DNA from: a virus
Strand: one strand, 5' to 3'
IMG/VR virus record: IMGVR_UViG_3300035126_001036
Location: 1 to 64,000 of that record
Length of the DNA stretch: 64,000 nucleotides
Shown: positions 1 to 64,000 of the stretch, piece by piece
Layout: the number at the start of each line of letters is the position of its first letter
Position numbering within the stretch: position 1 is the stretch's first letter
Notes under the pieces: model-generated
Told to the model about the DNA's origin: nothing
The model's input: the letters and a program-made list of their open reading frames with translations, nothing else
Database searches by the model: none
Program-made: the position numbers and the translations under genes

Positions 1-752
1 AGGGCACTACAGGAACTCAAGGTATATCTGGTATTGTTGGTTCTATTGGCCCACAAGGTATTCAAGGTATTCAGGGCACTACAGGAACTCAAGGTATATC
101 TGGTATTGTTGGTTCTATTGGCCCACAGGGTATTCAAGGTATTCAAGGTATTCAAGGAGCGTCTGCTTTTTCAAATGCGACCGTAAATAATTTAAATGTC
201 ACGGGTATTTCTACATTAGGAATAGTCAGAATATCTTCAGGAGTTGTAACTGCCACTTCTGGTATTGTAACTTATTATGGAGATGGTTCAAATTTAACTG
301 GAATTACTGATGGTAATGTGGGTCTCGGCACCACTGGCACACCGCAGTTTGCAGGGTTGGGTCTGGGCACGGCTGCCGTAGCCGGGTGGGAGCTGACGGT
401 AGGGGGTGCCACCTGCCAGGTGCGGAATACGGTAACGGCGGCGAGCAATGTTTACTCGTTGGATGTGCAGGCTGCCAACGAGTTTGTTACTGCTGCAGCG
501 ATTGCAGCGGCAACTACGATTAACCTGTCGAATCTGACTACAATCCCGAGCGGGTATTTATGGCGCGGGGTGCTGAGTTTTCAGTATACATCCGGCACGA
601 TTTCATGGTTTACGGGAAATAGTGGTTACACGGTGAAATGGGACGGAGGTAGCGCAATGACACCAACAGAAAATGAAATAGAGACCGTGGTGATTACAGT
701 CGTTGGTGGTCAGACCACAATTGAAATTGCACCACTTAAGGGGAGGGTCTGA
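1..752 (+). CDS. tail fibre protein with collagen-like repeats, 3' end (partial)
   Basis: The gene enters from the left edge; the reading frame (codons at 3, 6, 9...) is open to the stop at 750-752. The first ~55 codons are Gly-X-Y triplets ([19 protein letters not shown]), the phage collagen-like fibre signature. After an AT-rich link ([16 protein letters not shown], typical of trimeric fibre shafts) base composition turns abruptly GC-rich near 318 at [12 protein letters not shown], and the C-terminal ~140 residues form a beta-rich tip domain ([27 protein letters not shown]) of a style I associate with Synechococcus phage and host ORFs. I infer a virion fibre whose tip was exchanged for a foreign receptor-binding module. 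ATG/GTG starts inside the GC-rich part are not needed because the frame is continuous. Confidence 0.8.
3..146 (+). repeat. two tandem 72-bp collagen-coding repeats
   Basis: Copies at 3-74 and 75-146 are identical but for one or two bases and encode 24 residues (eight Gly-X-Y triplets) each. They are followed by a shorter [10 protein letters not shown] tract. More copies probably lie to the left of the window. Confidence 0.9.
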
Positions 753-754
753 TC

Positions 755-1792
755 ATGCTGAGACGTAGTGCGTTGCTGGCAGCAACGAATAGTGGTGGAC
801 CGCCGGGGTTTGGGGTCAAGTACACGAATCCTGCAACTCTGCCTACGGGCACCGGCTTCGGTGTTGCATTTTCCCCTGCTGGTGATACTATTGCAGTGGC
901 TCATTTCATCTCCCTATTTATCACCGCCTATCCCTGGTCAGCATCTGGCTTCGGCACAAAGTACACGAATCCTGCAACGCTGCCTACGGGCGCTGGCTGG
1001 GACGTTGCATTTTCTCCGGCTGGTGATGCTATTGCAGTGGCGCATAACAGCTCTCCATTTATCACCGCCTATCCCTGGTCAGCATCTGGCTTCGGCACGA
1101 AGTACACCAATCCCGCGACGCTGCCTACGAGCACCGGCTTCGGCGTTGCATTTTCTCCGGCTGGTGATACTATTGCAGTGGCTCATGGCATCTCTCCATT
1201 TATCACCGCCTATCCCTGGTCAGCATCTGGCTTCGGTACGAAGTACACGAATCCTGCAACTCTGCCTACGGGCGACGGCCTCGGCGTTGCATTTTCTCCG
1301 GCTGGTGATACTATTGCAGTGGCTCTTAACAGCTCCCCATTTATTACCGCTTATCCCTGGTCAGCATCTGGCTTCGGCACAAAGTACACGAATCCTGCAA
1401 CTCTGCCTACGGGCACTGGCTGGGGCGTTGCATTTTCCCCTGCTGGTGATGCTATTGCAGTGGCTCATGATAGCTCCCCATTTATTACCGTCTATCCCTG
1501 GTCAGCATCTGGCTTCGGTACAAAGTACACCAATCCCGCGACGCTGCCTACGAGCACCGGCTTCGGTGTTGCATTTTCCCCTGCTGGTGATGCTATTGCA
1601 GTGGCTCATGGCAGCTCTCCATTTATCACCGCCTATCCCTGGTCAGCATCTGGCTTCGGCACGAAGTACACCAATCCCGCGACGCTGCCTACAGGTGACG
1701 GCGTTGGCGTTGCATTTTCTCCGGCTGGTGATACTATTGCAGTGGCTCATGGCAGCTCTCCATTTATTACCGCCTATCCCTGGAACTCCTAA
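755..1792 (+). CDS. seven-repeat beta-propeller protein (tail-associated)
   Basis: A 345-residue protein made of a ~17-residue leader and seven near-identical 47-residue repeats (GFGTKYTNPATLPT...VAFSPAGD.IAVAH...PFITAYPW). The VAFSPAGDTIAVAH core is a WD40/NHL/YVTN-like propeller blade, and seven blades is the commonest closed propeller. Variation is confined to two short loops per blade (repeat residues ~15-20 and ~33-37). It starts two bases after the fibre stop and is itself overlapped (TAATG) by the next gene, so the four genes to 2624 form one unit. The GC-rich codon use differs from the phage backbone. Probably an adhesin or receptor-binding subunit; the function is inferred from position and fold only. 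Confidence 0.75.
   Translation: MLRRSALLAATNSGGPPGFGVKYTNPATLPTGTGFGVAFSPAGDTIAVAHFISLFITAYPWSASGFGTKYTNPATLPTGAGWDVAFSPAGDAIAVAHNSSPFITAYPWSASGFGTKYTNPATLPTSTGFGVAFSPAGDTIAVAHGISPFITAYPWSASGFGTKYTNPATLPTGDGLGVAFSPAGDTIAVALNSSPFITAYPWSASGFGTKYTNPATLPTGTGWGVAFSPAGDAIAVAHDSSPFITVYPWSASGFGTKYTNPATLPTSTGFGVAFSPAGDAIAVAHGSSPFITAYPWSASGFGTKYTNPATLPTGDGVGVAFSPAGDTIAVAHGSSPFITAYPWNS
806..1789 (+). repeat. seven tandem 141-bp repeats
   Basis: The repeat unit is exactly 47 codons, with seven units (the last slightly shorter and ending PWNS). Because 141 is a multiple of 3, a second frame (768-1826) is also open throughout; it is a by-product of the repeat and not a gene. Confidence 0.92.
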
Positions 1793-2058
1793 TGAACAAG
1801 CTCTCCATTCTAACCGCCGCCCTTGAAGGCCGCGATCACGAACTGCTCTCCTATCAAATCAACATCGACAACTACCGCCTGGCCATCGCCAAAATCAACG
1901 CCGACCACGCCGATAACGATGATTTGCTTTCATTCCGTGATGATCTGCAGGCTCGCCTTGACGAAGAACTCCACCAGCAGCTTCGCGCTCGCATCATCCG
2001 CGATGTGATCGCGGAGCAAATTGCCGAGCTGTCCACCCAGGAGGAACTCATCTCATGA
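1792..2058 (+). CDS. small helical protein of tail-fibre module
   Basis: 88 residues, highly charged and probably all helical (LDEELHQQLRARIIRDVIAEQIAEL). Its ATG overlaps the propeller stop codon and it overlaps the next gene by 4 bp, so it is translationally coupled to the fibre module. GC-rich like its neighbours. No specific family recognised; a fibre assembly or chaperone role is a guess from position. Confidence 0.7.
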   Translation: MNKLSILTAALEGRDHELLSYQINIDNYRLAIAKINADHADNDDLLSFRDDLQARLDEELHQQLRARIIRDVIAEQIAELSTQEELIS

Positions 2059-2624
2059 ACTACGTCCACATCGCTGCAGACGGTCAGCCCGAGTACCCTT
2101 ACAACCTCTGGCAGCTCCGCAAAGCACACCCCAACATCTCATTCCCCACTGAACCCACCCCGGAAGACCTGGCGCCCTTCGACGTCTTTCCGGTCACCAT
2201 CAACCCTCAGCCCGATGGTTACGACCACCGCCTGCAGATCGTTGAGCAGATCCCGCCAACCATCACCGCTGATGGCTGGGTGATCAATTGGGCACTGCGC
2301 GACACCACCCCAGAGGAACAGGCCAGCTACGACGCTGCCCACACTCCCGAACCCCAGTGGATGGGTTTCGGTATCGAGCTGGCGGTTAACCCCGCCATCA
2401 CCGAACTGTACGACAGCATCCCCACCGCACTGGCCAATGGCCTGAGCATCGGCCTGTCTGAAGCCAGCAAGGGCGACACCCGCTTATTCATCGGTTTGTG
2501 GCAGCGAGTTTTAGCCACTGGTGGGGTTTCTCCCGAGCTACTGGGAGAAATCGGCGCTCTGGCCCATCAGTTCAACCTGCCGACCAGTTTCGTTGCTCAG
2601 ATGATGCCACCGAACAATGAATAA
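2055..2624 (+). CDS. tail-fibre accessory / assembly-type protein
   Basis: 189 residues. The N-terminus (MNYVHIAADGQPEYPYNLWQL) and the segment ADGWVINWALRDTTPEEQASYD resemble small proteins that follow tail fibre genes in many phages (DUF4376-like or fibre-assembly proteins). The last ~80 residues (NPAITELYDSIPTALANGLSIGLSEA) are helical and hydrophobic. It is the last gene of the GC-rich module; AT-rich sequence resumes right after its stop. Confidence 0.6.
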   Translation: MNYVHIAADGQPEYPYNLWQLRKAHPNISFPTEPTPEDLAPFDVFPVTINPQPDGYDHRLQIVEQIPPTITADGWVINWALRDTTPEEQASYDAAHTPEPQWMGFGIELAVNPAITELYDSIPTALANGLSIGLSEASKGDTRLFIGLWQRVLATGGVSPELLGEIGALAHQFNLPTSFVAQMMPPNNE

Positions 2625-2662
2625 CCGCAGTGATCCGAAAAAATCTATCGGTTTACTAAACT

Positions 2663-2670
2663 TATAAATA
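2663..2670 (+). promoter_or_regulatory. T4-type late promoter box TATAAATA
   Basis: A perfect match to the T4 late consensus, 22 bp before the ATG at 2692 and directly after the end of the GC-rich module. The same box-to-start spacing recurs at 42817 and 61405. Confidence 0.6.
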
Positions 2671-2691
2671 AACAAAACTTATAATGTCCTC

Positions 2692-3672
2692 ATGAATTTC
2701 GTTAAATATGCATTGGAGAATGGTGGAACAATTAAACCTCTACTTATAAACCCAGAAGACCTTTCGGGACCATCAATCACAAATCCTTCTGTCTTCATTT
2801 ATCAGAACAGAATATTAGTCAATCTTCGTAATGTAAATTATACATTATATCACGCAGAACTCAATCGGTTTGAGCATATGTGGGGTCCATTATCCTACAT
2901 TCATCCAGAAAATGATATGCACCTGAGAACCACAAATTACATTGCAGAACTAGATGACAATATAGATACGGTTCACTATTCAAAAATAGATACTTCAGAC
3001 TTTGATACCTATCAACCACAGTGGGATTTTGTGGGCCTTGAAGATGTTCGGTTAGTAGAATGGAATGATAAACTCTATGGTATTGGTGTTCGCAGAGACT
3101 TAGACGACAAAGGAACCGGAAGAATGGAAATTAGTGAATTTCAGATTTCTGATTATTCGGTCAAAGAAGTTTTTCGTTATCGTATTCCTGGACCCTCCCC
3201 AGATAAAGAATACTGTATGAAAAACTGTACTCCAATTCTAGATAAACCTTTTCATTTATTAAAGTGGTCTAATCCCACTGCACTAATGAAATTTGATATT
3301 ACTGGAAAGGAAACAGAAGTCTTTCAAACTGACCCAAATCCTACTCTACAAACTGACCTAAGAGGTGGTTCTCAGGTAATTCCTTATAAAAACGGATACT
3401 TATCACTTCTTCACGAGACACATCTTTATAATTCAGAACAGGGAAGAAAAAACGCGACTTATCGCCATCGGTTTGTAATTTGGGATAAGGAATTTAAACT
3501 TCAAAAAGTATCAAAATTATTTTCGTTTATGAATATAAAAATTGAGTTTTGTTGTGGTCTTGTAGAATATAAAAATGATTACTTGATTACTTTTGGTGCT
3601 CAAGATAATGCTGCTTATATTTTAAAAGTTTCTAAATCATTTGTGGAGGATTTTATTCATGAACAAACTTGA
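2692..3672 (+). CDS. GH43/GH130-like five-bladed propeller protein
   Basis: 326 residues. ITNPSVFIYQNRILVNLRNVNYTL, GLEDVRLVEWNDKLYGIGVRRD (the LEDVRL motif resembles the FEDPRL signature of GH130/GH43-type five-bladed propellers) and CCGLVEYKNDYLITFGAQDN near the C-terminus support a glycosidase/phosphorylase-like propeller; the sugar substrate is unknown. It lies behind a late promoter box and its end overlaps the glycosyltransferase gene, suggesting joint surface-glycan work. I cannot assign the catalytic acid with certainty, so it may only bind glycan. Confidence 0.65.
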   Translation: MNFVKYALENGGTIKPLLINPEDLSGPSITNPSVFIYQNRILVNLRNVNYTLYHAELNRFEHMWGPLSYIHPENDMHLRTTNYIAELDDNIDTVHYSKIDTSDFDTYQPQWDFVGLEDVRLVEWNDKLYGIGVRRDLDDKGTGRMEISEFQISDYSVKEVFRYRIPGPSPDKEYCMKNCTPILDKPFHLLKWSNPTALMKFDITGKETEVFQTDPNPTLQTDLRGGSQVIPYKNGYLSLLHETHLYNSEQGRKNATYRHRFVIWDKEFKLQKVSKLFSFMNIKIEFCCGLVEYKNDYLITFGAQDNAAYILKVSKSFVEDFIHEQT

Positions 3673-5551
3673 AGGACTTCCAACTATTCATTACATTAGT
3701 TTAGAAGAAAGCCTAGACAGAAGAACTAATTTAGAAAATTGGTTTCAAAAATATAATATAACAAACTATGTTCCTCATTTATTCAAAAGATTTGAAAATT
3801 ATAATCATAATTTAATCGGAACAAATGTGCATCTTTTGGCGGAACATTCAAAAGGTCCGATTACTTCTCATTTATGTTTACTCAGGGAATTATACGAGAC
3901 TTATGATGATGAATATTTTTTGATTGTTGAAGACGATTTGTCTTTAGAAACTGTTGAACACTGGAACTTTACCTGGAAGCAATTCTATCAAAATCTTCCT
4001 AAAGATTGGAATGGTATTCAATTAACTATTGTAAGAGAATATAATGTTAAAGCGTATTCTTTTGAAGAAAGAAGAGATAAAGACTGGTGTGTTGCTGGGT
4101 ATTTAATAAAAAGAAACTATGCAAAATATCTCTTAGACTTATATTATTTTGATACTGATTTTAATCTAAACACTAGTTTTATTCCTGTAGTTGAGGACGT
4201 ATTATTTTTTCATACTAATCCAAACATATATTGTTTTCCTTTATTTGTTGAGGATTTTTATAATGCAAAATCAACTTACAGAAATCCAGAACTGGTAGAT
4301 GATTGTCATCATAAATCTTATCGTAATGTTTTAAATTGGTGGGAAAATAACGGTAAAAATTTAACTATTAATCAAATAATGAATACACAACTTAATCACA
4401 TTTATCAAGAACCTCAATTTGGAGAAAATTGGTTTTCATATCCAAATCTGTATAGGAAAATGATTGAAAAATTCCCATCAGGTTCCAAGTTTGTTGAAAT
4501 TGGTTCTTGGAAAGGAAAATCTTCCGCATTTATGGCAGTTGAAATTGCAAATTCCAATAAAAACATTGAGTTCTATTGTGTAGATACTTGGGAAGGAAGT
4601 GTAGAGCATCAAGATATAGACGATTTAAAATCTTTATATGACACATTTAACCAAAATATGATGCCTTTAAAAGGCTATCATATTCCTTTAAGAATGACTT
4701 CACTTGAAGCGGTAAAAACTTTTGAAGATAAGTCTTTAGATTTTGTTTTTATTGATGCTTCTCACGAATATGAAGACGTGAAAAAAGATATTATTTCTTG
4801 GTTGCCTAAGGTAAAACCAGGTGGAATTATTGCCGGACACGATTACTATCTTAATGGGACTGACTTTTTCCCTGGAGTAAAGCAAGCGGTTAATGAAACA
4901 CTAAAAATTGATGAATTAGAATTTTCTGAAGATTGTTGGATGTATAAAGTAAAATCTATATCTAATGAATTAATAGAATATTCATTAGATACTGAAAATG
5001 CGGAAAAAAATTATAATCTCGCAAAGTGGTATGAAAGTCAGGGTCATACTGCACCAGCACATATCTATTACTTGAGAGCAGCAGAAAGAAGTGAAGATAA
5101 TCTTTTGGCATACTCCGCATTAATTCGTGGGTCATTCTGCTATGGGGCACAAAAATCAAGAGATTCTAGTGAAAAAGTATTACTAGAAAATGCTCTTGTG
5201 TTGCTACCCAAAAGACCCGAAGCATATTATTTTCTTTCGTTGATATATGAAAGAAAACAAGAATGGCAACATTCTTACATTTATGCAACACTAGGTCTAA
5301 ATTGCTATGAAAATAACGATGAATGCATAAACATTAATATTCCAGAATATTCCGGGAAACATTTGCTTATTTTTCAAAAGGCAATTTCTTCTTGGTGGTG
5401 GGGAAAAGGAGATGAAAGTAGAGGACTTTTAGAATTATTATGCGATAATTATTGGAATGTTTTAGATGTGAAACATAAATCTTTAGTCGAAGAAAACGCA
5501 AAAAAAGTTGGAGCAAAATTTGAAAAAAGACTGCATTTCAACTTTCAGTAA
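3659..5551 (+). CDS. glycosyltransferase (GT25-like) - methyltransferase - TPR-like fusion
   Basis: The start at 3659 is chosen because GGAGGA lies ~10 bp upstream; an in-frame start at 3641 lacks one. Residues 1-~210 resemble family 25 glycosyltransferases (IHYISLEESLDRR; FLIVEDDLSLE as the acidic metal-binding segment). Residues ~275-420 form a class I SAM methyltransferase of the Methyltransf_24 type (FVEIGSWKGKSS, YCVDTWEG, FVFIDASHEYEDVKKDI, KPGGIIAGHDY). Residues ~440-630 are helical and TPR-like (EKNYNLAKWYESQGHTAPAHIYYLRAAER). Probably modifies sugars on virion or host surface. The frame may continue beyond the stop if one A is missing from the A6 run at 5523-5528 (see fragment 5530-5733). 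Confidence 0.78.
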   Translation: MNKLEGLPTIHYISLEESLDRRTNLENWFQKYNITNYVPHLFKRFENYNHNLIGTNVHLLAEHSKGPITSHLCLLRELYETYDDEYFLIVEDDLSLETVEHWNFTWKQFYQNLPKDWNGIQLTIVREYNVKAYSFEERRDKDWCVAGYLIKRNYAKYLLDLYYFDTDFNLNTSFIPVVEDVLFFHTNPNIYCFPLFVEDFYNAKSTYRNPELVDDCHHKSYRNVLNWWENNGKNLTINQIMNTQLNHIYQEPQFGENWFSYPNLYRKMIEKFPSGSKFVEIGSWKGKSSAFMAVEIANSNKNIEFYCVDTWEGSVEHQDIDDLKSLYDTFNQNMMPLKGYHIPLRMTSLEAVKTFEDKSLDFVFIDASHEYEDVKKDIISWLPKVKPGGIIAGHDYYLNGTDFFPGVKQAVNETLKIDELEFSEDCWMYKVKSISNELIEYSLDTENAEKNYNLAKWYESQGHTAPAHIYYLRAAERSEDNLLAYSALIRGSFCYGAQKSRDSSEKVLLENALVLLPKRPEAYYFLSLIYERKQEWQHSYIYATLGLNCYENNDECININIPEYSGKHLLIFQKAISSWWWGKGDESRGLLELLCDNYWNVLDVKHKSLVEENAKKVGAKFEKRLHFNFQ

Positions 5552-5733
5552 ATCAAAATAATTCGTATTATGCAAATTCTACTTCTTTAAATTTTGTTCC
5601 AAGGACGGACGGAAGCCCAATTAAACAAAATTGGTTAAGAAGAATTATATACTGGCCTAAACGTTTACCAAATGAACAACTCCAGGCATTAACCAGGTGG
5701 ACACTTTATAAATCGTCCACTAACTTAACATAA
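5530..5733 (+). pseudogene. open frame continuing the glycosyltransferase fusion after a -1 shift
   Basis: In the frame -1 to the upstream gene there is an uninterrupted 67-codon stretch with no start of its own (TAFQLSVNQNNSYYANS...QNWLRRIIYWPKRLPNEQLQALTRW). Adding one A to the A6 run at 5523-5528 would fuse it to the preceding protein. It could be a real C-terminal extension hidden by an indel, a decayed gene or chance. The last codons overlap the promoter palindrome. Confidence 0.35.
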
Positions 5734-5754
5734 AGTCCAATAATCGTCTATTAT
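5697..5754 (+). promoter_or_regulatory. palindrome/-10 promoter module upstream of helicase
   Basis: Palindrome 5697-5720 with perfect outer arms GTGGAC/GTCCAC; -10 TATTAT at 5749-5754, 28 bp beyond the palindrome; gene start at 5778. No -35 box. Confidence 0.65.
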
Positions 5755-5777
5755 TCTGCTATTCACCAAATTTTGTA

Positions 5778-7010
5778 ATGACCTCTATTATTCTTCGTCC
5801 TCATCAGGCGACGGCTCTTTCTTCTATGGGAGAAAACGATCTTGGTAAAATTATTCTTCCGACTGGTGCAGGTAAAAGTATTGTTTTTATCAAAAACACC
5901 ATAGAGCAATTTAAATCTGATATTCCCCAGACTGTTTGCGTTGTTGCCCCAAGGATTCTCCTCGCGGTTCAACTTTCTGCTGATTACGAAAAGCACGTTA
6001 ATAATGCGAAATATATGCATGTGCATTCTGGTAGTCGGCTAAGAAACTACCGCACTACCAATATAAAAGATATTCAAGAGTGGCATAATATCCATAAAGA
6101 TGATCATAAACTTATTTTTACTTCTTATAATTCCCTGAAGAAAATCACCGAGTCAAATATTAAGGTGAACACCTACAATTTTGATGAATGTCACAATTCT
6201 ACTAAGAAGTCCTTCTTTCCACACATTGAAGATGCAGTAAGGGAAGCAGACAAGAAGTACTTTTTTACTGCCACTCCTAAGAACTCTGCAATTCCAACAA
6301 AAAAACCCGGAATGAATATTGCCGAGGTTTATGGTCATGATATTTGTAAGATTCCTATGACCGAGATGGTATATGGTGGTTATGTTTTGCCTCCATTGGT
6401 GGTTAAGAAGGAAGTGAATATTGAAGAAAGTATGGATGAAATGAATAATAATCTGATTCTAAAAACCTTGGACGAGGATACTCCCAAGAAGGTTCTTATT
6501 TCTGCGAAATCAACAAAATCAATTATTTCTCTTCTTACTGAGACCGATTTTGTCTCTCAGATGAAGGACAGAGATTATAGTATTATGCATATAACTGCGG
6601 CTCACGGGGCATATATTGATGGTAAAGAGGTAAAGCGAGATGTGTTTTTTAGAACTTTGGATGAGTGGGGAAATGACGATTCTAAGAAGTTTGTTCTTCT
6701 TAACTACTCGATTCTTTCTGAAGGGATCAATGTCAATTCGTTGGATGCCGTGATCTTTATGAGAAATATGGATGCAATTGCCATGTTGCAAACCATTGGA
6801 CGTGTGATCCGTCTTCATAAAGAAGATGCAGATCACATTGCTTCTGGTGAATTGCGGGTCGGGGATTATAAAAATTACAAGAAGCCTTATGGTATGGTAG
6901 TACTTCCTCACGGTGATTCCAAATCGAAATCAATTGCTTCCGATATTGAAAATTTAATTTATCGGTCATTTGTTGCAGGCGAAGTAGTTTCTCAGGAAAT
7001 TGTAAAGTAG
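5778..7010 (+). CDS. superfamily 2 DNA/RNA helicase
   Basis: 410 residues with the SF2 motifs in order: Q-like RPHQATAL, Walker A PTGAGKS (~27-35), motif Ia VVAPRILLA, DECH box (NFDECHN), motif III TATP, motif V-like NYSILSEGINV and motif VI QTIGRVIRLHKE. This is the core of UvsW/type III restriction-type helicases, which in T4-like phages remodel recombination and replication forks. It is shorter than T4 UvsW and lacks an obvious extra N-terminal domain. It is transcribed alone from its own module and is followed by another palindrome at 7007, overlapping its stop codon. Confidence 0.85.
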   Translation: MTSIILRPHQATALSSMGENDLGKIILPTGAGKSIVFIKNTIEQFKSDIPQTVCVVAPRILLAVQLSADYEKHVNNAKYMHVHSGSRLRNYRTTNIKDIQEWHNIHKDDHKLIFTSYNSLKKITESNIKVNTYNFDECHNSTKKSFFPHIEDAVREADKKYFFTATPKNSAIPTKKPGMNIAEVYGHDICKIPMTEMVYGGYVLPPLVVKKEVNIEESMDEMNNNLILKTLDEDTPKKVLISAKSTKSIISLLTETDFVSQMKDRDYSIMHITAAHGAYIDGKEVKRDVFFRTLDEWGNDDSKKFVLLNYSILSEGINVNSLDAVIFMRNMDAIAMLQTIGRVIRLHKEDADHIASGELRVGDYKNYKKPYGMVVLPHGDSKSKSIASDIENLIYRSFVAGEVVSQEIVK

Positions 7011-7065
7011 ACACTTTTTAAACTGTCTACTTGTTAGACCAATTTCCTTCTTTATGGGGTATTCT
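7007..7065 (+). promoter_or_regulatory. palindrome/-10 promoter module upstream of RNA ligase
   Basis: Perfect inverted repeat GTAGACA...TGTCTAC at 7007-7030 overlapping the helicase stop; -10-like TATTCT at 7060-7065; ATG at 7106. The clearest copy of the 24-bp palindrome. Confidence 0.65.
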
Positions 7066-7105
7066 TGGTTTGTCCTGTAAATGTTCACTACCGTAAATTC
7101 CAATT

Positions 7106-8431
7106 ATGTTCAAAATTTCTGAAAAAGCCAACCCTAATTATCTTGCGGAGATCGTTGTATTAAATAATCTGCGACCACACCCAAACGCAGATAGATTGCA
7201 AATCGCCACAATTCAAGGAAATAGTGTGATTGTTTCTCTTGATGCCAAGGAAGGGGATGTTTATGTTTATTTCCCATTAGAGTGCGCCATAAATAAAGAA
7301 TTTCTTTCTTGGAGTAATTCGTTTTCCGATAAGACACTTAATAACGACAAAGAAGTGGCTGGATTCTTTAATACGAAAGGTCGTGTGAGGGCAGTTAAAC
7401 TCCGTGGAATCCCATCACAAGGTTATGCTCTTCCGGCCCAAAAATTTCTTGATTGGCTAGAAGAAAAGACTGGAAAATCCATTTCTCTTAAAGAAGAATG
7501 GATCGGAAAGGAGTTTGATTCATATGATGATATTCTGATCTGTGAGAAATATGTAAGTCCTCTAGTCCTTAAAAATCAGAATAAAGAGAAAAAGAATCAA
7601 AAGAAAGTTGTTCGTGAGCCAAAAGTGGTGGACGGACAATTCCGCTTCCATCCTGATACTCTTCAACTGAAGAAATCTATTCATAATATCTCTCCAAATG
7701 ATTATATTTCTATTACACGAAAACTTCATGGAACTTCCTGGGTGGCAAGTCGCCTTCTTTGTAATAAAAAACTGACTCGATTTGAAAAAATCCTGAAGCG
7801 TTTTGGTATCAAAATTCAAGATACTCATTACGATCTTCTTTGGGCCTCTCGTAGAGTTCTAAAGAACGGTTTTCTAGAAATCGGGAATAAAGATCATTTC
7901 TATTCTTATGATCTCTGGGAAGAAATCGCCAAATCAGTCGAATATGCCATTCAAGATTCCATTACTCTTTATGGTGAAGCAGTGGGGTACACGAAAACCG
8001 GGGCGTACATTCAAACCGGATATGATTATGGCTGCCCCGCCGGGCAGTTTGCAACTTATGTCTACCGAATTACAACAACCAATCATTCTGGGCAGGTTTA
8101 TGAATTTTCTCATAGGCAAGTCAAGGACTATTGCGAAAAATATGGTCTGAATATGGTTCCAGAGATTTATTATGGAAAAGCAAAGGACTTATATCCCGAA
8201 CTTTCCGTGAATGATCATTGGCATCAAAACTTCCTTGATCGTCTTATTGGAGATTATCTTGAAAAAGACTGTGAACTGTGCAAATCTAAGAAAGTACCAG
8301 ATGAAGGTGTCTGTCTAAGAAAGGATATTTTTGATTCTGAAATTTATAAACTAAAATCCTTCAAATTCCTAGAATGGGAAACTAAGGAATTGGACAACGA
8401 AAACTTTGTAGATTTGGAGTCAGAAAATTGA
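7106..8431 (+). CDS. RNA ligase (DraRnl/Rnl5-like, N-terminal OB fold)
   Basis: 441 residues. Nucleotidyltransferase motif I is ITRKLHGTSW (~residues 196-206; KxHGTS with Lys as the AMP-linked residue), followed by LYGEAVGYTKTGAYIQ and a C-terminal KLKSFKFL motif V-like lysine pair. The first ~110 residues (YLAEIVVLNNLRPHPNADRLQIATI) resemble a tRNA-binding/OB domain, the arrangement known for Deinococcus Rnl5. The stop overlaps the kinase start, so ligase and kinase are coupled. Likely seals tRNA or other RNA cut by host anticodon nucleases; this role follows from T4 Rnl/Pnkp and is inferred here. Confidence 0.82.
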   Translation: MFKISEKANPNYLAEIVVLNNLRPHPNADRLQIATIQGNSVIVSLDAKEGDVYVYFPLECAINKEFLSWSNSFSDKTLNNDKEVAGFFNTKGRVRAVKLRGIPSQGYALPAQKFLDWLEEKTGKSISLKEEWIGKEFDSYDDILICEKYVSPLVLKNQNKEKKNQKKVVREPKVVDGQFRFHPDTLQLKKSIHNISPNDYISITRKLHGTSWVASRLLCNKKLTRFEKILKRFGIKIQDTHYDLLWASRRVLKNGFLEIGNKDHFYSYDLWEEIAKSVEYAIQDSITLYGEAVGYTKTGAYIQTGYDYGCPAGQFATYVYRITTTNHSGQVYEFSHRQVKDYCEKYGLNMVPEIYYGKAKDLYPELSVNDHWHQNFLDRLIGDYLEKDCELCKSKKVPDEGVCLRKDIFDSEIYKLKSFKFLEWETKELDNENFVDLESEN

Positions 8432-8952
8432 AAATCCGAAACCGGGCTATTCTTCTCTGTGGAGTGCCGACTTCAGGCAAATCTTCCTGGGTGGCACAAA
8501 ACAGTGACGGTTATATGGTCATTTCATCGGACAATATCATCGAAAATTATGCCAAAAATGTTGGCTCTACATATAATGAGGTATTCGATGATTATATCGA
8601 AACTGCAATTGAATTGATGCTAGGTCAATTGCGGCATTTTGTTCACCAAGGACAAAATATTATTGTTGATCAGACGCATCTGACTCCAAAGGTACGAAAG
8701 CGGAAACTCAAAATGATTCCGGATCATTATGAGAAGATTGCTGTTTATTTTGAAATTTCTAAAGAAGAAATGTTCCAAAGAAATCATAATAAAGATCGAA
8801 CCAAGACTATTCCAGATTTTGTTTTAGAATCTATGCATGGTTCTTATATTCGGCCCACTATTGATGAGGGATTCTTGACCGTCTATAGCGGCGAAGAATT
8901 TTCTCTTGTGCCAGCCGAAAAACTGTCACAACCGCAGGCCATTTCTGTTTAA
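8428..8952 (+). CDS. polynucleotide 5'-kinase (P-loop, kinase-only)
   Basis: 174 residues starting with TTG inside the ligase stop (ATTGA overlap). Walker A GVPTSGKSS (~12-20), the Asp of VISSDNI, IIVDQTHLTPKVRKRKL (Walker-B-like DQT and lid arginines), and the nucleoside-binding helix match the AAA_33/T4 PseT-type kinase domain. It has no HAD phosphatase domain; the metallophosphatase at 9425 may supply that step. Its last codons carry a palindrome half-site for the next promoter. A later start is unlikely because residues 3-12 form the beta-strand before the P-loop. Confidence 0.82.
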   Translation: MKIRNRAILLCGVPTSGKSSWVAQNSDGYMVISSDNIIENYAKNVGSTYNEVFDDYIETAIELMLGQLRHFVHQGQNIIVDQTHLTPKVRKRKLKMIPDHYEKIAVYFEISKEEMFQRNHNKDRTKTIPDFVLESMHGSYIRPTIDEGFLTVYSGEEFSLVPAEKLSQPQAISV

Positions 8953-8965
8953 GGCGTGCTATTAT
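8906..8965 (+). promoter_or_regulatory. palindrome/-10 module embedded in kinase gene end
   Basis: GTGCCA...AACTGTCAC lies within kinase codons (8908-8929); -10 TATTAT at 8960-8965, 30 bp downstream; gene start at 8999. The same spacing as the intergenic copies although the palindrome is coding here. Confidence 0.5.
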
Positions 8966-8998
8966 TAACCTGTCCAACAAACAAAGAGGATTTTAAAA

Positions 8999-9346
8999 AT
9001 GCAACAAACTTATGATCGGTCTTACAATTTTGATTCTAAGGACCCAAATGTGACCGTGATGGCCCGTGATTCTAGTGGTCGATGGTCACAAACCACTCTT
9101 GGCGATGTCCGAGTTTTTTCGGGATTCACTCATTTTTATTTTGTTGATGATCTTGAGGCCGATGTTCCTGAAGAGGAAGAAGTCGAGCCCACCGCCGCTG
9201 ACCGCGCCCGTGAGGGGGTTAATGAGATGATCGGGTGGATCAATATGTGGGCGGTTAAGATGCCTGCAGTTGACGCAAAACTCAACGAGTTCCGCGACCA
9301 GATTTTCGCCGCAATTGACGAACTGGAATCCGAAAACGACTGGTGA
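8999..9346 (+). CDS. acidic hypothetical protein
   Basis: 115 residues, good Shine-Dalgarno (AAAGAGGA) 9 bp before ATG. The N-terminal half is probably beta (DSSGRWSQTTLGDVRVFSGFTHFYF), then an acidic linker DVPEEEEVEP and a helical tail (NEMIGWINMWAVKMPAVDAKLNEFRDQI). No family recognised. Transcribed alone between two promoter modules, next to RNA-repair genes. Confidence 0.7.
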   Translation: MQQTYDRSYNFDSKDPNVTVMARDSSGRWSQTTLGDVRVFSGFTHFYFVDDLEADVPEEEEVEPTAADRAREGVNEMIGWINMWAVKMPAVDAKLNEFRDQIFAAIDELESENDW

Positions 9347-9419
9347 CAATCCCTTAACTGTCACATCATAACCCAATAAAACCATAACCTCGGCTAGAAT
9401 TAAAACACTAACCGAGGTT
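9343..9419 (+). promoter_or_regulatory. promoter module with RBS-sequestering hairpin
   Basis: Palindrome 9343-9364; -10 TAGAAT at 9395-9400 (30 bp gap). AACCTCGG (9386-9393) pairs with CCGAGGTT (9412-9419), which contains the GAGG ribosome-binding site of the gene at 9425. Transcripts from this promoter start near 9407 and lack the 5' arm, so only read-through RNA would hide the site. The trailing T6 could also make it a weak terminator. Confidence 0.55.
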
Positions 9420-9424
9420 TTTTA

Positions 9425-10099
9425 ATGTCGTTCTGTTTCATTTCAGATATTCACTCTCAGTCCCAAAGACTGCAAAGGGCAATCGATTATGCCGAGTCTC
9501 AAAATCTTCAGATCATCTTTCTTGGAGACATTTTTGACAGCAAGATCGAATACAGCGACTCCATTGGGGTTCTGAATCTGGTGGAAAAGTCTGTAAAAAA
9601 CGGTCACGTTTGTATGCACTCTAATCACCAGGACAAGCTGGTTCGTTACCTAAAAGGAAACAATGTTTCTCAAAATAACGGTCTTGATGTCACAATCAAG
9701 GAATTTGAGGAGAACAACATCGATAAAAAGGCCCTGTTTGATCTTCTTTCATCTTTTCCTTATGGGGCGATTATGAAGGATGATAGAGGCAAGGAATACC
9801 GGATTGCCCACGCATACTTCCCGAATAGCCTAAGGACCGAATCAAATTTTGTTTATAGGAGTGACCTTAATCGTAGGTACAGGGACGTATTTATTTACGG
9901 AAAAATCGACCGGGACAATATCCGAGTCAAGTGGTGGGAGGCACAGAATGAAAACCAGGAATATGTCCGGGTAGCCGGTCATTATCATGCGGTTTTTATT
10001 GGAGACCAATCTATTGTTCTTGATTCTGGGTGTGGGGGTGATTGTCTGGCTCCACTGTCACTTTATAATGTAGAATCTGGTGTAATTAAGGAGTTTTGA
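9425..10099 (+). CDS. metallophosphoesterase (PrpE/Pnkp-phosphatase-like)
   Basis: 224 residues. Binuclear metal motifs in order: SDIHSQ (~7-12), GDIFD (~35-39), SNHQDKLVRYLKGNNV (~66-80, an altered GNHE), and AGHYHAV near residue 189. The KLVRYLKG...GLDVTIKEFEE segment resembles the phosphatase domain of bacterial Pnkp and PrpE-type enzymes, which removes 2',3'-cyclic or 3'-phosphates. With the ligase at 7106 and the kinase at 8428 it would complete an RNA end-healing and sealing set. It could instead be a Ser/Thr or dinucleotide phosphatase. Translation is probably controlled by the hairpin at 9386. Confidence 0.75.
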   Translation: MSFCFISDIHSQSQRLQRAIDYAESQNLQIIFLGDIFDSKIEYSDSIGVLNLVEKSVKNGHVCMHSNHQDKLVRYLKGNNVSQNNGLDVTIKEFEENNIDKKALFDLLSSFPYGAIMKDDRGKEYRIAHAYFPNSLRTESNFVYRSDLNRRYRDVFIYGKIDRDNIRVKWWEAQNENQEYVRVAGHYHAVFIGDQSIVLDSGCGGDCLAPLSLYNVESGVIKEF

Positions 10100-10104
10100 T
10101 TTTT

Positions 10105-10581
10105 ATGAGTTACAAGGACCTAGAGCCTTACCGAGACGTGTTACTTCTAAACGCTGATTACAACCCGATTTCCATTTTAAAATGGCGAAGAGCCATTGTT
10201 CTTTTATTGAAAGAACGGGTCAAGTTTATTTCTAAACGAGTCATTTGCCTAAAAAATTATGTGAGGATTCCTTTTGAAAACCTCTTAAGTGTAAGGCCAA
10301 CTAAAAATCTTGTTAAGAAATTTGGCAATTATCAATGCGCTTATTGTGGAATTTATGGCAATCTAACGATTGATCACGTAATTCCATTATCTCGCGGAGG
10401 GCTTCACACTTTTGATAATCTAGTTCCAGCATGTCGAAATTGCAATGAAGAGAAAGGGAACCGCACTCCAGAAGAATGGGGGAAGTTTCCTTACAGAACC
10501 AACTACAAACCTAAAAGTAAATTGGAGATTATTTTGAGAAAATCTAATGTTGATGAATGGAAGGAGTACGTGTACACATGA
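10105..10581 (+). CDS. HNH endonuclease
   Basis: 158 residues from the ATG at 10105 (AAGGAG 11 bp upstream; a TTG at 10096 overlapping the previous stop is less likely). Contains the CAYCG / CRNCN zinc pair and the HNH core IDHVIPLSRGG...FDNLVPACRNCNEEKGN, as in free-standing HNH nucleases of phages and bacteria. The first 60 residues (VLLLNADYNPISILKWRRAIVLLLK) are the N-terminal segment common in this family. It may be a homing-type or DNA-processing nuclease. Confidence 0.85.
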   Translation: MSYKDLEPYRDVLLLNADYNPISILKWRRAIVLLLKERVKFISKRVICLKNYVRIPFENLLSVRPTKNLVKKFGNYQCAYCGIYGNLTIDHVIPLSRGGLHTFDNLVPACRNCNEEKGNRTPEEWGKFPYRTNYKPKSKLEIILRKSNVDEWKEYVYT

Positions 10582-10670
10582 AATTCTTTCTTTACTTGCC
10601 ACTTGTATCCATTTCAGTATTTTTTACTGTAGCAACCATTTACAACCTTATCCAACTTTTTAAACTATGA
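10578..10670 (+). CDS. 30-residue membrane peptide
   Basis: MKFFLYLPLVSISVFFTVAT... is one hydrophobic segment. ATGA-type overlaps link it to the genes on both sides, which supports real translation. Function unknown. Confidence 0.5.
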   Translation: MKFFLYLPLVSISVFFTVATIYNLIQLFKL

Positions 10671-10894
10671 AACGTTTTTTTGAGGATCCGAATTCTATTG
10701 TGGCTATTTTGGCCTTTAGTCCGCTTTATTTGTGGTTTTTTGTACTTATTGGCTCTCCTTTTTATTTTATACATCAAGAAAATAGCAAGTTTCAACACAA
10801 TCTCAAAACGGTTCTTGAATGCCGTAAGTCTGTAGAAATCTCCCAGATGGACAAGATCTGTGGGCCAATTCCTCAACGTGGAGGCACCAAATGA
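10667..10894 (+). CDS. small membrane protein
   Basis: 75 residues: charged start, one strong transmembrane stretch (AILAFSPLYLWFFVLIGSPFYFI), then a soluble tail with two cysteines (LKTVLECRKSV, DKICGPIPQ). Overlaps both neighbours by 4 bp. Same topology as the CIEKP-tail family next door but without that motif. Confidence 0.65.
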   Translation: MKRFFEDPNSIVAILAFSPLYLWFFVLIGSPFYFIHQENSKFQHNLKTVLECRKSVEISQMDKICGPIPQRGGTK

Positions 10895-11067
10895 TTGATG
10901 AATCAAGCAAATCACTTAGAAATTTTGTTATTATTGTGATGTTTATGATTGCAATTTCTAATGTCACTTATATTCTTGGGGAACGACGAACTGTTGTTAT
11001 GTGTATTGAGAAACCGGCTCAATGTAAAATCATTTATGATTATTTAAAAATGGGAGATGACAAATGA
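10891..11067 (+). CDS. small membrane protein with CIEKP...CK tail
   Basis: 58 residues. One transmembrane segment (FVIIVMFMIAISNVTYIL) followed by VVMCIEKPAQCKIIYDYLKMGDDK. The Cys-x-Glu-Lys-Pro-x-x-Cys-Lys tail recurs in proteins at 11767, 25089, 26001 and 26336, defining a phage family of unknown role. Starts and ends with 4-bp overlaps. Confidence 0.7.
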   Translation: MIDESSKSLRNFVIIVMFMIAISNVTYILGERRTVVMCIEKPAQCKIIYDYLKMGDDK

Positions 11068-11414
11068 CTATCAAACGCATTCAAGTAAAAGAAACTGAAC
11101 GGTATTATGGGGACTTTGAAGGTTCTCTTGAGAGTATCATTTATTCACTTCAGGCAGATTTAGACGCTGGTTGGGAGGGCCTTGAGAGTGATTATGAATA
11201 TGATTATGGTAACGAGAAATATACTGTATATTATCTCTATAAGCACCGCGAGGAAAATGATAAAGAATATAAAAAACGAATGAAACTACTAGAAACAGAA
11301 AAACAGCAAAAAGAAAAGGCCAAGGCTATAAAACTTGAAAAACTCAAGAAAGAACTTTCTTCTTTGAGTAAGGAAGAAAAAGAGCAGTTAGGACTTATTG
11401 GAGACAACAAATGA
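11064..11414 (+). CDS. hypothetical protein with charged coiled-coil tail
   Basis: 116 residues. The N-terminal part (YYGDFEGSLESIIYSLQADLDAGWEGLESDYEY) looks like a small alpha/beta domain with a 'sink' of aromatic residues; the C-terminal ~45 residues are a Lys/Glu coiled coil (EKQQKEKAKAIKLEKLKKEL). Overlaps both neighbours. No family recognised. Confidence 0.7.
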   Translation: MTIKRIQVKETERYYGDFEGSLESIIYSLQADLDAGWEGLESDYEYDYGNEKYTVYYLYKHREENDKEYKKRMKLLETEKQQKEKAKAIKLEKLKKELSSLSKEEKEQLGLIGDNK

Positions 11415-11770
11415 CCGATCTATCAAAAACTTTACAGGACTATTTTTCATTACAACAGCAGATATATGATTATTTCGGTTACGTTGAAGATTGGAAAGTA
11501 ATCCCAATTGACGATGCAACACAATATTATTGGGTATTAAATCATGAAGAAGAAGTTATTTTTGCCGAGAGTGAAAAGCAACTTATGGATGAGTATGCTG
11601 GGGAATATTATTCTAATTCGATTTATAAACAGAGATTTCTTCCAAAATGGGTCTATAGAACGGATACTCATACAATGATCTGCGTTGATACCAACACTGA
11701 TGGAAATAAATTCCTGCAAATTTTTGATAATACTAAAGAAATGCAACTTTCTAATGGAGATAATAAATGA
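11411..11770 (+). CDS. hypothetical protein
   Basis: 119 residues, acidic and aromatic-rich (DDATQYYWVLNHEEEVIFAESEKQLMDEYAGEYYS), probably a small alpha/beta domain. Translationally coupled with neighbours by 4-bp overlaps. No family recognised. Confidence 0.65.
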   Translation: MTDLSKTLQDYFSLQQQIYDYFGYVEDWKVIPIDDATQYYWVLNHEEEVIFAESEKQLMDEYAGEYYSNSIYKQRFLPKWVYRTDTHTMICVDTNTDGNKFLQIFDNTKEMQLSNGDNK

Positions 11771-11985
11771 TGGATAAAGAAGATTTTTGTGAAATAATAT
11801 CTATAGGTGTTAGTCTTTTTATGGTTTTAATTGTGTTTCCCATGATGTTTTATAATATGGGTTATTTTTTTGGTAAAAGAGACGCAAAAAATGAGACAAC
11901 TGTTTCCTGTATGGAAAAGCCCAATGAATGTAAAGAACTTTATGGCTACATAAAACTCTCTGAAAAACTTGGAAAGGCCCCATGA
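11767..11985 (+). CDS. small membrane protein with CMEKP...CK tail
   Basis: 72 residues: transmembrane stretch (IISIGVSLFMVLIVFPMMFYNMGYFFG) then TTVSCMEKPNECKELYGYIKLSEK. Second member of the CIEKP-tail family. Two adjacent ATGs (11767, 11770) are possible starts. Confidence 0.7.
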   Translation: MMDKEDFCEIISIGVSLFMVLIVFPMMFYNMGYFFGKRDAKNETTVSCMEKPNECKELYGYIKLSEKLGKAP

Positions 11986-12476
11986 ATCTTATTCAAATTA
12001 TTTTTGATAAAATTAAACTTTTTAGGGAGAATAGTTTAAAAAGAGCCATGAAAAATATTGAAATCGAATATTCTAGCCCACCAATAGAATTGCCTAAATT
12101 ACCAGAATATAAAATTTTAGAGACATTTAACTATGACACTCTACGCAAAGAGTATATAATTTTAAAATCAATATTGGATGGCGATTGGGAAAATACTAAC
12201 TATAAAACTTATTATACCCTTAGTGAAGCCGAGCAGGTTGCTAGGAAATTTAAAAAATATGGTCATCCAATAATTCACCCTATCAATTCCCGTTATAGAA
12301 TTAAAGAGTCTTATGATGCTAAGGGAGATGAAGAATACTATGATGTTGAAAGGTGTAGTATTTTAAATATGTGGGTATCTATTGGCCGTTCTCATTCTAG
12401 TTTAAATGATGCCAAAAAGGCTGCTGAAATTATTATAAAACATCAAAATCTCCCGAAATGCCATCCTGTCGAATGA
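11982..12476 (+). CDS. hypothetical protein
   Basis: 164 residues, mixed alpha/beta (YTLSEAEQVARKFKKYGHPIIHPINSRYRIKESYD, LNDAKKAAEIIIKHQN). Two similar helix-strand patterns suggest an internal duplication. Last gene of the operon begun near 10105; a promoter module follows its stop. Confidence 0.65.
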   Translation: MNLIQIIFDKIKLFRENSLKRAMKNIEIEYSSPPIELPKLPEYKILETFNYDTLRKEYIILKSILDGDWENTNYKTYYTLSEAEQVARKFKKYGHPIIHPINSRYRIKESYDAKGDEEYYDVERCSILNMWVSIGRSHSSLNDAKKAAEIIIKHQNLPKCHPVE

Positions 12477-12533
12477 GCCACTCCTCAAACTGGCACAAGA
12501 TCCATAAGATCCCCTAATCACATCCTATATAAT
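12474..12533 (+). promoter_or_regulatory. palindrome/-10 promoter module
   Basis: Palindrome GCCACT...AACTGGCAC ending at 12496; -10 TATAAT at 12528-12533 (31 bp gap); no hairpin. Serves the micro-gene array from 12557. Confidence 0.6.
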
Positions 12534-12556
12534 ACAAAAGCCCAATTGGAGGACAC

Positions 12557-12712
12557 TTGAACCAGCAGCAAAAATTTATTTATGAGACCATCGCACAAAT
12601 TGAAGACATTCTTTATGATGCGGAATACGATCTCGGATCTGATTCAGTCATCTATAAAAAAACCAAAGATCTTCTTTCTTTCGTAGAAAATTATCAAGAA
12701 GAAAACGAATGA
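12557..12712 (+). CDS. 51-residue hypothetical protein
   Basis: TTG start just after GGAGG (4-bp gap). Sequence (YETIAQIEDILYDAEYDLGSDSVIYKKTKDLL) is helical and acidic. Coupled by a 4-bp overlap to the next ORF. Confidence 0.45.
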   Translation: MNQQQKFIYETIAQIEDILYDAEYDLGSDSVIYKKTKDLLSFVENYQEENE

Positions 12713-12852
12713 GATTCACAGTTGTTTACAAAATTCCAAAACATAAAAAAGAACAGAAAGCCACCTTTCTGAATATTGAAGATTCCTTCAAATGGGAAAA
12801 TCATGTAAAAGAAAACCTTAAAGCCTACGATCTAAAAATTATTCCATCTTAG
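12709..12852 (+). CDS. 47-residue basic hypothetical protein
   Basis: MRFTVVYKIPKHKKEQKATFLNIEDS, probably a small beta-rich fold. ATGA overlap with the previous ORF and an AGGAG for the next gene at its stop. Confidence 0.45.
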   Translation: MRFTVVYKIPKHKKEQKATFLNIEDSFKWENHVKENLKAYDLKIIPS

Positions 12853-12864
12853 GAGAATTTGTTT

Positions 12865-13023
12865 ATGCTACCCACTTTTGTAGAGTCCGAAATTCGCATT
12901 GTTGATGTTGACATTATTCTTGAAGAAGACGGGTACTATTCTGTAGTCACCTATTCTGATGGGAAATTTGATGAGTTTGGCCCTTATGATTCTTATCAAG
13001 AGGCCGAATCGGCTGTTTACTAA
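12865..13023 (+). CDS. 52-residue acidic hypothetical protein
   Basis: VDVDIILEEDGYYSVVTYSDGKFDEFGPYDSYQEAESAVY has the strand-turn-strand-helix pattern of small phage proteins whose last helix follows 'EA'. AGGAG precedes the ATG by ~9 bp. Confidence 0.55.
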   Translation: MLPTFVESEIRIVDVDIILEEDGYYSVVTYSDGKFDEFGPYDSYQEAESAVY

Positions 13024-13055
13024 ATACAACTAACCCACAAAAAGGAGGGAACACC

Positions 13056-13178
13056 ATGGAAACTCAGGTCATTGAGAAAAAGCAAGATTGGGAATATCTT
13101 GAGTACCTTAATAGGGACGTAGAGGAAGAAGAAAATGAAGAGCCTTGCTATCCAGAATTTGATGACTGGGCACGGTGA
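13056..13178 (+). CDS. 40-residue acidic peptide
   Basis: Strong AAAGGAGGG Shine-Dalgarno; METQVIEKKQDWEYLEYLNRD...FDDWAR. The stop overlaps a palindrome. Confidence 0.5.
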   Translation: METQVIEKKQDWEYLEYLNRDVEEEENEEPCYPEFDDWAR

Positions 13179-13197
13179 CAATTGAAGAACTGTCCAC
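13176..13197 (+). promoter_or_regulatory. palindrome without visible -10
   Basis: GACAATTGAAGAACTGTCCAC lies directly between the stop at 13178 and the ATG at 13200, leaving no room for a -10 before that gene. A possible -10 (CTATCAT-like) at the proper distance would fall inside the next ORF. Confidence 0.4.
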
Positions 13198-13199
13198 TA

Positions 13200-13355
13200 A
13201 TGGATAAAAAAGCAAAAATGCCTGTTAGGATCAAGAGGTCTAGAGAGAAGCTATCATCTTCTCTGATTGACGAACTTCTAGAGACTGATATTTTTCAGTC
13301 ATCTGTCAAGGAAGAATTATCTTTAGAAGTAAAACAACTTCTAAAGGACTTTTAA
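13200..13355 (+). CDS. 51-residue basic/acidic peptide
   Basis: MDKKAKMPVRIKRSREKLSSSLIDELLETDIFQSS.... The start lies right at the edge of a palindrome, so either expression is by read-through or the true start is the inner ATG at 13218. Helical; no family. Confidence 0.4.
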   Translation: MDKKAKMPVRIKRSREKLSSSLIDELLETDIFQSSVKEELSLEVKQLLKDF

Positions 13356-13379
13356 TTTATTATATTTGGAGTTATTTTT

Positions 13380-13523
13380 ATGAACGCACAAGAAGCAATG
13401 GCGATTATTCGCTCTGGCAAAAACGGCAGTCAAATTCTAGATCTTCTAGATAAGATTGTTTCTCTTTCCGATGTTGAAGAAACATCGTCAGAGGTTTCTG
13501 AAGAGATTGTGTTTGCCGACTGA
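13380..13523 (+). CDS. 47-residue hypothetical protein
   Basis: NAQEAMAIIRSGKNGSQILDLLDKIVSLSD; TTGGAG upstream. The N-terminal pattern is common in small phage proteins. Its stop overlaps the palindrome of the next module. Confidence 0.5.
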   Translation: MNAQEAMAIIRSGKNGSQILDLLDKIVSLSDVEETSSEVSEEIVFAD

Positions 13524-13577
13524 CACTTTTTAAACTGTCCACCGTATGCCCATTCTATTCGTAGGATGGGCTATTAT
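13521..13577 (+). promoter_or_regulatory. palindrome-hairpin-(-10) module upstream of variable protein A
   Basis: Palindrome 13521-13542; hairpin GCCCAT/ATGGGC 13548-13571; -10 TATTAT 13572-13577 (29 bp gap). Gene start at 13600. Confidence 0.62.
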
Positions 13578-13599
13578 TTTGGAAGTTCACTAAAGACTT

Positions 13600-14070
13600 A
13601 TGACTTCTAAATCTCAACTGCAAACCAAAATTCAAGAACTGGAAGAAGAAATTTCTTCTTTTAAACAACAACTGAATAACTACAAAGAGACACCAACCAT
13701 CGAAACCGCCAAAGTTGGTGATGTTCTAGAAGACGGTTGTATTGTACTCAAAAAAGAAAATGGTCTCGCTCTTTTGGTGGCCCCAGAATCAACCGAGGTT
13801 TATGTTACTTGGAGTAAAGAGTTTTCAACAGTATTCAAGAAACTAGAAGAACAAGGATTTAATCCTTCTCAGTTCTTTATTCCAACCATGGATCAACTTA
13901 ATCTTGCCTATAAGACCATTCCTCAACACTTCGCCAGCACCGGCTATTGGTCTTCTATAGAGTTCACTGCTACTCTCGCTTGCGGCGTGTTCTTTAATGT
14001 TGGCAGTGCGTACCGCGGCACTAAGACGCTTACGTGCTGCGTGCGTGCCTTCCGGTGTGTTACTTATTGA
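13600..14070 (+). CDS. variable C-type-lectin-like protein A (DGR-target-like)
   Basis: 156 residues: N-terminal coiled coil (TKIQELEEEISSFKQQLNNY), a conserved middle domain (VGDVLEDGCIVLKKENGLALLVAP) and a C-terminal domain ending YWSS...VRAFRCVTY, the edge motifs of FGE-sulfatase/DUF1566-type C-type-lectin folds in which diversity-generating retroelements place variable regions. Its paralogue at 50952 is near-identical up to YWSS and after VRAF, but differs in most codons between. The variable block is G+C richer than the rest of the gene. Transcribed alone. Binding function is inferred; no reverse transcriptase was found in the window. Confidence 0.75.
   Translation: MTSKSQLQTKIQELEEEISSFKQQLNNYKETPTIETAKVGDVLEDGCIVLKKENGLALLVAPESTEVYVTWSKEFSTVFKKLEEQGFNPSQFFIPTMDQLNLAYKTIPQHFASTGYWSSIEFTATLACGVFFNVGSAYRGTKTLTCCVRAFRCVTY
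13944..14042 (+). other. hypervariable block of protein A
   Basis: Aligned codon by codon with 51296-51394, about 22 codons differ with roughly 25 changes at codon positions 1-2 and 7 at position 3 (counted by eye). Both flanks are near-identical, including ~38 bp from GTGCGTGCC across the stop. Confidence 0.6.
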
Positions 14071-14106
14071 ACCTTGAATTTTGATACTTGATACTTAAGC
14101 AAAGTT

Positions 14107-14256
14107 ATGAAATCATATTCAGCCCACTCGGACACCGAATTCTACGAGACAGACAATTTAAAAGAGGCAATTGAAGTTGCCCAGTCCATGGCCGAACATT
14201 TCGGCTCATCATACGTCATAAACAACCAAACTAACGAAATTATTGAGAGGTTTTAA
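14107..14256 (+). CDS. 49-residue hypothetical protein
   Basis: SAHSDTEFYETDNLKEAIEVAQSMAEHFGSSYVINNQTNEIIERF: a strand-helix-strand mini-domain seen in many small phage proteins. It ends 3 bp before the GTG of the PcfJ-like gene. Confidence 0.55.
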   Translation: MKSYSAHSDTEFYETDNLKEAIEVAQSMAEHFGSSYVINNQTNEIIERF

Positions 14257-14259
14257 AAA

Positions 14260-15810
14260 GTGATTCTGAATTTTACTGTTCCTGAAAATCTTTACGGCAA
14301 GATCGAGGCCTACGATACCGTAAAACCCAAAACACAGAAGACTAGCAATAAAGGTCCTGTTTTCCCTCGGGCAGGTATTCCAGAGAATCTGGTTCCCGAA
14401 AATATTCTTCCAAAACAGCAACTTCTCAATATTATTCAAACCCTGAATCGATCAAATGATCCACATTATAGGAGTGTGGTCCAACAACACCACATTGATA
14501 ATCTGAAAAAAATTCTGATCTGCAAACTTTCCAGTAAGTATTGGTTTGCCATTTGGTTTGACATGAATGATTCTGAGACAGTCTTTCATTATTCTCTTTG
14601 TCTGAGGAATCTCTCTTCTTATAAAACCTATAGGGATAATAACTTCTTTAGGGACCATAAAGTTAGTGAAGAGGACTTCACTTCCCAGAAACACAATAAA
14701 AAAGAATATCTTTATTTGTTCCGGTCTGTGACCCCAGAAGATCTTAAAAATAGGAAATATGAACTGTTTCCCAACTTTCCGTATTACAATGTGCATGGTG
14801 ATTTTCTTCTCCCCTTTAAGACAAAACTAGCCAAATACATCAGGGTTTGGAATAATGAGCAAGATCCCTTTCGGGCCTACAATACCTCACTGGCAACTAT
14901 TATGGGGTATTATGATTCATCGCTCAGTTCAACTGATCTGTTCAACTGGATTCCGGACACTTCACACTTCATTAGAATCACTTATTCTATTAAAGAAATT
15001 ATTTCTATTCTAGAAACTCCTTTCTTTAAAAAAGCAATTCAGACTTATATTCAGTCTTTCATTGATGAATATAATTCAATGGAGCGGTATCGGGCTATTA
15101 ATTCTGGCCCGTTGTTGGCGAAGATTAGGGCAATTAATCTTGCTTATTTTCTTTATGGCGAAGAACTTTCTCTGGATCTTTATCAACAGATTTGGAATGC
15201 CGAGATGTCAAATACTTCCTATGCCTTTAATGCTTCCAATAGTTATGAATTTGTTTCTTCTTGGATGCGAAACAACGTCCCGGCCAAGTCTTTTGTGAAT
15301 ATGTTTGTTCGGTCTTCTGGTGAAATTTCAGATGCAATCTCCATGCTTTCTGATATTTTGCGAAGGAATGGAGAGATTACTTATGAAGGAAGGTGGAGGC
15401 CCAGGGAATTTCATGATCATATTATGAGCGAACAATGGAAGCTCCGCAATAAAAATGAAAAACTGAATCAGGATCTTTTCCCACAACCTCTTAAAGTTGA
15501 GAATATGACCTACATTCAGCCGTTTGACGTTCACCAATTGTCGAAGTGGGGTCGAGAAGTTAGAAATTGTGTCGGTAATTCTACCTATATAAACGGTATC
15601 AAAAACAAGACGCACTTTATTATTCTTGGTCTAAAGAATAATGAACCCTATCTGACGGTGCAGGCGAGACTTGAGAACCAGAATTTTAAGGTGGTTCAAA
15701 TTGTAAAAGTTTGTAATGCTAGTTTGAATACTCAAGAAACCCAGGAATTCAATAAAACCTTCTCAAAGGCCCTGGAAATTCGCACAAAAGAAATCGCAAA
15801 ACAAGCATGA
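14260..15810 (+). CDS. PcfJ-like protein
   Basis: 516 residues from a GTG start. The C-terminal third has the PcfJ-family signature: FDVHQLSKWGREVRNCVGNSTYINGIKNKTHFIILGLKNNEPYLTV and KVVQIVKVCNASLN. PcfJ-like proteins occur on conjugative plasmids and phages; their biochemical role is not established. The N-terminal two thirds is helical and aromatic-rich without a family I know. Overlaps the next gene by 4 bp. Confidence 0.72.
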   Translation: MILNFTVPENLYGKIEAYDTVKPKTQKTSNKGPVFPRAGIPENLVPENILPKQQLLNIIQTLNRSNDPHYRSVVQQHHIDNLKKILICKLSSKYWFAIWFDMNDSETVFHYSLCLRNLSSYKTYRDNNFFRDHKVSEEDFTSQKHNKKEYLYLFRSVTPEDLKNRKYELFPNFPYYNVHGDFLLPFKTKLAKYIRVWNNEQDPFRAYNTSLATIMGYYDSSLSSTDLFNWIPDTSHFIRITYSIKEIISILETPFFKKAIQTYIQSFIDEYNSMERYRAINSGPLLAKIRAINLAYFLYGEELSLDLYQQIWNAEMSNTSYAFNASNSYEFVSSWMRNNVPAKSFVNMFVRSSGEISDAISMLSDILRRNGEITYEGRWRPREFHDHIMSEQWKLRNKNEKLNQDLFPQPLKVENMTYIQPFDVHQLSKWGREVRNCVGNSTYINGIKNKTHFIILGLKNNEPYLTVQARLENQNFKVVQIVKVCNASLNTQETQEFNKTFSKALEIRTKEIAKQA

Positions 15811-16034
15811 AAAAACTGAAAGTTAAGGCTCCTTATAATCACCACATGGAGTATCGTCATGATATTCAGAGAATTGTAGAAATCTTCGCCAAACGGGGTT
15901 ATGAGATTTCTGAATCTGATGCTGTGATTACCTGGGAACAATTTTCTGATAGTATGTGCGCAGGGTGGATGATTTTAGGAACCGATGATGAAGTGTTTGA
16001 GGACGCTTTTTATTACTTTGAGGCAGCCGAATGA
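15807..16034 (+). CDS. 75-residue hypothetical protein
   Basis: DIQRIVEIFAKRGYEISESDAVITWEQFSDSMCAGWMIL...FYYFE, a helix-strand-helix pattern shared with many small phage ORFs. Coupled to both neighbours by 4-bp overlaps. Confidence 0.65.
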   Translation: MKKLKVKAPYNHHMEYRHDIQRIVEIFAKRGYEISESDAVITWEQFSDSMCAGWMILGTDDEVFEDAFYYFEAAE

Positions 16035-16828
16035 GAGTGCGCGTAGTTTCAGATATTCACTTAGAATTTTGCCAAGACGGACATGGAATTCCTGATCTTG
16101 GATCCGGAGAAGTTTTGATTTTAGGTGGTGACATTTTATGTGCAAGACATCTTGTCAAGGATGGGCCACTAAAACGGATTTATTCCGATTTTCTTAATAA
16201 ATGCGTACAAAATTTTGAGGACGTAATTTACCTAAATGGAAACCATGAGCACTATTCTCTAAACTACAACAAAACATTTGAGATTCTTAAAGAACACCTT
16301 CCAAAAGAAATCCATTATATAGAAAACGATTATGTAAAAATCAAAGATGTTATTTTCCTCGGTTGCACTCTATGGACCGACTTCTTTAATGAAGATCCAA
16401 TTGAAATGTTGGATGCTTCTAGATTTATGTCTGATTATAATGTAATCAGAATCGATTCTACTTATAGAAAACTAAGGCCAGAAGATACTCTTTATTTTCA
16501 TAAAAAGTCAAGAAAATTTCTTGAAGAAAAGGTAGAAGAGTTTAAAGATTATAAGATCTGGATTTGCACTCATCATGCTCCTTCTTATCAGTCGATTCAT
16601 GAGAAGTACAAAAATCAGGCTCTTAATAGTGCCTTTGCTAGTAATTTAGATGACTTTATTTTGAATAATCCACAGATTAAGTATTTTAGTCATGGACATA
16701 CTCATGAAAGTTTTGATTATAAAATTGGTGAGTGTCGAGTGATATGTAATTCGCGTGGGTATTACAATGGCTATAATAGTTCCGGACTAAATCCTAATTT
16801 TGATCCAGATCTAGAAATAGTAGTGTGA
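16031..16828 (+). CDS. metallophosphoesterase (calcineurin-like)
   Basis: 265 residues with all motifs: SDIHLEF (~7-13), GGDIL (~35-39), LNGNHEHY (~69-76), CTHHAPS (~179-185) and SHGHTHE (~219-225). Typical binuclear-metal phosphoesterase of phage and bacterial genomes; substrate unknown. It differs from the 9425 protein in having the canonical GNHE and GHTH boxes. Ends at a promoter module. Confidence 0.85.
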   Translation: MRVRVVSDIHLEFCQDGHGIPDLGSGEVLILGGDILCARHLVKDGPLKRIYSDFLNKCVQNFEDVIYLNGNHEHYSLNYNKTFEILKEHLPKEIHYIENDYVKIKDVIFLGCTLWTDFFNEDPIEMLDASRFMSDYNVIRIDSTYRKLRPEDTLYFHKKSRKFLEEKVEEFKDYKIWICTHHAPSYQSIHEKYKNQALNSAFASNLDDFILNNPQIKYFSHGHTHESFDYKIGECRVICNSRGYYNGYNSSGLNPNFDPDLEIVV

Positions 16829-16881
16829 CAATTTTCAAACTGGCACACGATTTATCTGATACCCCAAAAAACTCCTACAAT
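16825..16881 (+). promoter_or_regulatory. palindrome/-10 promoter module
   Basis: Palindrome GTGACAATTTTCAAACTGGCAC (16825-16846), overlapping the stop; -10 TACAAT at 16876-16881; ATG at 16904. Confidence 0.6.
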
Positions 16882-16903
16882 AATCCCAGTTAGCAAAAAA
16901 CTC

Positions 16904-17068
16904 ATGCCGCCACATCTAACCCTCCAAACATCATCAGCATTTGAACGAATCTATGATGCTATTATGGGAAAAACATCCGATGACCTTTCGGCAATCAATC
17001 TTCATTTGCGTGAACTTCTGCGCAAAGCAAATGAAGTAGAAGAAATTCGCGCAGAACTTAACAATTGA
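16904..17068 (+). CDS. 54-residue helical hypothetical protein
   Basis: FERIYDAIMGKTSDDLSAINLHLRELLRKANEVEEIRAELNN: one amphipathic helix. No clear Shine-Dalgarno. Position directly after a promoter supports it. Confidence 0.45.
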   Translation: MPPHLTLQTSSAFERIYDAIMGKTSDDLSAINLHLRELLRKANEVEEIRAELNN

Positions 17069-17079
17069 TGTAAAAAATT

Positions 17080-17490
17080 ATGAAAAATCAAAATGGCTTT
17101 ATTGATCCTGTTGTCGGGACTGTTATTGCTGGGGTAGTCTTGATAGGTGCCCTGGCCTTTGGTCTTCCACAATATAATGTATGGCAACAGTCTCTTTCTG
17201 GTAAGGCAGAGCTACAGAAAGCCGAATATACACGACAGGTGGCTGTTCTAGAAGCCCAGGCCAAAAAAGACTCCGCATCGCAACTCGCTGAAGCCGAGAT
17301 CATTAGGGCCGAAGGCGTTGCCAAGGCGAATGCCATTATTGGAGAATCCCTGAAAGGAAATCCTGCCTATCTTCAATATCTTTGGATTACTCAAGGTGAG
17401 GAAAACACCCAACGAACTGTTTATATGGTTCCGAGCAATGGTGGCGCACCTGTTCCAACTTTTGATATTCAGGTTCCTGTGCAAAAATGA
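17080..17490 (+). CDS. SPFH/prohibitin-like membrane protein, truncated
   Basis: 136 residues. An N-terminal hydrophobic anchor (VVGTVIAGVVLIGALAFG) is followed by the Ala/Glu-rich helix typical of the C-terminal part of band-7/SPFH proteins (AEYTRQVAVLEAQAKKDSASQLAEAEIIRAEGVAKANAI, YLQYLWITQ). The SPFH domain proper is missing. Similar short proteins occur in large marine phages; they may assemble on the membrane. Overlaps the next gene. Confidence 0.6.
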   Translation: MKNQNGFIDPVVGTVIAGVVLIGALAFGLPQYNVWQQSLSGKAELQKAEYTRQVAVLEAQAKKDSASQLAEAEIIRAEGVAKANAIIGESLKGNPAYLQYLWITQGEENTQRTVYMVPSNGGAPVPTFDIQVPVQK

Positions 17491-17930
17491 ATGAAATCAT
17501 CTTTTCGGCACACTCTCCTGCTGTTCTATGTGCCAACTATCCCGAATATAAAGTGGAATTTAAGATTGAAAACGGAGATGTAAATGTCCGAGAATATCTT
17601 ACAGTTTTTAATAACTTCCTAAAGGCTCTTGGGTTCTCAGATTATACAATTCTAAAAGGGGAACTACAAGCCGCAACCGATAAGAATTGCAATGATTCAA
17701 AAATGGTAGATGAAATTCTAGAACTGGAAGGTCTTATGAATTCTTTTGATCACACCCAGGAAATTCTAGATCTTGAACAAACCCATAAAGAAGAACTAGA
17801 TCGTTATGAGGCCGAAATTATCAAACTAAAGGCCGAGCTGTCTAGACTCAAGGATCCCGACAATCCCCAGTACACTGATGAAGAACTAGTTGCCATGCAC
17901 ACAAAAAGCCCAGACAAGCTATGGGACTAA
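17487..17930 (+). CDS. hypothetical protein with C-terminal coiled coil
   Basis: 147 residues; globular N-terminal ~75 residues (VNVREYLTVFNNFLKALGFSDYTI) then a coiled coil (EILDLEQTHKEELDRYEAEIIKLKAELSRL). Overlaps both neighbours; no family recognised. Confidence 0.65.
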   Translation: MNEIIFSAHSPAVLCANYPEYKVEFKIENGDVNVREYLTVFNNFLKALGFSDYTILKGELQAATDKNCNDSKMVDEILELEGLMNSFDHTQEILDLEQTHKEELDRYEAEIIKLKAELSRLKDPDNPQYTDEELVAMHTKSPDKLWD

Positions 17931-18190
17931 TTCGACTTTTTGATTGGTATAAAGGATGGGATTACGGTTGGGATGTTTATCTAATTTTAGGCCAATTTAA
18001 AAAATTCAATCTATTTGAGGCCACGTTTTCTCAGTCTATGTGTATGGACTGGGAACCCAATGTTTCTTTGAGAGTTTCTCTTTTTTCTGGATCGGTCTTC
18101 TCTTTTAGAATCGAGATTTATTCTTTGGTTTTTTATTGCGATTTTATTACTTATCGTTGTCCAATGGATCTTTTGTACACAAGAGAATGA
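17921..18190 (+). CDS. hypothetical aromatic-rich protein
   Basis: 89 residues, Trp/Phe/Tyr-rich beta pattern (LFDWYKGWDYGWDVYLILGQF...EATFSQSMCMDWEPNVSLRVSLF). Overlaps upstream gene by 10 bp and the next by 4 bp. Confidence 0.6.
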   Translation: MGLIRLFDWYKGWDYGWDVYLILGQFKKFNLFEATFSQSMCMDWEPNVSLRVSLFSGSVFSFRIEIYSLVFYCDFITYRCPMDLLYTRE

Positions 18191-18429
18191 ACTTTATTTT
18201 AAATCTCTGGCATAAATTCCAGATGTGGAGATGGAAACGTAAATGCATCAAATATTTTGGTTGTAAATCGGAAACGATTTATGTTTCTCAACAAGATTAT
18301 GATGCATTGGTCAGGAGAATCAATGAGCCACCAGATCCAGAAACAGTTGAGAAATTGAAGAAATTTATGAATAGAAAATCACCCTGGGAGTCTTTAAATG
18401 ACAGAAAAGGAAGTTCAGAAAATGATTGA
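18187..18429 (+). CDS. protein with TacA/DUF1778-like C-terminal segment
   Basis: 80 residues from the ATG overlapping the previous stop. The C-terminal half, YVSQQDYDALVRRINEPPDP...KLKKFMNRKSPWE, matches the end of TacA/DUF1778 antitoxins (a 'L..PP.....L......PW' segment that wraps the GNAT toxin), and similar segments are common in small phage proteins. The ribbon-helix-helix DNA-binding half is absent; instead there is a basic N-terminus (KFQMWRWKRKCIKYF). It could be an antitoxin mimic, but the resemblance is short. Confidence 0.5.
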   Translation: MNFILNLWHKFQMWRWKRKCIKYFGCKSETIYVSQQDYDALVRRINEPPDPETVEKLKKFMNRKSPWESLNDRKGSSEND

Positions 18430-18547
18430 TGAGGCCATTAAATCCCACGAAATCCGGGTTGGCTGGATTAGTGGAATTATTGGCGCTCTGTTTACTTTTG
18501 GGATCATTCACTCTATTTGGCTAATTAAACTCAATGTCAACTACTGA
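18398..18547 (+). CDS. 49-residue single-span membrane protein
   Basis: Charged helix (EKEVQKMIDEAIKSHEIR) followed by WISGIIGALFTFGIIHSIWLI. Overlaps the previous gene by 32 bp and the next by 14 bp. Confidence 0.5.
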   Translation: MTEKEVQKMIDEAIKSHEIRVGWISGIIGALFTFGIIHSIWLIKLNVNY

Positions 18548-18653
18548 ATTTTTAGAATTTGTAGATTTTTTCTCAAGAGAACTTTACCTGTTCATTGCTT
18601 TTTTATGTGGTCTAATTCTGGGTTATATTATAGGTTTTAGAGATGGCCAATAA
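18534..18653 (+). CDS. 39-residue membrane peptide
   Basis: STTEFLEFVDFFSRELYLFIAFLCGLILGYIIGFRDGQ: one transmembrane helix with a GxxxG face. Tight overlaps support expression. Confidence 0.45.
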   Translation: MSTTEFLEFVDFFSRELYLFIAFLCGLILGYIIGFRDGQ

Positions 18654-18873
18654 CAGACTGATTCTTCTTCGATATTTGGGTAGTATTCTTGTACTAATCG
18701 GATATTTTTTTCTTTTAAATGTTGATATTTTAACCGGGGTTTCTCTACGAATTGTTGCAAACTGTCTCTCTCTTCCTTGGGCAATAAAATATAAAATTTG
18801 GGATTTTGTGATTCTTCTTGTATTCTTTTTGGTTTTAGAGATTGCAAAATTTATCGAGTTGACCACTTCTTGA
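18643..18873 (+). CDS. two-span membrane protein
   Basis: 76 residues: LRYLGSILVLIGYFFLLNVDILTGVSLRIVANCLSLPWAIKYKIWDFVILLVFFLVLEI. I recognise this layout from hypothetical membrane proteins of marine T4-like phages. Function unknown. A promoter module starts within its last codons. Confidence 0.6.
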   Translation: MANNRLILLRYLGSILVLIGYFFLLNVDILTGVSLRIVANCLSLPWAIKYKIWDFVILLVFFLVLEIAKFIELTTS

Positions 18874-18917
18874 ACTGGCACACTACTATTGCTGAGTGGT
18901 GTGCTTTACCTTATGAT
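18861..18917 (+). promoter_or_regulatory. palindrome-hairpin-(-10) module
   Basis: Palindrome 18861-18883; hairpin CACACTACT/GAGTGGTGTG 18880-18904; -10 TATGAT 18912-18917. Nearly the same sequence recurs at 20726-20783. Confidence 0.62.
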
Positions 18918-18943
18918 TGTCTGGTAAACAAAGGAGGTTCATC

Positions 18944-19165
18944 ATGATGACAGAAAAAGAATTAAACCATGTAATTGATATGTCAGATTTCTGGGAAACT
19001 CACGACAAGAAAAGTCAGTCTTATCTTGGAAAAATTCCTTCTAAAGATTTCTGGGATGAGGCGTATCAACTTTTTCTTGATTATGCAACACCAGAAGAAC
19101 TGGAAACAGACACACTAAAACGCGAAACACTACAAAAAATTTCTACTGCATTGGGATTTGAATGA
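18944..19165 (+). CDS. hypothetical protein (paralogue of 20526 product)
   Basis: Start at the ATG-ATG behind AAAGGAGG. Shares the pattern Y.GkIPS.DfwDeayqlFLdyATpEELEtDtLKrETLqkIs with the product of 20526-20738. Unknown fold; adjacent to near-identical promoter modules, indicating duplication of a gene-plus-promoter unit. Confidence 0.65.
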   Translation: MMTEKELNHVIDMSDFWETHDKKSQSYLGKIPSKDFWDEAYQLFLDYATPEELETDTLKRETLQKISTALGFE

Positions 19166-19611
19166 TGACTAAAACCTTTACGCTAACACTCAGCGAAAAA
19201 CAGGCCCAGACAATCTCAACTGCCTGTGAACTTCTGTCTCGCATTCAAAGTGGGCAGATTCTAGAGGCATTTGGGCACCTCCCACTTAAAAAAGACATTG
19301 ATTGGGGAGTTTATCACGAAATTCGAGATGACCTGACCAAAAGGATGCCCGAAATTTTTATGGACGGGATTGATGGTTATGGCTCTTTTTTGGGGGTTGG
19401 AAATACCAAACTTCCAGAATCCCGCGACATTGCCTGGGACCTGTATCAGGTCATTCGCCACCACCTTTCTTGGCAGAAAGCCGTAGAAGATGGTATTGTC
19501 GAGAGTATGGATTCCCCAAGGGTGTTTCTTAAGATGATGGGAGTGAATTATGATACTCCAATGAAATTTGGCTGTGAATCACTTGCAAAAATGGAGATGA
19601 TTGATGACTGA
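19162..19611 (+). CDS. hypothetical protein
   Basis: 149 residues: LSEKQAQTISTACELLSRIQSGQILEAFGHLPLKK... then SRDIAWDLYQVIRHHLSWQKAVEDGIVES. The pattern is shared by a family of phage hypothetical proteins with a helical core. Coupled to the upstream gene by a 4-bp overlap. Confidence 0.65.
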   Translation: MMTKTFTLTLSEKQAQTISTACELLSRIQSGQILEAFGHLPLKKDIDWGVYHEIRDDLTKRMPEIFMDGIDGYGSFLGVGNTKLPESRDIAWDLYQVIRHHLSWQKAVEDGIVESMDSPRVFLKMMGVNYDTPMKFGCESLAKMEMIDD

Positions 19612-19684
19612 CCTAGAAACTATGTTCACTAAATGTCAAAGTTCAGTTTGACAAAAATGGAATTCCTACTTTTGAGATTGAAAA

Positions 19685-19873
19685 ATGACTGATGATCAAA
19701 TCGTTAAAATTGTTATGAAATATTTTCTTCCTTATAGTGATGGTGAGGAGGGGGATTTACAATGGTGGGGTAAACATCAAGATATATTAGATTTCGCCCA
19801 GGCAATGTATAAGCAAGGTTATCACCAAGGAACTTTTGATGAAAGTGCTCGTTACATTGGGGAAGATTATTGA
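19685..19873 (+). CDS. 62-residue hypothetical protein
   Basis: DDQIVKIVMKYFLPYSDGEEGDLQWWGKHQDILDFAQAMYKQGYHQG: the 'DILDFAQAMYKQGYH' helix is common in small phage ORFs. Stop overlaps the next ATG. Confidence 0.6.
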   Translation: MTDDQIVKIVMKYFLPYSDGEEGDLQWWGKHQDILDFAQAMYKQGYHQGTFDESARYIGEDY

Positions 19874-20046
19874 TGACTGAAACACCTAAAATAGACAAAT
19901 TCATTGACGAAATATTCTTCTTAAAATCATCACACAAACTCTTAGAAAACCTTTTTGATGAAATTGGTCCATATAAGCATGGTGAAATTTCTTCTGAATT
20001 GTGGTACAAAGTTTGCAACCACTTTAATTTTGATGATAGTGAATAA
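19873..20046 (+). CDS. 57-residue hypothetical protein
   Basis: ETPKIDKFIDEIFFLKSSHKLLENLFDEIGPYKHGEISSELWYKVCNHFNF; helical. TGATG junction with the previous gene. Confidence 0.5.
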   Translation: MTETPKIDKFIDEIFFLKSSHKLLENLFDEIGPYKHGEISSELWYKVCNHFNFDDSE

Positions 20047-20081
20047 ATTCCAATTGTAAAATGGGGAAGATTAACTGAAAA

Positions 20082-20285
20082 ATGATTGACCAAATGCAAA
20101 AAGAATTTGACGAATGGTTCTATGGCTTCTATGGTCGATTCTCATTCAGAATAGAGTATTTTTATGAGGACTGTGGGGTAGAGGATGTAGAAACTCGCAG
20201 AAAATTACTTCTTAGATGGATTAAGTCCGCTTTTGAAGTTGGTTATGAGAGTGGTTATAACCAAGGACGTGATGTTATGATGTAA
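20082..20285 (+). CDS. 67-residue hypothetical protein
   Basis: DQMQKEFDEWFYGFYGRFSFRIEYFYEDCGVEDVETRRKLLLRWIKSAFEVGYESGYNQG. The final 'AFEVGYESGYNQG' helix is a recurrent ending of small phage proteins. Confidence 0.55.
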   Translation: MIDQMQKEFDEWFYGFYGRFSFRIEYFYEDCGVEDVETRRKLLLRWIKSAFEVGYESGYNQGRDVMM

Positions 20286-20295
20286 CTGGAGAGCA

Positions 20296-20538
20296 ATGAT
20301 GCCTAGAAACCCCATCGCAATTTCTGATAATTTCGTTCTTTGTGAAGATGGAACGATTTGGAGGTGGAACAAAAGAAGTTCTGCTTTTTACTACGCTCCT
20401 GAACATTGGGGAAAGATGATACCTATTCCAGATGATGAAGAATATCAAAAACAATGTGATTTCCACAAAGAACTTTATACTGATTATTGTGAAAAACTTC
20501 AAAGAGGGAAATTAGGTGGTAAAACATGGACCCATTAG
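20296..20538 (+). CDS. 80-residue hypothetical protein
   Basis: RNPIAISDNFVLCEDGTIWRWNKRSSAFYYAPEHWGKMIPIPDDEEYQ: a beta hairpin-rich start typical of a small SH3-like or WW-like fold. Overlaps the next gene by 13 bp. Confidence 0.55.
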   Translation: MMPRNPIAISDNFVLCEDGTIWRWNKRSSAFYYAPEHWGKMIPIPDDEEYQKQCDFHKELYTDYCEKLQRGKLGGKTWTH

Positions 20539-20738
20539 AAGAAAAAAGAATGTATTCTTATTTTGGTCGAATCCCATCTATTGACTTGTCTGATTATGAG
20601 TACCATATTTTTCTTACTTGTGCAACTGCAGAAGAACTAGAGAAAGATATTCTTAAAAAAGAAACATTGGTGACAATTGCTAAAATGTTGGGGAAAGATT
20701 TGACCAAGTGGGGATGGGATCGACTGGACACTCAATAA
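20526..20738 (+). CDS. hypothetical protein (paralogue of 18944 product)
   Basis: 70 residues. Y.GRIPSIDLSDYEYHIFLTCATAEELEKDILKKETLVTI aligns with the 18944 product over most of its length; tail unlike it. A promoter module begins in its last codons. Confidence 0.6.
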   Translation: MDPLEEKRMYSYFGRIPSIDLSDYEYHIFLTCATAEELEKDILKKETLVTIAKMLGKDLTKWGWDRLDTQ

Positions 20739-20783
20739 TCTGGCACACTACTCTTGCTGAGTGGCGTGCTTTTGGTTTATAAT
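20726..20783 (+). promoter_or_regulatory. palindrome-hairpin-(-10) module
   Basis: Palindrome 20726-20746; hairpin CACACTACT/GAGTGGCGTG 20744-20768; -10 TATAAT 20778-20783 (31 bp gap). Gene at 20810. Duplicate of the module at 18861. Confidence 0.65.
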
Positions 20784-20809
20784 ACTAAAGTAAATCCTGG
20801 AGCAACAAC

Positions 20810-21052
20810 ATGACTGACGAACAACTAATTGAAAAAGTGGCCGAAATTCTCTTTAAAGAAGAAGAACTTGATTGCCTTTACATTTATGACAATCTTGAGG
20901 CTCTTTTTATCGATGAAAGGCCCGAACTTCGTAAAAAGTATCTAGAATGGCAAAAGCATGAAGAACTTCGGGCAAAGGAGCAAGAAGTAATGGAATTAGG
21001 ATTTCGACTAGCAAAAGCACAAAGAGAACTTGAGGAGATTAAGGGACAGTGA
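20810..21052 (+). CDS. 80-residue hypothetical protein
   Basis: DEQLIEKVAEILFKEEELDCLYIYDNLEALFIDERPELRKKYLEWQKHEELRAKEQEV: helical domain and a coiled-coil end. Overlaps the GTG of the next ORF. Confidence 0.6.
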   Translation: MTDEQLIEKVAEILFKEEELDCLYIYDNLEALFIDERPELRKKYLEWQKHEELRAKEQEVMELGFRLAKAQRELEEIKGQ

Positions 21053-21225
21053 ACAATCCTAAACTATCTGCATTGGACCTTTCCGTAATTCTTGATACAC
21101 TCACTAGAACTCTATCAATTGCGGGGTTTGAACAGGCTCTGGGTGGTTATACTAAAGATGCCAGAGAAGCCGTTCTTGAAAAAGTTTATGCAATTATGGA
21201 CAATATGGAAATGGAAAATTTATAA
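21049..21225 (+). CDS. 58-residue hypothetical protein (GTG start)
   Basis: NNPKLSALDLSVILDTLTRTLSIAGFEQALGGYTKDAREAVLEKVYAIMDNM: two amphipathic helices. GTGA overlap with the upstream stop supports this frame over another open frame from 21092. Confidence 0.55.
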   Translation: MNNPKLSALDLSVILDTLTRTLSIAGFEQALGGYTKDAREAVLEKVYAIMDNMEMENL

Positions 21226-21227
21226 TT

Positions 21228-21308
21228 ATGATTTTTATAGTAATTATTTTACTGTTGATATTGGCGGGATACCGCGTTGAAATAAAATTTGGAGACCTTG
21301 ATGACTAA
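21228..21308 (+). CDS. 26-residue membrane peptide
   Basis: MIFIVIILLLILAGYRVEIKFGDLDD, a single hydrophobic segment starting 2 bp after the previous stop. Weak evidence of expression. Confidence 0.35.
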   Translation: MIFIVIILLLILAGYRVEIKFGDLDD

Positions 21309-21347
21309 AGCTGAAATTTCAAACCTAATTACACCAGAATTTCCACC

Positions 21348-21554
21348 ATGCAGAATAATTTAAAAACACTTGACGAACATAATAAGATTGTTGAAGAATT
21401 AAGAAAAATTCAACAGACCGGCCATACTGGAATCGCCTGTCCGAATTGTGGGAATGAACTTTTTGATAGTTCCCCTGGACTTCTTCTACTATCTAATCCA
21501 CCACAATATAGAGTTTTTTGTAGAGTATGCAATTGGATGGGGTGTAGGTACTAA
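21348..21554 (+). CDS. zinc-ribbon protein
   Basis: 68 residues: helical N-terminus (KTLDEHNKIVEELRKIQ) then CPNCGNELFDSSPG...YRVFCRVCNWMG. The two CxxC pairs predict one zinc ribbon; the 'tGiaCPnCG.EL.Ds.P' form is common in phages. Stop overlaps next start. Confidence 0.65.
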   Translation: MQNNLKTLDEHNKIVEELRKIQQTGHTGIACPNCGNELFDSSPGLLLLSNPPQYRVFCRVCNWMGCRY

Positions 21555-21736
21555 TGAAATTATCTAATTACAGGATTAAAAAAGTCACAAAACCTAATGG
21601 TAAAGTTTGGTATTTTCCACAGAGAAAGATTCTGGGATTTTTGTGGCGTAATATAAGCAGCGGATATTCAGATTTTCATTGGGCAAATGACAAAATTATA
21701 GAGGATTATGAATCTTATTTGGGGGATTTAGTTTAA
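21554..21736 (+). CDS. NYRIKKV-type small protein
   Basis: 60 residues: NYRIKKVTKPNGKVWYFPQRKILGFLWRNI. Paralogous to the product of 30847 (NYRIKKVTHFD...WITYSPQVKFLWWW). Fold and role unknown. Confidence 0.55.
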   Translation: MKLSNYRIKKVTKPNGKVWYFPQRKILGFLWRNISSGYSDFHWANDKIIEDYESYLGDLV

Positions 21737-21835
21737 TAGAATTTGCCCGAGAAATGTATAAAAGAGGGCAACAAGAACTTAACCAAATCAAATAATTTCT
21801 AGTATCATTAAAACACAACTAATTGGAGTAATTTT

Positions 21836-22024
21836 ATGAGCATTTCGACTAATGGTCAACTTTGCTATGGGTGTCTTTTTGAAGAAGACTATGAATTTCC
21901 ATGGAGTAATGATGAGTTTGAATATGATATTGAGTTATGGTGGAGACATATTAAGGGGTTTGTAAATCCCATAGAAACTCCTTATGATGGAAAGGATCAT
22001 AAACAGTTAATCATTCGCTACTAA
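21836..22024 (+). pseudogene. N-terminal remnant of phage protein cut by IS607 element
   Basis: 62 residues: GQLCYGCLFEEDYEFPWSNDEFEYDIELWWRHIKGFVNPIETPYD. This is the N-terminal part of a longer phage family (CYGv.fEE..EFPW....ieeWW) as I recall it; the stop falls 7 bp before the left end of the IS607 element. A short open frame beyond the element (23739-23817) could be the 3' remnant. Confidence 0.5.
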
Positions 22025-22060
22025 ATAGTAACGTTAAACAACAAACTTTACTAAATAAAT

Positions 22061-22654
22061 ATGTATGTAACTTTAAGGGAGGCAAGAAAACAACTAGGAC
22101 TTCATCCAAATACCCTTAGAAAGTATGCCGATGAGGGGATTATTGAAACAATAAAAACTCCATCTGGACAACGAAGATTCAATGTTGAATCTTTTATAAA
22201 ACAAAAACAAAATAGTTTACAAACAATTCTTTACTGCAGAGTTTCAAGTGCTAGACAAAAAGACGACCTCCAAAATCAAAAAAATTATCTCATCTCAAAG
22301 TACCCAGGAGCAGAGGTTATTATTGATGTCGGCTCTGGACTCAATTTTAAACGAAGAGGTTTGCGTTCCATTTTGGAACGATTATTGCAGGGAGATTCAA
22401 TCCAACTTGTGGTTGCCCAGCGTGACCGACTTTGCAGATTCGGATTTGACCTCATTGAATATCTCGTCGTTAAAAACGGTGGAGAAATCGTGGTTCTCGA
22501 TCAAATCGAGCACAGTCCAGAAGGAGAACTTGTATCCGACATCCTTTCTATCATCCATGTTTTCTCTTGTAGAATACATGGGATGCGAAAGTATAAAAAT
22601 CAAATCAAAGAAGATAAGGATTTACCCAAACCAAACTCAAAGACAAATCCTTAG
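22061..22654 (+). CDS. tnpA: IS607-family serine recombinase
   Basis: 197 residues. Residues 1-50 form a MerR-type winged helix (YVTLREARKQLGLHPNTLRKYADEGIIETIKTPSGQRRF); 55-~170 are the resolvase catalytic domain (LYCRVSSARQKDDLQNQKNYL with catalytic Ser; IQLVVAQRDRLCRFGFDLIEYL, the RDRLxRFGF motif). Full length for the family, with no obvious lesion. Overlaps tnpB as usual in IS607. Confidence 0.88.
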   Translation: MYVTLREARKQLGLHPNTLRKYADEGIIETIKTPSGQRRFNVESFIKQKQNSLQTILYCRVSSARQKDDLQNQKNYLISKYPGAEVIIDVGSGLNFKRRGLRSILERLLQGDSIQLVVAQRDRLCRFGFDLIEYLVVKNGGEIVVLDQIEHSPEGELVSDILSIIHVFSCRIHGMRKYKNQIKEDKDLPKPNSKTNP

Positions 22655-23735
22655 ACAATGGTTTGGTGCATCAAGATACACTTATAATGAAACCGTTAAG
22701 TTTTTAAAAGAACCAGATACTAAGGCATCTTGGAAATCAATAAAAACTGGTTTGATTCATTCTTTACCCGATTGGGCGGAAGAAATTCCTTATCAAATTA
22801 AATCTGTTGCCGTAAGAGATTGCTGTAAGGCAGTTTCTATGTGTAAACGAAAAAATAGAGGAATTCCACCAGAAGATTGGCATGAAGTTAAATTTAGAAG
22901 CAGACGTGAACCAAAACAAACAATTTACGTTCCTAAGACTTCTATATCTAAAAATGGTGTTTATCACACTATTTTAGGGAAATTAAAAATGAGTGAAATG
23001 CTTCCCGACAACATTATGGATTCAAGATTAACATTAGATAATGGTAGATACTTTTTAATAATTCCTTACGAAGAAAAAACAATTCCATGTGAGAACCAAG
23101 CAAGAGTTGTTTCTTTAGATCCAGGAGTTAGAATATTCCAGACATTTTATAACCCAGAATTTTCCGGGGCTATTGGTGATGGCGACATTGGTAGAATAAC
23201 CAGATTATGTTATCATCTTGATTCTCTAATCTCAAAACGAGATAAGTCTAAGTCTAGAAAAAAATATAGACTCAATAAGGCTATCAAACGAATGAGAAAT
23301 AAAATCAAAGATTTGGTCGATGAAATTCATCATAAGACTGCAAGGTTTTTGGTTGATAATTTTGATATTATTCTTCTTCCTTCATTTGATGTAAGTCAAA
23401 TGGTTAAAAAGGGTAAGAGAAAAATCAACTCTAAAACGACCAGATCTATGTTGACATGGGCTCATTATAGATTTAAGTGTTTTCTTAAAGACAAATGTGA
23501 AGAATTTAATAAGGTTCTTCTTATTGTTAATGAGGCCTATACATCAAAAACAGTGTCTTGGAATGGAAAAATTAATTACTCTTTAGGTGGATCTAAAGTT
23601 GTTAAAGACAAAAACCATTGTGTCCCTAGAGATATTAATGGAGCCCGAAATATTTGGGTAAAAAGCGTCTCAAGAATTCTTGAGGCTTTGGGAGATAGCC
23701 CCTCAAGTAGCAATACTTGTGCATTGTTAACGTAA
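22578..23735 (+). CDS. tnpB: IS607-type TnpB, divergent
   Basis: 385 residues from the ATG at 22578, inside tnpA; the frame is open upstream to 22248 but that region is tnpA shadow. KIRIYPNQTQRQILRQWFGASRYTYNET is the TnpB start; RuvC-I Asp in VVSLDPGVRIFQTFY; RuvC-III Asp in PRDINGARNI. The RuvC-II region reads LLPSFDVSQM, with Ser where an acidic residue is expected, and the zinc finger after TSKT lacks its CxxC cysteines (TSKTVSWNGKINYSLGGSK). It may be nuclease-dead or use another acidic residue. Confidence 0.8.
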   Translation: MGCESIKIKSKKIRIYPNQTQRQILRQWFGASRYTYNETVKFLKEPDTKASWKSIKTGLIHSLPDWAEEIPYQIKSVAVRDCCKAVSMCKRKNRGIPPEDWHEVKFRSRREPKQTIYVPKTSISKNGVYHTILGKLKMSEMLPDNIMDSRLTLDNGRYFLIIPYEEKTIPCENQARVVSLDPGVRIFQTFYNPEFSGAIGDGDIGRITRLCYHLDSLISKRDKSKSRKKYRLNKAIKRMRNKIKDLVDEIHHKTARFLVDNFDIILLPSFDVSQMVKKGKRKINSKTTRSMLTWAHYRFKCFLKDKCEEFNKVLLIVNEAYTSKTVSWNGKINYSLGGSKVVKDKNHCVPRDINGARNIWVKSVSRILEALGDSPSSSNTCALLT

Positions 23736-23738
23736 GTT

Positions 23739-23817
23739 AGCAAAAATCTATCGGATCACGGAATTGATGTTATTAATGTAAAGGATATTAAGAAGATTAT
23801 TGAGGAACTTGAAAATG
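23739..23817 (+). pseudogene. possible 3' remnant of interrupted gene
   Basis: After the IS607 right end, a start-less open frame reads SKNLSDHGIDVINVKDIKKIIEELENE to a stop overlapping the ATG at 23815. It may be the 3' end of the gene truncated at 22024; length is too short for certainty. Confidence 0.3.
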
Positions 23818-24054
23818 AGTAAGGCCCAAAAAATCTGGGAGGCATTTAAGGGAGAACTCACCCAGCCCGCAACTGATGATATGAGAGAAGCCTTGGCAAC
23901 CGCATTTCGTGAATTAAATACTTTGTGTTCAGAATCACTATCACCAAACCAGGATATGGATGAGTTTTATGCTAGGCTCTATGGTAGTAGCGATTATGTC
24001 GTTTATTCTGACGAAATTGACAAAGTAGTAAATGAACTAGAAGAACTAGAATGA
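23815..24054 (+). CDS. 79-residue acidic hypothetical protein
   Basis: SKAQKIWEAFKGELTQPATDDMREALATAFRELNTLC...DKVVNELEELE; helical. ATG overlaps the remnant stop; overlaps the next gene by 4 bp. Confidence 0.6.
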   Translation: MSKAQKIWEAFKGELTQPATDDMREALATAFRELNTLCSESLSPNQDMDEFYARLYGSSDYVVYSDEIDKVVNELEELE

Positions 24055-24308
24055 ATTCAAAGAGAAAGATAAAACGAAGACTATCCTATGAGGTCTCTTT
24101 TTGGTATAATGGAAATAGAGAAACAAAATATTTTCATTCGGCCAAGAAAATGAGGACCTATGTTAATGGTATTCACGAAATTACTGAAGTTGATTTCCCA
24201 ACTGTGATCATTGAAAAAACTTGGTGTTATCGAAACCACCACCCAAAACATAAATGGTGGTACGAATCCACTGAACCTAATCAATTCATTTGTTATGAGA
24301 AATATTAG
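24051..24308 (+). CDS. 85-residue basic hypothetical protein
   Basis: KIKRRLSYEVSFWYNGNRETKYFHSAKKMRTYVNGIHEITEVDFPTVIIEKTW: beta-strands with a helix, like other small phage alpha/beta proteins. Its stop is part of the following promoter module. Confidence 0.6.
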   Translation: MNSKRKIKRRLSYEVSFWYNGNRETKYFHSAKKMRTYVNGIHEITEVDFPTVIIEKTWCYRNHHPKHKWWYESTEPNQFICYEKY

Positions 24309-24364
24309 GACACCTGACCAACCGTCCACTCTGCCTTGTGGTGGAGTGGACTTTGACTTACAAT
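24307..24364 (+). promoter_or_regulatory. palindrome-hairpin-(-10) module (left copy)
   Basis: Palindrome 24307-24329; hairpin CCACTC/GAGTGG 24326-24349; -10 TACAAT 24359-24364. Near-identical over ~60 bp to the module at 24627, so the two flank a single gene. Confidence 0.65.
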
Positions 24365-24389
24365 AACGAAGTAAACCACCGAACTCCTT

Positions 24390-24614
24390 ATGAATAGTTT
24401 GAACTATTATCTTTACAGATTGAGATTGACTATTGATGGGTGGAAGTATTGGATGACCACTCCTTATGAAGATTTGCAAAAAATTACGAGTCCATATAAT
24501 CCAGATGAACTATACTGGAGTGTCCGTAAAAGTGGACATACAATTGCCGCAAACTTTTGGTATATGGTAAATGATGGTTATTATGATATGATTGATGAAT
24601 GGGAGGATTTATGA
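24390..24614 (+). CDS. Trp/Tyr-rich small protein (GWKYW family)
   Basis: 74 residues: LRLTIDGWKYWMTTPYEDLQKITSPYNPDELYWSVRKSGHTIAANFWY. Related in pattern to products of 29124 and 29360 (GWKMILHDYRYWKQIIDYPYDAF; TGWRQMFDNQWEWWYHLTETPEEM). Flanked by duplicated promoter modules. Confidence 0.6.
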   Translation: MNSLNYYLYRLRLTIDGWKYWMTTPYEDLQKITSPYNPDELYWSVRKSGHTIAANFWYMVNDGYYDMIDEWEDL

Positions 24615-24626
24615 GTTGTATAAAGC

Positions 24627-24684
24627 AGGACACTTGACCAACCGTCCACTCTGTCTTGTGGTGGGGTGGACTTTGCCTTATAAT
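24627..24684 (+). promoter_or_regulatory. palindrome-hairpin-(-10) module (right copy)
   Basis: Palindrome 24627-24649; hairpin CCACTC/GGGTGG; extended -10 TTGCCTTATAAT with TATAAT at 24679-24684 (29 bp gap); gene at 24710. Confidence 0.68.
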
Positions 24685-24709
24685 GCCCTTGTAACCCACC
24701 GAATTCCTT

Positions 24710-25084
24710 ATGAACGAACAACTACAGGCTCAAATTACGCAAATTCTCTCTCAGATTATGGTATCAGTCGGAGAAGTCAAGGATTTTTCTGTTGCCCAAC
24801 TACCTGACATTGCCCAGCAGTATATCACTTATGGCCTATGGGCAAATGCTTTTTATGCTGTATTTTCTGGTATGGTTGTTATTGTATGTGTAGGTCTAGG
24901 TTGGGGCATTATTAAATATGCTAACGATGAAGAAGATGGAGATGTTTTTGTGGGTTTTCCTATCCTCTTTGCTATGGGATTTGTTAGTTTTTTTATTCTT
25001 CTTGACAAAATCCATAACCTCATTATGGTACTGACCGCACCCAAAGTGTGGTTCCTGCTTGAACTTAAAAACCTTCTTTCTTGA
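24710..25084 (+). CDS. two-span membrane protein
   Basis: 124 residues: amphipathic N-terminus, TM1 (WANAFYAVFSGMVVIVCVGLGWGII), an acidic loop NDEEDGDVF, TM2 (FPILFAMGFVSFFILL). Topology resembles small phage membrane or holin-like proteins; no charge-rich C-terminus to argue for a holin. Confidence 0.6.
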   Translation: MNEQLQAQITQILSQIMVSVGEVKDFSVAQLPDIAQQYITYGLWANAFYAVFSGMVVIVCVGLGWGIIKYANDEEDGDVFVGFPILFAMGFVSFFILLDKIHNLIMVLTAPKVWFLLELKNLLS

Positions 25085-25088
25085 TATT

Positions 25089-25286
25089 ATGGGATTTTTT
25101 CTGCTTTTTCTCTATCTTCTAGCTCTATTTCTTGGTTTTGTTTTTGTTGCCGGAGATTCTAATTCTAGACCAATAAAAAGAGAATCCACTGTAAAATTCT
25201 GCATCGAGAAACCTGTAGAATGTAAAAAAGAGTTTGATTTTTATCAAATGCGCGAAGAATTCAATTCATCCAAGGAGAACAAATGA
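25089..25286 (+). CDS. small membrane protein with CIEKP...CK tail
   Basis: 65 residues from the ATG at 25089 (a TTG at 25059 is also possible). One transmembrane segment (GFFLLFLYLLALFLGFVFVAG), then RESTVKFCIEKPVECKKEFDFYQMREEFNSS. Its tail is almost identical to that of the 26001 product. Confidence 0.65.
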   Translation: MGFFLLFLYLLALFLGFVFVAGDSNSRPIKRESTVKFCIEKPVECKKEFDFYQMREEFNSSKENK

Positions 25287-26008
25287 CCTACATTATCAAA
25301 CACGACTTTAATCAAAATGTTCCTTACTATGTAAGGCTAGTTAACGACAAGACTTTTGATGAGATTTACGACCCAACTTTTGCTACTCAATTCAATACCA
25401 AAAACGAGGCCCAAAAGTGGATTGACACTTACTCATCAATGGCCGAACACTCACAGGTTGTTGAAACTGCTGATGCGGTTCAAGAGTATGAGAAATGGGT
25501 TAAGTCTGGTTCAATCAGGAGAACTCTGGCCTGTGTTAACACTTCAATGTCTAGGCCTTACAATGATGAACCTCTTGATGAGGTAATTGATTGGTGGATT
25601 TATGCAAAAGAGAATGATAGAGAGATCAAATTTAAGCATTATAAAACTTGGCCACAACTTTATAGTATTTCCAAACATCTTTGGGATGTAAATCGATATT
25701 CTAATCGTAATTATACAAATTATTATATTTCTTTTGAAATTTTCACCCGGAGAGATGGCAAGTTTGAAGATTTTGAATCAGAATTAAATAAGGTCATTGA
25801 CAAAGTTACCTATAAAGATGATGAAGGTTATTTAATCTTCTCAATTTTTGACCATTATCTTTCTGAGCACGGTAATAGTGTTTCTTTGCTTATTCATCCA
25901 GAATCTAAACACGTAAAGATTAGTGGACGATACTCTTATGATAACAATGAGTTTTCTTCCCTTGAAGATGCATTTAATTATATGAAAAAGGAGCGTTATT
26001 ATGAGTGA
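25283..26008 (+). CDS. hypothetical protein
   Basis: 241 residues. N-terminal ~60 residues resemble a small alpha/beta repeat (TFATQFNTKNEAQKWIDTYSS); the rest has TNYYISFEIFTRRDGKFEDFESELNKVIDKVTY and LLIHPESKHVKISGRYSY, suggesting a mixed fold. No family recognised. Overlaps both neighbours. Confidence 0.65.
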   Translation: MTYIIKHDFNQNVPYYVRLVNDKTFDEIYDPTFATQFNTKNEAQKWIDTYSSMAEHSQVVETADAVQEYEKWVKSGSIRRTLACVNTSMSRPYNDEPLDEVIDWWIYAKENDREIKFKHYKTWPQLYSISKHLWDVNRYSNRNYTNYYISFEIFTRRDGKFEDFESELNKVIDKVTYKDDEGYLIFSIFDHYLSEHGNSVSLLIHPESKHVKISGRYSYDNNEFSSLEDAFNYMKKERYYE

Positions 26009-26339
26009 ACAAGACGCAAACGTTTGTCCTAAATGTGGTGGTTATTGCTATAGAGAGTCTGTAGACATTGGGGTTGGTGTTATTCACGGCCCATACGGAT
26101 GCATTAATTGCGGGTGGTCTGAAGATTCTTATTATGACTCTAGTGATGGGACTTGCCAAGCAGAATTAGAAAATCCAGAGTACCGTTATGATTCTCGTGG
26201 TGGTGCCAATACAATTACACCGTCAGTAAGAGAATCTACTGTAAAATTCTGCATTGAGAAACCCGCAGAATGTAAAAAAGAGTTTGATTTTTATCAAGCG
26301 CGAATAGAATTTAATGCATCTAGGGAGAACAACAAGTGA
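26001..26339 (+). CDS. zinc-ribbon protein fused to CIEKP tail
   Basis: 112 residues. CPKCGGYCYRESVDIGVGVIHGPYGCINCGW is a zinc-ribbon form frequent in phages. Residues ~78-112 (RESTVKFCIEKPAECKKEFDFYQARIEFNAS) copy the tail of the 25089 membrane protein, but no transmembrane segment is present. A fusion of two modules, probably by recombination within the array. Confidence 0.7.
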   Translation: MSEQDANVCPKCGGYCYRESVDIGVGVIHGPYGCINCGWSEDSYYDSSDGTCQAELENPEYRYDSRGGANTITPSVRESTVKFCIEKPAECKKEFDFYQARIEFNASRENNK

Positions 26340-26530
26340 ACTTTGACGACGAAATTACTATTTACTACCTAATTGCATTATCTGGAGTTGCGGGTCTTGT
26401 CATTGCTTTTACTTATAATTCAAATTCGTATACCAATGGATATAATAAGGCTGTTAAGTTTTGTGTAGAACAGCCACAAAATTGCAAAAATGATTACAAA
26501 CACCTAAAACTTCAGGAGAACAACAAATGA
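26336..26530 (+). CDS. small membrane protein with CVEQP...CK tail
   Basis: 64 residues from a GTG overlapping the previous stop: TM (IYYLIALSGVAGLVIAFTY), then NKAVKFCVEQPQNCKNDYKHLKLQE. Fourth membrane member of the family. Confidence 0.65.
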   Translation: MNFDDEITIYYLIALSGVAGLVIAFTYNSNSYTNGYNKAVKFCVEQPQNCKNDYKHLKLQENNK

Positions 26531-26769
26531 CTAAATCTAAAAAACTTTGTGTAAATCTTACTCCAGAGAATAATGGAGGAGAGAGTGTTTATCTAACTCT
26601 CACTGTAGTAGACCCCGACTGTATCAGCGAAGAACTATCTCTTCTGTCTTATGGGAGTTCTGCGTCTTTTAATACATTTGGAGTTTTTACTTCAGAAAAA
26701 CTATTCAAACTTGCCAGAGAGGTTTTGCAATTTGAATTGAGTTTGCGTGAAGGGGAGAAACCAGAATGA
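26527..26769 (+). CDS. 80-residue hypothetical protein
   Basis: Beta-rich start (KLCVNLTPENNGGESVYLTLTVVDPDCISEEL) and helical end (EKLFKLAREVLQFELSLREGE). ATGA overlap with both neighbours. Confidence 0.6.
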   Translation: MTKSKKLCVNLTPENNGGESVYLTLTVVDPDCISEELSLLSYGSSASFNTFGVFTSEKLFKLAREVLQFELSLREGEKPE

Positions 26770-26972
26770 GCAAAGATTATTGGGAAAAACTATCCTTTAT
26801 TATTGATGGAGATGATGGGGAGGGAGACGAAGAAGGTTATCGGGACAAACTTTATGCTGTTTTAGAGGAATTGTTTCAACGAACAGATGAACTTCAATCA
26901 AAATCTCATATTCACAGGTATCAACTACCCGAATATAAGGAAAAATTGGAAGAATTGAAGAAATTGAAATGA
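26766..26972 (+). CDS. 68-residue acidic hypothetical protein
   Basis: DYWEKLSFIIDGDDGEGDEEGYRDKLYAVLEELFQRTDELQSK...EYKEKLEELKKLK: helical with an acidic Gly-rich loop. Confidence 0.55.
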   Translation: MSKDYWEKLSFIIDGDDGEGDEEGYRDKLYAVLEELFQRTDELQSKSHIHRYQLPEYKEKLEELKKLK

Positions 26973-27151
26973 ACAATCTAACTGAAATTCCAACTCTAAA
27001 TGAAACTAACTATCAAGAATTTCTTGAAAAAAATTTGAAAGACATTTTTGTTTATGAGACTGAAGAATATGACTATCACTATTATCTTCCAAGTCATTAT
27101 ATAATCACTGATAGTTGTAAAGTTTCTACAAAATACAAACTACAAGCATAA
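26969..27151 (+). CDS. 60-residue hypothetical protein
   Basis: NNLTEIPTLNETNYQEFLEKNLKDIFVYETEEYDYHYYLPSHY. Coupled to the upstream gene; 2 bp before the next start. Confidence 0.5.
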   Translation: MNNLTEIPTLNETNYQEFLEKNLKDIFVYETEEYDYHYYLPSHYIITDSCKVSTKYKLQA

Positions 27152-27153
27152 CA

Positions 27154-27501
27154 ATGACAGACCCCAATAATCCAAAAGTCATAAAATCTAAAAACCAAAA
27201 TTATTCCCAAAGTATTCAAGAATGGGTTGAGATGGGGCAAGTTTGGAAAGAACATCTTGAAGAACTTGAAAAAGACAATAAAAACCTAAAGTTTTCTAGG
27301 GACTTTTATAAATCAAGGTGCGAACTTCTAGAAAAAGTCCAAAAGTATATGAGAGACCCAGAACGAACAATTGTTTGTGACATTCTTGCGAACAATGCCT
27401 TACTCCCAGACCCAAAAGGAGAACGATATGGGCAAGACCTTTTGCCTCTTGTAAAAACTAGCTTCTTTCCAAAAGACCTTGAGGATTTATTTAAAAAATG
27501 A
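27154..27501 (+). CDS. hypothetical protein with MRDPERT..CDILA motif
   Basis: 115 residues: coiled coil (WVEMGQVWKEHLEELEKDNKNLKFSRDFYKSRCELLEKVQ) followed by YMRDPERTIVCDILANNALLPDPKGERYG, a phrase I recognise from hypothetical proteins of many phages. Function unknown. Confidence 0.65.
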   Translation: MTDPNNPKVIKSKNQNYSQSIQEWVEMGQVWKEHLEELEKDNKNLKFSRDFYKSRCELLEKVQKYMRDPERTIVCDILANNALLPDPKGERYGQDLLPLVKTSFFPKDLEDLFKK

Positions 27502-27647
27502 CTAACGAAGAGAAAACACTTAAAGTAATTAAAGCAGTGCTTCTTCTCATTGCTATGTTCTTACTGATAGTTCCAGAACCTTCTGGTGCTACTAAATGGA
27601 TTTCTGGATTTTTATTTGGAGCGATTGTAAATGATCGACTTAAGTAA
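27498..27647 (+). CDS. 49-residue two-span membrane protein
   Basis: KVIKAVLLLIAMFLLIVPEPSGATKWISGFLFGAIVNDRLK: two hydrophobic segments separated by PEPSG. Overlaps the next gene by 17 bp. Confidence 0.5.
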   Translation: MTNEEKTLKVIKAVLLLIAMFLLIVPEPSGATKWISGFLFGAIVNDRLK

Positions 27648-27924
27648 ACTTTCAAGTAAAGAACTTTGTGAACTTGAAAAGCAAATTGAAGAACATAAGA
27701 AAACAAGAAAAGACCTTGAGGGTTGGAAAATCACCTTTACTATAAGATACAATCCATTTAAGACTCTAGCACTTACTAAAGATAGGTTTGGAGATGATAC
27801 AATAGGAGACCTTATGGCAAATGAAATTGCCAATCTGATTATTAGGCAGTTCTGTCTTTCAGCCCCCGAAGATGTAAGTGGCTGTGATGTTGTTGAAGCA
27901 ACTCAAGATGAAATTAGTTGGTAA
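27631..27924 (+). CDS. 97-residue hypothetical protein
   Basis: Coiled-coil start (SKLSSKELCELEKQIEEHKKTRKDLEGWKITFTIRYNP) and helical core (TIGDLMANEIANLIIRQFCL). No family recognised. Confidence 0.6.
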   Translation: MIDLSKLSSKELCELEKQIEEHKKTRKDLEGWKITFTIRYNPFKTLALTKDRFGDDTIGDLMANEIANLIIRQFCLSAPEDVSGCDVVEATQDEISW

Positions 27925-27975
27925 TAATTGAAATGACTAAATCACAAGAAAACCAAAATAGCCCGCAATCTCCTT

Positions 27976-28338
27976 ATGAACCTAACACAATTCTTTGACG
28001 CTTCAATTAAACTTCAAAATTATGGATATAACATCTATTCTATTAAGGAAGACGAATATAAAAACTACTTTGTAACATTTGCTTATGCTGATGTTTGCAG
28101 TGCTCTCGCCTTTGGTGGAATCAAATATACAATTGATTTTGGTCCAACACCAAGATATGTTTATAAAGAAGAGCCTAGGACGGATGTATATATTAATCAA
28201 AAGGTCTCCACTATTGATGAGGCAGTTGATTTCATCATTGCCGATATTCAAAAACTTGAACAAGAACTAAAAGAACAAGAACGACAAAAAGTTCTTGATA
28301 AACTTACTCAAAGAGAAAGAGAACTGCTGGGGGTTTAA
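27976..28338 (+). CDS. 120-residue hypothetical protein
   Basis: Mixed fold (YGYNIYSIKEDEYKNYFVTFAYADVCSALAFGGIKYTIDFGPTP) with a C-terminal helix (DIQKLEQELKEQERQKVLDKLTQRERELLG). A 21-codon ORF (27933-27998) overlaps its start and is probably not a gene. Confidence 0.6.
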   Translation: MNLTQFFDASIKLQNYGYNIYSIKEDEYKNYFVTFAYADVCSALAFGGIKYTIDFGPTPRYVYKEEPRTDVYINQKVSTIDEAVDFIIADIQKLEQELKEQERQKVLDKLTQRERELLGV

Positions 28339-28340
28339 TT

Positions 28341-28616
28341 ATGAAAGTAAAGTATCTGAAAGAACACCTACAAAATCTTCCTGATGATATGGAAGTTCTT
28401 GTATCTCATCACGATGGTTATGAGAGGGTCTGCACTTCTAACTTTGGAGCATATTCTGGAACTGTTGGATATGTGGAAATAAGAAGTGATGAATATGGGT
28501 TAGAATGGGTTGATTGGGTCTCACATACACAAGAAACTTATGAATATTGTGATAATTTAGGTAAAGAACATAAGATTGTCCCAGAGAAAAAAGAAGTTTT
28601 TATTTTGGATGTTTGA
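28341..28616 (+). CDS. MKVKxL-type small protein, copy 1
   Basis: 91 residues. MKVKYLKEHLQNLPDDMEVLVSHHDGYER is the start of a family widespread in phages (MKVkeLie.Lq..pqDaeV.v.gy). Immediately followed by a second copy at 28619. Function unknown. Confidence 0.7.
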   Translation: MKVKYLKEHLQNLPDDMEVLVSHHDGYERVCTSNFGAYSGTVGYVEIRSDEYGLEWVDWVSHTQETYEYCDNLGKEHKIVPEKKEVFILDV

Positions 28617-28618
28617 TT

Positions 28619-28849
28619 ATGAAAGTAAAAGACCTGATTGAAAAACTCCAAGAGTATCCAATGGATATGGAAGTTGTTGTTGATGGTGGTTTGTTTGAGT
28701 ATGATGCTGATTTAGACCCCCGTGAAATAATTGTGAAAAGTGGTACATCATTCACTCAATACATTTCGCAAAGAAGGTATGAGCAAATGTATGATGATGC
28801 AGAATGGGATGATAGTTTTGTTGACGAAAAAGTTATTTACTTGGGGTGA
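28619..28849 (+). CDS. MKVKxL-type small protein, copy 2
   Basis: 76 residues from the ATG at 28619. KVKDLIEKLQEYPMDMEVVVDGGLFEYDADLDPREI. Tandem paralogue of the 28341 product. Confidence 0.7.
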   Translation: MKVKDLIEKLQEYPMDMEVVVDGGLFEYDADLDPREIIVKSGTSFTQYISQRRYEQMYDDAEWDDSFVDEKVIYLG

Positions 28850-28851
28850 CT

Positions 28852-29124
28852 ATGATAACCAAAACACAATGGGATGAGATTTGTTCTTATGTTTATCGGG
28901 CAAAAATAATGGGACTTGACCCATTATTTAAAGGAAGACGAGTTAGTGAAGTTGACTTAACCAAAAAAGAAATCGTCACTATAAAACGAGGAGAACCAGT
29001 TATCAGATATAAACACCCCGATTCATTTGATAATTATAAATCTCTTGATTATTTACAAGAAATGGTTTCATTTGAGAGCATATCACTAAAACAAATTATT
29101 AAATTTTCTAGTGAGATTGCATAA
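28852..29124 (+). CDS. 90-residue hypothetical protein
   Basis: TKTQWDEICSYVYRAKIMGLDPLFKGRRVSEVDLTKKEIVTIKRGEPVIRYKHPDSFDNY. The GTG at 28846 overlapping the previous stop is an alternative start. Stop overlaps the next ATG. Confidence 0.55.
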   Translation: MITKTQWDEICSYVYRAKIMGLDPLFKGRRVSEVDLTKKEIVTIKRGEPVIRYKHPDSFDNYKSLDYLQEMVSFESISLKQIIKFSSEIA

Positions 29125-29363
29125 TGAATAAAATACTACAAGGTTGGAAAATGATACTCCATGACTATCGGTATTGGAAACAGATAATTGATTATCCTTA
29201 TGATGCTTTTGATCGTGCTGTTTTATTTGGTAATCTTGGGCAACCACCAAACTCACTTGTTGATTATATCAAAGAATTGAAACGACTTGACCCAGATTGG
29301 GAAAAGAATTACTATGATAATCTCTGTATTTTATATGAAGAAGTTGATGAGGTGAGAGAATGA
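29124..29363 (+). CDS. Trp/Tyr-rich small protein (GWKYW family)
   Basis: 79 residues: LQGWKMILHDYRYWKQIIDYPYDAFDRAVLFGNLGQPPNSLVDYIKELK. Tandem paralogue of 29360 and related to 24390. Pattern 'GW+..fhdy.yW...i..Py-..' points to a helical mini-domain. Confidence 0.6.
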   Translation: MNKILQGWKMILHDYRYWKQIIDYPYDAFDRAVLFGNLGQPPNSLVDYIKELKRLDPDWEKNYYDNLCILYEEVDEVRE

Positions 29364-29566
29364 ATTACAACGAAATCGGAAAGTACAAAAGGCCAATGAA
29401 TCTTTTCGAGAAACTTGTTACCGGATGGAGACAGATGTTTGACAACCAATGGGAGTGGTGGTATCATCTAACGGAGACCCCAGAAGAAATGTATTTTGAG
29501 TTTTGGTTGATGTTGAATATGGATATGGTCGCTTATGAGGACGAGCTTTACTACAATGGAAAATAA
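29360..29566 (+). CDS. Trp/Tyr-rich small protein (GWKYW family)
   Basis: 68 residues: LFEKLVTGWRQMFDNQWEWWYHLTETPEEMYFEFWLMLNMDMV. Overlaps the previous paralogue by 4 bp. Confidence 0.6.
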   Translation: MNYNEIGKYKRPMNLFEKLVTGWRQMFDNQWEWWYHLTETPEEMYFEFWLMLNMDMVAYEDELYYNGK

Positions 29567-29569
29567 TTT

Positions 29570-29827
29570 ATGAACCCCGAGTATCCTTTTGAAATCCTAA
29601 TAAAAACAGTAAAAACCATTAGGAGTTTGAAGCACGATGCTGGTTTCAAAACCCAAATCATTCCTAGTGTCACCATTTACATTACCGATAATCCCACCTA
29701 TCTTGGGATTGTCTTGAATAATTGGGAAAAAGTATTACATATGGTAAAATCAGAACAGATGGTCGTGCATTACACGGACACCCAAGATTCCGAAAACAGT
29801 TTTCTTATGGAGTTGCAACCCCAATGA
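29570..29827 (+). CDS. ValRS-tail / Vs-like protein, copy 1
   Basis: 85 residues: KTVKTIRSLKHDAGFKTQIIPSVTIYITDNPTYLGIVLNNWEKVLHMVKSEQMVV. The 'IRsLk.dAg.....ip.v.i' pattern resembles the region after the anticodon-binding domain of valyl-tRNA synthetase. Shorter than copy 2 and lacking its last ~25 residues. Confidence 0.45.
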   Translation: MNPEYPFEILIKTVKTIRSLKHDAGFKTQIIPSVTIYITDNPTYLGIVLNNWEKVLHMVKSEQMVVHYTDTQDSENSFLMELQPQ

Positions 29828-30069
29828 AATACTATAGATACCATTGTCCATCTAATCTAGGGTTGGACGTAACAAGAACTCTGAGCGAAGAACAAATTTT
29901 GTGTGAATATGGACTTTTCTGGTTTAATAAGATGTACCAGAAATATGGCAAAGAGTACGTGGATGCTAATTTCACCAGTAAAGATTGCATAGAAGATTTT
30001 ATTGTGGTAAACTGGGCCTACGAAGTCAAAGGAACCGGAACTTTTTTGAATGATTATGAGCCAGCATAA
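29824..30069 (+). CDS. 81-residue hypothetical protein
   Basis: MKYYRYHCPSNLGLDVTRTLSEEQILCEYGLFWFNKMYQKYGKEYV...SKDCIEDFIVVNWAYEV. A phage family recognisable by 'SEe.Il..Y..yW...m.k.y....CieDwivvnWA'. Starts in an ATGA overlap. Confidence 0.65.
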   Translation: MKYYRYHCPSNLGLDVTRTLSEEQILCEYGLFWFNKMYQKYGKEYVDANFTSKDCIEDFIVVNWAYEVKGTGTFLNDYEPA

Positions 30070-30394
30070 ACACCCTTACGAAAAAACACTGTCCATCATC
30101 ACACTCATAAGAAGCCTTAAACATGATGCTGGAATTCCACATAAACCAGTTCCAAGAGTATTAATCAAAACTCAAGACAACTTTGATGAATTTTTAGTGC
30201 TCGTTGGTTCTTGGGAAGATATTATGTTTATGGAGAAGATTGAGAAACTAATTTTTGTTTTTAATGATACAATCAATCCTGATAATGATGTTGCATTTGA
30301 ATGTACCAAAGAGGATGGAGCGAAAATTCTGGTTTCTCAAGAAGACTTTGAATTTATGTTGAAAATTACAAGGAGTATGGGCCATGGACCTTAA
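30056..30394 (+). CDS. ValRS-tail / Vs-like protein, copy 2
   Basis: 112 residues. LSIITLIRSLKHDAGIPHKPVPRVLIKT...LVGSWEDIMFMEKIEKLIF...EDGAKILVSQED follows valyl-tRNA synthetase tails (IR.iRae..ip..k...vlik, f...l.k.e.l, ...ga.i.ip...). Its length is close to the ~13-kDa T4 Vs protein that modifies host ValRS; the relation to Vs is a hypothesis. Copy 1 lies 230 bp upstream. The overlapping ATG at 30050 is an alternative start. Confidence 0.45.
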   Translation: MSQHKHPYEKTLSIITLIRSLKHDAGIPHKPVPRVLIKTQDNFDEFLVLVGSWEDIMFMEKIEKLIFVFNDTINPDNDVAFECTKEDGAKILVSQEDFEFMLKITRSMGHGP

Positions 30395-30404
30395 AGATAT
30401 TATT

Positions 30405-30462
30405 AGGACACTTGAACAACTGGCACACAGGGTATCCAGAGCTGTCTGTGATACCTTATAAT
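30405..30462 (+). promoter_or_regulatory. palindrome-hairpin-(-10) module
   Basis: Palindrome 30405-30426; hairpin GGTATC/GATACC 30431-30455; -10 TATAAT 30457-30462 (30 bp gap); gene at 30488. Confidence 0.68.
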
Positions 30463-30487
30463 GATATGAACCATCAAAGGAGAACTG

Positions 30488-30628
30488 ATGACCAAAACAA
30501 AAATGATAAAAGTGGATCAACACGAAGAGGATACATACAAGTATGTCGTGTTGGGCGATAAAGAAAGCAAAGGAGAAAAATTGGCGGTCGCATTTCTAAC
30601 TTTTAAAGAGGTAGAGAAAAATGACTGA
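30488..30628 (+). CDS. 46-residue hypothetical protein
   Basis: TKTKMIKVDQHEEDTYKYVVLGDKESKGEKLAVAFLTFKEVEKND; AAAGGAG precedes the start. Small beta-rich fold likely. Confidence 0.5.
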   Translation: MTKTKMIKVDQHEEDTYKYVVLGDKESKGEKLAVAFLTFKEVEKND

Positions 30629-30685
30629 AGAAGAACTAATGGTTCTTTGTTGAACTTGTAGGAGAACCATACTACTAATAAAACT

Positions 30686-30847
30686 ATGAAATACATCCTC
30701 CATTCTCTATTTAAGTATCCACTTCTTTATGTGGCACTAGATGGTATAACAACACTTACTGGCCTTAATATCTGGTGGTGTTTTCTTATCCTTTTCTTGT
30801 TTTCTATTTTTTATGATCTAGGAGAGTATATCTGGAATAATTATTAA
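30686..30847 (+). CDS. 53-residue membrane protein
   Basis: YILHSLFKYPLLYVALDGITTLTGLNIWWCFLILFLFSIFYDLGEYIW: two hydrophobic segments. Stop overlaps the next ATG. Confidence 0.5.
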   Translation: MKYILHSLFKYPLLYVALDGITTLTGLNIWWCFLILFLFSIFYDLGEYIWNNY

Positions 30848-31143
30848 TGGACAAACCAACTTTTCCAAAACCAAGATTAATTCGTGAAGATTTTTTACCC
30901 AATCAACCAATGAAAAACTATCGCATTAAAAAAGTAACCCACTTTGATATTGAGGGAACCGAATGGATTACTTATTCTCCACAGGTAAAGTTTTTATGGT
31001 GGTGGACAAACGTTTTTGATGGAGCACCATTAGGGTATTATGGGTTTTCAAAACTAGAAGACGCTCAAAAATACTTGTGTAATTACCTAAAGAACGATAT
31101 TGTAGAATTTATTGACTTTGACCCTTCCCGAGATTGCAAATGA
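30847..31143 (+). CDS. NYRIKKV-type small protein
   Basis: 98 residues; internal MKNYRIKKVTHFDIEGTEWITYSPQVKFLWWWTNVFDG matches the 21554 product, followed by GFSKLEDAQKYLCNYLKND. The inner ATG at 30910 may be used, but the TAATG overlap supports 30847. Confidence 0.6.
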   Translation: MDKPTFPKPRLIREDFLPNQPMKNYRIKKVTHFDIEGTEWITYSPQVKFLWWWTNVFDGAPLGYYGFSKLEDAQKYLCNYLKNDIVEFIDFDPSRDCK

Positions 31144-31418
31144 AAGTTTATTCACTTTACCACCACAACAAATTTGTGGCCTCTTTTCCCTCAAGAGATG
31201 AGGCCATTGACTACGGCAAATCTTGTGGTGGAGACGCCTGGGACTATAACATTATTGAAGAATATTTGAGTAAAACTCCATTCAATTATAATCCCTACCC
31301 TCTTACAAATCCTGGTCCAAGTATTCCATTTACTCACCCACCAGTAATATCAAAACCACCTGCCAGATTTCCTGATTCTTTTCCTGAGATCTATTGTGAT
31401 GGAGTAAAGGCCGGATGA
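31140..31418 (+). CDS. 92-residue Pro-rich hypothetical protein
   Basis: VYSLYHHNKFVASFPSRDEAIDYGKSCGGDAWDYNIIEEYLS is a small strand-helix-strand domain common in phage ORFs, followed by a Pro-rich tail (NPYPLTNPGPSIPFTHPPV). Confidence 0.6.
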   Translation: MKVYSLYHHNKFVASFPSRDEAIDYGKSCGGDAWDYNIIEEYLSKTPFNYNPYPLTNPGPSIPFTHPPVISKPPARFPDSFPEIYCDGVKAG

Positions 31419-32089
31419 AATTAGAAGACATCTTTAATACAAAGATAACATCTGAAATAATAGATACAACATACAAAGGATTTCCTGCGTCAATCGCAAG
31501 AGAAATCATTGAAGATTTGAAAGAAGTTTACGGAAGTCAAGCATTAGAAAAACTAAAATATATTTTGGAAGAGAGGTATAAAGATAAAATGACTTGTAAC
31601 TATTATGATTGCGGATGGTGCTATGCCCCAAATGACATAAAAACTAATGCTACTCAAGGAGAATGTACTTTTCCAGAAAATTGTCCTTATTTAAAATCAC
31701 AAATGACTAACCAAGCAAATTGTAATCATCGCACACCACCAAAACATCACGTTGATTATTTGGATGAAAGAATGGTGATTGTGAATGGAGTATCTTATAC
31801 TAGAGAGAAACCAACTCCAATCGTTATTCAAAAAGACGAGAACACCATTATAGTTGGTGGAGTGAAGTATCAAAAGATGCAGACTCTCACAATCTATGAA
31901 TTTCTTGTTCAATGTGAATATGGAGAATTGAATCCCCCTTATTTTGATTTTGATAAAAAAATTGAAATTGAAAATTACGCAGAAAACTTCTTAAATTATC
32001 TTTATGAGTATTGTGATGTAATTGAAGAAGATGATAATAAACTTGTCGTGAGTATTTCTAAAAAACAAATGGTAATGCCAAATGACTAA
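31415..32089 (+). CDS. Cys-rich protein with GVxY motifs
   Basis: 224 residues: helical N-terminal domain, a Cys/His cluster (CNYYDCGWCYAP...GECTFPENCPYL, possible metal site), then two motifs MVIVNGVSYTREKP and IIVGGVKYQKMQ, and a helical C-terminal domain. The I-v-x-GVxYxr motif recurs in the two ORFs downstream. Confidence 0.6.
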   Translation: MKLEDIFNTKITSEIIDTTYKGFPASIAREIIEDLKEVYGSQALEKLKYILEERYKDKMTCNYYDCGWCYAPNDIKTNATQGECTFPENCPYLKSQMTNQANCNHRTPPKHHVDYLDERMVIVNGVSYTREKPTPIVIQKDENTIIVGGVKYQKMQTLTIYEFLVQCEYGELNPPYFDFDKKIEIENYAENFLNYLYEYCDVIEEDDNKLVVSISKKQMVMPND

Positions 32090-32363
32090 CGAAAAAAAAG
32101 ACAATTATACTAGAATTACATCAACTCATCCGATTGATGATGATATTGTTATTATTAATAATGTCAAATATCAACGAGTTGAACCACCAAAACCACAGAC
32201 TCTTTCACTTTATGATGCTCTTGAACTTCCTTATCACACTATAGGATATATGTTCAGTAAGGGGCAAAAAGAGTTGATTTGTAATACTGTACGAGGTTGG
32301 CTAATTGACCACACAGTAATTGAAACAGAAGATGAAGAAAAAGGTTACATTTACTATTCATAA
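32082..32363 (+). CDS. GVxY-motif protein
   Basis: 93 residues: DIVIINNVKYQRVEPPKPQTLSLYDALELPYHTIGYMFSKGQKELICNTVRGWLIDHTV. Resembles the C-terminal third of the 31415 product, so probably a partial duplicate. Confidence 0.6.
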   Translation: MTNEKKDNYTRITSTHPIDDDIVIINNVKYQRVEPPKPQTLSLYDALELPYHTIGYMFSKGQKELICNTVRGWLIDHTVIETEDEEKGYIYYS

Positions 32364-32384
32364 AGAACAATTGCAAACACCAAA

Positions 32385-32447
32385 ATGACTAATCAAGAAC
32401 CTCCTGATATTATTGAAATCGGTGGTGTAAAATACAAACCTGGTTAA
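32385..32447 (+). CDS. 20-residue GVKY peptide
   Basis: MTNQEPPDIIEIGGVKYKPG. Same motif as the two preceding ORFs; either a micro-gene or a decayed remnant. Confidence 0.3.
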   Translation: MTNQEPPDIIEIGGVKYKPG

Positions 32448-32468
32448 AAAATTCACCTGGAGGTAAAA

Positions 32469-32744
32469 ATGACTGATAGAAATCAATGTTTATTGGTAAA
32501 TATATATTATGGTGATGCTGTAAGTAAATTTGATAAACTCCTCACTGATATAAGACAATCCTACATAAAAGAAAGTTTTCATTCTTCTGTTCATGGACAG
32601 TGTTATAAATTTATTATCATAAACTACAAAGAGCGAGAAGCAATCTCTTCATTTCTTTTAAATAAAGAAAATGTTTTTACACATAAAACCATCAGACTGA
32701 CTGATGAACAAGTAAACTTTTTAATTGAATTGTTTTTAAAATGA
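32469..32744 (+). CDS. 91-residue hypothetical protein
   Basis: CLLVNIYYGDAVSKFDKLLTDIRQSYIKESFHSSVHGQCYKFIIINYKEREAISSFLL: alpha/beta, strong GGAGG upstream. No family recognised. Confidence 0.55.
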   Translation: MTDRNQCLLVNIYYGDAVSKFDKLLTDIRQSYIKESFHSSVHGQCYKFIIINYKEREAISSFLLNKENVFTHKTIRLTDEQVNFLIELFLK

Positions 32745-33004
32745 AATCCTTTAACATCAACGAAACGGTTAAGGTTCGTCTTACAGAGTATGGTAAGAAA
32801 CTCCACAAACAGCAGTGGGAAGATTTTTGGAGTTCTATTGGTAGATTGAAAGAAAATCCTTATGAACCACCCGAAGAAGATGAAAATGGATATGCAAAAT
32901 TTCAGATGTGGTACTTAATGGAAAAATTTGGAAACCACTGTGGACTTTGTAAAGAACTTGCGTTTGAAACTGTGATTCTTATTGATGAAAAACATTTGAA
33001 ATGA
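32741..33004 (+). CDS. 87-residue hypothetical protein
   Basis: INETVKVRLTEYGKKLHKQQWEDFWSSIGRLKENPYEPPEEDENGYAKFQMWYLMEKFGNHCGLC: a phage family (v+vkLtd.G...l.......) seen widely in T4-like genomes. ATGA overlaps at both ends. Confidence 0.65.
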   Translation: MKSFNINETVKVRLTEYGKKLHKQQWEDFWSSIGRLKENPYEPPEEDENGYAKFQMWYLMEKFGNHCGLCKELAFETVILIDEKHLK

Positions 33005-33207
33005 CTTATAAAGACTTTATGAACCTTCCAGTTTATGCCATAAACGATTTACATAATATTTTTTGTTTAAAATCCAAGTACTCTATGGATTTTACGTCAG
33101 AAGAAAAACAGATTATGGAACATTTTTTGAGATTTGAAGAAGAGCAAGAAAAATCCAAAGAACTTTGGAAACAGAAAAATCAACTTGAGAAACTTTTTAA
33201 AAAATGA
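33001..33207 (+). CDS. 68-residue hypothetical protein
   Basis: TYKDFMNLPVYAINDLHNIFCLKSKYSMDFTSEEKQIMEHFLRFEEEQEKSKELWKQKNQLEKLF: helical. Last gene before the minus-strand tnpB. Confidence 0.55.
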   Translation: MTYKDFMNLPVYAINDLHNIFCLKSKYSMDFTSEEKQIMEHFLRFEEEQEKSKELWKQKNQLEKLFKK

Positions 33208-33256
33208 CTAAATCAAGACCCGAATAGTAATAAAAACCAATAAAAATCTAAAAACT

Positions 33257-34456
33257 CTATTGATTTTCTAGACGCTTCAACGCAGACGCTAAATGATGTT
33301 GGACACCATTTAGACTTACTTCCGCTCCACGTCCGTAATCGACATACTCTGCCGATGTTAATTCTTGACCCGAAAGGTCTAACCACCCTTTTTTAAGGAT
33401 GTTGATAGAGGCATTTAAGTCTCTATCGCGATGAGAGCCACAAGAAGGACAAGTCCATTCACGAACACTTAAAGGCATCTTGTCTTCTTTATGTCCACAG
33501 TTAGAACAGGTCTTGGAACTAGGGTAAAATCTATCTATTTTGGTCAAAGTTTTTCCGTACCAATTACACTTGTATTCCAACATAGAAACAAAAGTAGACC
33601 AAGAGGCATCACTAATGGATTTTGCAAGTTTGTGGTTCTTTAACATTCCAGAAACATTTAAGTCTTCAACAACAATCAAATCAAATGTCTTAACAAGTTC
33701 TGTTGAAATATTATGCAAGAAATAATTTCTTGAGTTAGTAATGTTTTCGTGTACTTTAGCAACTTTAATACGTTGTCTATTATAACGATTACTACCTTTT
33801 TGTTTACGACTTAAATGTTTCTGTGCTTTTTTAAGTTTAGATTGGTTCTTTCTAAACCATCTTGGGTTATTGATGACTTGACCATTTGATAAAGTCATTA
33901 GTTCTTTTAAACCCAAATCAATACCTACTACTTTACCAGTAGAGGGTATTGGATTGAGTTCTTGTTGGACTAAAATTGAAACAAAATACTTTCCGGTTGG
34001 AGTTTTAGAAACAGTAATGCTTCTAAAATCGGCTTCTTCAGGGATATTTCGGTCCAGAACAATTTTGACCCAACCAATTTTTTCGATCCTTATTGAACAT
34101 TTTTCTTGATCAAGTTTAAATCTAGTTTTTTCTGGAAGCCTAAATGATTGTCTATTGGTCTTTTTCTTGAATTTCGGCTTTCCAAGTTTAACCTTCCTTT
34201 TTTTGTTAAAGTATTGTTTCTTAAACTCAACAAAATCCATTCTTTTTTGTTGAAGTGTTGATGCCGATACTTCTTTAAGGAACTCAAACTCCTCTTGGTC
34301 TTTTAGTGTTTTTTCATTTACTATGGTACCATCATTATTGTTGAAGTTTTCAACTAGTTTGTTCCACACAAACCTACAGCAACCAAAAGTTTTGGCAAGC
34401 AAAATTTCTTGTTCTTTTGTAGGATAAATCCTATACTTATATGCCTTTAATTGCAT
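33257..34456 (-). CDS. tnpB: TnpB (IS200/IS605 type), intact
   Basis: 399 residues on the minus strand. AYKYRIYPTKEQEILLAKTFGCCRFVWN is the TnpB start; RuvC-I GIDLGLKELMTLSNG, RuvC-II VVEDLNVSGM, zinc finger CSNCG...CPSCGSHRDRDLNASINI with the RuvC-III Asp. All catalytic residues and the four cysteines are present, so an active RNA-guided nuclease is plausible. No tnpA accompanies it. The guide RNA should run off its 3' end (left on the + strand). The only clear minus-strand gene in the window. Confidence 0.9.
   Translation of the reverse strand: MQLKAYKYRIYPTKEQEILLAKTFGCCRFVWNKLVENFNNNDGTIVNEKTLKDQEEFEFLKEVSASTLQQKRMDFVEFKKQYFNKKRKVKLGKPKFKKKTNRQSFRLPEKTRFKLDQEKCSIRIEKIGWVKIVLDRNIPEEADFRSITVSKTPTGKYFVSILVQQELNPIPSTGKVVGIDLGLKELMTLSNGQVINNPRWFRKNQSKLKKAQKHLSRKQKGSNRYNRQRIKVAKVHENITNSRNYFLHNISTELVKTFDLIVVEDLNVSGMLKNHKLAKSISDASWSTFVSMLEYKCNWYGKTLTKIDRFYPSSKTCSNCGHKEDKMPLSVREWTCPSCGSHRDRDLNASINILKKGWLDLSGQELTSAEYVDYGRGAEVSLNGVQHHLASALKRLENQ
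33289..33313 (-). ncRNA. candidate omega-RNA hairpin in tnpB 3' end
   Basis: CTAAATGATG and CACCATTTAG pair with a 5-nt loop inside the last tnpB codons. TnpB guide RNAs overlap the tnpB 3' end; this is a candidate scaffold stem, not a proven RNA. Confidence 0.35.
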
Positions 34457-34680
34457 CTGCTCTTGAGTTTGTTCGCAATACTATTTATACAATTTTTATT
34501 TTATAAGGAGGAGGAATAAATCCCCCCTCCACCTGAAAGGTGCGAACAAACCAGGCATCTTTATTTAGTAAAGTTTTTATTGGAAATTTATTGATTTTAT
34601 GCATTTTTGTATTTATACCCATATTTTTCTCAAGATGTAAAAAAAATTGCCCAGGCATCCGGGGTTTTAGAGACCCCCAA
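34457..34680. other. tnpB upstream end and decayed intergenic sequence
   Basis: Holds the probable left end of the tnpB element (hairpin GGAGG...CCCTCC near 34507-34531, then CACCT/AGGTG) and, near 34650-34690, a degenerate copy of the DNA-ligase 3' end (compare AGGCATCCGG...GGTTTTAG...GACCC at 38155-38190). No gene seen. Confidence 0.5.
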
Positions 34681-34742
34681 GGACACCTGATTAACTGGCA
34701 CAATTGCTCATAACCACCTCCAACAATCCCCTAAACTACAAT
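34681..34742 (+). promoter_or_regulatory. palindrome/-10 promoter module
   Basis: Palindrome 34681-34702; -10 TACAAT at 34737-34742 (34 bp gap, longer than usual); gene at 34762. Confidence 0.55.
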
Positions 34743-34761
34743 TGCCTTAAACAAAACACCC

Positions 34762-35117
34762 ATGAAAACTTTTGACACTTTTGAACAACTAGATGGAATG
34801 CTTCCGTGTAAGAAGAAGCCTATCATTGTCCATTGTATTCAGATTAATGAGCCATTTCGAGTAAATAGCCTGGAAGGCGATTATAAGCAGGAAAGGTCGG
34901 TGATTATCTAATGCGCGGAATTGACGGTGAACTGTATATTTGCGACAAGGATATTTTTGAGCGGTCTTATGACATCATCGGTCAGGTTGAAATGACTGAA
35001 GAAAAAAAGAAGAAACTTATAAAAAAGTGGGAACCTTTATTGAATGCTGAAATATCATCTAATGCAACTGTTTTACTTATTGAACCTATGGAAACACCAT
35101 TTATCGAAGAAGTCTGA
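34762..35117 (+). pseudogene. GDYLxRG...DIFexxY family gene split by -1 frameshift
   Basis: First part 34762-34911 (KKKPIIVHCIQINEPFRVNSLEGDYKQ) and second part 34911-35117 (RGIDGELYICDKDIFERSYD) are two halves of one phage protein family. In the second frame the code reads back GKVGDYLMRGIDGE without a stop; adding one G at about 34893 restores a continuous protein. No slippery heptamer is visible. Both ORFs could also be expressed separately (TAATG junction). A paralogue at 54832 is split the same way. Confidence 0.6.
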
Positions 35118-35176
35118 ACTCCAATTGAAAAACTGGCACAAGGCTCATAAACACCCAATCACCCTTCTGCTACAAT
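35116..35176 (+). promoter_or_regulatory. palindrome/-10 promoter module
   Basis: Palindrome right arm AACTGGCAC at 35131-35139; -10 TACAAT 35171-35176 (31 bp gap); AAAGGAG and ATG at 35207. Confidence 0.55.
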
Positions 35177-35206
35177 AACAGAGTAAACAACAAAGGAGAT
35201 TTTATT

Positions 35207-35422
35207 ATGTATCAAATCGTTATCGCAACTCCTCTGGGAGAACTTGGAACCAAACCCTTCTCTGAGGAAGAAAAGTCTAAGGTTGAAACTGAACTTCTTA
35301 AAAGTCTTGAAAATCTTTCAATTCTACCTTATGTAAGTTTTGTACTTGAAGACGGTCAATATCTCTATATGACAAGGGATATGATTGGTCGAAGTGTCTT
35401 TTTTCTCCGAAAAGTATCGTGA
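35207..35422 (+). CDS. 71-residue hypothetical protein
   Basis: YQIVIATPLGELGTKPFSEEEKSKVETELLKSLENLSILPYVSFVLEDGQYLYMTRDMIGRSVFFLRKV: beta-alpha-beta sandwich typical of a small phage family ending in a strand. Overlaps the next GTG. Confidence 0.6.
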   Translation: MYQIVIATPLGELGTKPFSEEEKSKVETELLKSLENLSILPYVSFVLEDGQYLYMTRDMIGRSVFFLRKVS

Positions 35423-35688
35423 TTTTTGAATATTCAAATTCTTGGAATTCTCCGAGATTTTGGCTTTCACCAAATATTGGAGACGTTGTTGGGCAATTGT
35501 CTCTTTCTCATGGACTTGCTCTCGTAGAATATTCTCAAGAACTTTCTTGGACTCGTTCTATTGGTTCTTTTCTCGTCAGTGGAGACTTTAATGATGTTAG
35601 AGTCTTCGGTGAACGACTTGAAAAAGACTATTCAAAGTATTTAACTCTTACTCACACTGACTGGATTTATTACCAAAACTTACTATGA
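35419..35688 (+). CDS. 89-residue hypothetical protein (GTG start)
   Basis: NSPRFWLSPNIGDVVGQLSLSHGLALVEYSQELSWTRSIGSFLVSG. Coupled to both neighbours by 4-bp overlaps. No family recognised. Confidence 0.55.
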   Translation: MIFEYSNSWNSPRFWLSPNIGDVVGQLSLSHGLALVEYSQELSWTRSIGSFLVSGDFNDVRVFGERLEKDYSKYLTLTHTDWIYYQNLL

Positions 35689-36419
35689 TTATTGAAACTC
35701 TTCTTTCTCTGTCAATTTCTCACGCTGTTCCCCAACTTCCACCTCCTGTAATTTTTCAGGCCCTGACTCCTCCTGCTTATGCAAAGAGTTTTGGTGCGAG
35801 TAGTTCATCTTCTTTCCGTTCATCTTCTTCTTTTAGTTCTGGCTCGTCTTTTCGGTCTACTTCTTCTTTCCGACCCAGTTCTAGTCCGTCATTCAGTTCT
35901 CCTAGAATTTCTACACCACCTCCTGCGCCTAGGATTTCATCACCAGCACCCGTGAGGATTTCCACACCACCTCCTGCACCCAAGATTTCCGCTCCTCCTA
36001 AAGTATCTTCTTCGGCTCCTGCGAATAATATTGTTCGCATCAATAAGCAAACGACTTCTGCACCAAAGACAGTCTCTGCACCTCCAGTAAAGAACACTAT
36101 TTCTGCACCAAAAACTACTCCTACTTCCCCGGCTCCTGTGGTGACACGAGAGACTTATGTAGAGCGTTATAATGATCCTGGAATTATGGGCAACCCTTGG
36201 TTCTGGATGTATATGTTTGACAACAACCGACAATCTGCACCTGTTCAACAACAGGTTCCGACTCAGGTGATTGTTAAAGATTCTGAAGGAGAATCTGTAA
36301 AAATCCCTGAAAACCAGATGATTGTTCGTAAATACAGTCACAATCCTCTCCGAGAGTTTGCAGTATTCTCTCTTGGTGGTGGACTTGGTGTTCTTCTTGG
36401 TCGTCGTCTTAGTCTTTGA
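35685..36419 (+). CDS. Ser/Pro-rich low-complexity membrane-anchored protein
   Basis: 244 residues. N-terminal hydrophobic stretch (IETLLSLSISHAVPQLPPPVIFQAL), a long Ser- then Pro/Ala-rich low-complexity region (~38-150), GNPWFWMYMFDNNRQ, and a C-terminal hydrophobic end (FAVFSLGGGLGVLLGRR). Looks like an envelope-spanning or surface protein; the 'NPWFWMYMfdn' phrase occurs in phage membrane proteins. Function unknown. Confidence 0.6.
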   Translation: MIIETLLSLSISHAVPQLPPPVIFQALTPPAYAKSFGASSSSSFRSSSSFSSGSSFRSTSSFRPSSSPSFSSPRISTPPPAPRISSPAPVRISTPPPAPKISAPPKVSSSAPANNIVRINKQTTSAPKTVSAPPVKNTISAPKTTPTSPAPVVTRETYVERYNDPGIMGNPWFWMYMFDNNRQSAPVQQQVPTQVIVKDSEGESVKIPENQMIVRKYSHNPLREFAVFSLGGGLGVLLGRRLSL

Positions 36420-36429
36420 GGTTTAAAAA

Positions 36430-36687
36430 ATGAACAACGATGAGTCTTTTGGGCTCGGAATGATCGTAGTCCTCTTGGGTGCTATGGTCTTTGCATTTGG
36501 CGCTCTTATGGGTGCTATTGGGGGTCAATCTATTGGTGAAAAAGAAACCGCAATAATCGCCGTAAAAGGTCTTAACCGAATTAAAGAACAATTGCCACCT
36601 GGAACCAAAATTACCAATCCTTTTACAGATGAAGACCTAAAAAGTCTTGATTATGATGCCCAAAAAATCTTGAGGCTTTTTAACTGA
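36430..36687 (+). CDS. 85-residue membrane protein
   Basis: GLGMIVVLLGAMVFAFGALMGAIGGQSIGEKETAIIAVKGLNRIKEQLPPGTKI...DLKSLDYDAQKIL: one TM segment and a soluble tail. GAGG upstream; follows the Ser/Pro-rich gene. Confidence 0.6.
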   Translation: MNNDESFGLGMIVVLLGAMVFAFGALMGAIGGQSIGEKETAIIAVKGLNRIKEQLPPGTKITNPFTDEDLKSLDYDAQKILRLFN

Positions 36688-36743
36688 GCCACTTAAACAA
36701 TTGTCCACTCTGCCTTGTGGTAGAGTGGCTTTTGCCTTATGAT
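36686..36743 (+). promoter_or_regulatory. palindrome-hairpin-(-10) module
   Basis: Palindrome 36686-36708; hairpin CCACTC/GAGTGG 36704-36727; -10 TATGAT 36738-36743. The hairpin is nearly that of the modules at 24307 and 24627. Confidence 0.62.
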
Positions 36744-36772
36744 ACACTCATCACCACAAAGGAGAACTATTC

Positions 36773-37321
36773 ATGATTGACCTGTCCAAGTATATTGGCA
36801 AAAAAGTTAAATGCACTTTTAATAATGAAACTGCACTTTTCGGTGTGGTAATTCCTACGGGTAATGTACAATTTCCATATAATATTTCACATTATCTTTT
36901 TACTACTACTGGTGACGGAATGAGTATGCCTCAAATCACCGAAATCACCGAAATCACCGAAGTATCTACCATGAATGGACCCGCCCAACGCCATCCTAAC
37001 ATTAACCTTAATGATTTTAAGGACCAAATGTGTATTGTCAAGTGGAGTAATGGGAAAATTCAATATGATAAAGTTTGTTGTGATGATGAAGAAGAATCTT
37101 CGTGGGCTATATGCTTAACCGAAGACATATACTCCGATGGTAGGGTGTGTGGAACCGCTTCTCTTTACATCACCGAAATCTACGGTGAGGGGGCCTACGA
37201 AATCAAAACCAAAGAAACCTTTGATGAGCCAACCGATGAGGCCGTGGAAAAGGCAAAAGATGCAATTAAAGACCTTTCCGAAGAACAAATCGCAAAACTT
37301 CTTCACTCTTTGAAAAAATGA
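36773..37321 (+). CDS. possible tandem LSm/SH3-like protein, copy 1
   Basis: 182 residues: YIGKKVKCTFNNETALFGVVI and, later, LNDFKDQMCIVKWSNGKIQYDKVCC look like two 'L..y.G..v.v...ng....G.v' beta-barrel repeats, each ending ITEI; the tail VEKAKDAIKDLSEEQIAKLLHSLKK is nearly identical in the paralogue at 53967. A 9-bp triplet repeat codes for ITEITEITE near 36945. Overlaps the ligase start. Confidence 0.55.
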   Translation: MIDLSKYIGKKVKCTFNNETALFGVVIPTGNVQFPYNISHYLFTTTGDGMSMPQITEITEITEVSTMNGPAQRHPNINLNDFKDQMCIVKWSNGKIQYDKVCCDDEEESSWAICLTEDIYSDGRVCGTASLYITEIYGEGAYEIKTKETFDEPTDEAVEKAKDAIKDLSEEQIAKLLHSLKK

Positions 37322-38199
37322 CCAAAATCCAAAAACCACTCCTGGCCGGAAAGTTTGACCAATCAAAGGCCAAGTTTCCCTATATTGCAACACCAAAGAT
37401 TGATGGAATCCGATTTCTTATGGTAGATGGTGTTGTTGTTTCTAGAACATTCAAACCAATCCGAAACAATCACATTCAAAATCTCCTTCAAACACATCTT
37501 CCTGATGGAATTGATGGAGAACTAACTTCCGGTGAAACCTTCCAATCATCAACATCCGCTGTGATGAGCATCGAAGGGACACCAGATTTTAAGGTATGGG
37601 TTTTTGATTATGTAAATCCAAAAGAAGAAGAGATTTCTCCATTTTATATTCGGACCTTGATGATTCCTGGAATAAATGTCCCTAAAGAATGTTTTGAACT
37701 TTCTATTCTTCTTGGGGTTAATATCAAAACCCAAGAAGAGCTTGATAATTATGAAAGAATCTGTCTTGAGGCAGGTTATGAAGGGGTAATGGTGAGGGAC
37801 CCAATGGGAACCTATAAATTCGGTAGGTCTACTGTAAACGACAATATTCTTCTAAAAGTAAAACAATTTTTAGACGACGAGGCCGAACTTATTGAGATTC
37901 AAGAGAAGATGAGTAACCAGAATCCAGAAGAAAAAGACGCTTTTGGACACGTTAAGCGGTCTGCTTCTTTAGAAGGAATGGTCGCAACAGGTGTTGCAGG
38001 GACCCTGATTGTCAAAAACAAAGAAGGTCAGGTTTTTGGTGTGGGTAGTGGACTCAATGACGAATTGAGAGAAGAAATTTGGAATAATAAAGAAAAATAT
38101 ATTGGAAAATTGGTTAAGTACAAATATTTTCCCCAAGGAGTAAAGGAACTGCCAAGGCATCCGGTGTTTTTGGGTTTTAGGGACCCAGAGGACACTTGA
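37318..38199 (+). CDS. ATP-dependent DNA ligase (T7-like minimal)
   Basis: 293 residues. Motif I ATPKIDGIRFL (Lys adenylated; ~26-36), motif III-like DFKVWVFDYVN, motif IV EAGYEGVMVRDP, motif V ILLKVKQF, then an OB domain with GVGSGLNDELREEIW and a terminal ELPRHPVFLGFRDPED. Size and order match T7-type phage ligases sealing nicks during replication and repair. Translationally coupled to 36773. Fragments of its 3' end recur at 34650 and 46826. Confidence 0.92.
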   Translation: MTKIQKPLLAGKFDQSKAKFPYIATPKIDGIRFLMVDGVVVSRTFKPIRNNHIQNLLQTHLPDGIDGELTSGETFQSSTSAVMSIEGTPDFKVWVFDYVNPKEEEISPFYIRTLMIPGINVPKECFELSILLGVNIKTQEELDNYERICLEAGYEGVMVRDPMGTYKFGRSTVNDNILLKVKQFLDDEAELIEIQEKMSNQNPEEKDAFGHVKRSASLEGMVATGVAGTLIVKNKEGQVFGVGSGLNDELREEIWNNKEKYIGKLVKYKYFPQGVKELPRHPVFLGFRDPEDT

Positions 38200-38246
38200 T
38201 GAACTGGAACAAGGGCGCTTCACTGGTGCCCTTTTTGCCTTATAAT
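38189..38246 (+). promoter_or_regulatory. palindrome-hairpin-(-10) module
   Basis: Palindrome 38189-38210, overlapping the ligase stop; hairpin GGGCGC/GTGCCC 38213-38231 with T5; extended -10 TTGCCTTATAAT, TATAAT 38241-38246 (30 bp gap); gene at 38273. Confidence 0.7.
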
Positions 38247-38272
38247 GACCTTATACACACAGGAGACTTTTT

Positions 38273-38656
38273 ATGAAACCCTTTGATTATTACTCTAGGC
38301 CCCAAACTCTTTATCCCAATAAAAAGGATTACATCACAGTTTATGTGTATGATAAAGGTCTTTGTGTTCACGAAGGCGATTATTACACAAAGAGTATTCT
38401 AAAAGAAAAATACCCTAACGCGGTCATTCAGGAAGTTCTTAACGAAGAAGGATATAAGACACATCAAAAACAGTATGGTGAGGAAGTTCATAAACTTCGC
38501 GGAGAGTTTATCAATGACCTCTTTGAAGATTTTAATGTGAGCGATAACCCTAAAAGGTACCGGGCGTTTGAACTTGCCTGGGATAAAGGGCACGCTAGTG
38601 GTCTTGAAGAGGTGTATAATGAATTTTATGACCTTGTAGACCTCATTAAGGATTGA
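38273..38656 (+). CDS. 127-residue hypothetical protein
   Basis: DYITVYVYDKGLCVHEGDYYTKSILKEKYPNAVIQEVLNEEGYKTHQKQYGEE...RYRAFELAWDKGHASGLEEVYNEFYDLVDLI. I recognise the 'aFelAWe.GHs.G..EVyn.f.dLvdLI' ending from hypothetical proteins of T4-like phages. Good AGGAG upstream. Confidence 0.7.
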   Translation: MKPFDYYSRPQTLYPNKKDYITVYVYDKGLCVHEGDYYTKSILKEKYPNAVIQEVLNEEGYKTHQKQYGEEVHKLRGEFINDLFEDFNVSDNPKRYRAFELAWDKGHASGLEEVYNEFYDLVDLIKD

Positions 38657-38667
38657 GGAGACTTTTT

Positions 38668-38925
38668 ATGAAAAAACCATTTTTACTTATCGCAGGAGAT
38701 TGTTATTATCCTTATTCGGGTACTGGCGATTGGATTGCCTGTTATGAGACTTCTGAGGAGGCAAATAAACAGGTAGAAGTTATACCGCATCACACATATT
38801 ACACTAAAGGTAAAAACAAAGGAGAAATCAAATCTACTCACAACACCTATAAGGTAAGTGGTGGAGATTATGTGAGAAATTTCGATTGGTATGAAATTGT
38901 TGATTTGCGAGATTGGACAGACTAA
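38668..38925 (+). CDS. 85-residue hypothetical protein
   Basis: KPFLLIAGDCYYPYSGTGDWIACYETSEEANKQVEV...SGGDYVRNFDWYEIVDLRDW. A widespread phage family ('FlLi.G..YYPs.gt.DWi....s.eeA'). Start at 38668 follows GAGGAGAC. Confidence 0.7.
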   Translation: MKKPFLLIAGDCYYPYSGTGDWIACYETSEEANKQVEVIPHHTYYTKGKNKGEIKSTHNTYKVSGGDYVRNFDWYEIVDLRDWTD

Positions 38926-39110
38926 TGAAAATTGAAATCTCATATACGCCTCATCCAACCAAAGGATATTGTGCCACAATTTGCGATGGGCCGGATGGAA
39001 TTGACGAAGAAAGTTTTGTTTGTAGATCTTTAGGGGAATTATTTGAGCAGATTATAATGTGGAGAACTCTTAACGCACTTAACTATCGTGAGGCAACTGA
39101 AAATGACTGA
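38925..39110 (+). CDS. 61-residue hypothetical protein
   Basis: KIEISYTPHPTKGYCATICDGPDGIDEESFVCRSLGELFEQIIMWR: beta-rich start and a helix, like HicB-type or small phage proteins. TAATG start. Confidence 0.55.
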   Translation: MKIEISYTPHPTKGYCATICDGPDGIDEESFVCRSLGELFEQIIMWRTLNALNYREATEND

Positions 39111-39534
39111 ATACCGATATAAATGGCAAGAAAAATTTGAAACTGGAGAATTCATTTCTGAATGGAATGGCTATATTCCATTTTATGCTGGCTGTTTTTA
39201 TGGCTCTGAGGTGGTTCTTGGTGGCGAGGAAAGATATAAACATTGTTATGATTTTTTCTCTGGGATTGGTGATGTAGAGTGGTGGGATAAGACCGAACTT
39301 GATAAACTCACCCAAGAAGAACAAGATGACCTTTTGAGAATTCTAAAACGAAACAAACAATTTGACGAATACAAAAATAAAATTGCTACTAGTTTGGCAC
39401 AAGCACTAAATGTTGAAGGGTATCAAATTCATAGAGTTCCTAATAAAGATCTTCGTGATTTTCTATTGTTAGTTCATTTGAAATCTAATAATCCAAATGA
39501 AACCCCTAAATGGGAGGTAATTGAAAATGACTGA
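39103..39534 (+). CDS. 143-residue hypothetical protein
   Basis: YRYKWQEKFETGEFISEWNGYIPFYAGCFYGSEVVLGGEERYKHCYDFFSGIGDVEWWDK...ALNVEGYQIHRVPNKDLRDFLL. Aromatic-rich; no family recognised. Overlaps both neighbours. Confidence 0.6.
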   Translation: MTEYRYKWQEKFETGEFISEWNGYIPFYAGCFYGSEVVLGGEERYKHCYDFFSGIGDVEWWDKTELDKLTQEEQDDLLRILKRNKQFDEYKNKIATSLAQALNVEGYQIHRVPNKDLRDFLLLVHLKSNNPNETPKWEVIEND

Positions 39535-39700
39535 AGAATGTTTTGGTAGTTGTGAAGAACATATTGGAAAAGTTCAATATGTAAATGTAAAAGACCCCAA
39601 AGCTGGATACGATTGGGGAGAGTTTTATTATTGTGAAGAAGCAATAAAATGTGATACTAATAATGGACTTGTTGTTACTGTTTTAGACGAAAATGACTAA
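39527..39700 (+). CDS. 57-residue acidic hypothetical protein
   Basis: EECFGSCEEHIGKVQYVNVKDPKAGYDWGEFYYCEEAIKCDTNNG contains four cysteines, as in small zinc-binding phage proteins. ATGA overlap with the upstream gene. Confidence 0.5.
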   Translation: MTEECFGSCEEHIGKVQYVNVKDPKAGYDWGEFYYCEEAIKCDTNNGLVVTVLDEND

Positions 39701-39739
39701 ATCTTCTAATCTTCAACACACTAAACTCAACTAATTATT

Positions 39740-40276
39740 ATGGGCTGTTTTTCTGCTTCTTGTTGCATCACTCGTACTGAAATCAGTGCTGGCGAACCAG
39801 TTTTCGTTGCTTTCGTAAAACCAACATATAGATCTGGAGGTATCAAAAAATTTACTACAAGTTCTATTCTAAGTCTGTCTCACTTTAATGAACGTTATTG
39901 GGACAATAATCAATCTTGCGGAGAATTTGTTTATATCTCTGTCGAGGATTATGATGATTATGGATGTGTTAATTCTCATGTAGAAGAACAGATTGACCCT
40001 TATGGAATTTGGTGGGATTTCCAATTCATTGCTCATAAGTCTGTTTGTGAGACTCTTTTGGGTAGAGAGCTAGGTGAGGGGATTCAACTTGAGAAAGATT
40101 TTTTTGAGCTGCTTCATATGTGCCATATGGCAAGAATTGAGGTTTATCACGATTTACTCGGACCCCAACATTTGATGACACGCGAATTAGAACTTCAGGA
40201 ACTTGTTCATAAAGAAACAGGAAGAATACTAGAGATTAAGAGAAACCAACTGGAGGATTTTGAAAATGACTTTTAA
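39740..40276 (+). CDS. MGCFSxxC-type hypothetical protein
   Basis: 178 residues starting GCFSASCCITRTEISAGEPVFVAFVK, a Cys-rich start seen in phage proteins ('MGCfs.tC..sg.pI..Gdpv'). The C-terminal half is helical (ELLHMCHMARIEVYHDLLG). Function unknown. Confidence 0.65.
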   Translation: MGCFSASCCITRTEISAGEPVFVAFVKPTYRSGGIKKFTTSSILSLSHFNERYWDNNQSCGEFVYISVEDYDDYGCVNSHVEEQIDPYGIWWDFQFIAHKSVCETLLGRELGEGIQLEKDFFELLHMCHMARIEVYHDLLGPQHLMTRELELQELVHKETGRILEIKRNQLEDFENDF

Positions 40277-40946
40277 TAGCGAAATTGAAAAAACAGAAGG
40301 AGAAATCAAAGTTCTTCAAGCAAAACTAGAACTTCTCAAAGAAATGGAGAATCACAAATCACCAGTAGAAGAGGCATATAAAAATGCTTATGGTAATTAC
40401 CCTATGGGCGAACCTTTTTGGGTTGTTTTTAAAAAGGGCTATGAGGCCCATCAATCATTGCCAGAAAGTAATGATTGGAAAACAGTAGCACTCAATTTTG
40501 GAGAATTACTTTCTAGTGTCGGACCTAACGGGTATTATAATATGACGGCTGACCAGTGGTTAGAATGGGCCAAAAATACATATACTTCTAATGAAGTAGG
40601 AGAATATGAACTAAAAGAAGAATCCCCTCCACCAGAATCAACTCCAAATAAGTACTTCCAACGGATACTTAATGCACCTATTGATGAAAGAGGTTATATA
40701 GATTTGAGAGGACCTACAAGTGAGTTTCGTCAAAAACTCTTTGAAGGAATTAAATCAGTCTTTTATAACCCAGAGTACGAGAGAACCCATTGGAGTGTAA
40801 AAGTCAATATGGCAGTCGATGAGGTTCTTACGCATTTTAAGGATATTCTTCCTGCATCACAAGACCCGATTTATGATGATATTGACAAAGGCTGGAACTT
40901 GTGTCTGGCAAGAATTAAAATGAGTATGGAGAAACCCAATGTCTGA
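40266..40946 (+). CDS. hypothetical protein
   Basis: 227 residues: coiled-coil start (IEKTEGEIKVLQAKLELLKEMENHKSPVEEAYKNAY), a middle FWVVFKKGYEAHQSL segment, a Pro-rich linker ESPPPES and a helical end (WSVKVNMAVDEVLTHFKDIL). Overlaps both neighbours. Confidence 0.6.
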   Translation: MTFNSEIEKTEGEIKVLQAKLELLKEMENHKSPVEEAYKNAYGNYPMGEPFWVVFKKGYEAHQSLPESNDWKTVALNFGELLSSVGPNGYYNMTADQWLEWAKNTYTSNEVGEYELKEESPPPESTPNKYFQRILNAPIDERGYIDLRGPTSEFRQKLFEGIKSVFYNPEYERTHWSVKVNMAVDEVLTHFKDILPASQDPIYDDIDKGWNLCLARIKMSMEKPNV

Positions 40947-41175
40947 ACAAGAACAAGACGAGCATCTTAAAAAGTGCCTAAGTATCATTGGCCAATGGGC
41001 CGAAAAGAATAAACCACCAACACTCTATCAAATTATTCACGATAATTTGGGATATTCTCATGATTGCACCCAAGAAATTATTGATGCAGTTGCCGAATGG
41101 TTGCCTCCATCGCATCATACAAATCCTTATGATTGGAATAGATGTGTAAGGATAATGCATGAGAAATTAAAATAA
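40939..41175 (+). CDS. 78-residue hypothetical protein
   Basis: DEHLKKCLSIIGQWAEKNKPPTLYQIIHDNLGYSHDCTQEIIDAVAEWLPPSHHTNPYDWNRCVRIMHEK; helical; resembles the C-terminal domain of other hypothetical phage proteins with 'vaeWlP'. Confidence 0.55.
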   Translation: MSEQEQDEHLKKCLSIIGQWAEKNKPPTLYQIIHDNLGYSHDCTQEIIDAVAEWLPPSHHTNPYDWNRCVRIMHEKLK

Positions 41176-41220
41176 TAAATAAAAATGTCTCTAGGAACGG
41201 CAATTCTCTACGGACAGATT

Positions 41221-41243
41221 AGGTGCTTTCGGGCACCTTTTCT
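41221..41243 (+). terminator. hairpin terminator
   Basis: GGTGC-tttcgg-GCACC followed by TTTTCT. Located between the 40939 gene and the GIY-YIG gene. Confidence 0.6.
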
Positions 41244-41245
41244 AT

Positions 41246-41253
41246 TATAAATA
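41246..41253 (+). promoter_or_regulatory. late-type promoter box TATAAATA
   Basis: Directly after the terminator, 26 bp before the ATG at 41279; spacing slightly longer than the other late boxes. Confidence 0.4.
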
Positions 41254-41278
41254 ATAATGCCGTTCATAGAGAATACAG

Positions 41279-42247
41279 ATGACTTCACAAAGTCCAAGAA
41301 TTTACACATACAAGATTACTTTTGAAGAAGTTCCTTATTACTACTATGGTGTAAAGAAGGAGGAATATTATAATCAAGAGTATTGGGGTTCTCCAAAGAC
41401 AAATAAATGGTGTTGGGAACTTTATACGCCAAAGAAGCAAATATTGGAGATATTTGATTATACTGACGAAGGATATATTGAAGCACAAAAAGTCGAAAAA
41501 AGATTGATTAAACCAGTTTACAATACAGATAAATGGTGCTTAAATGAAAATTGTGGTGGCATTATTTCTCTAAAAATTAACCGAGAAACTGGTAAAAGAG
41601 TTGGATTAAAACACAAAGAAAATAAAACTGGTGTATGTGGTAAAAGTAGAGAAAAAATAATTGAAGATGCTAAAAAAGCAGGAGCAGTTTCTGGTAGAAG
41701 AAATAGAGAATTAAATAGAGGGATTTTTTCATTAACAAAAGAAGAAAAAATTAAAATTGGTAAAGAAAATAAAAGATTAAAATTGGGGATTCACGGAAGA
41801 ACTAAAGAGCAAATGACTGAAGATGGTAAAAAGGGTGGAAACAAAAATGTTGAAACGGGACATATACAAAAACTTGGTAAAGAATGGGGAAATAAATCCA
41901 AAGAAAATAAAATTGGAGTTCACGGAAGAACAAAAAAACAACTAAGTGAGGACGGAAAAAAAGGTGGAAATAAAGCATATGAGATGGGGGTTGGAGTTCA
42001 CGCGAGAACAAAAGAACAAATGATTGAAGATGGTAAAAAAGGTGGTAGCATATCTGGAAAAATAAATTTTGAAAATAAAACTGGATGTTTTTCATTAACC
42101 CCAGAAGAACGAAGGGAAGTGGTAAAAAAAACAAACTCGCAAAGATGGATGTGCACTGAAACTAGTTATGTTTCTACTCCTGGTGGACTTTCGAGATATC
42201 AAAAAGCAAGAGGAATAGATACTTCCAAAAGAGTAAGAATAGAATGA
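41279..42247 (+). CDS. GIY-YIG-like homing endonuclease with DNA-binding repeats
   Basis: 322 residues. N-terminal ~100 residues: IYTYKITFEEVPYYYYGVKKEE...EYWGSPKTNKW, EAQKVEKRLIKPVYNTDKWCLNENCGG, the layout of phage homing nucleases of the GIY-YIG group. Residues ~125-285 hold repeats of GVHGRTKEQMIEDGKKGG alternating with ENKTG.. segments (NUMOD-like DNA-binding). The N-terminal GIY and YIG tripeptides are not exact, so family assignment is moderate. No adjacent intron recognised. Confidence 0.65.
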   Translation: MTSQSPRIYTYKITFEEVPYYYYGVKKEEYYNQEYWGSPKTNKWCWELYTPKKQILEIFDYTDEGYIEAQKVEKRLIKPVYNTDKWCLNENCGGIISLKINRETGKRVGLKHKENKTGVCGKSREKIIEDAKKAGAVSGRRNRELNRGIFSLTKEEKIKIGKENKRLKLGIHGRTKEQMTEDGKKGGNKNVETGHIQKLGKEWGNKSKENKIGVHGRTKKQLSEDGKKGGNKAYEMGVGVHARTKEQMIEDGKKGGSISGKINFENKTGCFSLTPEERREVVKKTNSQRWMCTETSYVSTPGGLSRYQKARGIDTSKRVRIE

Positions 42248-42304
42248 AGACACTTGAGGAACCGTCACAAGGGCACTTCACAAGTGCCTTTTTTGTTGTA
42301 TAAT
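42246..42304 (+). promoter_or_regulatory. palindrome-hairpin-(-10) module
   Basis: Palindrome ends 42268; terminator hairpin GGGCACTT/AAGTGCC 42271-42288 with T6; -10 TATAAT 42299-42304 (30 bp gap); gene at 42328. Confidence 0.7.
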
Positions 42305-42327
42305 GACCTTATATCCCCAAAGTACTG

Positions 42328-42600
42328 ATGATACAAACTCCAAAAGACTTCCACACATATTCTTCTAAACAAAGAGAAGAGTTCTGGGTTAAAAGTTACG
42401 AAGAACGACAAAAGATAATCAACGAATCACATCTTCCAATGATTATTGATGAGAATGGAAATATCGACAAATATAAAATCATAGGGATTATTCTAGACTT
42501 ACAAGACCAGATAGAAGATTTACAAAACACTTGCCAAAGAACCGATTCATATTATGACCGACGTTTATCTATTGGAAGGGCCAGATGGAAACCGATATAG
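42328..42600 (+). CDS. 90-residue hypothetical protein
   Basis: DFHTYSSKQREEFWVKSYEERQKIINESHLPMIIDENGNIDKYKIIGIILDLQDQIEDL: helical with a coiled-coil end. Overlaps the next ORF by 47 bp. Confidence 0.55.
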   Translation: MIQTPKDFHTYSSKQREEFWVKSYEERQKIINESHLPMIIDENGNIDKYKIIGIILDLQDQIEDLQNTCQRTDSYYDRRLSIGRARWKPI

Positions 42601-42814
42601 GGCAGTTCTAGAACATACTGACCTATGGATAACTAGACCATTTGCACAATTTAACTCATCTGAATGGTGGAAAACCCAATGCCCCCGTTATCCTTATTGG
42701 GGTTGTTGGGAAGTAGAGTATACTTTAGATAAACTTAAAAGTACATTTAAAATTGTAGCAGAAACCAAAACTGAATCATCTTCAGCATCAGACTTCTTTA
42801 TTATATGGGACTAA
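42554..42814 (+). CDS. 86-residue hypothetical protein
   Basis: YLLEGPDGNRYRAVLEHTDLWITRPFAQFNSSEWWKTQCPRYPYWGCWEVEYTL; aromatic-rich beta protein. The long overlap with the upstream gene makes its start uncertain. Confidence 0.5.
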   Translation: MTDVYLLEGPDGNRYRAVLEHTDLWITRPFAQFNSSEWWKTQCPRYPYWGCWEVEYTLDKLKSTFKIVAETKTESSSASDFFIIWD

Positions 42815-42816
42815 CC

Positions 42817-42823
42817 CTAAATA
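42817..42823 (+). promoter_or_regulatory. late-type promoter box CTAAATA
   Basis: 22 bp before the ATG at 42845, the same spacing as the boxes at 2663 and 61405. Confidence 0.5.
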
Positions 42824-42844
42824 GTCGGAATTCTTAATAAGATT

Positions 42845-43747
42845 ATGGCTATAACCATAAAAGGTAAAAATTTCTACAAAGACGGAAAGAAAATTCGCCT
42901 TGCTGGTAATCACACCTGGAACACTGTTCAGACAATTGGTGGTGAAAAAATAGGAATTGATAAGATAACCGGGAACTTCACAAGACTCTGGACAGTAGAA
43001 ACAAAAGGTGCCATATTTTCACAATCTATCTGGGGAAGCAATACCCCAGGGGTCGTTAGAATTAGTAATGGTCCCTGGAAAAAAGACGGTTCATTAAATA
43101 AAACTTATTACAAAAACCTAGAGTCCACAGTAAAGAAAGCCGAAAAAAGAGATATTGTAACCGGAGTTGTCCTGTTTGAAGGTTCTATTCCTGATATTTT
43201 TCCCCTAGCCTGGGAGAATCATCCATTCAATGGTCTAGGACCAAAGGCACACGAACTTGTTCATACAAAGGGTCCTTGGAATAAGTTTCAAAGAGCCCAC
43301 GTTAAGACAGTCGTAGAAATACTAGAACCTTATGATAATGTAATTTATGAGGTTGGTAATGAGTTAATGTCCAACTCAACTGGTTGGTTTCAAAAGCAGG
43401 TTGTAAAATGGATTAACAAGTGGACGAATAAACCAGTTGGCGTTTCTTATGCTCGGGGGATTAGAGCATCTAGTGGTAGAGATGAATCGGTATGGATGAA
43501 AAATACAGGAGCAGATTGGTTTGGTCCGACTTTTACTGCCCTAAGTAAAGGACAATTCTCTAAGAGTAATAAGCCAATTATATTTGATACGGACCACTCT
43601 TGGCCTCTTCGGTCTAATGTTTCTGGTCTGCAGAGCGCCTGGAGCCGAGGGTACAACCTCTTGCTAATGGACGGGTTTAATGGTACAATGTTGAGGAATC
43701 AGCAGAGCCTCGTTCCTGATAGGAATTTTATAAACAATATTGTGTAA
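42845..43747 (+). CDS. glycoside hydrolase, clan GH-A (GH5-like)
   Basis: 300 residues with a TIM-barrel glycosidase pattern: KIRLAGNHTWNTVQ (strand 1), FTRLWTVET (strand 2 Arg), VTGVVLFEG (strand 3), DNVIYEVGNEL (strand 4, Asn-Glu acid/base at ~residues 174-175), and PIIFDTDHSW near the nucleophile position, where Asp rather than Glu is seen. Preceded by a late box, so perhaps a virion or lysis-stage enzyme cutting host surface glycan. Substrate unknown; the unusual nucleophile region lowers certainty about activity. Confidence 0.7.
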   Translation: MAITIKGKNFYKDGKKIRLAGNHTWNTVQTIGGEKIGIDKITGNFTRLWTVETKGAIFSQSIWGSNTPGVVRISNGPWKKDGSLNKTYYKNLESTVKKAEKRDIVTGVVLFEGSIPDIFPLAWENHPFNGLGPKAHELVHTKGPWNKFQRAHVKTVVEILEPYDNVIYEVGNELMSNSTGWFQKQVVKWINKWTNKPVGVSYARGIRASSGRDESVWMKNTGADWFGPTFTALSKGQFSKSNKPIIFDTDHSWPLRSNVSGLQSAWSRGYNLLLMDGFNGTMLRNQQSLVPDRNFINNIV

Positions 43748-43872
43748 TGTATTTTCTTTATCCGATTTTTCTTTTTTGGATTTGCCTTGAATTAGTCCAA
43801 ATTTCTTGGCTATTGTTTTTTCTTATACTACCTTTTATTGTAAGTATTCTTGACCACATTCAACCATTTTAA
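43747..43872 (+). CDS. 41-residue membrane peptide
   Basis: YFLYPIFLFWICLELVQISWLLFFLILPFIVSILDHIQPF; two hydrophobic stretches. TAATG overlap with the glycosidase stop. Confidence 0.45.
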   Translation: MYFLYPIFLFWICLELVQISWLLFFLILPFIVSILDHIQPF

Positions 43873-43876
43873 TGCT

Positions 43877-44626
43877 ATGATTAATCCATTAATTAAAATT
43901 CCACTTTTTTTAGAACTAATTAAATGTTCTAATGACCCAATTTATTTTATTAACAATTATGTGAAATTTTCTTCGTTTAAAGAAGATAATGCGCCTTTTC
44001 TTCTTTATCCCGCCCAAGAAGAAATTGTCAAAAAAATTCATAAAAACAAATACAATCTTATAAAGGCCCCAAGACAATTTGGCAAATCATCCGTTCCATT
44101 ATTCTATCTTTTACATCAGGCAATTTTTAAATCTAATTGCAATATTGTGATTAGTAGTTTTAGTTATCAAAATTCAAAATATTTACTTGAACGATTCTAT
44201 AATACATATGAACAGTTACCCGATTGGATTAAACCCGGAATAGTAAAAAGAACCTCAATGTGGATAATACTTAAAAATAATTCTAGGGTAAAAATAGTAA
44301 CAAATATTTCTGCCCCTGAAACTTGGGAGAATTGGGAATACACTCACGCATTCTTAGATGAGTTTGCTTTTATGGAATATTATACTTCTGAGAATTTATT
44401 GGGCTCTTTCTTTCATCGTAATAGCTCTCCTAAAATAATCATCGCAAGTACCAAAAAAGAAGGTAGTTATTTTAATGAAATAGTTGAAGATGCGAGGAAT
44501 GGTATAAACAAATATTCATTATCAGAATATGATTGGAGAGATATTCCTAGGCTAGATATTAATTGGAAGGAAGAAACGATTAAAAATATCAGAGAAGATG
44601 CCTTTAAAAGAGAATTTGAATTATGA
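43877..44626 (+). CDS. TerL-like ATPase, truncated (no nuclease domain)
   Basis: 249 residues from the ATG at 43877. FLLYPAQEEIVKKIHKNKYNLIKAPRQFGKSSVPLFYLLHQA holds the adenine-binding Q and Walker A (PRQFGKSS); AFLDEFAFM is Walker B with the catalytic Glu; IIASTKKEG is motif C-like. This is the T4 gp17-type packaging ATPase domain, but the protein ends at FKREFEL where full TerL continues into the RNase-H-like nuclease domain. It is a paralogue or fragment; the full terL probably lies elsewhere. Overlaps the next gene by 4 bp, so the stop looks functional. Confidence 0.7.
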   Translation: MINPLIKIPLFLELIKCSNDPIYFINNYVKFSSFKEDNAPFLLYPAQEEIVKKIHKNKYNLIKAPRQFGKSSVPLFYLLHQAIFKSNCNIVISSFSYQNSKYLLERFYNTYEQLPDWIKPGIVKRTSMWIILKNNSRVKIVTNISAPETWENWEYTHAFLDEFAFMEYYTSENLLGSFFHRNSSPKIIIASTKKEGSYFNEIVEDARNGINKYSLSEYDWRDIPRLDINWKEETIKNIREDAFKREFEL

Positions 44627-45015
44627 TTAACTTTTTTAAATCTTTATGGGAAGACTTCATTATCTCGCGCTACGTCTCTGTTGGGCTTCAATGGGGTGAC
44701 GCAGAATCTTATTCGTTTATGGGTGAATGTGTTGGATACAACTCTCTTTGTAAGTCCCTAGAAAGACTAGAAACTCAATACGCAAAATTGGGCTATAAGG
44801 TAGTTGACCGAGAAACGTGGGTTCTTGCTGGTGGTTATGGCGAAGAATATGAATCAAAACTTAGAATTAAAGTCTACAAACCAAAAATAGTCATAAGAGA
44901 TTCTGGTGCATCCGAATGGGTAAACAGTGCCGAATATTTCTTAAGTGAAGAGGGTCAAGAGTTTTTAAAGAAAAGTAGTGAATTTGCCAAACGTTACATT
45001 GAGAAAAATGACTGA
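44623..45015 (+). CDS. 130-residue hypothetical protein
   Basis: FFKSLWEDFIISRYVSVGLQWGDAESYSFMGECVGYNSLCKSLERLETQYAKLGYKVVDRETWVLAGGYGEE...KPKIVIRDSG. Alpha/beta; C-terminal helix. Overlaps both neighbours. Confidence 0.6.
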   Translation: MINFFKSLWEDFIISRYVSVGLQWGDAESYSFMGECVGYNSLCKSLERLETQYAKLGYKVVDRETWVLAGGYGEEYESKLRIKVYKPKIVIRDSGASEWVNSAEYFLSEEGQEFLKKSSEFAKRYIEKND

Positions 45016-45463
45016 CTATTCCTGGTTAGAACCAATTCAAAGAGAAACCGAACGGATTAAAGAAGAAACCGAAAGCATTAGAGAAGAAAACAAGCGTCTC
45101 AGAGAAGCGAATATCAAAATATCCAAAATAAATGTCAAAGAGCAATTTGGACATATCCCAGATGGATTTTTTCTTGAAGAATCTCAAAAAAACTACTACA
45201 ACTACCGCGTAATTGATTATTGTTCAACTGGTGAAGGCCGAACCATTTTTCTACAGATATCTCGCAATGATTCAAATGAATATTATCAAAAACGATGGCA
45301 ACAATTTGTAGGAAACGATTTCTATCTGCCAGGAACAGAAGAACTTTATGAAAGGGAGTTCCTGAACAAATATTCTAGATTTCTTCCAAATGTTGTTGCT
45401 CATAAACTCCGAGATAGAAGTCTGACTATCTGGGAAACACAAGTACACTTTAACTACGGATAA
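45008..45463 (+). CDS. 151-residue protein with N-terminal coiled coil
   Basis: Begins with heptads (PIQRETERIKEETESIREENKRLREANIKI) like the N-termini at 52955 and 58921; then a globular part (VIDYCSTGEGRTIFLQISRNDSNEYYQKRWQQFVGNDFYLPGTEELYEREFLNKYSRFLP). No family recognised. Confidence 0.6.
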   Translation: MTDYSWLEPIQRETERIKEETESIREENKRLREANIKISKINVKEQFGHIPDGFFLEESQKNYYNYRVIDYCSTGEGRTIFLQISRNDSNEYYQKRWQQFVGNDFYLPGTEELYEREFLNKYSRFLPNVVAHKLRDRSLTIWETQVHFNYG

Positions 45464-45465
45464 TT

Positions 45466-45726
45466 ATGGAACTCTTAGAAAAATTTAATGATTATTGCAA
45501 TTTAGAATTTGCCTCTATGCCACATGGAATGCCTGTTTCTTGTGAACACTTACAGTCAATTGTAATAAGAGGTGCGATTCAGGCATTTAATCAAAGGGAG
45601 GGGGTTAGAAAATCTATCGCTCCTTATGAATTAGAAGAACTCGCAGACCTGATTGAACAGCAGGGTAACGGGACGGTTCAGGAAGTGTCCGAGGCTCATC
45701 GTCAGGTGGGTCTAGATGCCTTATAA
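45466..45726 (+). CDS. 86-residue hypothetical protein
   Basis: LEKFNDYCNLEFASMPHGMPVSCEHLQSIVIRGAIQAFNQREGVRKSIAPYELEELADLIEQ. Its last ~20 codons read through a degenerate palindrome and the -10 of the next module, so the natural stop may have been lost by recombination. Confidence 0.5.
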   Translation: MELLEKFNDYCNLEFASMPHGMPVSCEHLQSIVIRGAIQAFNQREGVRKSIAPYELEELADLIEQQGNGTVQEVSEAHRQVGLDAL

Positions 45727-45727
45727 T
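45671..45727 (+). promoter_or_regulatory. degenerate palindrome/-10 module overlapping a gene end
   Basis: GACGGTTCAGGAAGTGTCC resembles the palindrome with swapped arms; GGTGGGTCTAGATGCCT then -10 TATAAT at 45722-45727; gene at 45756. Confidence 0.5.
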
Positions 45728-45755
45728 ACATTTGTCAACAACGGAGTTTTAATCA

Positions 45756-45959
45756 ATGTCTAACAATTCTTCTTCATCTTCTAGCGGAATCGGATTTCCT
45801 GGTCTTTTAACTGTCCTGTTTATCGGCCTTAAACTGACTGGGTATATTAATTGGCCCTGGATTTGGGTGCTTTCACCGATTTTGATTAGTGTCAGTATCG
45901 TGGTTGCAATCATTTTGATCCTTGCACTTATTGCACTTATTGCGGAGATGAACAAGTGA
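45756..45959 (+). CDS. 67-residue two-span membrane protein
   Basis: Ser-rich start (SNNSSSSSSGIG), then FPGLLTVLFIGLKLTGYI and WVLSPILISVSIVVAIILILALIALIAEM. I recall this layout from cyanophage and other phage genomes. GTG of the next gene overlaps the stop. Confidence 0.65.
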   Translation: MSNNSSSSSSGIGFPGLLTVLFIGLKLTGYINWPWIWVLSPILISVSIVVAIILILALIALIAEMNK

Positions 45960-46168
45960 ATCTCATTCCACATTACCAAGGAACTTTTGAGGCATTCCGA
46001 CACGAAGACAAACAATATGGGCGCCTTGAGTATCTCTCTGGTGCTTATGTTTGGTTCTCATTTGATTTCTTCACTGAAAGTTATCAGAGTTTTGAAAATG
46101 AACTAAATCATAACCGAGAATTGGTTAAAGAACTAGAAAATTCTTACAAACAACTTAAAAATTCATAA
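45956..46168 (+). CDS. 70-residue hypothetical protein (GTG start)
   Basis: NLIPHYQGTFEAFRHEDKQYGRLEYLSGAYVWFSFDFFTESYQSFENELNHNRELVKELENSY. Beta start and coiled-coil end. Stop overlaps the exonuclease ATG. Confidence 0.55.
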   Translation: MNLIPHYQGTFEAFRHEDKQYGRLEYLSGAYVWFSFDFFTESYQSFENELNHNRELVKELENSYKQLKNS

Positions 46169-46770
46169 TGAGGGATACCAACTATTTTTCATTGGATTTG
46201 GAGTTGAACAATAAAAATGATGGAACTACTCCACGAATTATTCAGGTTGGCATTGCCTGGGGGAGTCCAATAAGACCCGAGGAAATCAAGACACACTCTT
46301 GGTATCTTGACCCTGAAGAAAATATTACACCATTTATCACCGAACTCACAGGAATTACCGACGAAATTATCAAAGAGAAGTCGGTTTCTCATGAGACTGT
46401 GGCCGAAGAATTGGGGAAAATTATAAGGTCTTATGATTGTTTCGTTAATCCAATTTGTTGGGGTGGGTCTGGCTTTTCTTCAGATGCATCAGAACTTAAA
46501 GAAGAGTTTAATCAAAGGAGCATCAATTTTCCTTTTTTTGGAAGGCGAATTTTTGATGTGAAAACTCTTTATGTTTTCCAACAAATGACCAGTGGGCGAA
46601 ACTCAAGAGGTGGCCTAAAGTCGGCACTTTCTAGAAACAAACTAGAATTTATTGGTGAGCCACATAGGGCATCTGATGATGCATTCAATACATTGCGGCT
46701 GTTTTTTCATTATATCAATCGTTATAAAAAACTACAGAAAATGCTCCAAGACCTAAAGGACACTTTTTAA
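46168..46770 (+). CDS. DEDDh 3'-5' exonuclease (DnaQ-like)
   Basis: 200 residues. ExoI FSLDLELN (DxE), ITELTGITDEII, ExoII region CWGGSGFSSDASELKEEF, and ExoIII HRASDDAFNTLRLF (HxAxxD). This fits DnaQ/RNase T-type exonucleases. RIFDVKTLY precedes the last helices. Probably acts in DNA repair or RNA trimming. A promoter module follows in its last codons. Confidence 0.85.
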   Translation: MRDTNYFSLDLELNNKNDGTTPRIIQVGIAWGSPIRPEEIKTHSWYLDPEENITPFITELTGITDEIIKEKSVSHETVAEELGKIIRSYDCFVNPICWGGSGFSSDASELKEEFNQRSINFPFFGRRIFDVKTLYVFQQMTSGRNSRGGLKSALSRNKLEFIGEPHRASDDAFNTLRLFFHYINRYKKLQKMLQDLKDTF

Positions 46771-46818
46771 ACTGGCACACTGGAGATAAAATCTGGTGTG
46801 TTTTTGGGTTATTATAAT
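46756..46818 (+). promoter_or_regulatory. palindrome-hairpin-(-10) module
   Basis: Palindrome 46756-46778; hairpin CACAC...GTGTG 46776-46800 with T5; -10 TATAAT 46813-46818 (34 bp gap). The next gene starts 65 bp later, after a ligase-tail remnant. Confidence 0.6.
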
Positions 46819-46825
46819 TAAGTAC

Positions 46826-46885
46826 ACAAAAAGAACTTCCACGACACCCTGTATTTCTTGGATTTGGGGATCCCGATGACTTATG
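46826..46885 (+). pseudogene. remnant of DNA ligase 3' end
   Basis: Start-less frame QKELPRHPVFLGFGDPDDL ending in a stop corresponds to ELPRHPVFLGFRDPED of the ligase at 37318. Codons differ (CTTCCACGACACCCT versus CTGCCAAGGCATCCG), so the copy is old or came from another phage. Confidence 0.65.
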
Positions 46886-47173
46886 ATTGAAGACCTAATT
46901 GAAAATCCATCCGAAGAGAATAGGCAAAAATATCTAGATTTTGTGAATCAAAAAGAATATGATCTGATTGTAGAGGCCCACGAGTTTCCACCAAAATCCC
47001 AGGAGTTTTTCGATAAAAAAAGCGAGGCCTTTGCTTTTAGGAGGGAATCTGCTAAGATTCTCCTGAGCCGATGGGTCGCCAAATACGGAACAGCTGAAAA
47101 TTGTCCGGTTTCTTATGCAGACACCCTAAATGTACCGTTTCAACAAATTAAACCACCAAAGGAGAATAATTAA
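46883..47173 (+). CDS. 96-residue hypothetical protein
   Basis: DLIENPSEENRQKYLDFVNQKEYDLIVEAHEFPPKSQEFFDKKSEAFAFRRESAKILLSRWVAKYGTAENCP; helical. Its ATG overlaps the ligase-remnant stop. Confidence 0.6.
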   Translation: MIEDLIENPSEENRQKYLDFVNQKEYDLIVEAHEFPPKSQEFFDKKSEAFAFRRESAKILLSRWVAKYGTAENCPVSYADTLNVPFQQIKPPKENN

Positions 47174-47430
47174 TGGATTATGATAAAGTATGGGAATCCA
47201 TGGATTCCTTAGAAGGAACTATCTGTAATGCTTGTAGTGTTCGTGAGGTCATTGAGACTGCTATTACTGCACTTGAAGAGCGAGATTATAAGAAGGCCGA
47301 AGCCCTGATGAATGCTTCTTATCAGTTTCTACAATATTTTATTGATGATTTTGATACGCATTTTAGAGTTGCCTGGGATGAAACCGTTGGTAAGTGTAAA
47401 AAAGAAGATCCTTCTCTATCTAAATTATGA
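47173..47430 (+). CDS. 85-residue hypothetical protein
   Basis: VWESMDSLEGTICNACSVREVIETAITALEERDYKKAEALMNASYQFLQYFIDDFDTHFRVAWDETV: helical; the 'aieaLe..dy.KAe.L..A..eFl' phrase is common in phage proteins of unknown role. Confidence 0.65.
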   Translation: MDYDKVWESMDSLEGTICNACSVREVIETAITALEERDYKKAEALMNASYQFLQYFIDDFDTHFRVAWDETVGKCKKEDPSLSKL

Positions 47431-47834
47431 AAGAAATTCTCAAAAAAGTTAATTATTTCTTCGCGTCTCTTATCAGGAACGAGCCGACTTCCCCGGCCCT
47501 GTCTAAAATTATCAATCAGTATCTGGATGACTCGGGCACGACTATTGTAATCCATGACGAATACTCATGCACTCTTCAACACCCAACCTTTAAAATATTG
47601 CCCTTATGGATTAATAATTACCCTTATTGTTATGGGTTTCTTTATCCGGCTAATTTTAAATGCACTCTAGCCGATTTAAAAAATTATGAGGAACTCAAAA
47701 AGATTTTTGGTCGAAAACTTCCTGACCGAAAGACCGTCTGTCGTCTGCACGAGGCCGTAGAAAATAAAAAGAAAGAATTGGGATACTATCCCGATTCAGT
47801 AGAAAAACGAGCCAGGGAAATTCTAAATGTTTAA
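47427..47834 (+). CDS. 135-residue hypothetical protein
   Basis: SKIINQYLDDSGTTIVIHDEYSCTLQHPTFKILPLWINNYPYCYGFLYPANFKCTLADLKNYEELKKIF; alpha/beta. No family recognised. Overlaps next ORF by 8 bp. Confidence 0.6.
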   Translation: MKEILKKVNYFFASLIRNEPTSPALSKIINQYLDDSGTTIVIHDEYSCTLQHPTFKILPLWINNYPYCYGFLYPANFKCTLADLKNYEELKKIFGRKLPDRKTVCRLHEAVENKKKELGYYPDSVEKRAREILNV

Positions 47835-47988
47835 TCTGTTTCTTCTAACACTTCTCACTTGTAATCAGGTTTTCGAGCTTTATAAAAGATTGATAACCAA
47901 TCCTAGTCTCACTGAGACTCAAAAGAAAGAAATTATGAAAGAAATTCAGAAAGTGGTCAAATCATGTCCTGTGATTATTAAAAAATAA
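47827..47988 (+). CDS. 53-residue peptide with hydrophobic start
   Basis: MFNLFLLTLLTCNQVFELYKRLITNPSLTETQKKEIMKEIQKVVKSCP. Looks like a signal peptide or anchor followed by a helix with one further Cys. Confidence 0.45.
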   Translation: MFNLFLLTLLTCNQVFELYKRLITNPSLTETQKKEIMKEIQKVVKSCPVIIKK

Positions 47989-47990
47989 GC

Positions 47991-48782
47991 ATGTTTAAAT
48001 TATTAGAATACACAAATTCCAAAGATTATTCTGGATATTCATTTATGATATCCAATCCTTATAATGAGGATGAAGAGGATAAACATTATTGTCAATTACA
48101 TATTAGACTTAGATCTCACTCTTGGTACTGGCGCCTCCCTGAATTTTTTAAACCCCAAAAAAAATGGGTAGACACATCCAAATATTCCTGGAGTACTTCG
48201 CCAAATAGTGGGTATTGGAATTATATCCGTAAAGAATATGGATTTCATATTCTAGATGATTATGTTCATGTTCACTATGGAATTCAACCAGGATGTTGGT
48301 CTAAGTCTGATAAAACAAATTCGGATCATACTAAACTATTTGATATCCCCTGGAAGCAAAAGGATTTTATGTATGAGAAATTCTGGACTCCAGAATGGGA
48401 AGTTTATGACACTGTAGAACCTAAAAAGTCCGAAAGATTAGATTTTGATCGCTTACACACTATTATGGAAAATGTCCCAAAAGTAAAATTTAAGTTCGAT
48501 GATTTTGATGGTGAGGAAATTGTTGCTACATGTTATATTACTGAACGGCGCTGGGATCATGGGACTGGGTGGTTTAAATGGCTAAAATATTTTGTAAAAC
48601 CAGAAATCATATACTACCTTGAATTGGAATTCAATAATGAGGTTGGTAAAAGAAAAGGTTCTTGGAAAGGAGGAACACTAGGGCATTCAACTCTTATTAA
48701 TTATAAAGAAAGCCCCCTAGAGGTGTTTAAACGTTATGGTTCTGATGAGGAGAATAAATTTACCAATATTCAGCAAATTTAA
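47991..48782 (+). CDS. 263-residue phage hypothetical protein
   Basis: QLHIRLRSHSWYWRLPEFFKPQKKWVDTSK, YGFHILDDYVHVHYGIQ, and GSWKGGTLGHSTLINYKESPLEVFKRYG. I recognise these phrases from conserved hypothetical proteins of phages ('RKGSWKGGt.GcsyeM'). Beta-rich. Function unknown. Confidence 0.7.
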   Translation: MFKLLEYTNSKDYSGYSFMISNPYNEDEEDKHYCQLHIRLRSHSWYWRLPEFFKPQKKWVDTSKYSWSTSPNSGYWNYIRKEYGFHILDDYVHVHYGIQPGCWSKSDKTNSDHTKLFDIPWKQKDFMYEKFWTPEWEVYDTVEPKKSERLDFDRLHTIMENVPKVKFKFDDFDGEEIVATCYITERRWDHGTGWFKWLKYFVKPEIIYYLELEFNNEVGKRKGSWKGGTLGHSTLINYKESPLEVFKRYGSDEENKFTNIQQI

Positions 48783-48974
48783 ATGAGTGATTTCTTTACA
48801 CAAACATCAGACGAGCCATATTTACGGCACGATTATAAAATCCACTTCATAAATAAAAAAACAAGAACATTTGACAATTATCATGATGTACTTCAGACTT
48901 GGTTTCAGACGCCAGGTGAACTTTTAGATTATGTCGAGATTTTAGACTACCAAGAAAAAGCGAAGGGGTTTTAA
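48783..48974 (+). CDS. 63-residue hypothetical protein
   Basis: HDYKIHFINKKTRTFDNYHDVLQTWFQTPGELLDYVEILDYQEKAKGF; a strand-helix-strand mini-domain ending 'GF', as in many small phage ORFs. Starts right after the previous stop. Confidence 0.6.
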   Translation: MSDFFTQTSDEPYLRHDYKIHFINKKTRTFDNYHDVLQTWFQTPGELLDYVEILDYQEKAKGF

Positions 48975-48975
48975 A

Positions 48976-49062
48976 ATGCAAATTAACTGGTTTAACGTAT
49001 TGATAGATCTTTATATTATCTGGTATGGATTTAATTACGGAAAAAATAAAGATGATAAGTAA
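48976..49062 (+). CDS. 28-residue peptide
   Basis: MQINWFNVLIDLYIIWYGFNYGKNKDDK; short hydrophobic segment then a charged tail. Starts 2 bp after the previous stop. Confidence 0.4.
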   Translation: MQINWFNVLIDLYIIWYGFNYGKNKDDK

Positions 49063-49441
49063 ACCAATTTTAGGAACAGAAAATAAAACAAAAATGTCGT
49101 GGGCCGAGTATATTTTTACTCACGTTCTCCCTACCTGGGTTCAGGTTTTTAGAATGAACTTTAGAATCTGGGCGGACCTTATGACAGATAATTTAGATAA
49201 TTATGCTCTTCTAAAAAATGATGATCCACTAGAAGAATGTTTGGGTTGGTTTTGGTCTAGTCTCGGTGAAGATGAGGTTTATCCAAAAGAGTTTCTAGAA
49301 CATCTACTTGAGCTGGTTGATGAGGTTAAAACTGGTAAAGTGAAGACTTATAGTTGGGAAGAATTTAAAGAGGACCTAGAGCTTTTAGGAATGGACGATT
49401 CTGAAAGTGACCACTTAGGCTCCAAATCTGGTTTAAATTGA
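49025..49441 (+). CDS. 138-residue hypothetical protein
   Basis: SWAEYIFTHVLPTWVQVFRMNFRIWADLMTDNLDNYALLKNDDPLEECLGWFWSSLGEDEVYPKEFLEHLLELVDEVKTGKVKTYSW; acidic, helical. The first ~25 residues overlap the preceding peptide, so an inner start (ATG at 49094) is possible. Confidence 0.55.
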   Translation: MDLITEKIKMISKPILGTENKTKMSWAEYIFTHVLPTWVQVFRMNFRIWADLMTDNLDNYALLKNDDPLEECLGWFWSSLGEDEVYPKEFLEHLLELVDEVKTGKVKTYSWEEFKEDLELLGMDDSESDHLGSKSGLN

Positions 49442-49474
49442 GTTAAACTGTGAAAGTTCAAAGGAAAATTATTA

Positions 49475-50461
49475 ATGACTGACCCTATCCACATTGCACT
49501 AGACCGACTACATGACTATGCAGTTGGCCATCCTAATCATGACACTGATGAGATAGTGGAAGCCGCCATCGAGCCGGAGGGGCCGAGCTACAGGGATGTC
49601 TTGGCTCTCCGCGACGAATTGGATGCCGATGGCTACGGGACAGTCGATCTAGTCGCTTTCGCCCATGCCGTCCTAGCCCGCTACGGCCGCCCCACCATCG
49701 AGCCGGTGCCTGATACGAAAGCGCATGAATTGCTGAACCTGTTACTCGATGATCTTGATGCTCTGGTTGACAGCTCTGAAGGGGTCGCGGGACTACACCT
49801 AAATGGAGATGTTGCGAGTTGGGAATCGCTGCGCGAAGGGGGTAGATTTGAGACTTGGCTTATGCGCATGGACGAGGCTAGAGCTTTTCTTGATTCAACC
49901 ATGGATGAGCCTGATGACATTGCCACCACCATCGAGCCGGTGCCCGAGCCGGAGGGGAATGGGCTGTTTCATTGGCGGAACCTTGGCGACGGAAAGCCCG
50001 TTCAAGTTCGGGAGTGCCCTATGTGCGGTATCGCCCCGGCAAACGTGGACGATTGCGGTCGATTCGGTGATCCAGCCTGCCCCTATTTCGGTGTTGGCGA
50101 ACCCGAGCCGGAGGGGGTGACGGATGAGGAGTGGGACGCGATAAAAGATCGCATGTGGCGGCATTACGAAACTACTGGCTATCAAGGCGAACGGTTTATC
50201 TATCAAGGCGATTTCGATACAGCGCTTGATGTTGCCCGCCAAGAACTCGCCCGTTTCGCCCGCCCCACCATCAAGCCGGTGCCCGTCGCTGAGCGGCCAT
50301 GGGAGCGCGAGGGGTGGTGTGATAAATGCGGGATGTGTTGGAGATTTGATCCGTGTGACCGTGGATGGTGGTCTTACGGCCCCATCCTTCCTTCTGATGG
50401 CGACCCAGCCCCCTTCACCTACCTGCTCCCCCACCACGCCCTGCCGGTGCCCGGTGCCTGA
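49475..50461 (+). CDS. GC-rich modular protein with DUF551-like end
   Basis: 328 residues; GC-rich after the first ~25 codons, unlike all neighbours. A connector PTIEPVP occurs three times (after ARYGR, DDIAT, ARFAR). A Cys set CPMCGIAP...CGRFGDPACP may bind zinc. The C-terminus WCDKCGMCWRFDP...FTYLLPHHALPVPGA resembles the cyanophage/Synechococcus proteins that end 'THWLPHNALPVP' (DUF551-like). Looks transferred from a cyanobacterial or cyanophage source. Function unknown. Confidence 0.65.
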   Translation: MTDPIHIALDRLHDYAVGHPNHDTDEIVEAAIEPEGPSYRDVLALRDELDADGYGTVDLVAFAHAVLARYGRPTIEPVPDTKAHELLNLLLDDLDALVDSSEGVAGLHLNGDVASWESLREGGRFETWLMRMDEARAFLDSTMDEPDDIATTIEPVPEPEGNGLFHWRNLGDGKPVQVRECPMCGIAPANVDDCGRFGDPACPYFGVGEPEPEGVTDEEWDAIKDRMWRHYETTGYQGERFIYQGDFDTALDVARQELARFARPTIKPVPVAERPWEREGWCDKCGMCWRFDPCDRGWWSYGPILPSDGDPAPFTYLLPHHALPVPGA

Positions 50462-50492
50462 GGGGAGGTGATGGCACGACCTTAGCCGAGAA

Positions 50493-50548
50493 TGACACTT
50501 TAAGAACTGTCCACTTCTGACAAAATTCTAGAAATCCCTAGATACAAT
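50493..50548 (+). promoter_or_regulatory. palindrome/-10 promoter module
   Basis: Palindrome 50493-50514; -10 TACAAT 50543-50548 (28 bp gap); gene at 50574. Marks the return to AT-rich sequence. Confidence 0.6.
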
Positions 50549-50573
50549 AAGATCAAATCAATTCAGGTTTCCA

Positions 50574-50795
50574 ATGTCCCGCACCCATCGCCAAACTTCT
50601 TACAATAAATGTGCTCTTAGGAGCCCCAAAACCCTGAACGAAAAACGTCAAATTGATTCTTTTCTCACCGATGATGAAACTGTGGAGTTTCAGATTTCTG
50701 GTATGAATAGGATCAAAAATCGCCGGTCCATTCCCACACATCACGACGACAATGTTTGTTCTTCTTATTATGAGACTGATTATGACCACCACTGA
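50574..50795 (+). CDS. 73-residue basic phage protein
   Basis: SRTHRQTSYNKCALRSPKTLNEKRQ...MNRIKNRRSIPTHHDDNVCSSYYETDYDHH. A family known to me from T4-like phages ('ALR.Pktt.e......nR.ksr..iPt.wDD..va...'). Function unknown. Confidence 0.65.
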   Translation: MSRTHRQTSYNKCALRSPKTLNEKRQIDSFLTDDETVEFQISGMNRIKNRRSIPTHHDDNVCSSYYETDYDHH

Positions 50796-50949
50796 AAAAA
50801 CTGCGTATTCTAAGTCTATGTTAGCAGATGCTGAAGATTTTCTCTGGAAAAACTTTGGTATCTCTGTAGGAACCCCCGATTATGAATGGCCTCAAGATCA
50901 AATCATCTCAGAGGCTGTAAAACGCGGCTGGAAATTTAGTTTTTATTGA
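50782..50949 (+). CDS. 55-residue hypothetical protein
   Basis: TEKTAYSKSMLADAEDFLWKNFGISVGTPDYEWPQDQIISEAVKRGWKFSFY. Overlaps the upstream gene by 14 bp; precedes the variable protein in one operon. Confidence 0.5.
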   Translation: MTTTEKTAYSKSMLADAEDFLWKNFGISVGTPDYEWPQDQIISEAVKRGWKFSFY

Positions 50950-50951
50950 TT

Positions 50952-51422
50952 ATGACAACCAAAACACAACTTCAAACCAAAATTCAAGAACTGGAAGAAG
51001 AACTTTCTTCTTTTAAACAACAATTGAATAACTATAAAAACCATCCAACTATTCAAGAGGCATCTGTAGGTGACGTTCTTGAGGATGGCTGTATCGTCCT
51101 TAAAAAAGAAAATGGTCTCGCTCTTCTTGTAGCACCAAACTCAACCGAGGTTTATGCTACTTGGAGTAAAGAATTCCCTGAAGTCTTCAAGAAACTAGAA
51201 GAACGAGGATTTAATCCTTCTCAGTTCTTTATTCCAACCATAAATCAACTTAATCTTGCCTATAAGACCATTCCTCAACACTTCGCCAGCACCGACTATT
51301 GGTCTTCTACAGAGATTACTGCTACCATCGCTTGCTGCCAGGGCTTTAGCGGTGGTAACATCTTCAGCTTCATTGAGACGATCATGAACCGCGTGCGTGC
51401 CTTCCGGTGTGTTACTTATTGA
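50952..51422 (+). CDS. variable C-type-lectin-like protein B (DGR-target-like)
   Basis: 156 residues. Coiled coil, conserved middle domain and lectin-like C-terminus exactly as in the 13600 product; about 100 residues of the body are near-identical. YWSSTE...MNRVRAFRCVTY brackets the variable block. Unlike copy A it follows two other genes from the module at 50493. The identity extends past the stop codon (CCTTGA), beyond what protein selection requires. Confidence 0.75.
   Translation: MTTKTQLQTKIQELEEELSSFKQQLNNYKNHPTIQEASVGDVLEDGCIVLKKENGLALLVAPNSTEVYATWSKEFPEVFKKLEERGFNPSQFFIPTINQLNLAYKTIPQHFASTDYWSSTEITATIACCQGFSGGNIFSFIETIMNRVRAFRCVTY
51296..51394 (+). other. hypervariable block of protein B
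   Basis: Counterpart of 13944-14042. Codons here are mostly NNC/NNT; substitutions relative to copy A cluster at codon positions 1 and 2. The downstream GTGCGTGCCTTCCGG tract is where an initiation-of-mutagenic-homing-like sequence would be expected. Confidence 0.6.
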
Positions 51423-51426
51423 ACCT

Positions 51427-51483
51427 TGACACTTGAGGAACTGTCCATACTTCTGCCCGCACCACAAATGCGGGTTTTATAAT
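51427..51483 (+). promoter_or_regulatory. palindrome-terminator-(-10) module
   Basis: Palindrome 51427-51448; hairpin CCCGC/GCGGG 51456-51474 with T4 running into -10 TATAAT 51478-51483 (29 bp gap); gene at 51506. Confidence 0.68.
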
Positions 51484-51505
51484 ATTTACAGTTAATCCAA
51501 ATTCA

Positions 51506-51682
51506 ATGGACACCTTCGGATTTTATGATGCATCAAATTGGCCCCAAGATCCTAAACAAAACTCGGCTTGGAATGCCTATGCAAGGTCCACCACTCGGCG
51601 GTATCTTTCACCCGGAATCGCCCCTGAATGTTTTGTTGTAAGGCATCGTGGCTATAAGGGATACTACGTTTTTGGTAAATAA
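51506..51682 (+). CDS. 58-residue basic hypothetical protein
   Basis: DTFGFYDASNWPQDPKQNSAWNAYARSTTRRYLSPGIAPECFVVRHRGYKGYYVFGK. Starts 22 bp after a good -10 and ends 2 bp before the next ATG. Confidence 0.5.
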   Translation: MDTFGFYDASNWPQDPKQNSAWNAYARSTTRRYLSPGIAPECFVVRHRGYKGYYVFGK

Positions 51683-51684
51683 AC

Positions 51685-52008
51685 ATGGCAATTTGGGAAG
51701 CTAAAATTATTGCGGTTCAAAACGGACCCTTTATTAATGTGCGAGTAAATGCAAGTTCTGCAAACACCGCAAAAGCAACAATTAATGCGATTTATAATAA
51801 TCCCCCAATGATTACTAACCTTAGATGTGTTAGTAGTAGGGATAGTGGTGGTAATTATACATCTTCATCGGATCCAGATGATATGACTATCAAGTACTGG
51901 ATTTTAGGAATTGGTACTGTTTTATATTTTGCCGTGACTTATTGGTATATCGCCATTCCTTTGGGGATTTTGGCATTTATTTTGTGGCTTAAATGGAACA
52001 GTTTGTAA
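51685..52008 (+). CDS. 107-residue membrane protein
   Basis: Soluble N-terminal domain (WEAKIIAVQNGPFINVRVNASSANTAKATINAIY, resembling a small alpha/beta fold) and two C-terminal hydrophobic segments (WILGIGTVLYFAVTYWYIAIPLGILAFILWL). Confidence 0.6.
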   Translation: MAIWEAKIIAVQNGPFINVRVNASSANTAKATINAIYNNPPMITNLRCVSSRDSGGNYTSSSDPDDMTIKYWILGIGTVLYFAVTYWYIAIPLGILAFILWLKWNSL

Positions 52009-52028
52009 ATTTTGATTGCGTCTTTTTG

Positions 52029-52086
52029 GGTCAATTCCAAAACTGTCACACCCCTGTCAGCAAATGGCAACCATGTGCCCTAAGAT
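52029..52086 (+). promoter_or_regulatory. palindrome/-10 promoter module
   Basis: Palindrome half AACTGTCAC at 52041-52049; -10-like TAAGAT 52081-52086 (31 bp gap); gene at 52109. Confidence 0.5.
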
Positions 52087-52108
52087 ACAGAGCAATCGAA
52101 AAAAGCCA

Positions 52109-52471
52109 ATGATTTCTTATTTCTCCCAAATTCTCGCCAATGATCTCACTGTTGATGATATTGAGAATCTTTCACTAGAAGATACTTATAAGGTTCTAGA
52201 CGAACTACAATCTTATAAGGAAGTTTATTTCGCAAAATGGCGTAAGGTCCCAAAAGCCGAGATTGATTCAGAAAAGAGTGTTGAAATTCTTGAGGACATG
52301 AAGGCCTACAATACTCTTTTTATTGTCGCAAAGCGTCGGGCTCATTATCTCAATCATGCAAAAGTGAAGCAACTGACAACTGCTGTTATTGTATGGAAAA
52401 AGCGTGCCTTTAAACTTGGTAAGGACCTCGGTTTTTCTAATGACCAGGTGAAGGAGATTATGGTTTACTGA
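52109..52471 (+). CDS. 120-residue hypothetical helical protein
   Basis: Start set at ATG 52109 because the open frame upstream to 52016 is filled by the promoter module. ANDLTVDDIENLSLEDTYKVLDELQSYKEVYFAKWRKVPKAEIDSEKSVEILEDMKAYNTLFIVAKRRAHYLNHAKVK: helical bundle. No family recognised. Confidence 0.6.
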   Translation: MISYFSQILANDLTVDDIENLSLEDTYKVLDELQSYKEVYFAKWRKVPKAEIDSEKSVEILEDMKAYNTLFIVAKRRAHYLNHAKVKQLTTAVIVWKKRAFKLGKDLGFSNDQVKEIMVY

Positions 52472-52549
52472 ACTTAATTAAATAAGCCGTAACAGATCCA
52501 ACAAGAAGAACACAAAAACCAGTAAGAATTTCTTGGGTCATTGTTTTTC

Positions 52550-52557
52550 CATAAATA
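52550..52557 (+). promoter_or_regulatory. late-type promoter box CATAAATA
   Basis: 20 bp before the ATG at 52577, close to the spacing of the other late boxes. Confidence 0.4.
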
Positions 52558-52576
52558 CTTATTATTTATTGATATC

Positions 52577-52822
52577 ATGCAAGACCTAATCGCCCAAGAA
52601 ATTCTTAAAATTCTCATGGAATCGGGTATCTTTAGAGAAGAAAGTACTGCTCTAGAAGTTTTGGAATCTGCCCCTAAATCCTGGATTGCTGAACTAGAAG
52701 AATCAGCTAGTTTTGTGGCCATTTCTTCACTGCAAGAGAGCCTAGAAGAGGCCGTTGCGAATAAAGATTTTGAGTCGGCAAAGAACATTAAAGAAAAAAT
52801 TGCACAACTGAGCCAATCTTAA
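52577..52822 (+). CDS. UVR-motif-like helical protein
   Basis: 81 residues from the ATG at 52577. The C-terminal LQESLEEAVANKDFESAKNIKEKIAQL matches the UVR (UvrB/UvrC) helical hairpin pattern 'L...m..A....dFE.A...r..I..L'. N-terminal half (QEILKILMESGIFREESTALEVLESAPKSWIAELEE) also helical. Could bind UvrB-like partners; inference from a short motif. Probably late-expressed. Confidence 0.5.
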   Translation: MQDLIAQEILKILMESGIFREESTALEVLESAPKSWIAELEESASFVAISSLQESLEEAVANKDFESAKNIKEKIAQLSQS

Positions 52823-52866
52823 AAGTGTCCACTTTTTAAAAAGTCTGGGCACTTTTTGGCTATTAT
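52822..52866 (+). promoter_or_regulatory. strong terminator hairpin with following -10
   Basis: AAGTGTCCACTTTTT pairs with AAAAAGTCTGGGCACTT (52823-52854) followed by T5; a palindrome variant. -10 TATTAT at 52861-52866. A start-less helical frame (SEKDADDLHKTADKLRESVDKLVNKK, to 52980) follows and could be a gene with a non-standard start. Confidence 0.5.
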
Positions 52867-52954
52867 CGTTTTGTATCTGAGAAAGATGCTGATGATCTTC
52901 ATAAAACCGCTGATAAACTTAGGGAATCTGTCGATAAACTTGTAAACAAGAAAA

Positions 52955-53101
52955 ATGGTAAAAACCGAAAAAGAACTTAGAGAATTAATTAAAAAGAGCA
53001 CGAAATTAATTAAAAAACAAAATGAAAGACTGGAACAACTGATTCAAACCCTTAAAGAGACCAATTCACAAACTGGCACACGACCACCAGATTCTCCCTG
53101 A
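52955..53101 (+). CDS. 48-residue coiled-coil peptide
   Basis: VKTEKELRELIKKSTKLIKKQNERLEQLIQTLKETNSQT. Heptad repeat like the start of the 58921 protein. Its last codons overlap a palindrome, so the true end may be fortuitous. Confidence 0.4.
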   Translation: MVKTEKELRELIKKSTKLIKKQNERLEQLIQTLKETNSQTGTRPPDSP

Positions 53102-53115
53102 TCGGGTGCTATTCT
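53061..53115 (+). promoter_or_regulatory. palindrome/-10 module upstream of RNA region
   Basis: Palindrome half AACTGGCAC 53071-53079; -10-like TATTCT 53110-53115 (30 bp gap). Transcription would start near 53122, at the first base of the hairpin below. Confidence 0.5.
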
Positions 53116-53121
53116 TTAAAG

Positions 53122-53188
53122 GTGTTAAGGGCTCTCGCTCAATTTTGGGATTCCGTCTCACTTAACACAAATCGAAAAGGAATTTGTG
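53122..53188 (+). ncRNA. structured RNA leader upstream of tRNA
   Basis: GTGTTAAG (53122-53129) pairs perfectly with CTTAACAC (53161-53168); CACAAAT (53166-53172) pairs with ATTTGTG (53182-53188). The stems share CAC and are mutually exclusive. No ORF in the 250 bp between 53102 and 53352. A second -10 (TACAAT 53217-53222) and a GCCTG/CAGGC hairpin with a T-run (53225-53250) follow. Confidence 0.4.
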
Positions 53189-53252
53189 CAGGCTTCTTTT
53201 CTTCTATTTAATCCGTTACAATGGGCCTGAGTTGAAGCAGGCTTGTTTTTCT

Positions 53253-53333
53253 TACTCCACTGGCGAAACGGTAAACGCGGCAGACTCAAAATCTGCTTCT
53301 TCGGATTCCCAGTTCAAATCTGGGGTGGAGTAC
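53253..53333 (+). tRNA. tRNA-Leu(CAA)
   Basis: Acceptor TACTCCA/TGGAGTA; anticodon stem GCAGA/TCTGC with loop CTCAAAA giving anticodon CAA (decodes UUG); long variable arm (TTCTTCGGATT) as in class II tRNALeu; T arm CCCAG-TTCAAAT-CTGGG. CCA is not encoded. The only tRNA I see in the window. Confidence 0.88.
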
Positions 53334-53352
53334 TAACCTACTATTCTTTATT

Positions 53353-53580
53353 ATGAACACTTTACATCAAGACATTGAAAAAATTACTAATATGAGTTGC
53401 GGCGATGTAATTGATATTAATATGTCTGAAGAATCTGGTGGAGAAGTTCATCGTCATAATGATGGCTTGGTTCTTTATGAAATCCCATTATATGGTGGTG
53501 AAGGTAATTTAGTCGCAACATACCAGTTTAATAAAGAAGGTATTGAGGAATTAGTTACAACAGTCCATTCTTGGACATAG
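53353..53580 (+). CDS. 75-residue hypothetical protein
   Basis: NTLHQDIEKITNMSCGDVIDINMSEESGGEVHRHNDGLVLYEIPLYGGEGNLVATYQFNKEGIEELVTTVHSW; beta-rich with terminal helix, a pattern common to small phage ORFs. Confidence 0.6.
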   Translation: MNTLHQDIEKITNMSCGDVIDINMSEESGGEVHRHNDGLVLYEIPLYGGEGNLVATYQFNKEGIEELVTTVHSWT

Positions 53581-53595
53581 TAAGTATTTTTTACC

Positions 53596-53754
53596 ATGAA
53601 CACCACAGAAACCATTAATCTTCTCACAAAAAGAATCAAAAATCTTAAAGAAGAACTAGACCAAAATCCACAATATAAACAAAACATTGTGGATTCTATT
53701 CTAGACGACATTTCTTATTATCAAAACCAACTGAATTCTTTACGAGACCAATGA
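53596..53754 (+). CDS. 52-residue coiled-coil peptide
   Basis: TETINLLTKRIKNLKEELDQNPQYKQNIVDSILDDISYYQNQLNSLRDQ; helical hairpin. ATGA overlap with the next ORF. Confidence 0.5.
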   Translation: MNTTETINLLTKRIKNLKEELDQNPQYKQNIVDSILDDISYYQNQLNSLRDQ

Positions 53755-53888
53755 CTGAAGAAAATTTCTATCTTTTGTGGGAAAGATTCGCTCTTTCTGA
53801 AATTACAAAAAGTATTCCTGATAATGTAGAAGAATTTTGTAAACAGAATGAAATTACTGTTGATTATTTTATAGAGGAGTGGTTGTGA
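53751..53888 (+). CDS. 45-residue acidic peptide
   Basis: TEENFYLLWERFALSEITKSIPDNVEEFCKQNEITVDYFIEEWL; three short helices, HTH-like length. Stop overlaps a palindrome. Confidence 0.5.
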   Translation: MTEENFYLLWERFALSEITKSIPDNVEEFCKQNEITVDYFIEEWL

Positions 53889-53942
53889 CGATTTGAAAGG
53901 TGCCCACCTCTTAAGGCCTAGCCGCAATCCATCCACTAAAAT
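53884..53942 (+). promoter_or_regulatory. palindrome/-10 promoter module (divergent)
   Basis: GTGACGATTTGAAAGGTGCCCAC ending 53906 is a diverged palindrome; -10-like TAAAAT 53937-53942; gene at 53967. Confidence 0.45.
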
Positions 53943-53966
53943 TACCAAGCATTTCACAAGAAACTT

Positions 53967-54536
53967 ATGAGCATCCATCTTGACAAATACCTCAATCAAG
54001 AGGTCCAAATAGAACTCCGAAACGGAGAGGGAAATATTGGCGTAGTTGAAGAATGTCGAGATTCATGTTTTAGCTTCAGATTTAAAATAGGAAATAACCC
54101 AAATTATTATAATACACAAGGATATTATAGTAGCTCTTGTAAGGCAGACCCCCACGACATCGTATCAATCAAACCATTCACAAAAACCATGAAATTCACC
54201 GGACTTGCCCAAAAACATCCACACATTGACCTCAATAAGTTTATTGGAAAGACTATTCTTATTCGGCTGAATAAAGAATATTCGAGCCTTTCAACCCAAT
54301 ATATTGGAAAAGTTTCTGGTGATTTAAACATCGGTGGGTTTCATTTTACAAATTCAGGAAAGCGTTCTCATTGCCCAACTACTCAATGGATTACAGAAAT
54401 CTATGAAGAAGGAGCCTTCCACATTGAAACCAAAGAAATTCCTGATGTAGACCCCGAAGTAGAAAAGGCCAAAGAAGCCGTAAAAAATCTGTCTGAGGAA
54501 CAAATTGCTCAACTTCTTCATTCTCTTAAAAAATGA
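53967..54536 (+). CDS. possible tandem LSm/SH3-like protein, copy 2
   Basis: 189 residues: YLNQEVQIELRNGEGNIGVVEE and FIGKTILIRLNKEYSSLSTQYIGKVSG are two barrel-like repeats; WITEIYEEGAFHIETKEI and the tail VEKAKEAVKNLSEEQIAQLLHSLKK align with the 36773 product. Followed with a 4-bp overlap by a different gene (here 54533, there the ligase), so only the paralogue itself is duplicated. Confidence 0.55.
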   Translation: MSIHLDKYLNQEVQIELRNGEGNIGVVEECRDSCFSFRFKIGNNPNYYNTQGYYSSSCKADPHDIVSIKPFTKTMKFTGLAQKHPHIDLNKFIGKTILIRLNKEYSSLSTQYIGKVSGDLNIGGFHFTNSGKRSHCPTTQWITEIYEEGAFHIETKEIPDVDPEVEKAKEAVKNLSEEQIAQLLHSLKK

Positions 54537-54733
54537 GCTGGCTTCCACTTGAAACTGCACCAAAAGACCGCAAAATGTTTGCTGTCATTGCCAAGGATGT
54601 TGTAGTAACTCCAAATGGAGTTCCCTATACCACTTACCCATATTATGTTTGGATGGAAAATGAGGACACATTTGCTAGATGGCCACACCCATTTCCACCA
54701 ACCCATTGGCATCCTATGCCCAATTTTTCTTAA
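54533..54733 (+). CDS. DUF551-like small protein
   Basis: 66 residues: SWLPLETAPKDRKMFAVIAK...PYYVWMENEDTFARWPHPFPPTHWHPMP. 'W.pietAPkD' and 'pTHW.PmP' are hallmarks of a family widespread in phages. Function unknown. Confidence 0.7.
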   Translation: MSWLPLETAPKDRKMFAVIAKDVVVTPNGVPYTTYPYYVWMENEDTFARWPHPFPPTHWHPMPNFS

Positions 54734-54740
54734 TTATGAA

Positions 54741-54796
54741 ACCACTTTTTAAACCGTCCACTGCACCACCACAAGCCGCCCATTTCACTCTATACT
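54741..54796 (+). promoter_or_regulatory. palindrome/-10 promoter module
   Basis: Palindrome CCACTTTTTAAACCGTCCAC ending 54761; -10 TATACT 54791-54796 (29 bp gap); ATG at 54832. Confidence 0.6.
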
Positions 54797-54831
54797 AAAA
54801 AAGTCCACTTAATTCATCAAACAAACAAAAA

Positions 54832-55103
54832 ATGGCATTCTACACTAAAAAACCAGTCACTATTGAGGCTCGTCAATTTGACGGAACACTTGAATGCACC
54901 CAGGCTCTTTATGAGTGGGTGGAAAGCTGCAATCCTGGAAGCTCCGATACCTTCAAAATCCAGACGGAACTTGCCTGATGTATATCACTACTCTTGAGGG
55001 TCCACACAGTAGCACTATTGGGGACTTTCTTATCCGAGGAGTAAAGAACAAATTTTACTTCTGCAAGCCAGATATTTTTGAAATGACTTACGACCCCGCC
55101 TGA
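54832..55103 (+). pseudogene. KKPVxIEARQ...CKPDIFExTY family gene split by -1 frameshift
   Basis: First frame 54832-54978: FYTKKPVTIEARQFDGTLECTQALYEWVESCNPGSSDTFKIQ. Second frame to 55103: NPDGTCLMYITTLEG...GDFLIRGVKNKFYFCKPDIFEMTYDPA. Together they are one well-known small phage protein family; inserting one A in the A4 run at about 54954 restores it. Possible independent start of the second part at ATG 54978. Confidence 0.7.
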
Positions 55104-55105
55104 TT

Positions 55106-55342
55106 ATGGAAATCACTTATCGCGGAATCCCCAAGAAAGAACGCATCTGGCGTGGTCGATGTAGGGAATGTGGCTCTACTGCCACTGCAAGGCAATCAGA
55201 ACTGACTCACATTTCAACAGATCTACTAGAGGGAGAATTTTCATGGATGACGTGTCCTGTTTGCAATGCCGGATCTGATTCTGATGGTCACGGGGGAATG
55301 CTTTTTTATCCACGAACTGAAGTCAATTGGAGACAAGATTGA
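55106..55342 (+). CDS. zinc-ribbon protein
   Basis: 78 residues: YRGIPKKERIWRGRCRECGSTATARQSELTHIS...FSWMTCPVCNAGSDSDGHGGMLFYP. The 'G.p..eri..g.C..C.s...a...E' to 'e.CP.Cg....' form is a common phage/bacterial zinc-ribbon protein. Confidence 0.7.
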   Translation: MEITYRGIPKKERIWRGRCRECGSTATARQSELTHISTDLLEGEFSWMTCPVCNAGSDSDGHGGMLFYPRTEVNWRQD

Positions 55343-55349
55343 AAAGGAT

Positions 55350-55371
55350 GGGCAGTTAACCTACTGTCCAC
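55350..55371 (+). promoter_or_regulatory. palindrome without clear -10
   Basis: GGGCAGTTAACCTACTGTCCAC. The next gene starts 27 bp later, so no room for the usual -10; a diverged or partial module. Confidence 0.4.
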
Positions 55372-55397
55372 CACACCACCATAAGTCACCCATTTCA

Positions 55398-55562
55398 ATG
55401 TACAACATCAACCCAAACCAACGCTACATTGTATATGCTCAGCGAGCAATTATCTATTTTATTCTTGCTCTTATTCTAAACAGCCTTGCAATCTACCCAT
55501 TTCTTTTGGGAGCTTGTATCGGCTCGGCTTTTGCAATACTGTTCTTTCTATTATCACTCTAA
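55398..55562 (+). CDS. 54-residue two-span membrane protein
   Basis: YNINPNQRYIVYAQRAIIYFILALILNSLAIYPFLLGACIGSAFAILFFLLSL. Start at 55398 excludes the upstream palindrome from the coding region. Confidence 0.5.
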   Translation: MYNINPNQRYIVYAQRAIIYFILALILNSLAIYPFLLGACIGSAFAILFFLLSL

Positions 55563-55616
55563 TTCAAGACTAATGTTTACTTTTGGATTGGTCAAAAAAT
55601 TACCTTTATTCCCTTG

Positions 55617-55674
55617 TGACACTTCAAGAACCTGCACAGCCTCCTTTGTAAAACTGCACATTTAGACGTATGAT
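55617..55674 (+). promoter_or_regulatory. palindrome/-10 promoter module
   Basis: Palindrome TGACACTTCAAGAACCTGCAC 55617-55637; -10 TATGAT 55669-55674 (31 bp gap); gene at 55710. A 30-codon ORF (55573-55665) crossing it is not credible. Confidence 0.6.
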
Positions 55675-55709
55675 GACTGCTCCACCCAAACCCAATACAA
55701 AAACTAATA

Positions 55710-56009
55710 ATGTACTTCTCAGAATACGGCGTTTCTCTTGAGGCGGGAGAACTTCGGGACATTCTCACGGGCAAGACAGGATTTCGTAGGTGCCCTGATT
55801 GTGAAGGTCACGGAGAGAGTTGGATACTTCATTATGTTGATGTTAATGACCCTGACCAAAATAATGAACAATACAAAATTGTAAGTGCTCAATTTGCTGC
55901 CGATTTTGATGAGGATAATATCCCTTCAGAATACTCTTGGGCAGAGTGTGATTTGGAGGATTGTGAAACTTGTTATAGTGTCGGGTATATCCCTATTGAA
56001 GGTTATTGA
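55710..56009 (+). CDS. DnaJ-type zinc-finger-like protein
   Basis: 99 residues with two half-sites, CPDCEGHGESW and CETCYSVGYI, separated by an acidic stretch (NDPDQNNEQYKIVSAQFAADFDEDN). The CxxCxGxG form resembles DnaJ zinc fingers, here only one pair of motifs. Confidence 0.6.
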   Translation: MYFSEYGVSLEAGELRDILTGKTGFRRCPDCEGHGESWILHYVDVNDPDQNNEQYKIVSAQFAADFDEDNIPSEYSWAECDLEDCETCYSVGYIPIEGY

Positions 56010-56011
56010 GG

Positions 56012-56069
56012 TTGACACTTTATAAACTGGCACAATGACCCTACCCCCAGGGTCCTTTTCTTTTAAAAT
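56012..56069 (+). promoter_or_regulatory. palindrome-terminator-(-10) module
   Basis: Palindrome 56012-56033; hairpin GACCCT/AGGGTC 56037-56054 then CTTTTC; -10 TAAAAT 56064-56069 (30 bp gap); gene at 56097. Confidence 0.62.
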
Positions 56070-56096
56070 TACTCCATAACCAAACGGTAATTCATC

Positions 56097-56441
56097 ATGA
56101 AATTTGAGCATCATTCTTCAACTAGCGATGTTGTCTATTTGTTCCTAGAGAATGACGAAATGCACGAGTTTCGCAATGATATGTTTGAGTCAGTATGCAA
56201 TAGTCATGCACCGGCTCCTGTTCTTTATACCTTTATCACTGATAATTGGATTGTTGGAAAATCTTTTGAGATTCGTAGTTGCTCTGTCAATTATCTGGTG
56301 GAACTCTTGAATTACTTACAGAATGGTCCTTTAAAATATACATTGACTTCTACAACCCAAGTTCTTATTGAGTTTACCAAACATGCTCAAAAAAGAATTG
56401 CCAATATTAAATTTTTTGAAGAAGTAATGGAGACGATTTAA
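56097..56441 (+). CDS. 114-residue hypothetical protein
   Basis: SSTSDVVYLFLENDEMHEFRNDMFESVCNSHAPAPVLYTFITDNWIVGKSFEIRSCSVNYLVELLNYLQ; alpha/beta. No family recognised. Confidence 0.6.
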   Translation: MKFEHHSSTSDVVYLFLENDEMHEFRNDMFESVCNSHAPAPVLYTFITDNWIVGKSFEIRSCSVNYLVELLNYLQNGPLKYTLTSTTQVLIEFTKHAQKRIANIKFFEEVMETI

Positions 56442-56446
56442 ATATT

Positions 56447-56671
56447 ATGGACCCTAACAGAAACAAACTAGAAACGATTCTTAAACTCCCTACTAAAAGA
56501 CTACTTAATGTTTATAGGAAAGAAAGGTTGTTTAGGCCAATGCCGGAACATTGGGTGGCTTCAGTGTGGGATTGTGGATGTCCTTCTTGCACTAGAGCAA
56601 GAAATACTCAAGATGAACGACTTAAAATAATAAAAGAAGAACTTGACAAACGTGAACATTTATCAAAGTGA
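56447..56671 (+). CDS. 74-residue hypothetical protein
   Basis: NKLETILKLPTKRLLNVYRKERLFR...WDCGCPSCTRARNTQDERLKIIKEELDKREHL. The 'ilklPtkRLLn.YR..R' start is frequent in T4-like phage proteins; two/three cysteines may bind zinc. Confidence 0.65.
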   Translation: MDPNRNKLETILKLPTKRLLNVYRKERLFRPMPEHWVASVWDCGCPSCTRARNTQDERLKIIKEELDKREHLSK

Positions 56672-56677
56672 CCAAAA

Positions 56678-56896
56678 ATGAACGACCTAATTGAAGCACT
56701 CCAAATCTTTTCCAAATATGGAAATTTTGAACCCCCATTGTTCCATTGTGAAAACAATTCTTTGACTGTTAATCCTGCAATTTCACCTTTTTATGTATCC
56801 TCTGAGGATAAGAAGAGGTTGGAAGAATTGGGATTCTTTGTTAGTACTGATTATGGATACGATATCTTTAAATCTCATCGTTTCATCGTTTCGTGA
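56678..56896 (+). CDS. 72-residue hypothetical protein
   Basis: NDLIEALQIFSKYGNFEPPLFHCENNSLTVNPAISPFYVSSEDKKRLEELGFFVSTDYGYDIFKSHRF. A phage family with 'La.fsKYgn...Pt.CEHD.L.V.....vs.ed...LeeLGF'; here the Cys/His part is reduced. Confidence 0.65.
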   Translation: MNDLIEALQIFSKYGNFEPPLFHCENNSLTVNPAISPFYVSSEDKKRLEELGFFVSTDYGYDIFKSHRFIVS

Positions 56897-56909
56897 TCTG
56901 TTGATTATT

Positions 56910-57137
56910 ATGAAAACACTTTTAAATATTGGCGAATGTATAATTTTAAGTATTGTACTTTCCATACCAACATTTTTGGCTGTTTATCTTGTATCTAAAA
57001 TTCCAAAGATGCCAAAAGAACCACCACAAAAGTTTGGAGAAGTGGACACCTATAAAAATTGTAAGGTAGTCCGCTATATCCCACCCAATTCGGCTCGTTA
57101 TTATTACTTTTTGGATTGTTCCAATGAAACCAATTAA
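56910..57137 (+). CDS. 75-residue membrane protein
   Basis: TM segment (CIILSIVLSIPTFLAVYLV), then FGEVDTYKNCKVVRYIPPNSARYYYFLDCSN. The 'CkVVrY.P.n.A.Y.YFldC' tail occurs in many small phage proteins. Overlaps next gene by 14 bp. Confidence 0.6.
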   Translation: MKTLLNIGECIILSIVLSIPTFLAVYLVSKIPKMPKEPPQKFGEVDTYKNCKVVRYIPPNSARYYYFLDCSNETN

Positions 57138-57414
57138 AATAACCGCAGAGTTCACAATTACTCTTGAGGATTATGAGAGGGATTATAGGAGAATGACTCA
57201 GGACTGGAATGAAAGAAATATTAGAAATTACCGAGGACGAGAGGAAGATATTGAGGTTCCACCAGTGTATCTGAAAGAGTTTCACGATTTTGTTGGTAGA
57301 GTTCTTTATTGGAAATTTGGAATTCACACTTCTTATCGAGCAATAAAGAACCAGACAAAAGAATTCTCAAAAGGAACGACTATTTCTAATATAAAGATTA
57401 CTGCGATGGAGTAG
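57124..57414 (+). CDS. 96-residue hypothetical protein
   Basis: KITAEFTITLEDYERDYRRMTQDWNERNIRNYRGREEDIEVPPVYLKEFHDFVGRVLYWKFG; basic/acidic mixed. The stop overlaps a promoter palindrome. Confidence 0.55.
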   Translation: MKPIKITAEFTITLEDYERDYRRMTQDWNERNIRNYRGREEDIEVPPVYLKEFHDFVGRVLYWKFGIHTSYRAIKNQTKEFSKGTTISNIKITAME

Positions 57415-57470
57415 ACACCTGAGTAACTGGCACAAGGACCCTACCACCTCCCATCAATATCCCCTATAAT
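57411..57470 (+). promoter_or_regulatory. palindrome/-10 promoter module
   Basis: Palindrome GTAGACACCTGAGTAACTGGCAC 57411-57433; -10 TATAAT 57465-57470 (31 bp gap); gene at 57501. Confidence 0.65.
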
Positions 57471-57500
57471 ACACTCAGTTCAACCAACTCATTTTAAATT

Positions 57501-58052
57501 ATGTTGACTCCAATTGATTTCAAGAACAACTATTTTGCTCTGCTTGCTGAGTCTGAACAAATTACTGGTGTAAGGCCAGTTAGTTTTATGTTTGGGCGGA
57601 ATGATTCTATTTTCAATAGTGGAAGTTCCATCACGACCGAGCAATGGAGTAATCTTGTAAAGGTTGCCTCTATTATTAAATCAAATCAAAATAGATTTTA
57701 TATGAAGGCCTTCCACACAAAAACTAGTTGTGGGACTGCTCACTGTATCTCCGGATATGCACACGCCCTCTATATGAATGATATTGATTATTATGATGAT
57801 AAACCCTCCGATATTCTAGAAATTTCTACGAATATGCTTTCCCATTATGCCCAGCCATTTTTCTGGATTATGCATTCTAACCTCAATCTAAAAACAGAGT
57901 CATATAAAGGACTCCCAGAACAACTAGTTATGAAGTGGTTCATTGACCCAATTCTTGAGGAGGCCCGCAAAGAATCTCACGATTTGTCTGGTGAAATTAC
58001 TCAGTTTGTTCAAAAGTCTCAACAAGAACAAATGGCTACTTGTGGTGTATAA
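57501..58052 (+). CDS. 183-residue hypothetical protein with CGTAHC motif
   Basis: The segment FHTKTSCGTAHCISGYAHALYM resembles a phage/bacterial family with a 'CgT.hCiaGwa' motif; flanked by helices (SNLVKVASIIKSNQNRFYMK). Cys/His could bind metal. Function unknown. Confidence 0.65.
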   Translation: MLTPIDFKNNYFALLAESEQITGVRPVSFMFGRNDSIFNSGSSITTEQWSNLVKVASIIKSNQNRFYMKAFHTKTSCGTAHCISGYAHALYMNDIDYYDDKPSDILEISTNMLSHYAQPFFWIMHSNLNLKTESYKGLPEQLVMKWFIDPILEEARKESHDLSGEITQFVQKSQQEQMATCGV

Positions 58053-58053
58053 G

Positions 58054-58112
58054 TAGCCACCTTTTTAACTGTCACAAGGGCTCCTCACCGGGAGTCCTTT
58101 TTGCTTTATGAT
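58054..58112 (+). promoter_or_regulatory. palindrome-terminator-(-10) module
   Basis: Palindrome 58054-58075; hairpin GGGCTCC/GGGAGTCC 58078-58097 with T5; -10 TATGAT 58107-58112 (31 bp gap); gene at 58139. Confidence 0.66.
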
Positions 58113-58138
58113 GCACACAGTTCAACCAACTCACTCAA

Positions 58139-58342
58139 ATGGCACTTAAAGGAACTCTTCAATTTGAAGATTTGGATAACGGTAGTATTACTATTGATTT
58201 TTATAGAGGGAATATAGAAATTATTCAAGATAGTTGGAATGATGGTAGAAGTGAGTTTCTTTCTAATAAGATTCGCATTTCACCGAGCAATCTTGAAGGA
58301 ATTATTTCTGGACTCCAAATTATTTTAGAATCATTTGATTAA
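58139..58342 (+). CDS. 67-residue hypothetical protein
   Basis: LKGTLQFEDLDNGSITIDFYRGNIEIIQDSWNDGRSEFLSNKIRISPSNLEGIISGLQIILESFD; two beta-hairpins and a helix. No Shine-Dalgarno seen. Confidence 0.55.
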   Translation: MALKGTLQFEDLDNGSITIDFYRGNIEIIQDSWNDGRSEFLSNKIRISPSNLEGIISGLQIILESFD

Positions 58343-58366
58343 CTAATCTTGCCAAAAGAAACCACA

Positions 58367-58951
58367 ATGCAAAACATCACTAGCACCGCCCAAGTCATTT
58401 ACAATCAAACCATCAAAGAAATCGAGGATAATTACAATAATTTTCTGGCCCGACTTAATGAGTACAAGTATGGCTCAAATCCATACTATAAAGATACTAT
58501 TGACGATGTTCTGCTTTTTGTAGAAAAGTATTTTGAATGGTATGGTTCACCACATAAAAGGCAATGGTTACATCAGATGTTTGATGAAATGATTTGGCAA
58601 GAAGCCGATATTTTCGGACCACTACTCCATTTTATTTCTTATAACATTTATGATGATGGTTCTTGGAATGTAAAGTGGTTCAAGGATGTTTATGAGACTA
58701 AAAAGAAGGTGATTGGTGGAGTTGAAGTAGATTGGCCAACTTTTGAGAATATTGGCCGAGAAGAAACAACCGAGGATGATTGGGAGAATGGTTATCCGGT
58801 TGTTGTTAGCGAGGACGTCACTCAGGACCCAAAGATTCTTCTTCGGGCGATGTTTAAATATGAGGAGAATAAGAAAAAAGAGGCCGAGTATTATGAAAAC
58901 TTACATCGGAAGAATGAAGAATGGACGAAAGTAAACTCAGAGAAAAAATAA
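58367..58951 (+). CDS. 194-residue hypothetical protein
   Basis: IEDNYNNFLARLNEYKYGSNPYYKDTIDDVLLFVEKYFEWYGSPHKRQWLHQMFDEMIW...ILLRAMFKYEENKKKEAEYYENLHRKNEEW. Mostly helical, acidic. Overlaps the next gene by 31 bp. Confidence 0.6.
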   Translation: MQNITSTAQVIYNQTIKEIEDNYNNFLARLNEYKYGSNPYYKDTIDDVLLFVEKYFEWYGSPHKRQWLHQMFDEMIWQEADIFGPLLHFISYNIYDDGSWNVKWFKDVYETKKKVIGGVEVDWPTFENIGREETTEDDWENGYPVVVSEDVTQDPKILLRAMFKYEENKKKEAEYYENLHRKNEEWTKVNSEKK

Positions 58952-59196
58952 GAAAACAAACCGAACTTCTTAAGGAAGAAACCGAACTTCTTAGGAAGCA
59001 AAACGAAAGGATAAAACAAATGATTACAAAGGTTAAATGTGAAACTTGTAGTGGAACAGGAACCGTAAAAGTTCTCATGAATCCAGATGGGTATTATGTT
59101 TATGCAGAGGAACCAATTATAGAAACTTTAGGATGCGAAGATTGTGGCGGAACTGGTTATGAACATAAAGACCCACCTAAAACAACGTCATCTTGA
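58921..59196 (+). CDS. coiled-coil protein with DnaJ-type zinc finger
   Basis: 91 residues: heptad region (REKIRKQTELLKEETELLRKQNERIKQMI) then CETCSGTGTVKVL...GCEDCGGTGYEH, a full pair of CxxCxGxG motifs as in DnaJ/Trp-RNA-binding attenuator inhibitor (AT)-like folds. May act as an adaptor binding a partner through the coil. Confidence 0.65.
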   Translation: MDESKLREKIRKQTELLKEETELLRKQNERIKQMITKVKCETCSGTGTVKVLMNPDGYYVYAEEPIIETLGCEDCGGTGYEHKDPPKTTSS

Positions 59197-59692
59197 CTTA
59201 GAACTTCACAGACCAATTCTTGATGAAGAATTAAACATCGCCACTTTTCTTCTTTATAATCTCTCGGGTCAATTGGTGGGCTACCAACAATATCAACCAG
59301 AGGGATGTAAAAAGTTTTTAATTGCCCGAAAAAAGGAAAATATTATACCTACAGAAATAAAAACCAACCAACCATTGCAATCTGGGGACTTGAAAGTTAT
59401 TATGTTTCTGATGGTCCTATCTTTCTGACCGAAGGTATCTTTGATGCCTGTCGGATAACCGAATTAAAACAATCGGCCTTTGCTACTCTTGCTAATAATC
59501 CACCAAAAGATTATAAAAACTGGCTAGAAATGCTAAATCGCCCAATCATTGTTGTTTGTGATAATGATGAGGCCGGTAGAAAACTGGCCAAATTTGGCGA
59601 TTATGTTGAGGTAGTGCCTGATGATAAGGACCTTGGAGAAGCACCGGATGATTATGTTCAGTTTCTTGTAAATAACTATTGTGCCGGTTTTT
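59159..59692 (+). pseudogene. TOPRIM-domain primase-like gene split by frameshift
   Basis: Upstream frame from ATG 59159: DLELHRPILDEELNIATFLLYNLSGQLVGYQQYQPEGCKKFLIARKKENIIPTEIK. After about 59360 the frame -1 continues: IAIWGLESYYVSDGPIFLTEGIFDACRITEL...IIVVCDNDEAGRKLAKFGDYVEVVPDDKDLGEAPDDY. TEGIFDA and DNDEAGRK are the TOPRIM Glu and DxD-type motifs of DnaG/gp4-like primases. One A added to the A5 run near 59358 makes a continuous ~178-residue protein. Likely a phage primase-related protein; real break or sequencing error not resolvable here. Confidence 0.7.
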
Positions 59693-59738
59693 GAACTGTC
59701 TACATCGGTCTCCATTTGCGTCCAATATCCCGTATAAT
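59682..59738 (+). promoter_or_regulatory. palindrome/-10 promoter module
   Basis: Palindrome TGCCGGTTTTTGAACTGTCTAC 59682-59703 overlapping the stop; -10 TATAAT 59733-59738 (29 bp gap); gene at 59762. Confidence 0.62.
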
Positions 59739-59761
59739 ACACTCAGTTAACCCCCAAAAAC

Positions 59762-60178
59762 ATGATTATTTGGCAGACCTATCGAAATGCTGATATGATA
59801 GAGGGCCGGGGACCAAGCATTCCCGACCTTAGAATTTTCTGGCGCATTCTCTCTGAAGATGATATGGAGATCACTATTGATCATATTAAACCCAAATCAT
59901 TAGGTGGTAAGGACACATTGGAAAACTATCAGACAATGTGTTTAGAGTGTAATGTTAACAAAGGAAACACTCTTGGCCTAGTTCGTTTTACTGATTATAA
60001 AGGAAATATCTCTGGAAAAGAACTTTGGTTAAAGTGTAAAAAGTGGATATATAAGGGCATTATTGACCGAATTGATGTCAATCCTTATACAGGAAATCCT
60101 GAAATTTTTATCATCAGTGAACGTGGTTCATGCTACAAAATAAACAACAATGCCTTTATCAATCTTAAAAATGACTGA
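59762..60178 (+). CDS. HNH endonuclease
   Basis: 138 residues: EITIDHIKPKSLGGKDTLENYQTMCLECNVNKGN is the HNH core (DHIKPKSLGG, N, CLECN..KGN). Only one CxxC remains and the upstream CxxC is missing. The C-terminal ~70 residues (KELWLKCKKWIYKGIIDRIDVNPYTGNPEIFII) have an unrecognised beta-rich fold. Possibly a homing-type nuclease. Confidence 0.75.
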   Translation: MIIWQTYRNADMIEGRGPSIPDLRIFWRILSEDDMEITIDHIKPKSLGGKDTLENYQTMCLECNVNKGNTLGLVRFTDYKGNISGKELWLKCKKWIYKGIIDRIDVNPYTGNPEIFIISERGSCYKINNNAFINLKND

Positions 60179-60392
60179 ATTTAACCACTATTTAAGGGAT
60201 GTAGTAAACGAGTACGATGCGTGGTATCCTCAATTGAGATGGGGGCAGATTTATCTTTATGTTCTTTCTAAAAAACAGCCAAATCTGGTTTGTTTTATTG
60301 TGGAAAACAGAAAACTAGATCCTTTTTATAATGATAAAAAAATTGAAGAATTTCTTATTTTTGTCAGAGAAAACTGGGGTAATTATGACTAA
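60171..60392 (+). CDS. 73-residue hypothetical protein
   Basis: TEFNHYLRDVVNEYDAWYPQLRWGQIYLYVLSKKQPNLVCFIVENRKLDPFYNDKKIEEFLIFVRENWGNYD; helix-strand-helix, similar to a phage family with 'lR.GQ.l.N.L...rp.l'. Overlaps neighbours. Confidence 0.6.
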   Translation: MTEFNHYLRDVVNEYDAWYPQLRWGQIYLYVLSKKQPNLVCFIVENRKLDPFYNDKKIEEFLIFVRENWGNYD

Positions 60393-60621
60393 GTTTAAAA
60401 TAGCCAGAACTTTAAAAAATATAAAGAATGATCCGAGGGTGGATTTCATTTCAGATGAAAGAAGTGGTTGGAACAATGATGGCATTTGGATTTACCTAAA
60501 ATCTCCTTATTGGAATTCTTTTTCCGAAACATCTGCTGTTCATGAATTCTCTGTTGCAGAATGTTTGGAAGTTTTCAATAATTATGTGGAAGAGAATCCT
60601 GATTATTGGAAGACGATGTGA
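60385..60621 (+). CDS. 78-residue hypothetical protein
   Basis: KIARTLKNIKNDPRVDFISDERSGWNNDGIWIYLKSPYWNSFSETSAVHEFSVAECLEVFN: alpha/beta, a phage family containing 'nDpRV..i....i...DG.wi.L'. Ends at a promoter module. Confidence 0.6.
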   Translation: MTKFKIARTLKNIKNDPRVDFISDERSGWNNDGIWIYLKSPYWNSFSETSAVHEFSVAECLEVFNNYVEENPDYWKTM

Positions 60622-60680
60622 CACTCCTCAAACTGGCCCAAGGGCGCCAAAAAGCCCTCCAGCCCCTGTTATCTTATAAA
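60618..60680 (+). promoter_or_regulatory. palindrome-hairpin-(-10) module
   Basis: Palindrome TGACACTCCTCAAACTGGCCC 60619-60639; hairpin AGGGC/GCCCT 60641-60657; -10 TATAAA 60675-60680. The leader (60681-60715) is G-rich and can fold (GGTGA...TCACC). Confidence 0.58.
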
Positions 60681-60729
60681 GGTCGGTGAGGGGGGAAGCC
60701 CTGAATTCACCAACAAACTTTTATTCATT

Positions 60730-61008
60730 ATGAACCGCGCAGAAACTATCCGTGAATTTCTTAAGGAATCTGGTTCCACTATCATCTCTGTAGAATTTGT
60801 AAAAAAGAACGGCGAATCCCGCAAGATCCAATTTAACCCGCGTGATCGCCAAGAAATTGTAGGAACCGGCACTAATTCCACCAACCCTGACATTATTCGC
60901 GTGAGGGATTTTAAGATTGCAAAAGATCAAGGTGAAAAAGCCTGGCGGTCTTTTGATGTCAATCGTGTAATTTCTATCACCTCAAACGGAAACACCTTTA
61001 ACTTCTGA
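60730..61008 (+). CDS. SH3-barrel protein (WYL_2-like)
   Basis: 92 residues: IREFLKESGSTIISVEFVKKNGESRKIQFNPRDRQEIVGTGT...PDIIRVRDFKIAKDQGEKAWRSFDVNRVISITSNG. This is the conserved phage SH3-like beta-barrel family (kkdGs.R.mn.....i.G.g.......ii.VrD......WRsfn..rV..i). Function unknown; perhaps nucleic-acid binding. Own promoter. Confidence 0.75.
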   Translation: MNRAETIREFLKESGSTIISVEFVKKNGESRKIQFNPRDRQEIVGTGTNSTNPDIIRVRDFKIAKDQGEKAWRSFDVNRVISITSNGNTFNF

Positions 61009-61026
61009 TCATAAATCAACAGATTA

Positions 61027-61263
61027 ATGCTAAAACTCTCTTACAGCAGAAAAAATGACCCATTTAAATATGTGACTGTTCTTGGAGACCCATTAGGTAT
61101 TTCTGATCTTTATTGGCAGTTGACTCATAACTATCGGTCACAAGATGGGGCAGAAATAGAAGAAATTAAGATCACAAATCTTGATGGTGTAGAATTGGAT
61201 ATTAAAGAGTTTTTACGAAATCCATTTGGCCAAATTACACCGCTTTCTTCTTTTTCAGATTAA
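61027..61263 (+). CDS. 78-residue hypothetical protein
   Basis: KLSYSRKNDPFKYVTVLGDPLGISDLYWQLTHNYRSQDGAEIEEIKITNLDGVELDIKEFL. Resembles immunity-protein-like small alpha/beta folds (GDp.GL..L...i...); no function assigned. Confidence 0.6.
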   Translation: MLKLSYSRKNDPFKYVTVLGDPLGISDLYWQLTHNYRSQDGAEIEEIKITNLDGVELDIKEFLRNPFGQITPLSSFSD

Positions 61264-61325
61264 TGCTTTACATTAAAATCGCAATCATTGTTTCTCTTGA
61301 TCTTATTGGAATTATGGGTGATTGA
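61263..61325 (+). CDS. 20-residue hydrophobic peptide
   Basis: MLYIKIAIIVSLDLIGIMGD; TAATG overlap with the upstream stop. Weak. Confidence 0.3.
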   Translation: MLYIKIAIIVSLDLIGIMGD

Positions 61326-61377
61326 GATATTCCAGCCCATGAATGTAAAGGGCCAATTAATTCTTGTTTGAAATTCT

Positions 61378-61402
61378 GAGGCCCCATAGGGCCTCTTTTT
61401 TT
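61378..61402 (+). terminator. strong Rho-independent terminator
   Basis: TGAGGCCC-cata-GGGCCTC followed by T7. Separates the early-type array from the late-type genes beyond. Confidence 0.85.
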
Positions 61403-61404
61403 GT

Positions 61405-61411
61405 CTAAATA
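61405..61411 (+). promoter_or_regulatory. late-type promoter box CTAAATA
   Basis: Directly after the terminator, 22 bp before the ATG at 61433, the same spacing as at 2663 and 42817. Confidence 0.55.
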
Positions 61412-61432
61412 GTAGAAAATACTTACAATCTA

Positions 61433-61762
61433 ATGGAAGAAGTTATTCTATTTTTGATGCAAGAAGGTTTCGCATCTGATGTAAAAAGCGCAATTCATAT
61501 TTATGAGGCAATGAGTGACGAATGGTTAGACACAATCGACGAAAAACTTTCCTATACACAGGGCCAACCATTACCCAAAAAAGATCAAGAAGCACTTAAA
61601 ACAATTCAACAGAGATTATATGGCCCAGGCGGTCCTTATGAAGGTAAACGTGGAATTACTCCCACTGGAAATAGACAATCCACCCCTAGAGTAACTTTAG
61701 GTGATAATTCCAAACCAACCACAAAAAGAAAAGTAACCAGACAGACATTTGAAGTAAAATGA
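61433..61762 (+). CDS. late protein, hypothetical
   Basis: 109 residues: helical start (EEVILFLMQEGFASDVKSAIHIYEAMSDEWLDTI) and a basic disordered tail (GGPYEGKRGITPTGNRQSTPRVTLGDNSKPTTKRKVTR). The 'fL..eGfA.s...A..i...MSdeW...i' start is known to me from small cyanophage structural-region proteins. Overlaps the next gene. Confidence 0.6.
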   Translation: MEEVILFLMQEGFASDVKSAIHIYEAMSDEWLDTIDEKLSYTQGQPLPKKDQEALKTIQQRLYGPGGPYEGKRGITPTGNRQSTPRVTLGDNSKPTTKRKVTRQTFEVK

Positions 61763-62127
61763 CCCAAAGATCCCAAGAAATAATTAGAACAATCAAAAAA
61801 GCCGGATCCGAGGCCGGTGACCGCACCCTAGACCTTAACCGCAAGGAAGTTGAGGACCTGAGGCAAAATACAAAGAAGACCTACAAACAATTTCTTGAGG
61901 CCGTAACTCCAAAACTTGGAATGAGCAAGTCTTATGGTGATTCAGACTATCAAGAAAGGTTACAAAAACAAAGAAAGAAAGAACAAGAAAAAAAAGAAGC
62001 CGGGAGACAAAAAACATCAGACGAACTGTATAAAGAAAGAACCAGAGGGAGAGGAATCAGAGCAACCAATAAAGAAGGCCAAAAAGGATGGATTAAAAAT
62101 GGTAAATTTACAGTAGGCGATTGGTAA
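61759..62127 (+). CDS. basic late protein with KTYKQFLEA motif
   Basis: 122 residues, strongly basic: KKTYKQFLEAVTPKLGMSKSYG in the middle, then a Lys/Glu-rich tail (EDLRQN...KKEQEKKEAGRQKT). The KTYKQFLEA stretch resembles T4-type capsid-targeting sequences but is internal here. Perhaps a head-associated protein. Confidence 0.55.
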   Translation: MTQRSQEIIRTIKKAGSEAGDRTLDLNRKEVEDLRQNTKKTYKQFLEAVTPKLGMSKSYGDSDYQERLQKQRKKEQEKKEAGRQKTSDELYKERTRGRGIRATNKEGQKGWIKNGKFTVGDW

Positions 62128-62171
62128 ACTGTCCACTAATGTCCTTCAACGGGGCATTTTTTGTTTATAAT
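62123..62171 (+). promoter_or_regulatory. half-palindrome, hairpin and -10
   Basis: GGTAAACTGTCCAC at 62123-62136; hairpin TGTCC/GGGGCA 62140-62156 with T5; -10 TATAAT 62166-62171 (29 bp gap); gene at 62194. Confidence 0.6.
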
Positions 62172-62193
62172 CGTTGAAATTCATCACAAAACA

Positions 62194-62376
62194 ATGGATA
62201 AAAAAGAAATTAAGGCCGCGATTAAGGAAATTGAGCAAGAACAACTCTCTAGAGAATTGAGGCAAAGTTTTATTGAAAAGGGCGTTTATGGGTGGTATCG
62301 AGATCCTGAAACTCCTGATTGTAAAATCACAAAAAAGGGGTGGATGAAAAGGGGAATTATCACCTGGGTCGATTGA
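62194..62376 (+). CDS. 60-residue hypothetical protein
   Basis: KKEIKAAIKEIEQEQLSRELRQSFIEKGVYGWYRDPETPDCKITKKGWMKRGIITWVD; helix plus a small beta tail. Start set after the -10 at 62166. Confidence 0.55.
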   Translation: MDKKEIKAAIKEIEQEQLSRELRQSFIEKGVYGWYRDPETPDCKITKKGWMKRGIITWVD

Positions 62377-62388
62377 GGAACTGTCCAC
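62365..62388 (+). promoter_or_regulatory. palindrome half-site
   Basis: GGTCGATTGAGGAACTGTCCAC at the stop of 62376. A -10-like TAAACT lies at 62418-62423 (30 bp beyond). Gene at 62448. Confidence 0.45.
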
Positions 62389-62447
62389 CACTAATCACCC
62401 AACCCATCACTGTCGTTTAAACTGATTCCAGTTAAACAATTTTCGTC

Positions 62448-62756
62448 ATGGCCACTCAGGAACAGAAAACTATTTGGCTCATTGGAGCCGTGGAAAAACT
62501 GGGCAATTTGGGTTTTATGAATAGTCTTTCTCATAGGCTAGATGAGTATGGTATTTCTATATTTTGGGAAGTTGATGAAATCAGGGATATTTTGTTTGAA
62601 GATAATAATGAACTAAAAATGTACATTTATGGGTGGTTTCATGAGGATCTTGATGATGAAGATCTAGATGATCTTTATGATATTGTTTTAACTTTTAAAA
62701 ATAATAGAAATAAAGTATTTACATACGGAATGAATAACTTTCTTCTTGTTAAATAG
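62448..62756 (+). CDS. 102-residue hypothetical protein
   Basis: EQKTIWLIGAVEKLGNLGFMNSLSHRLDEYGISIFWEVDEIRDILFEDNNELKMYIYGWFHEDLDDEDLDDLYDIV; acidic, helical. No family recognised. Confidence 0.55.
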   Translation: MATQEQKTIWLIGAVEKLGNLGFMNSLSHRLDEYGISIFWEVDEIRDILFEDNNELKMYIYGWFHEDLDDEDLDDLYDIVLTFKNNRNKVFTYGMNNFLLVK

Positions 62757-62766
62757 TTAAAAAGTC

Positions 62767-62895
62767 ATGAACACTCCCAATTGGCAACACAACTCCGAGA
62801 AGAAAAAGAAAACTCGGGGAATTTCTAAAGGAAAAATTAAATCTAGGAAACAGGTTCTTAAGTGTCTTAAGAAGAAGTACAATATAAATAATTAA
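62767..62895 (+). CDS. 42-residue basic peptide
   Basis: NTPNWQHNSEKKKKTRGISKGKIKSRKQVLKCLKKKYNINN; Lys-rich, could bind nucleic acid. The late box for the next gene overlaps its end. Confidence 0.4.
   Translation: MNTPNWQHNSEKKKKTRGISKGKIKSRKQVLKCLKKKYNINN
62883..62890 (+). promoter_or_regulatory. late-type promoter box TATAAATA
   Basis: Exact T4 late consensus 20 bp before the ATG at 62910. Confidence 0.55.
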
Positions 62896-62909
62896 AATAT
62901 TTAAATTAG

Positions 62910-63422
62910 ATGAAGACCTATAAGCAGTTCATGATTGAATGTGATGAGATAAACGAATCATCACTTTCTAGAATAATGAGAAAATCCCAAAAAGGTGGGA
63001 TGGCCATTATGTCTGCTGAAAGAGGAGATAAGTCTAAAGAAGAAAATAAAGAAAGATCAAGTCAACTTAAAAGAGATATAAAAGGCGCCGGTCTTCCTGG
63101 TCCGACCGCAGTTTCTGGTCGTTATGTAGAAAATCCAGGTACACCACAAGAAAAAAGAGTCTCAGAAAGAAGTTTTGTTGTAAGTCCAGGTAAACAAGGT
63201 AAAAGAAAGTTTAAAAAAACTCTTAAAAAATTAGGAAAGAAGTATAATCAAGATTCTGTTCTAATCCAACGTAAGCCTAGTGGAAGTGCTACTCTTACTG
63301 GAACTTCTAAAACTTCCTGGCCTGGTGAAAACAAAAACGTAAATGTCGGAAAAATGAGGCCAGGAAGAACCGGGGAATTTGATACCAAAATTAAGAACAA
63401 AACTTTTACTATAGAGCCATAA
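62910..63422 (+). CDS. candidate internal head protein with capsid-targeting sequence
   Basis: 170 residues, basic. The first ten residues MKTYKQFMIE closely match the T4 capsid-targeting sequence (MKTYQEFIAE type) that directs internal proteins into the prohead and is cut after Glu by the head protease. The rest is rich in Lys, Ser and Gly (SQLKRDIKGAGLPGPTAVSGRYVENPGTPQEKR...GKRKFKKTLKKLGKKYNQDS). Late promoter upstream. An injected effector or DNA-condensing protein is plausible; inference only. Confidence 0.6.
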   Translation: MKTYKQFMIECDEINESSLSRIMRKSQKGGMAIMSAERGDKSKEENKERSSQLKRDIKGAGLPGPTAVSGRYVENPGTPQEKRVSERSFVVSPGKQGKRKFKKTLKKLGKKYNQDSVLIQRKPSGSATLTGTSKTSWPGENKNVNVGKMRPGRTGEFDTKIKNKTFTIEP

Positions 63423-63423
63423 A

Positions 63424-63481
63424 GTAGACAGTTTTTTAAGTGTCTACTAAAAAGTCGGTGCTATTAATTTTCTGTTAAATT
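63424..63481 (+). promoter_or_regulatory. palindrome/-10 promoter module
   Basis: Perfect inverted repeat GTAGACA...TGTCTAC 63424-63447; -10 candidates TATTAA 63462 or TAAATT 63476-63481, the latter at the usual spacing; gene at 63506. Confidence 0.58.
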
Positions 63482-63505
63482 GTATTCGTTAAACGCATTT
63501 CAAAC

Positions 63506-63676
63506 ATGAAACTCAAATTTGAACATTTTGTTGATCATGATTCAAAAAAGGTCTGGTTTAAGTGTTCTAGTTCCGTAACCGCAACGGCCATTCCAGAAAT
63601 TACTAAAAAGTATTTTCCTGGTTATACTGGACACATTGCAAGTGACGATTATTTTAATGAACTACCGCGAAGCTAA
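63506..63676 (+). CDS. 56-residue hypothetical protein
   Basis: KLKFEHFVDHDSKKVWFKCSSSVTATAIPEITKKYFPGYTGHIASDDYFNELPRS; small alpha/beta. Overlaps the next ORF by 20 bp. Confidence 0.5.
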   Translation: MKLKFEHFVDHDSKKVWFKCSSSVTATAIPEITKKYFPGYTGHIASDDYFNELPRS

Positions 63677-63926
63677 AGACATCGCGGTTTCCTGCTTTAA
63701 ACTTATGAAAAATACTCACTACTTTGAAGTCACTGCTCTTATCAATCAAAAGATTGAACGAGCAGTTATTGAGGGATTTAATTCTCGGGATGTTAAGTTT
63801 CAGGTAGAGCAGAATTGGAGAGAAAATCAAATGTATGACCATAAAGTTATTAAAATTACTCCTTCTACCGTAAGTGATTATGAGGCTTATTGGAATTCTA
63901 TACACAATAGCCGATGTGACACCTGA
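63657..63926 (+). CDS. 89-residue hypothetical protein
   Basis: NYREAKDIAVSCFKLMKNTHYFEVTALINQKIERAVIEGFNSRDVKFQVEQNWRENQMYDHKVIKITPSTVSDYEAYW; alpha/beta. The overlap with the upstream ORF leaves the exact start open. Confidence 0.55.
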   Translation: MNYREAKDIAVSCFKLMKNTHYFEVTALINQKIERAVIEGFNSRDVKFQVEQNWRENQMYDHKVIKITPSTVSDYEAYWNSIHNSRCDT

Positions 63927-63974
63927 TTAACTGGCACAAGCACCCGACCAGACCGGCCAATTCTCTTTTATACT
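63917..63974 (+). promoter_or_regulatory. palindrome/-10 module for a gene beyond the window
   Basis: Palindrome TGACACCTGATTAACTGGCAC 63917-63937; -10 TATACT 63969-63974 (31 bp gap); an ATG at 63998-64000 begins the next gene. Confidence 0.62.
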
Positions 63975-64000
63975 GTCTTTAGTTCAACCAGATTATTATG

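Follow-up and report, generated by a model that had tools for sequence, protein, structure and literature searches.

We analyzed a window of 64,000 nucleotides, which is part of a cyanobacterial virus record of 138,809 bases. At positions 29,570 to 30,394, this stretch encodes three small overlapping genes, and two of their products, which we will call copy 1 and copy 2, resemble part of the tail of valyl-tRNA synthetase (ValRS). The genes and the ValRS-like segments within them are:

29570..29827, + strand: copy 1, 85 amino acids, ValRS-tail-like; ortholog of gp93 of Synechococcus phage B23 (75% identity)
29579..29773, + strand: ValRS-like segment of copy 1 (approximately residues 4-68), from HMM alignments and hhalign
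29824..30069, + strand: linking ORF, 81 amino acids, between the two copies and overlapping both
30050..30394, + strand: copy 2, 114 amino acids, paralog of copy 1
30059..30274, + strand: ValRS-like segment of copy 2 (approximately residues 4-75), from HMM alignments; the later GAKILVS lies outside it

The start of the linking ORF overlaps the stop codon of copy 1 (ATGA), and its end overlaps the start of copy 2, which has a second ATG at 30056. Because of these overlaps, the three genes are probably translated together. The linking ORF belongs to no known family and shows no relationship to copy 1 or copy 2. Both copies lie in a run of small ORFs, most of them without a known family. About 100 bases 5' of copy 1, at 29439-29467, there is a promoter-like site with an extended -10, which is no more than a match to a consensus (at 11 of 12 bases).

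Copy 1 and copy 2 are homologous, and hence paralogs: they are 32% identical over 79 amino acids (E = 5.8e-12 in a within-genome comparison), with identities of 30-32% overall. As the original prediction reported, the motif IRSLKHDAG is present in both proteins, and it is identical in the two. In copy 1, the ValRS-like segment consists of a predicted helix that contains this motif, followed by a strand-rich region. Copy 2 extends about 30 residues beyond copy 1 at its C-terminus.

The only relative that we found outside of this phage is gp93 from Synechococcus phage B23 (QGT54708.1), which is annotated as a hypothetical protein. Gp93 is much closer to copy 1 (see above) than to copy 2 (34% identity), and B23 has a single member of the family, while the phage that we studied has two. 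Given the ratio of non-synonymous to synonymous changes between copy 1 and gp93 (dN = 0.146, dS = 1.318, dN/dS = 0.11), this gene is constrained and is under purifying selection. No further relatives emerged when we searched IMG/VR with copy 1, copy 2, and gp93, with the IRSLKHDAG motif as a DNA pattern, and with ValRS tails, or when we scanned a plasmid collection.

The studied phage and B23, which belongs to the Kyanoviridae, have many proteins in common; for instance, the helicases (5778-7010), RNA ligases (7106-8431), and DNA ligases (37318-38199) are 70%, 59%, and 67% identical, respectively. The RNA ligase (PF09414) is directly followed by a P-loop kinase-like protein (AAA_33), and the two genes together span 7106-8952, as in phage tRNA repair pairs. 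We did not find a near-identical phage record for the stretch that was searched.

Neither copy 1 nor copy 2 has a significant match in Pfam, PHROGs, or NCBIfam, and a sequence search of the PDB gave no significant match either, nor did it retrieve ValRS. (We disregarded weak library matches to PCNA_N, VipE, and Drt5 as non-significant.) The catalytic and editing domains and a complete anticodon-binding domain of ValRS are absent from these proteins of 85-114 amino acids, with no match in NCBIfam; the copies do not match the ValRS arm in Pfam (Val_tRNA-synt_C, PF10458); and TIGR00422, which describes the entire valyl-tRNA synthetase, has no match in the phage record. That curated libraries do not see ValRS in these proteins could be taken as a sign that the similarity is accidental. 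But most of the ValRS stretch at issue lies outside of any Pfam model, so the missing Pfam match is not an argument against a relationship.

To compare the phage family to cyanobacterial proteins, we built a profile from copy 1, copy 2, and gp93; cyanobacterial genomes were reached via a scan of contigs for psbA. Across 20 genomes, two of the seven weak matches were to the tail of ValRS, which had been located independently with TIGR00422. Across 386 genomes, we fetched 30 of the matches with E ≤ 0.1. Nine of these were to the ValRS tail, in register over 60-70 residues; since six of the nine were nearly identical, they represent about four lineages. Among the matches that we examined, the next most frequent family that could be identified was ScpA (three matches, over about 30 residues), and the others were short or scattered. 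L160, whose longest frame was not ValRS, was left out of the ValRS set. When ValRS proteins were ranked directly, nearly all of the cyanobacterial ones scored above seven non-cyanobacterial ones. (The latter were matches in "phage" records, some annotated as valS and some unannotated but bacterial-looking, and were used only for comparison.)

These forward searches alone would leave room for accidental similarity between a helix with an alpha/beta piece and a chance run of matching residues. The E-values for single genomes were only about 0.02-0.15, and partial matches to ScpA and to a uridine-kinase-like protein were as strong as those to ValRS or stronger. On the other hand, those partial matches extend over about 30 residues each, as opposed to 60-70 residues in register for ValRS.

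The reverse searches, with profiles of cyanobacterial ValRS tails, also argue against chance. Copy 1 scored 15.8-21.8 bits, while the best score for any of 9,000 residue shuffles was 9.7 bits, and copy 1 exceeded all of the shuffles with every model that was compared to them. Copy 2 scored 10.0-11.5 bits with the longer models, which is above the shuffles, but 4.9 bits with a shorter model, which is not. Gp93 scored 4.2-6.7 bits, which on its own is near the noise level. One of the models, "ft," was slightly favored because its ValRS members were themselves matches in the search of 386 genomes. Another model, "uni," was built without the sequences of those matches, and its picocyanobacterial part came from the family of one matching genome. 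When we searched 2,218 ORFs from the phage and from 100 kb of B23 with the "uni" model, the three members of the family occupied the top three places, with 18.6 bits for copy 1 (E = 1.5e-4), 11.5 bits for copy 2, and 5.0 bits for gp93. So the idea that these are stand-alone proteins resembling the tail of ValRS is supported by profile searches in both directions. It is copy 1 that scores higher, and not copy 2, which had been singled out for its longer match. The alignment of copy 2 does cover IRSLKHDAG, VLIKT, and SWEDIMFMEKIEKLIF, but it ends near residue 75 and does not reach GAKILVS, so there are no statistics in favor of this last stretch, which had been counted as part of the match.

A profile-profile comparison with hhalign gave a similar result. 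The profile of the three phage proteins aligned to full-length ValRS at the tail (67 columns, score 33.6, 16% identity), while windows of ValRS outside of the tail segment scored at most 12.9. Shuffling the columns gave scores of at most 26.2 (200 shuffles) or 28.0 (800 shuffles), for a Gumbel p value of about 2e-4. A family profile of ValRS was required, as the comparison with a single sequence from E. coli was uninformative. Isoleucyl-tRNA synthetase was considered as a source and was rejected (score 16.1, no match).

Overall, we think it likely that copy 1, copy 2, and gp93 form a small cyanophage family that descends from, or is at any rate homologous to, one segment of cyanobacterial ValRS, although the strength of this case is modest: the individual E-values are not impressive, and the ValRS matches from cyanobacteria are related to each other rather than independent. 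Accidental similarity seems unlikely to us, given the shuffled controls, the ranking among 2,218 ORFs, and the length of the matches.

The segment that appears to be shared comprises the final helix of the anticodon-binding helical bundle and the small piece that precedes the tRNA-binding arm. In E. coli ValRS, Pfam places Anticodon_1 at 674-824 and the Val_tRNA-synt_C arm at 886-944; the phage match corresponds to the end of Anticodon_1 plus the unnamed stretch after it, and it stops before the arm. In ValRS from Thermus (1GAX), the segment begins near residue 714. In copy 1, the aligned residues were 4-76 or 4-64 in the HMM alignments, and hhalign aligned columns 3-71 of the profile of the three phage proteins. 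The likeness to cyanobacterial ValS (TIGR00422) covers about 65 residues in register, with an IR-x-L-[KR] helix, a strand after it, and a K-x-E region, and the strongest conservation falls on the same helix in ValRS and in the phage family. The differences are large: ValRS is an enzyme of 900-1,100 residues with catalytic, editing, and tRNA-arm parts, while the phage proteins have 85-114 residues and low identity to it. They lack the tRNA-binding arm, all of the catalytic parts, and most of Anticodon_1, so that just the last part of the anticodon bundle is left. The phage proteins are acidic (pI 5.4-5.8), as is the segment in ValRS (median pI 4.8).

Structure prediction adds little. Predictions from two sequences had pLDDT of 45 and 37, which is too low to judge whether the fold is that of Thermus ValRS at residues of about 714-790, and a Foldseek search with the low-confidence model of copy 1 gave no meaningful match. 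The models do hint at an initial helix with strands after it, in line with the ValRS segment, but they cannot carry weight.

The original prediction had also proposed that these proteins might be analogs of Vs from phage T4. As Muller and Marchin reportedly established in 1977 (listed among the references of PMC8076793), T4 produces a factor that modifies the host's ValRS. Like the cyanophage proteins, Vs is a small phage protein encoded among other small genes, and it has a supposed link to ValRS. But Vs has a hydrophobic, signal-like N-terminus and several cysteines, and we found no similarity between it and the cyanophage proteins by BLASTP, by hhalign, or in PHROGs, where a search retrieves Vs, in a family of its own (phrog_1256), and not the cyanophage proteins. 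We therefore reject homology to Vs. Profile-profile comparison upholds the relationship to ValRS, for the tail segment only, and yields no match to Vs. Because Vs is unrelated by every test, calling these proteins analogs of Vs is a guess about their function and does not assign them to its family.

What might a detached piece of ValRS do for a phage? Our preferred, if tentative, proposal is that it could be a decoy that acts by protein mimicry. The segment would have been captured from a host's ValRS, and the free domain would dock where the tail of ValRS itself packs, either on the host's ValRS or on a complex that contains it. Docking might then alter the activity, the stability, or the partners of ValRS during infection. 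We favor docking on a protein over direct binding of tRNA because the catalytic parts and the arm are missing and because the phage proteins are acidic; but charge is a weak argument, as the ValRS segment is itself acidic. Also, many cyanobacterial ValRS proteins have a membrane anchor, CAAD, inserted near position 820; according to PMC4893482, it lies on the side of ValRS that faces away from the tRNA. Sequences of cyanobacterial ValRS place this insertion just after the shared segment, which is a point in favor of docking on a protein.

It is also possible, if somewhat doubtful, that the capture from ValRS was ancient and that the fold now does something unrelated, for instance by binding some other protein of the host or the phage. 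This would fit with the low identity to ValRS (16% by hhalign) while the phage proteins are conserved among themselves, with the extra C-terminal stretch in copy 2, and with the location of the genes among small ORFs that mostly lack a known family. However, the conserved helix is the same one in ValRS and in the phage family, which may mean that an interaction was retained.

A serious rival, which we nevertheless consider rather improbable, is that the proteins bind tRNA: the detached segment would contact tRNA-Val, or the tRNAs of several class Ia synthetases, and would act as a chaperone or as a shield, for instance against defenses that cut tRNA. We take this seriously because the C-terminal domain of human mitochondrial leucyl-tRNA synthetase (LeuRS), once detached, binds tRNA (KD of 0.6-2.5 µM) and rescues tRNA mutants (PMC3927953), and because the phage's RNA ligase and the adjoining P-loop kinase-like protein recall the tRNA repair pair of T4. 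B23 also encodes a CCA-adding enzyme and numerous tRNAs. The isolated LeuRS domain is a parallel in that a non-catalytic part of a class Ia synthetase, once detached, has its own activity, but it is an artificial construct, a different domain of a different synthetase, and a demonstrated binder of tRNA (PMC3927953), and it may not be homologous to the shared segment. Furthermore, the dedicated tRNA-binding arm of ValRS is missing from the phage proteins, the proteins are acidic, and the phage record contains just one tRNA gene, for leucine, and none for valine.

To return to the decoy, the fullest version of that proposal is that a captured piece of ValRS, duplicated in this phage, re-docks to control the host's ValRS, and that a Vs-like role was invented independently. 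As a whole, this chain seems unlikely to hold. If the relationship and the docking were both real, then cyanophages and T4 would have reached the same target in their hosts via unrelated proteins, and ValRS would be a control point in infection. Cells are known to have free-standing fragments of tRNA synthetases. We did not find a described phage protein that is made of this segment of ValRS. The similarity to ValRS also provides a lead for proteins like gp93, which are annotated only as hypothetical.

Several other features of the window are worth mentioning. The gene at 49475-50461 has a G+C content of 57-60%, compared to about 33-41% around it, and a tblastn search against phages gave only a 39-residue match, to a Microcystis phage; it appears to have been acquired recently from a source of high G+C. 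On visual inspection, an ORF resembling a serine recombinase adjoins a TnpB-like ORF at 22061-23735, and another TnpB-like ORF lies on the opposite strand at 33257-34456, suggesting that this phage carries elements of the IS607/IS605 type. Two similar proteins of 156-158 amino acids, encoded at 13600-14070 and 50946-51422, are most divergent in their C-terminal parts and end in VRAFRCVTY; these are possibly variable lectin-like proteins. Finally, the protein encoded at 755-1792 is built from repeats of about 45 residues that are nearly identical to each other (ASGFGTKYTNPATLPTG...), and a second long frame is open on the same DNA.
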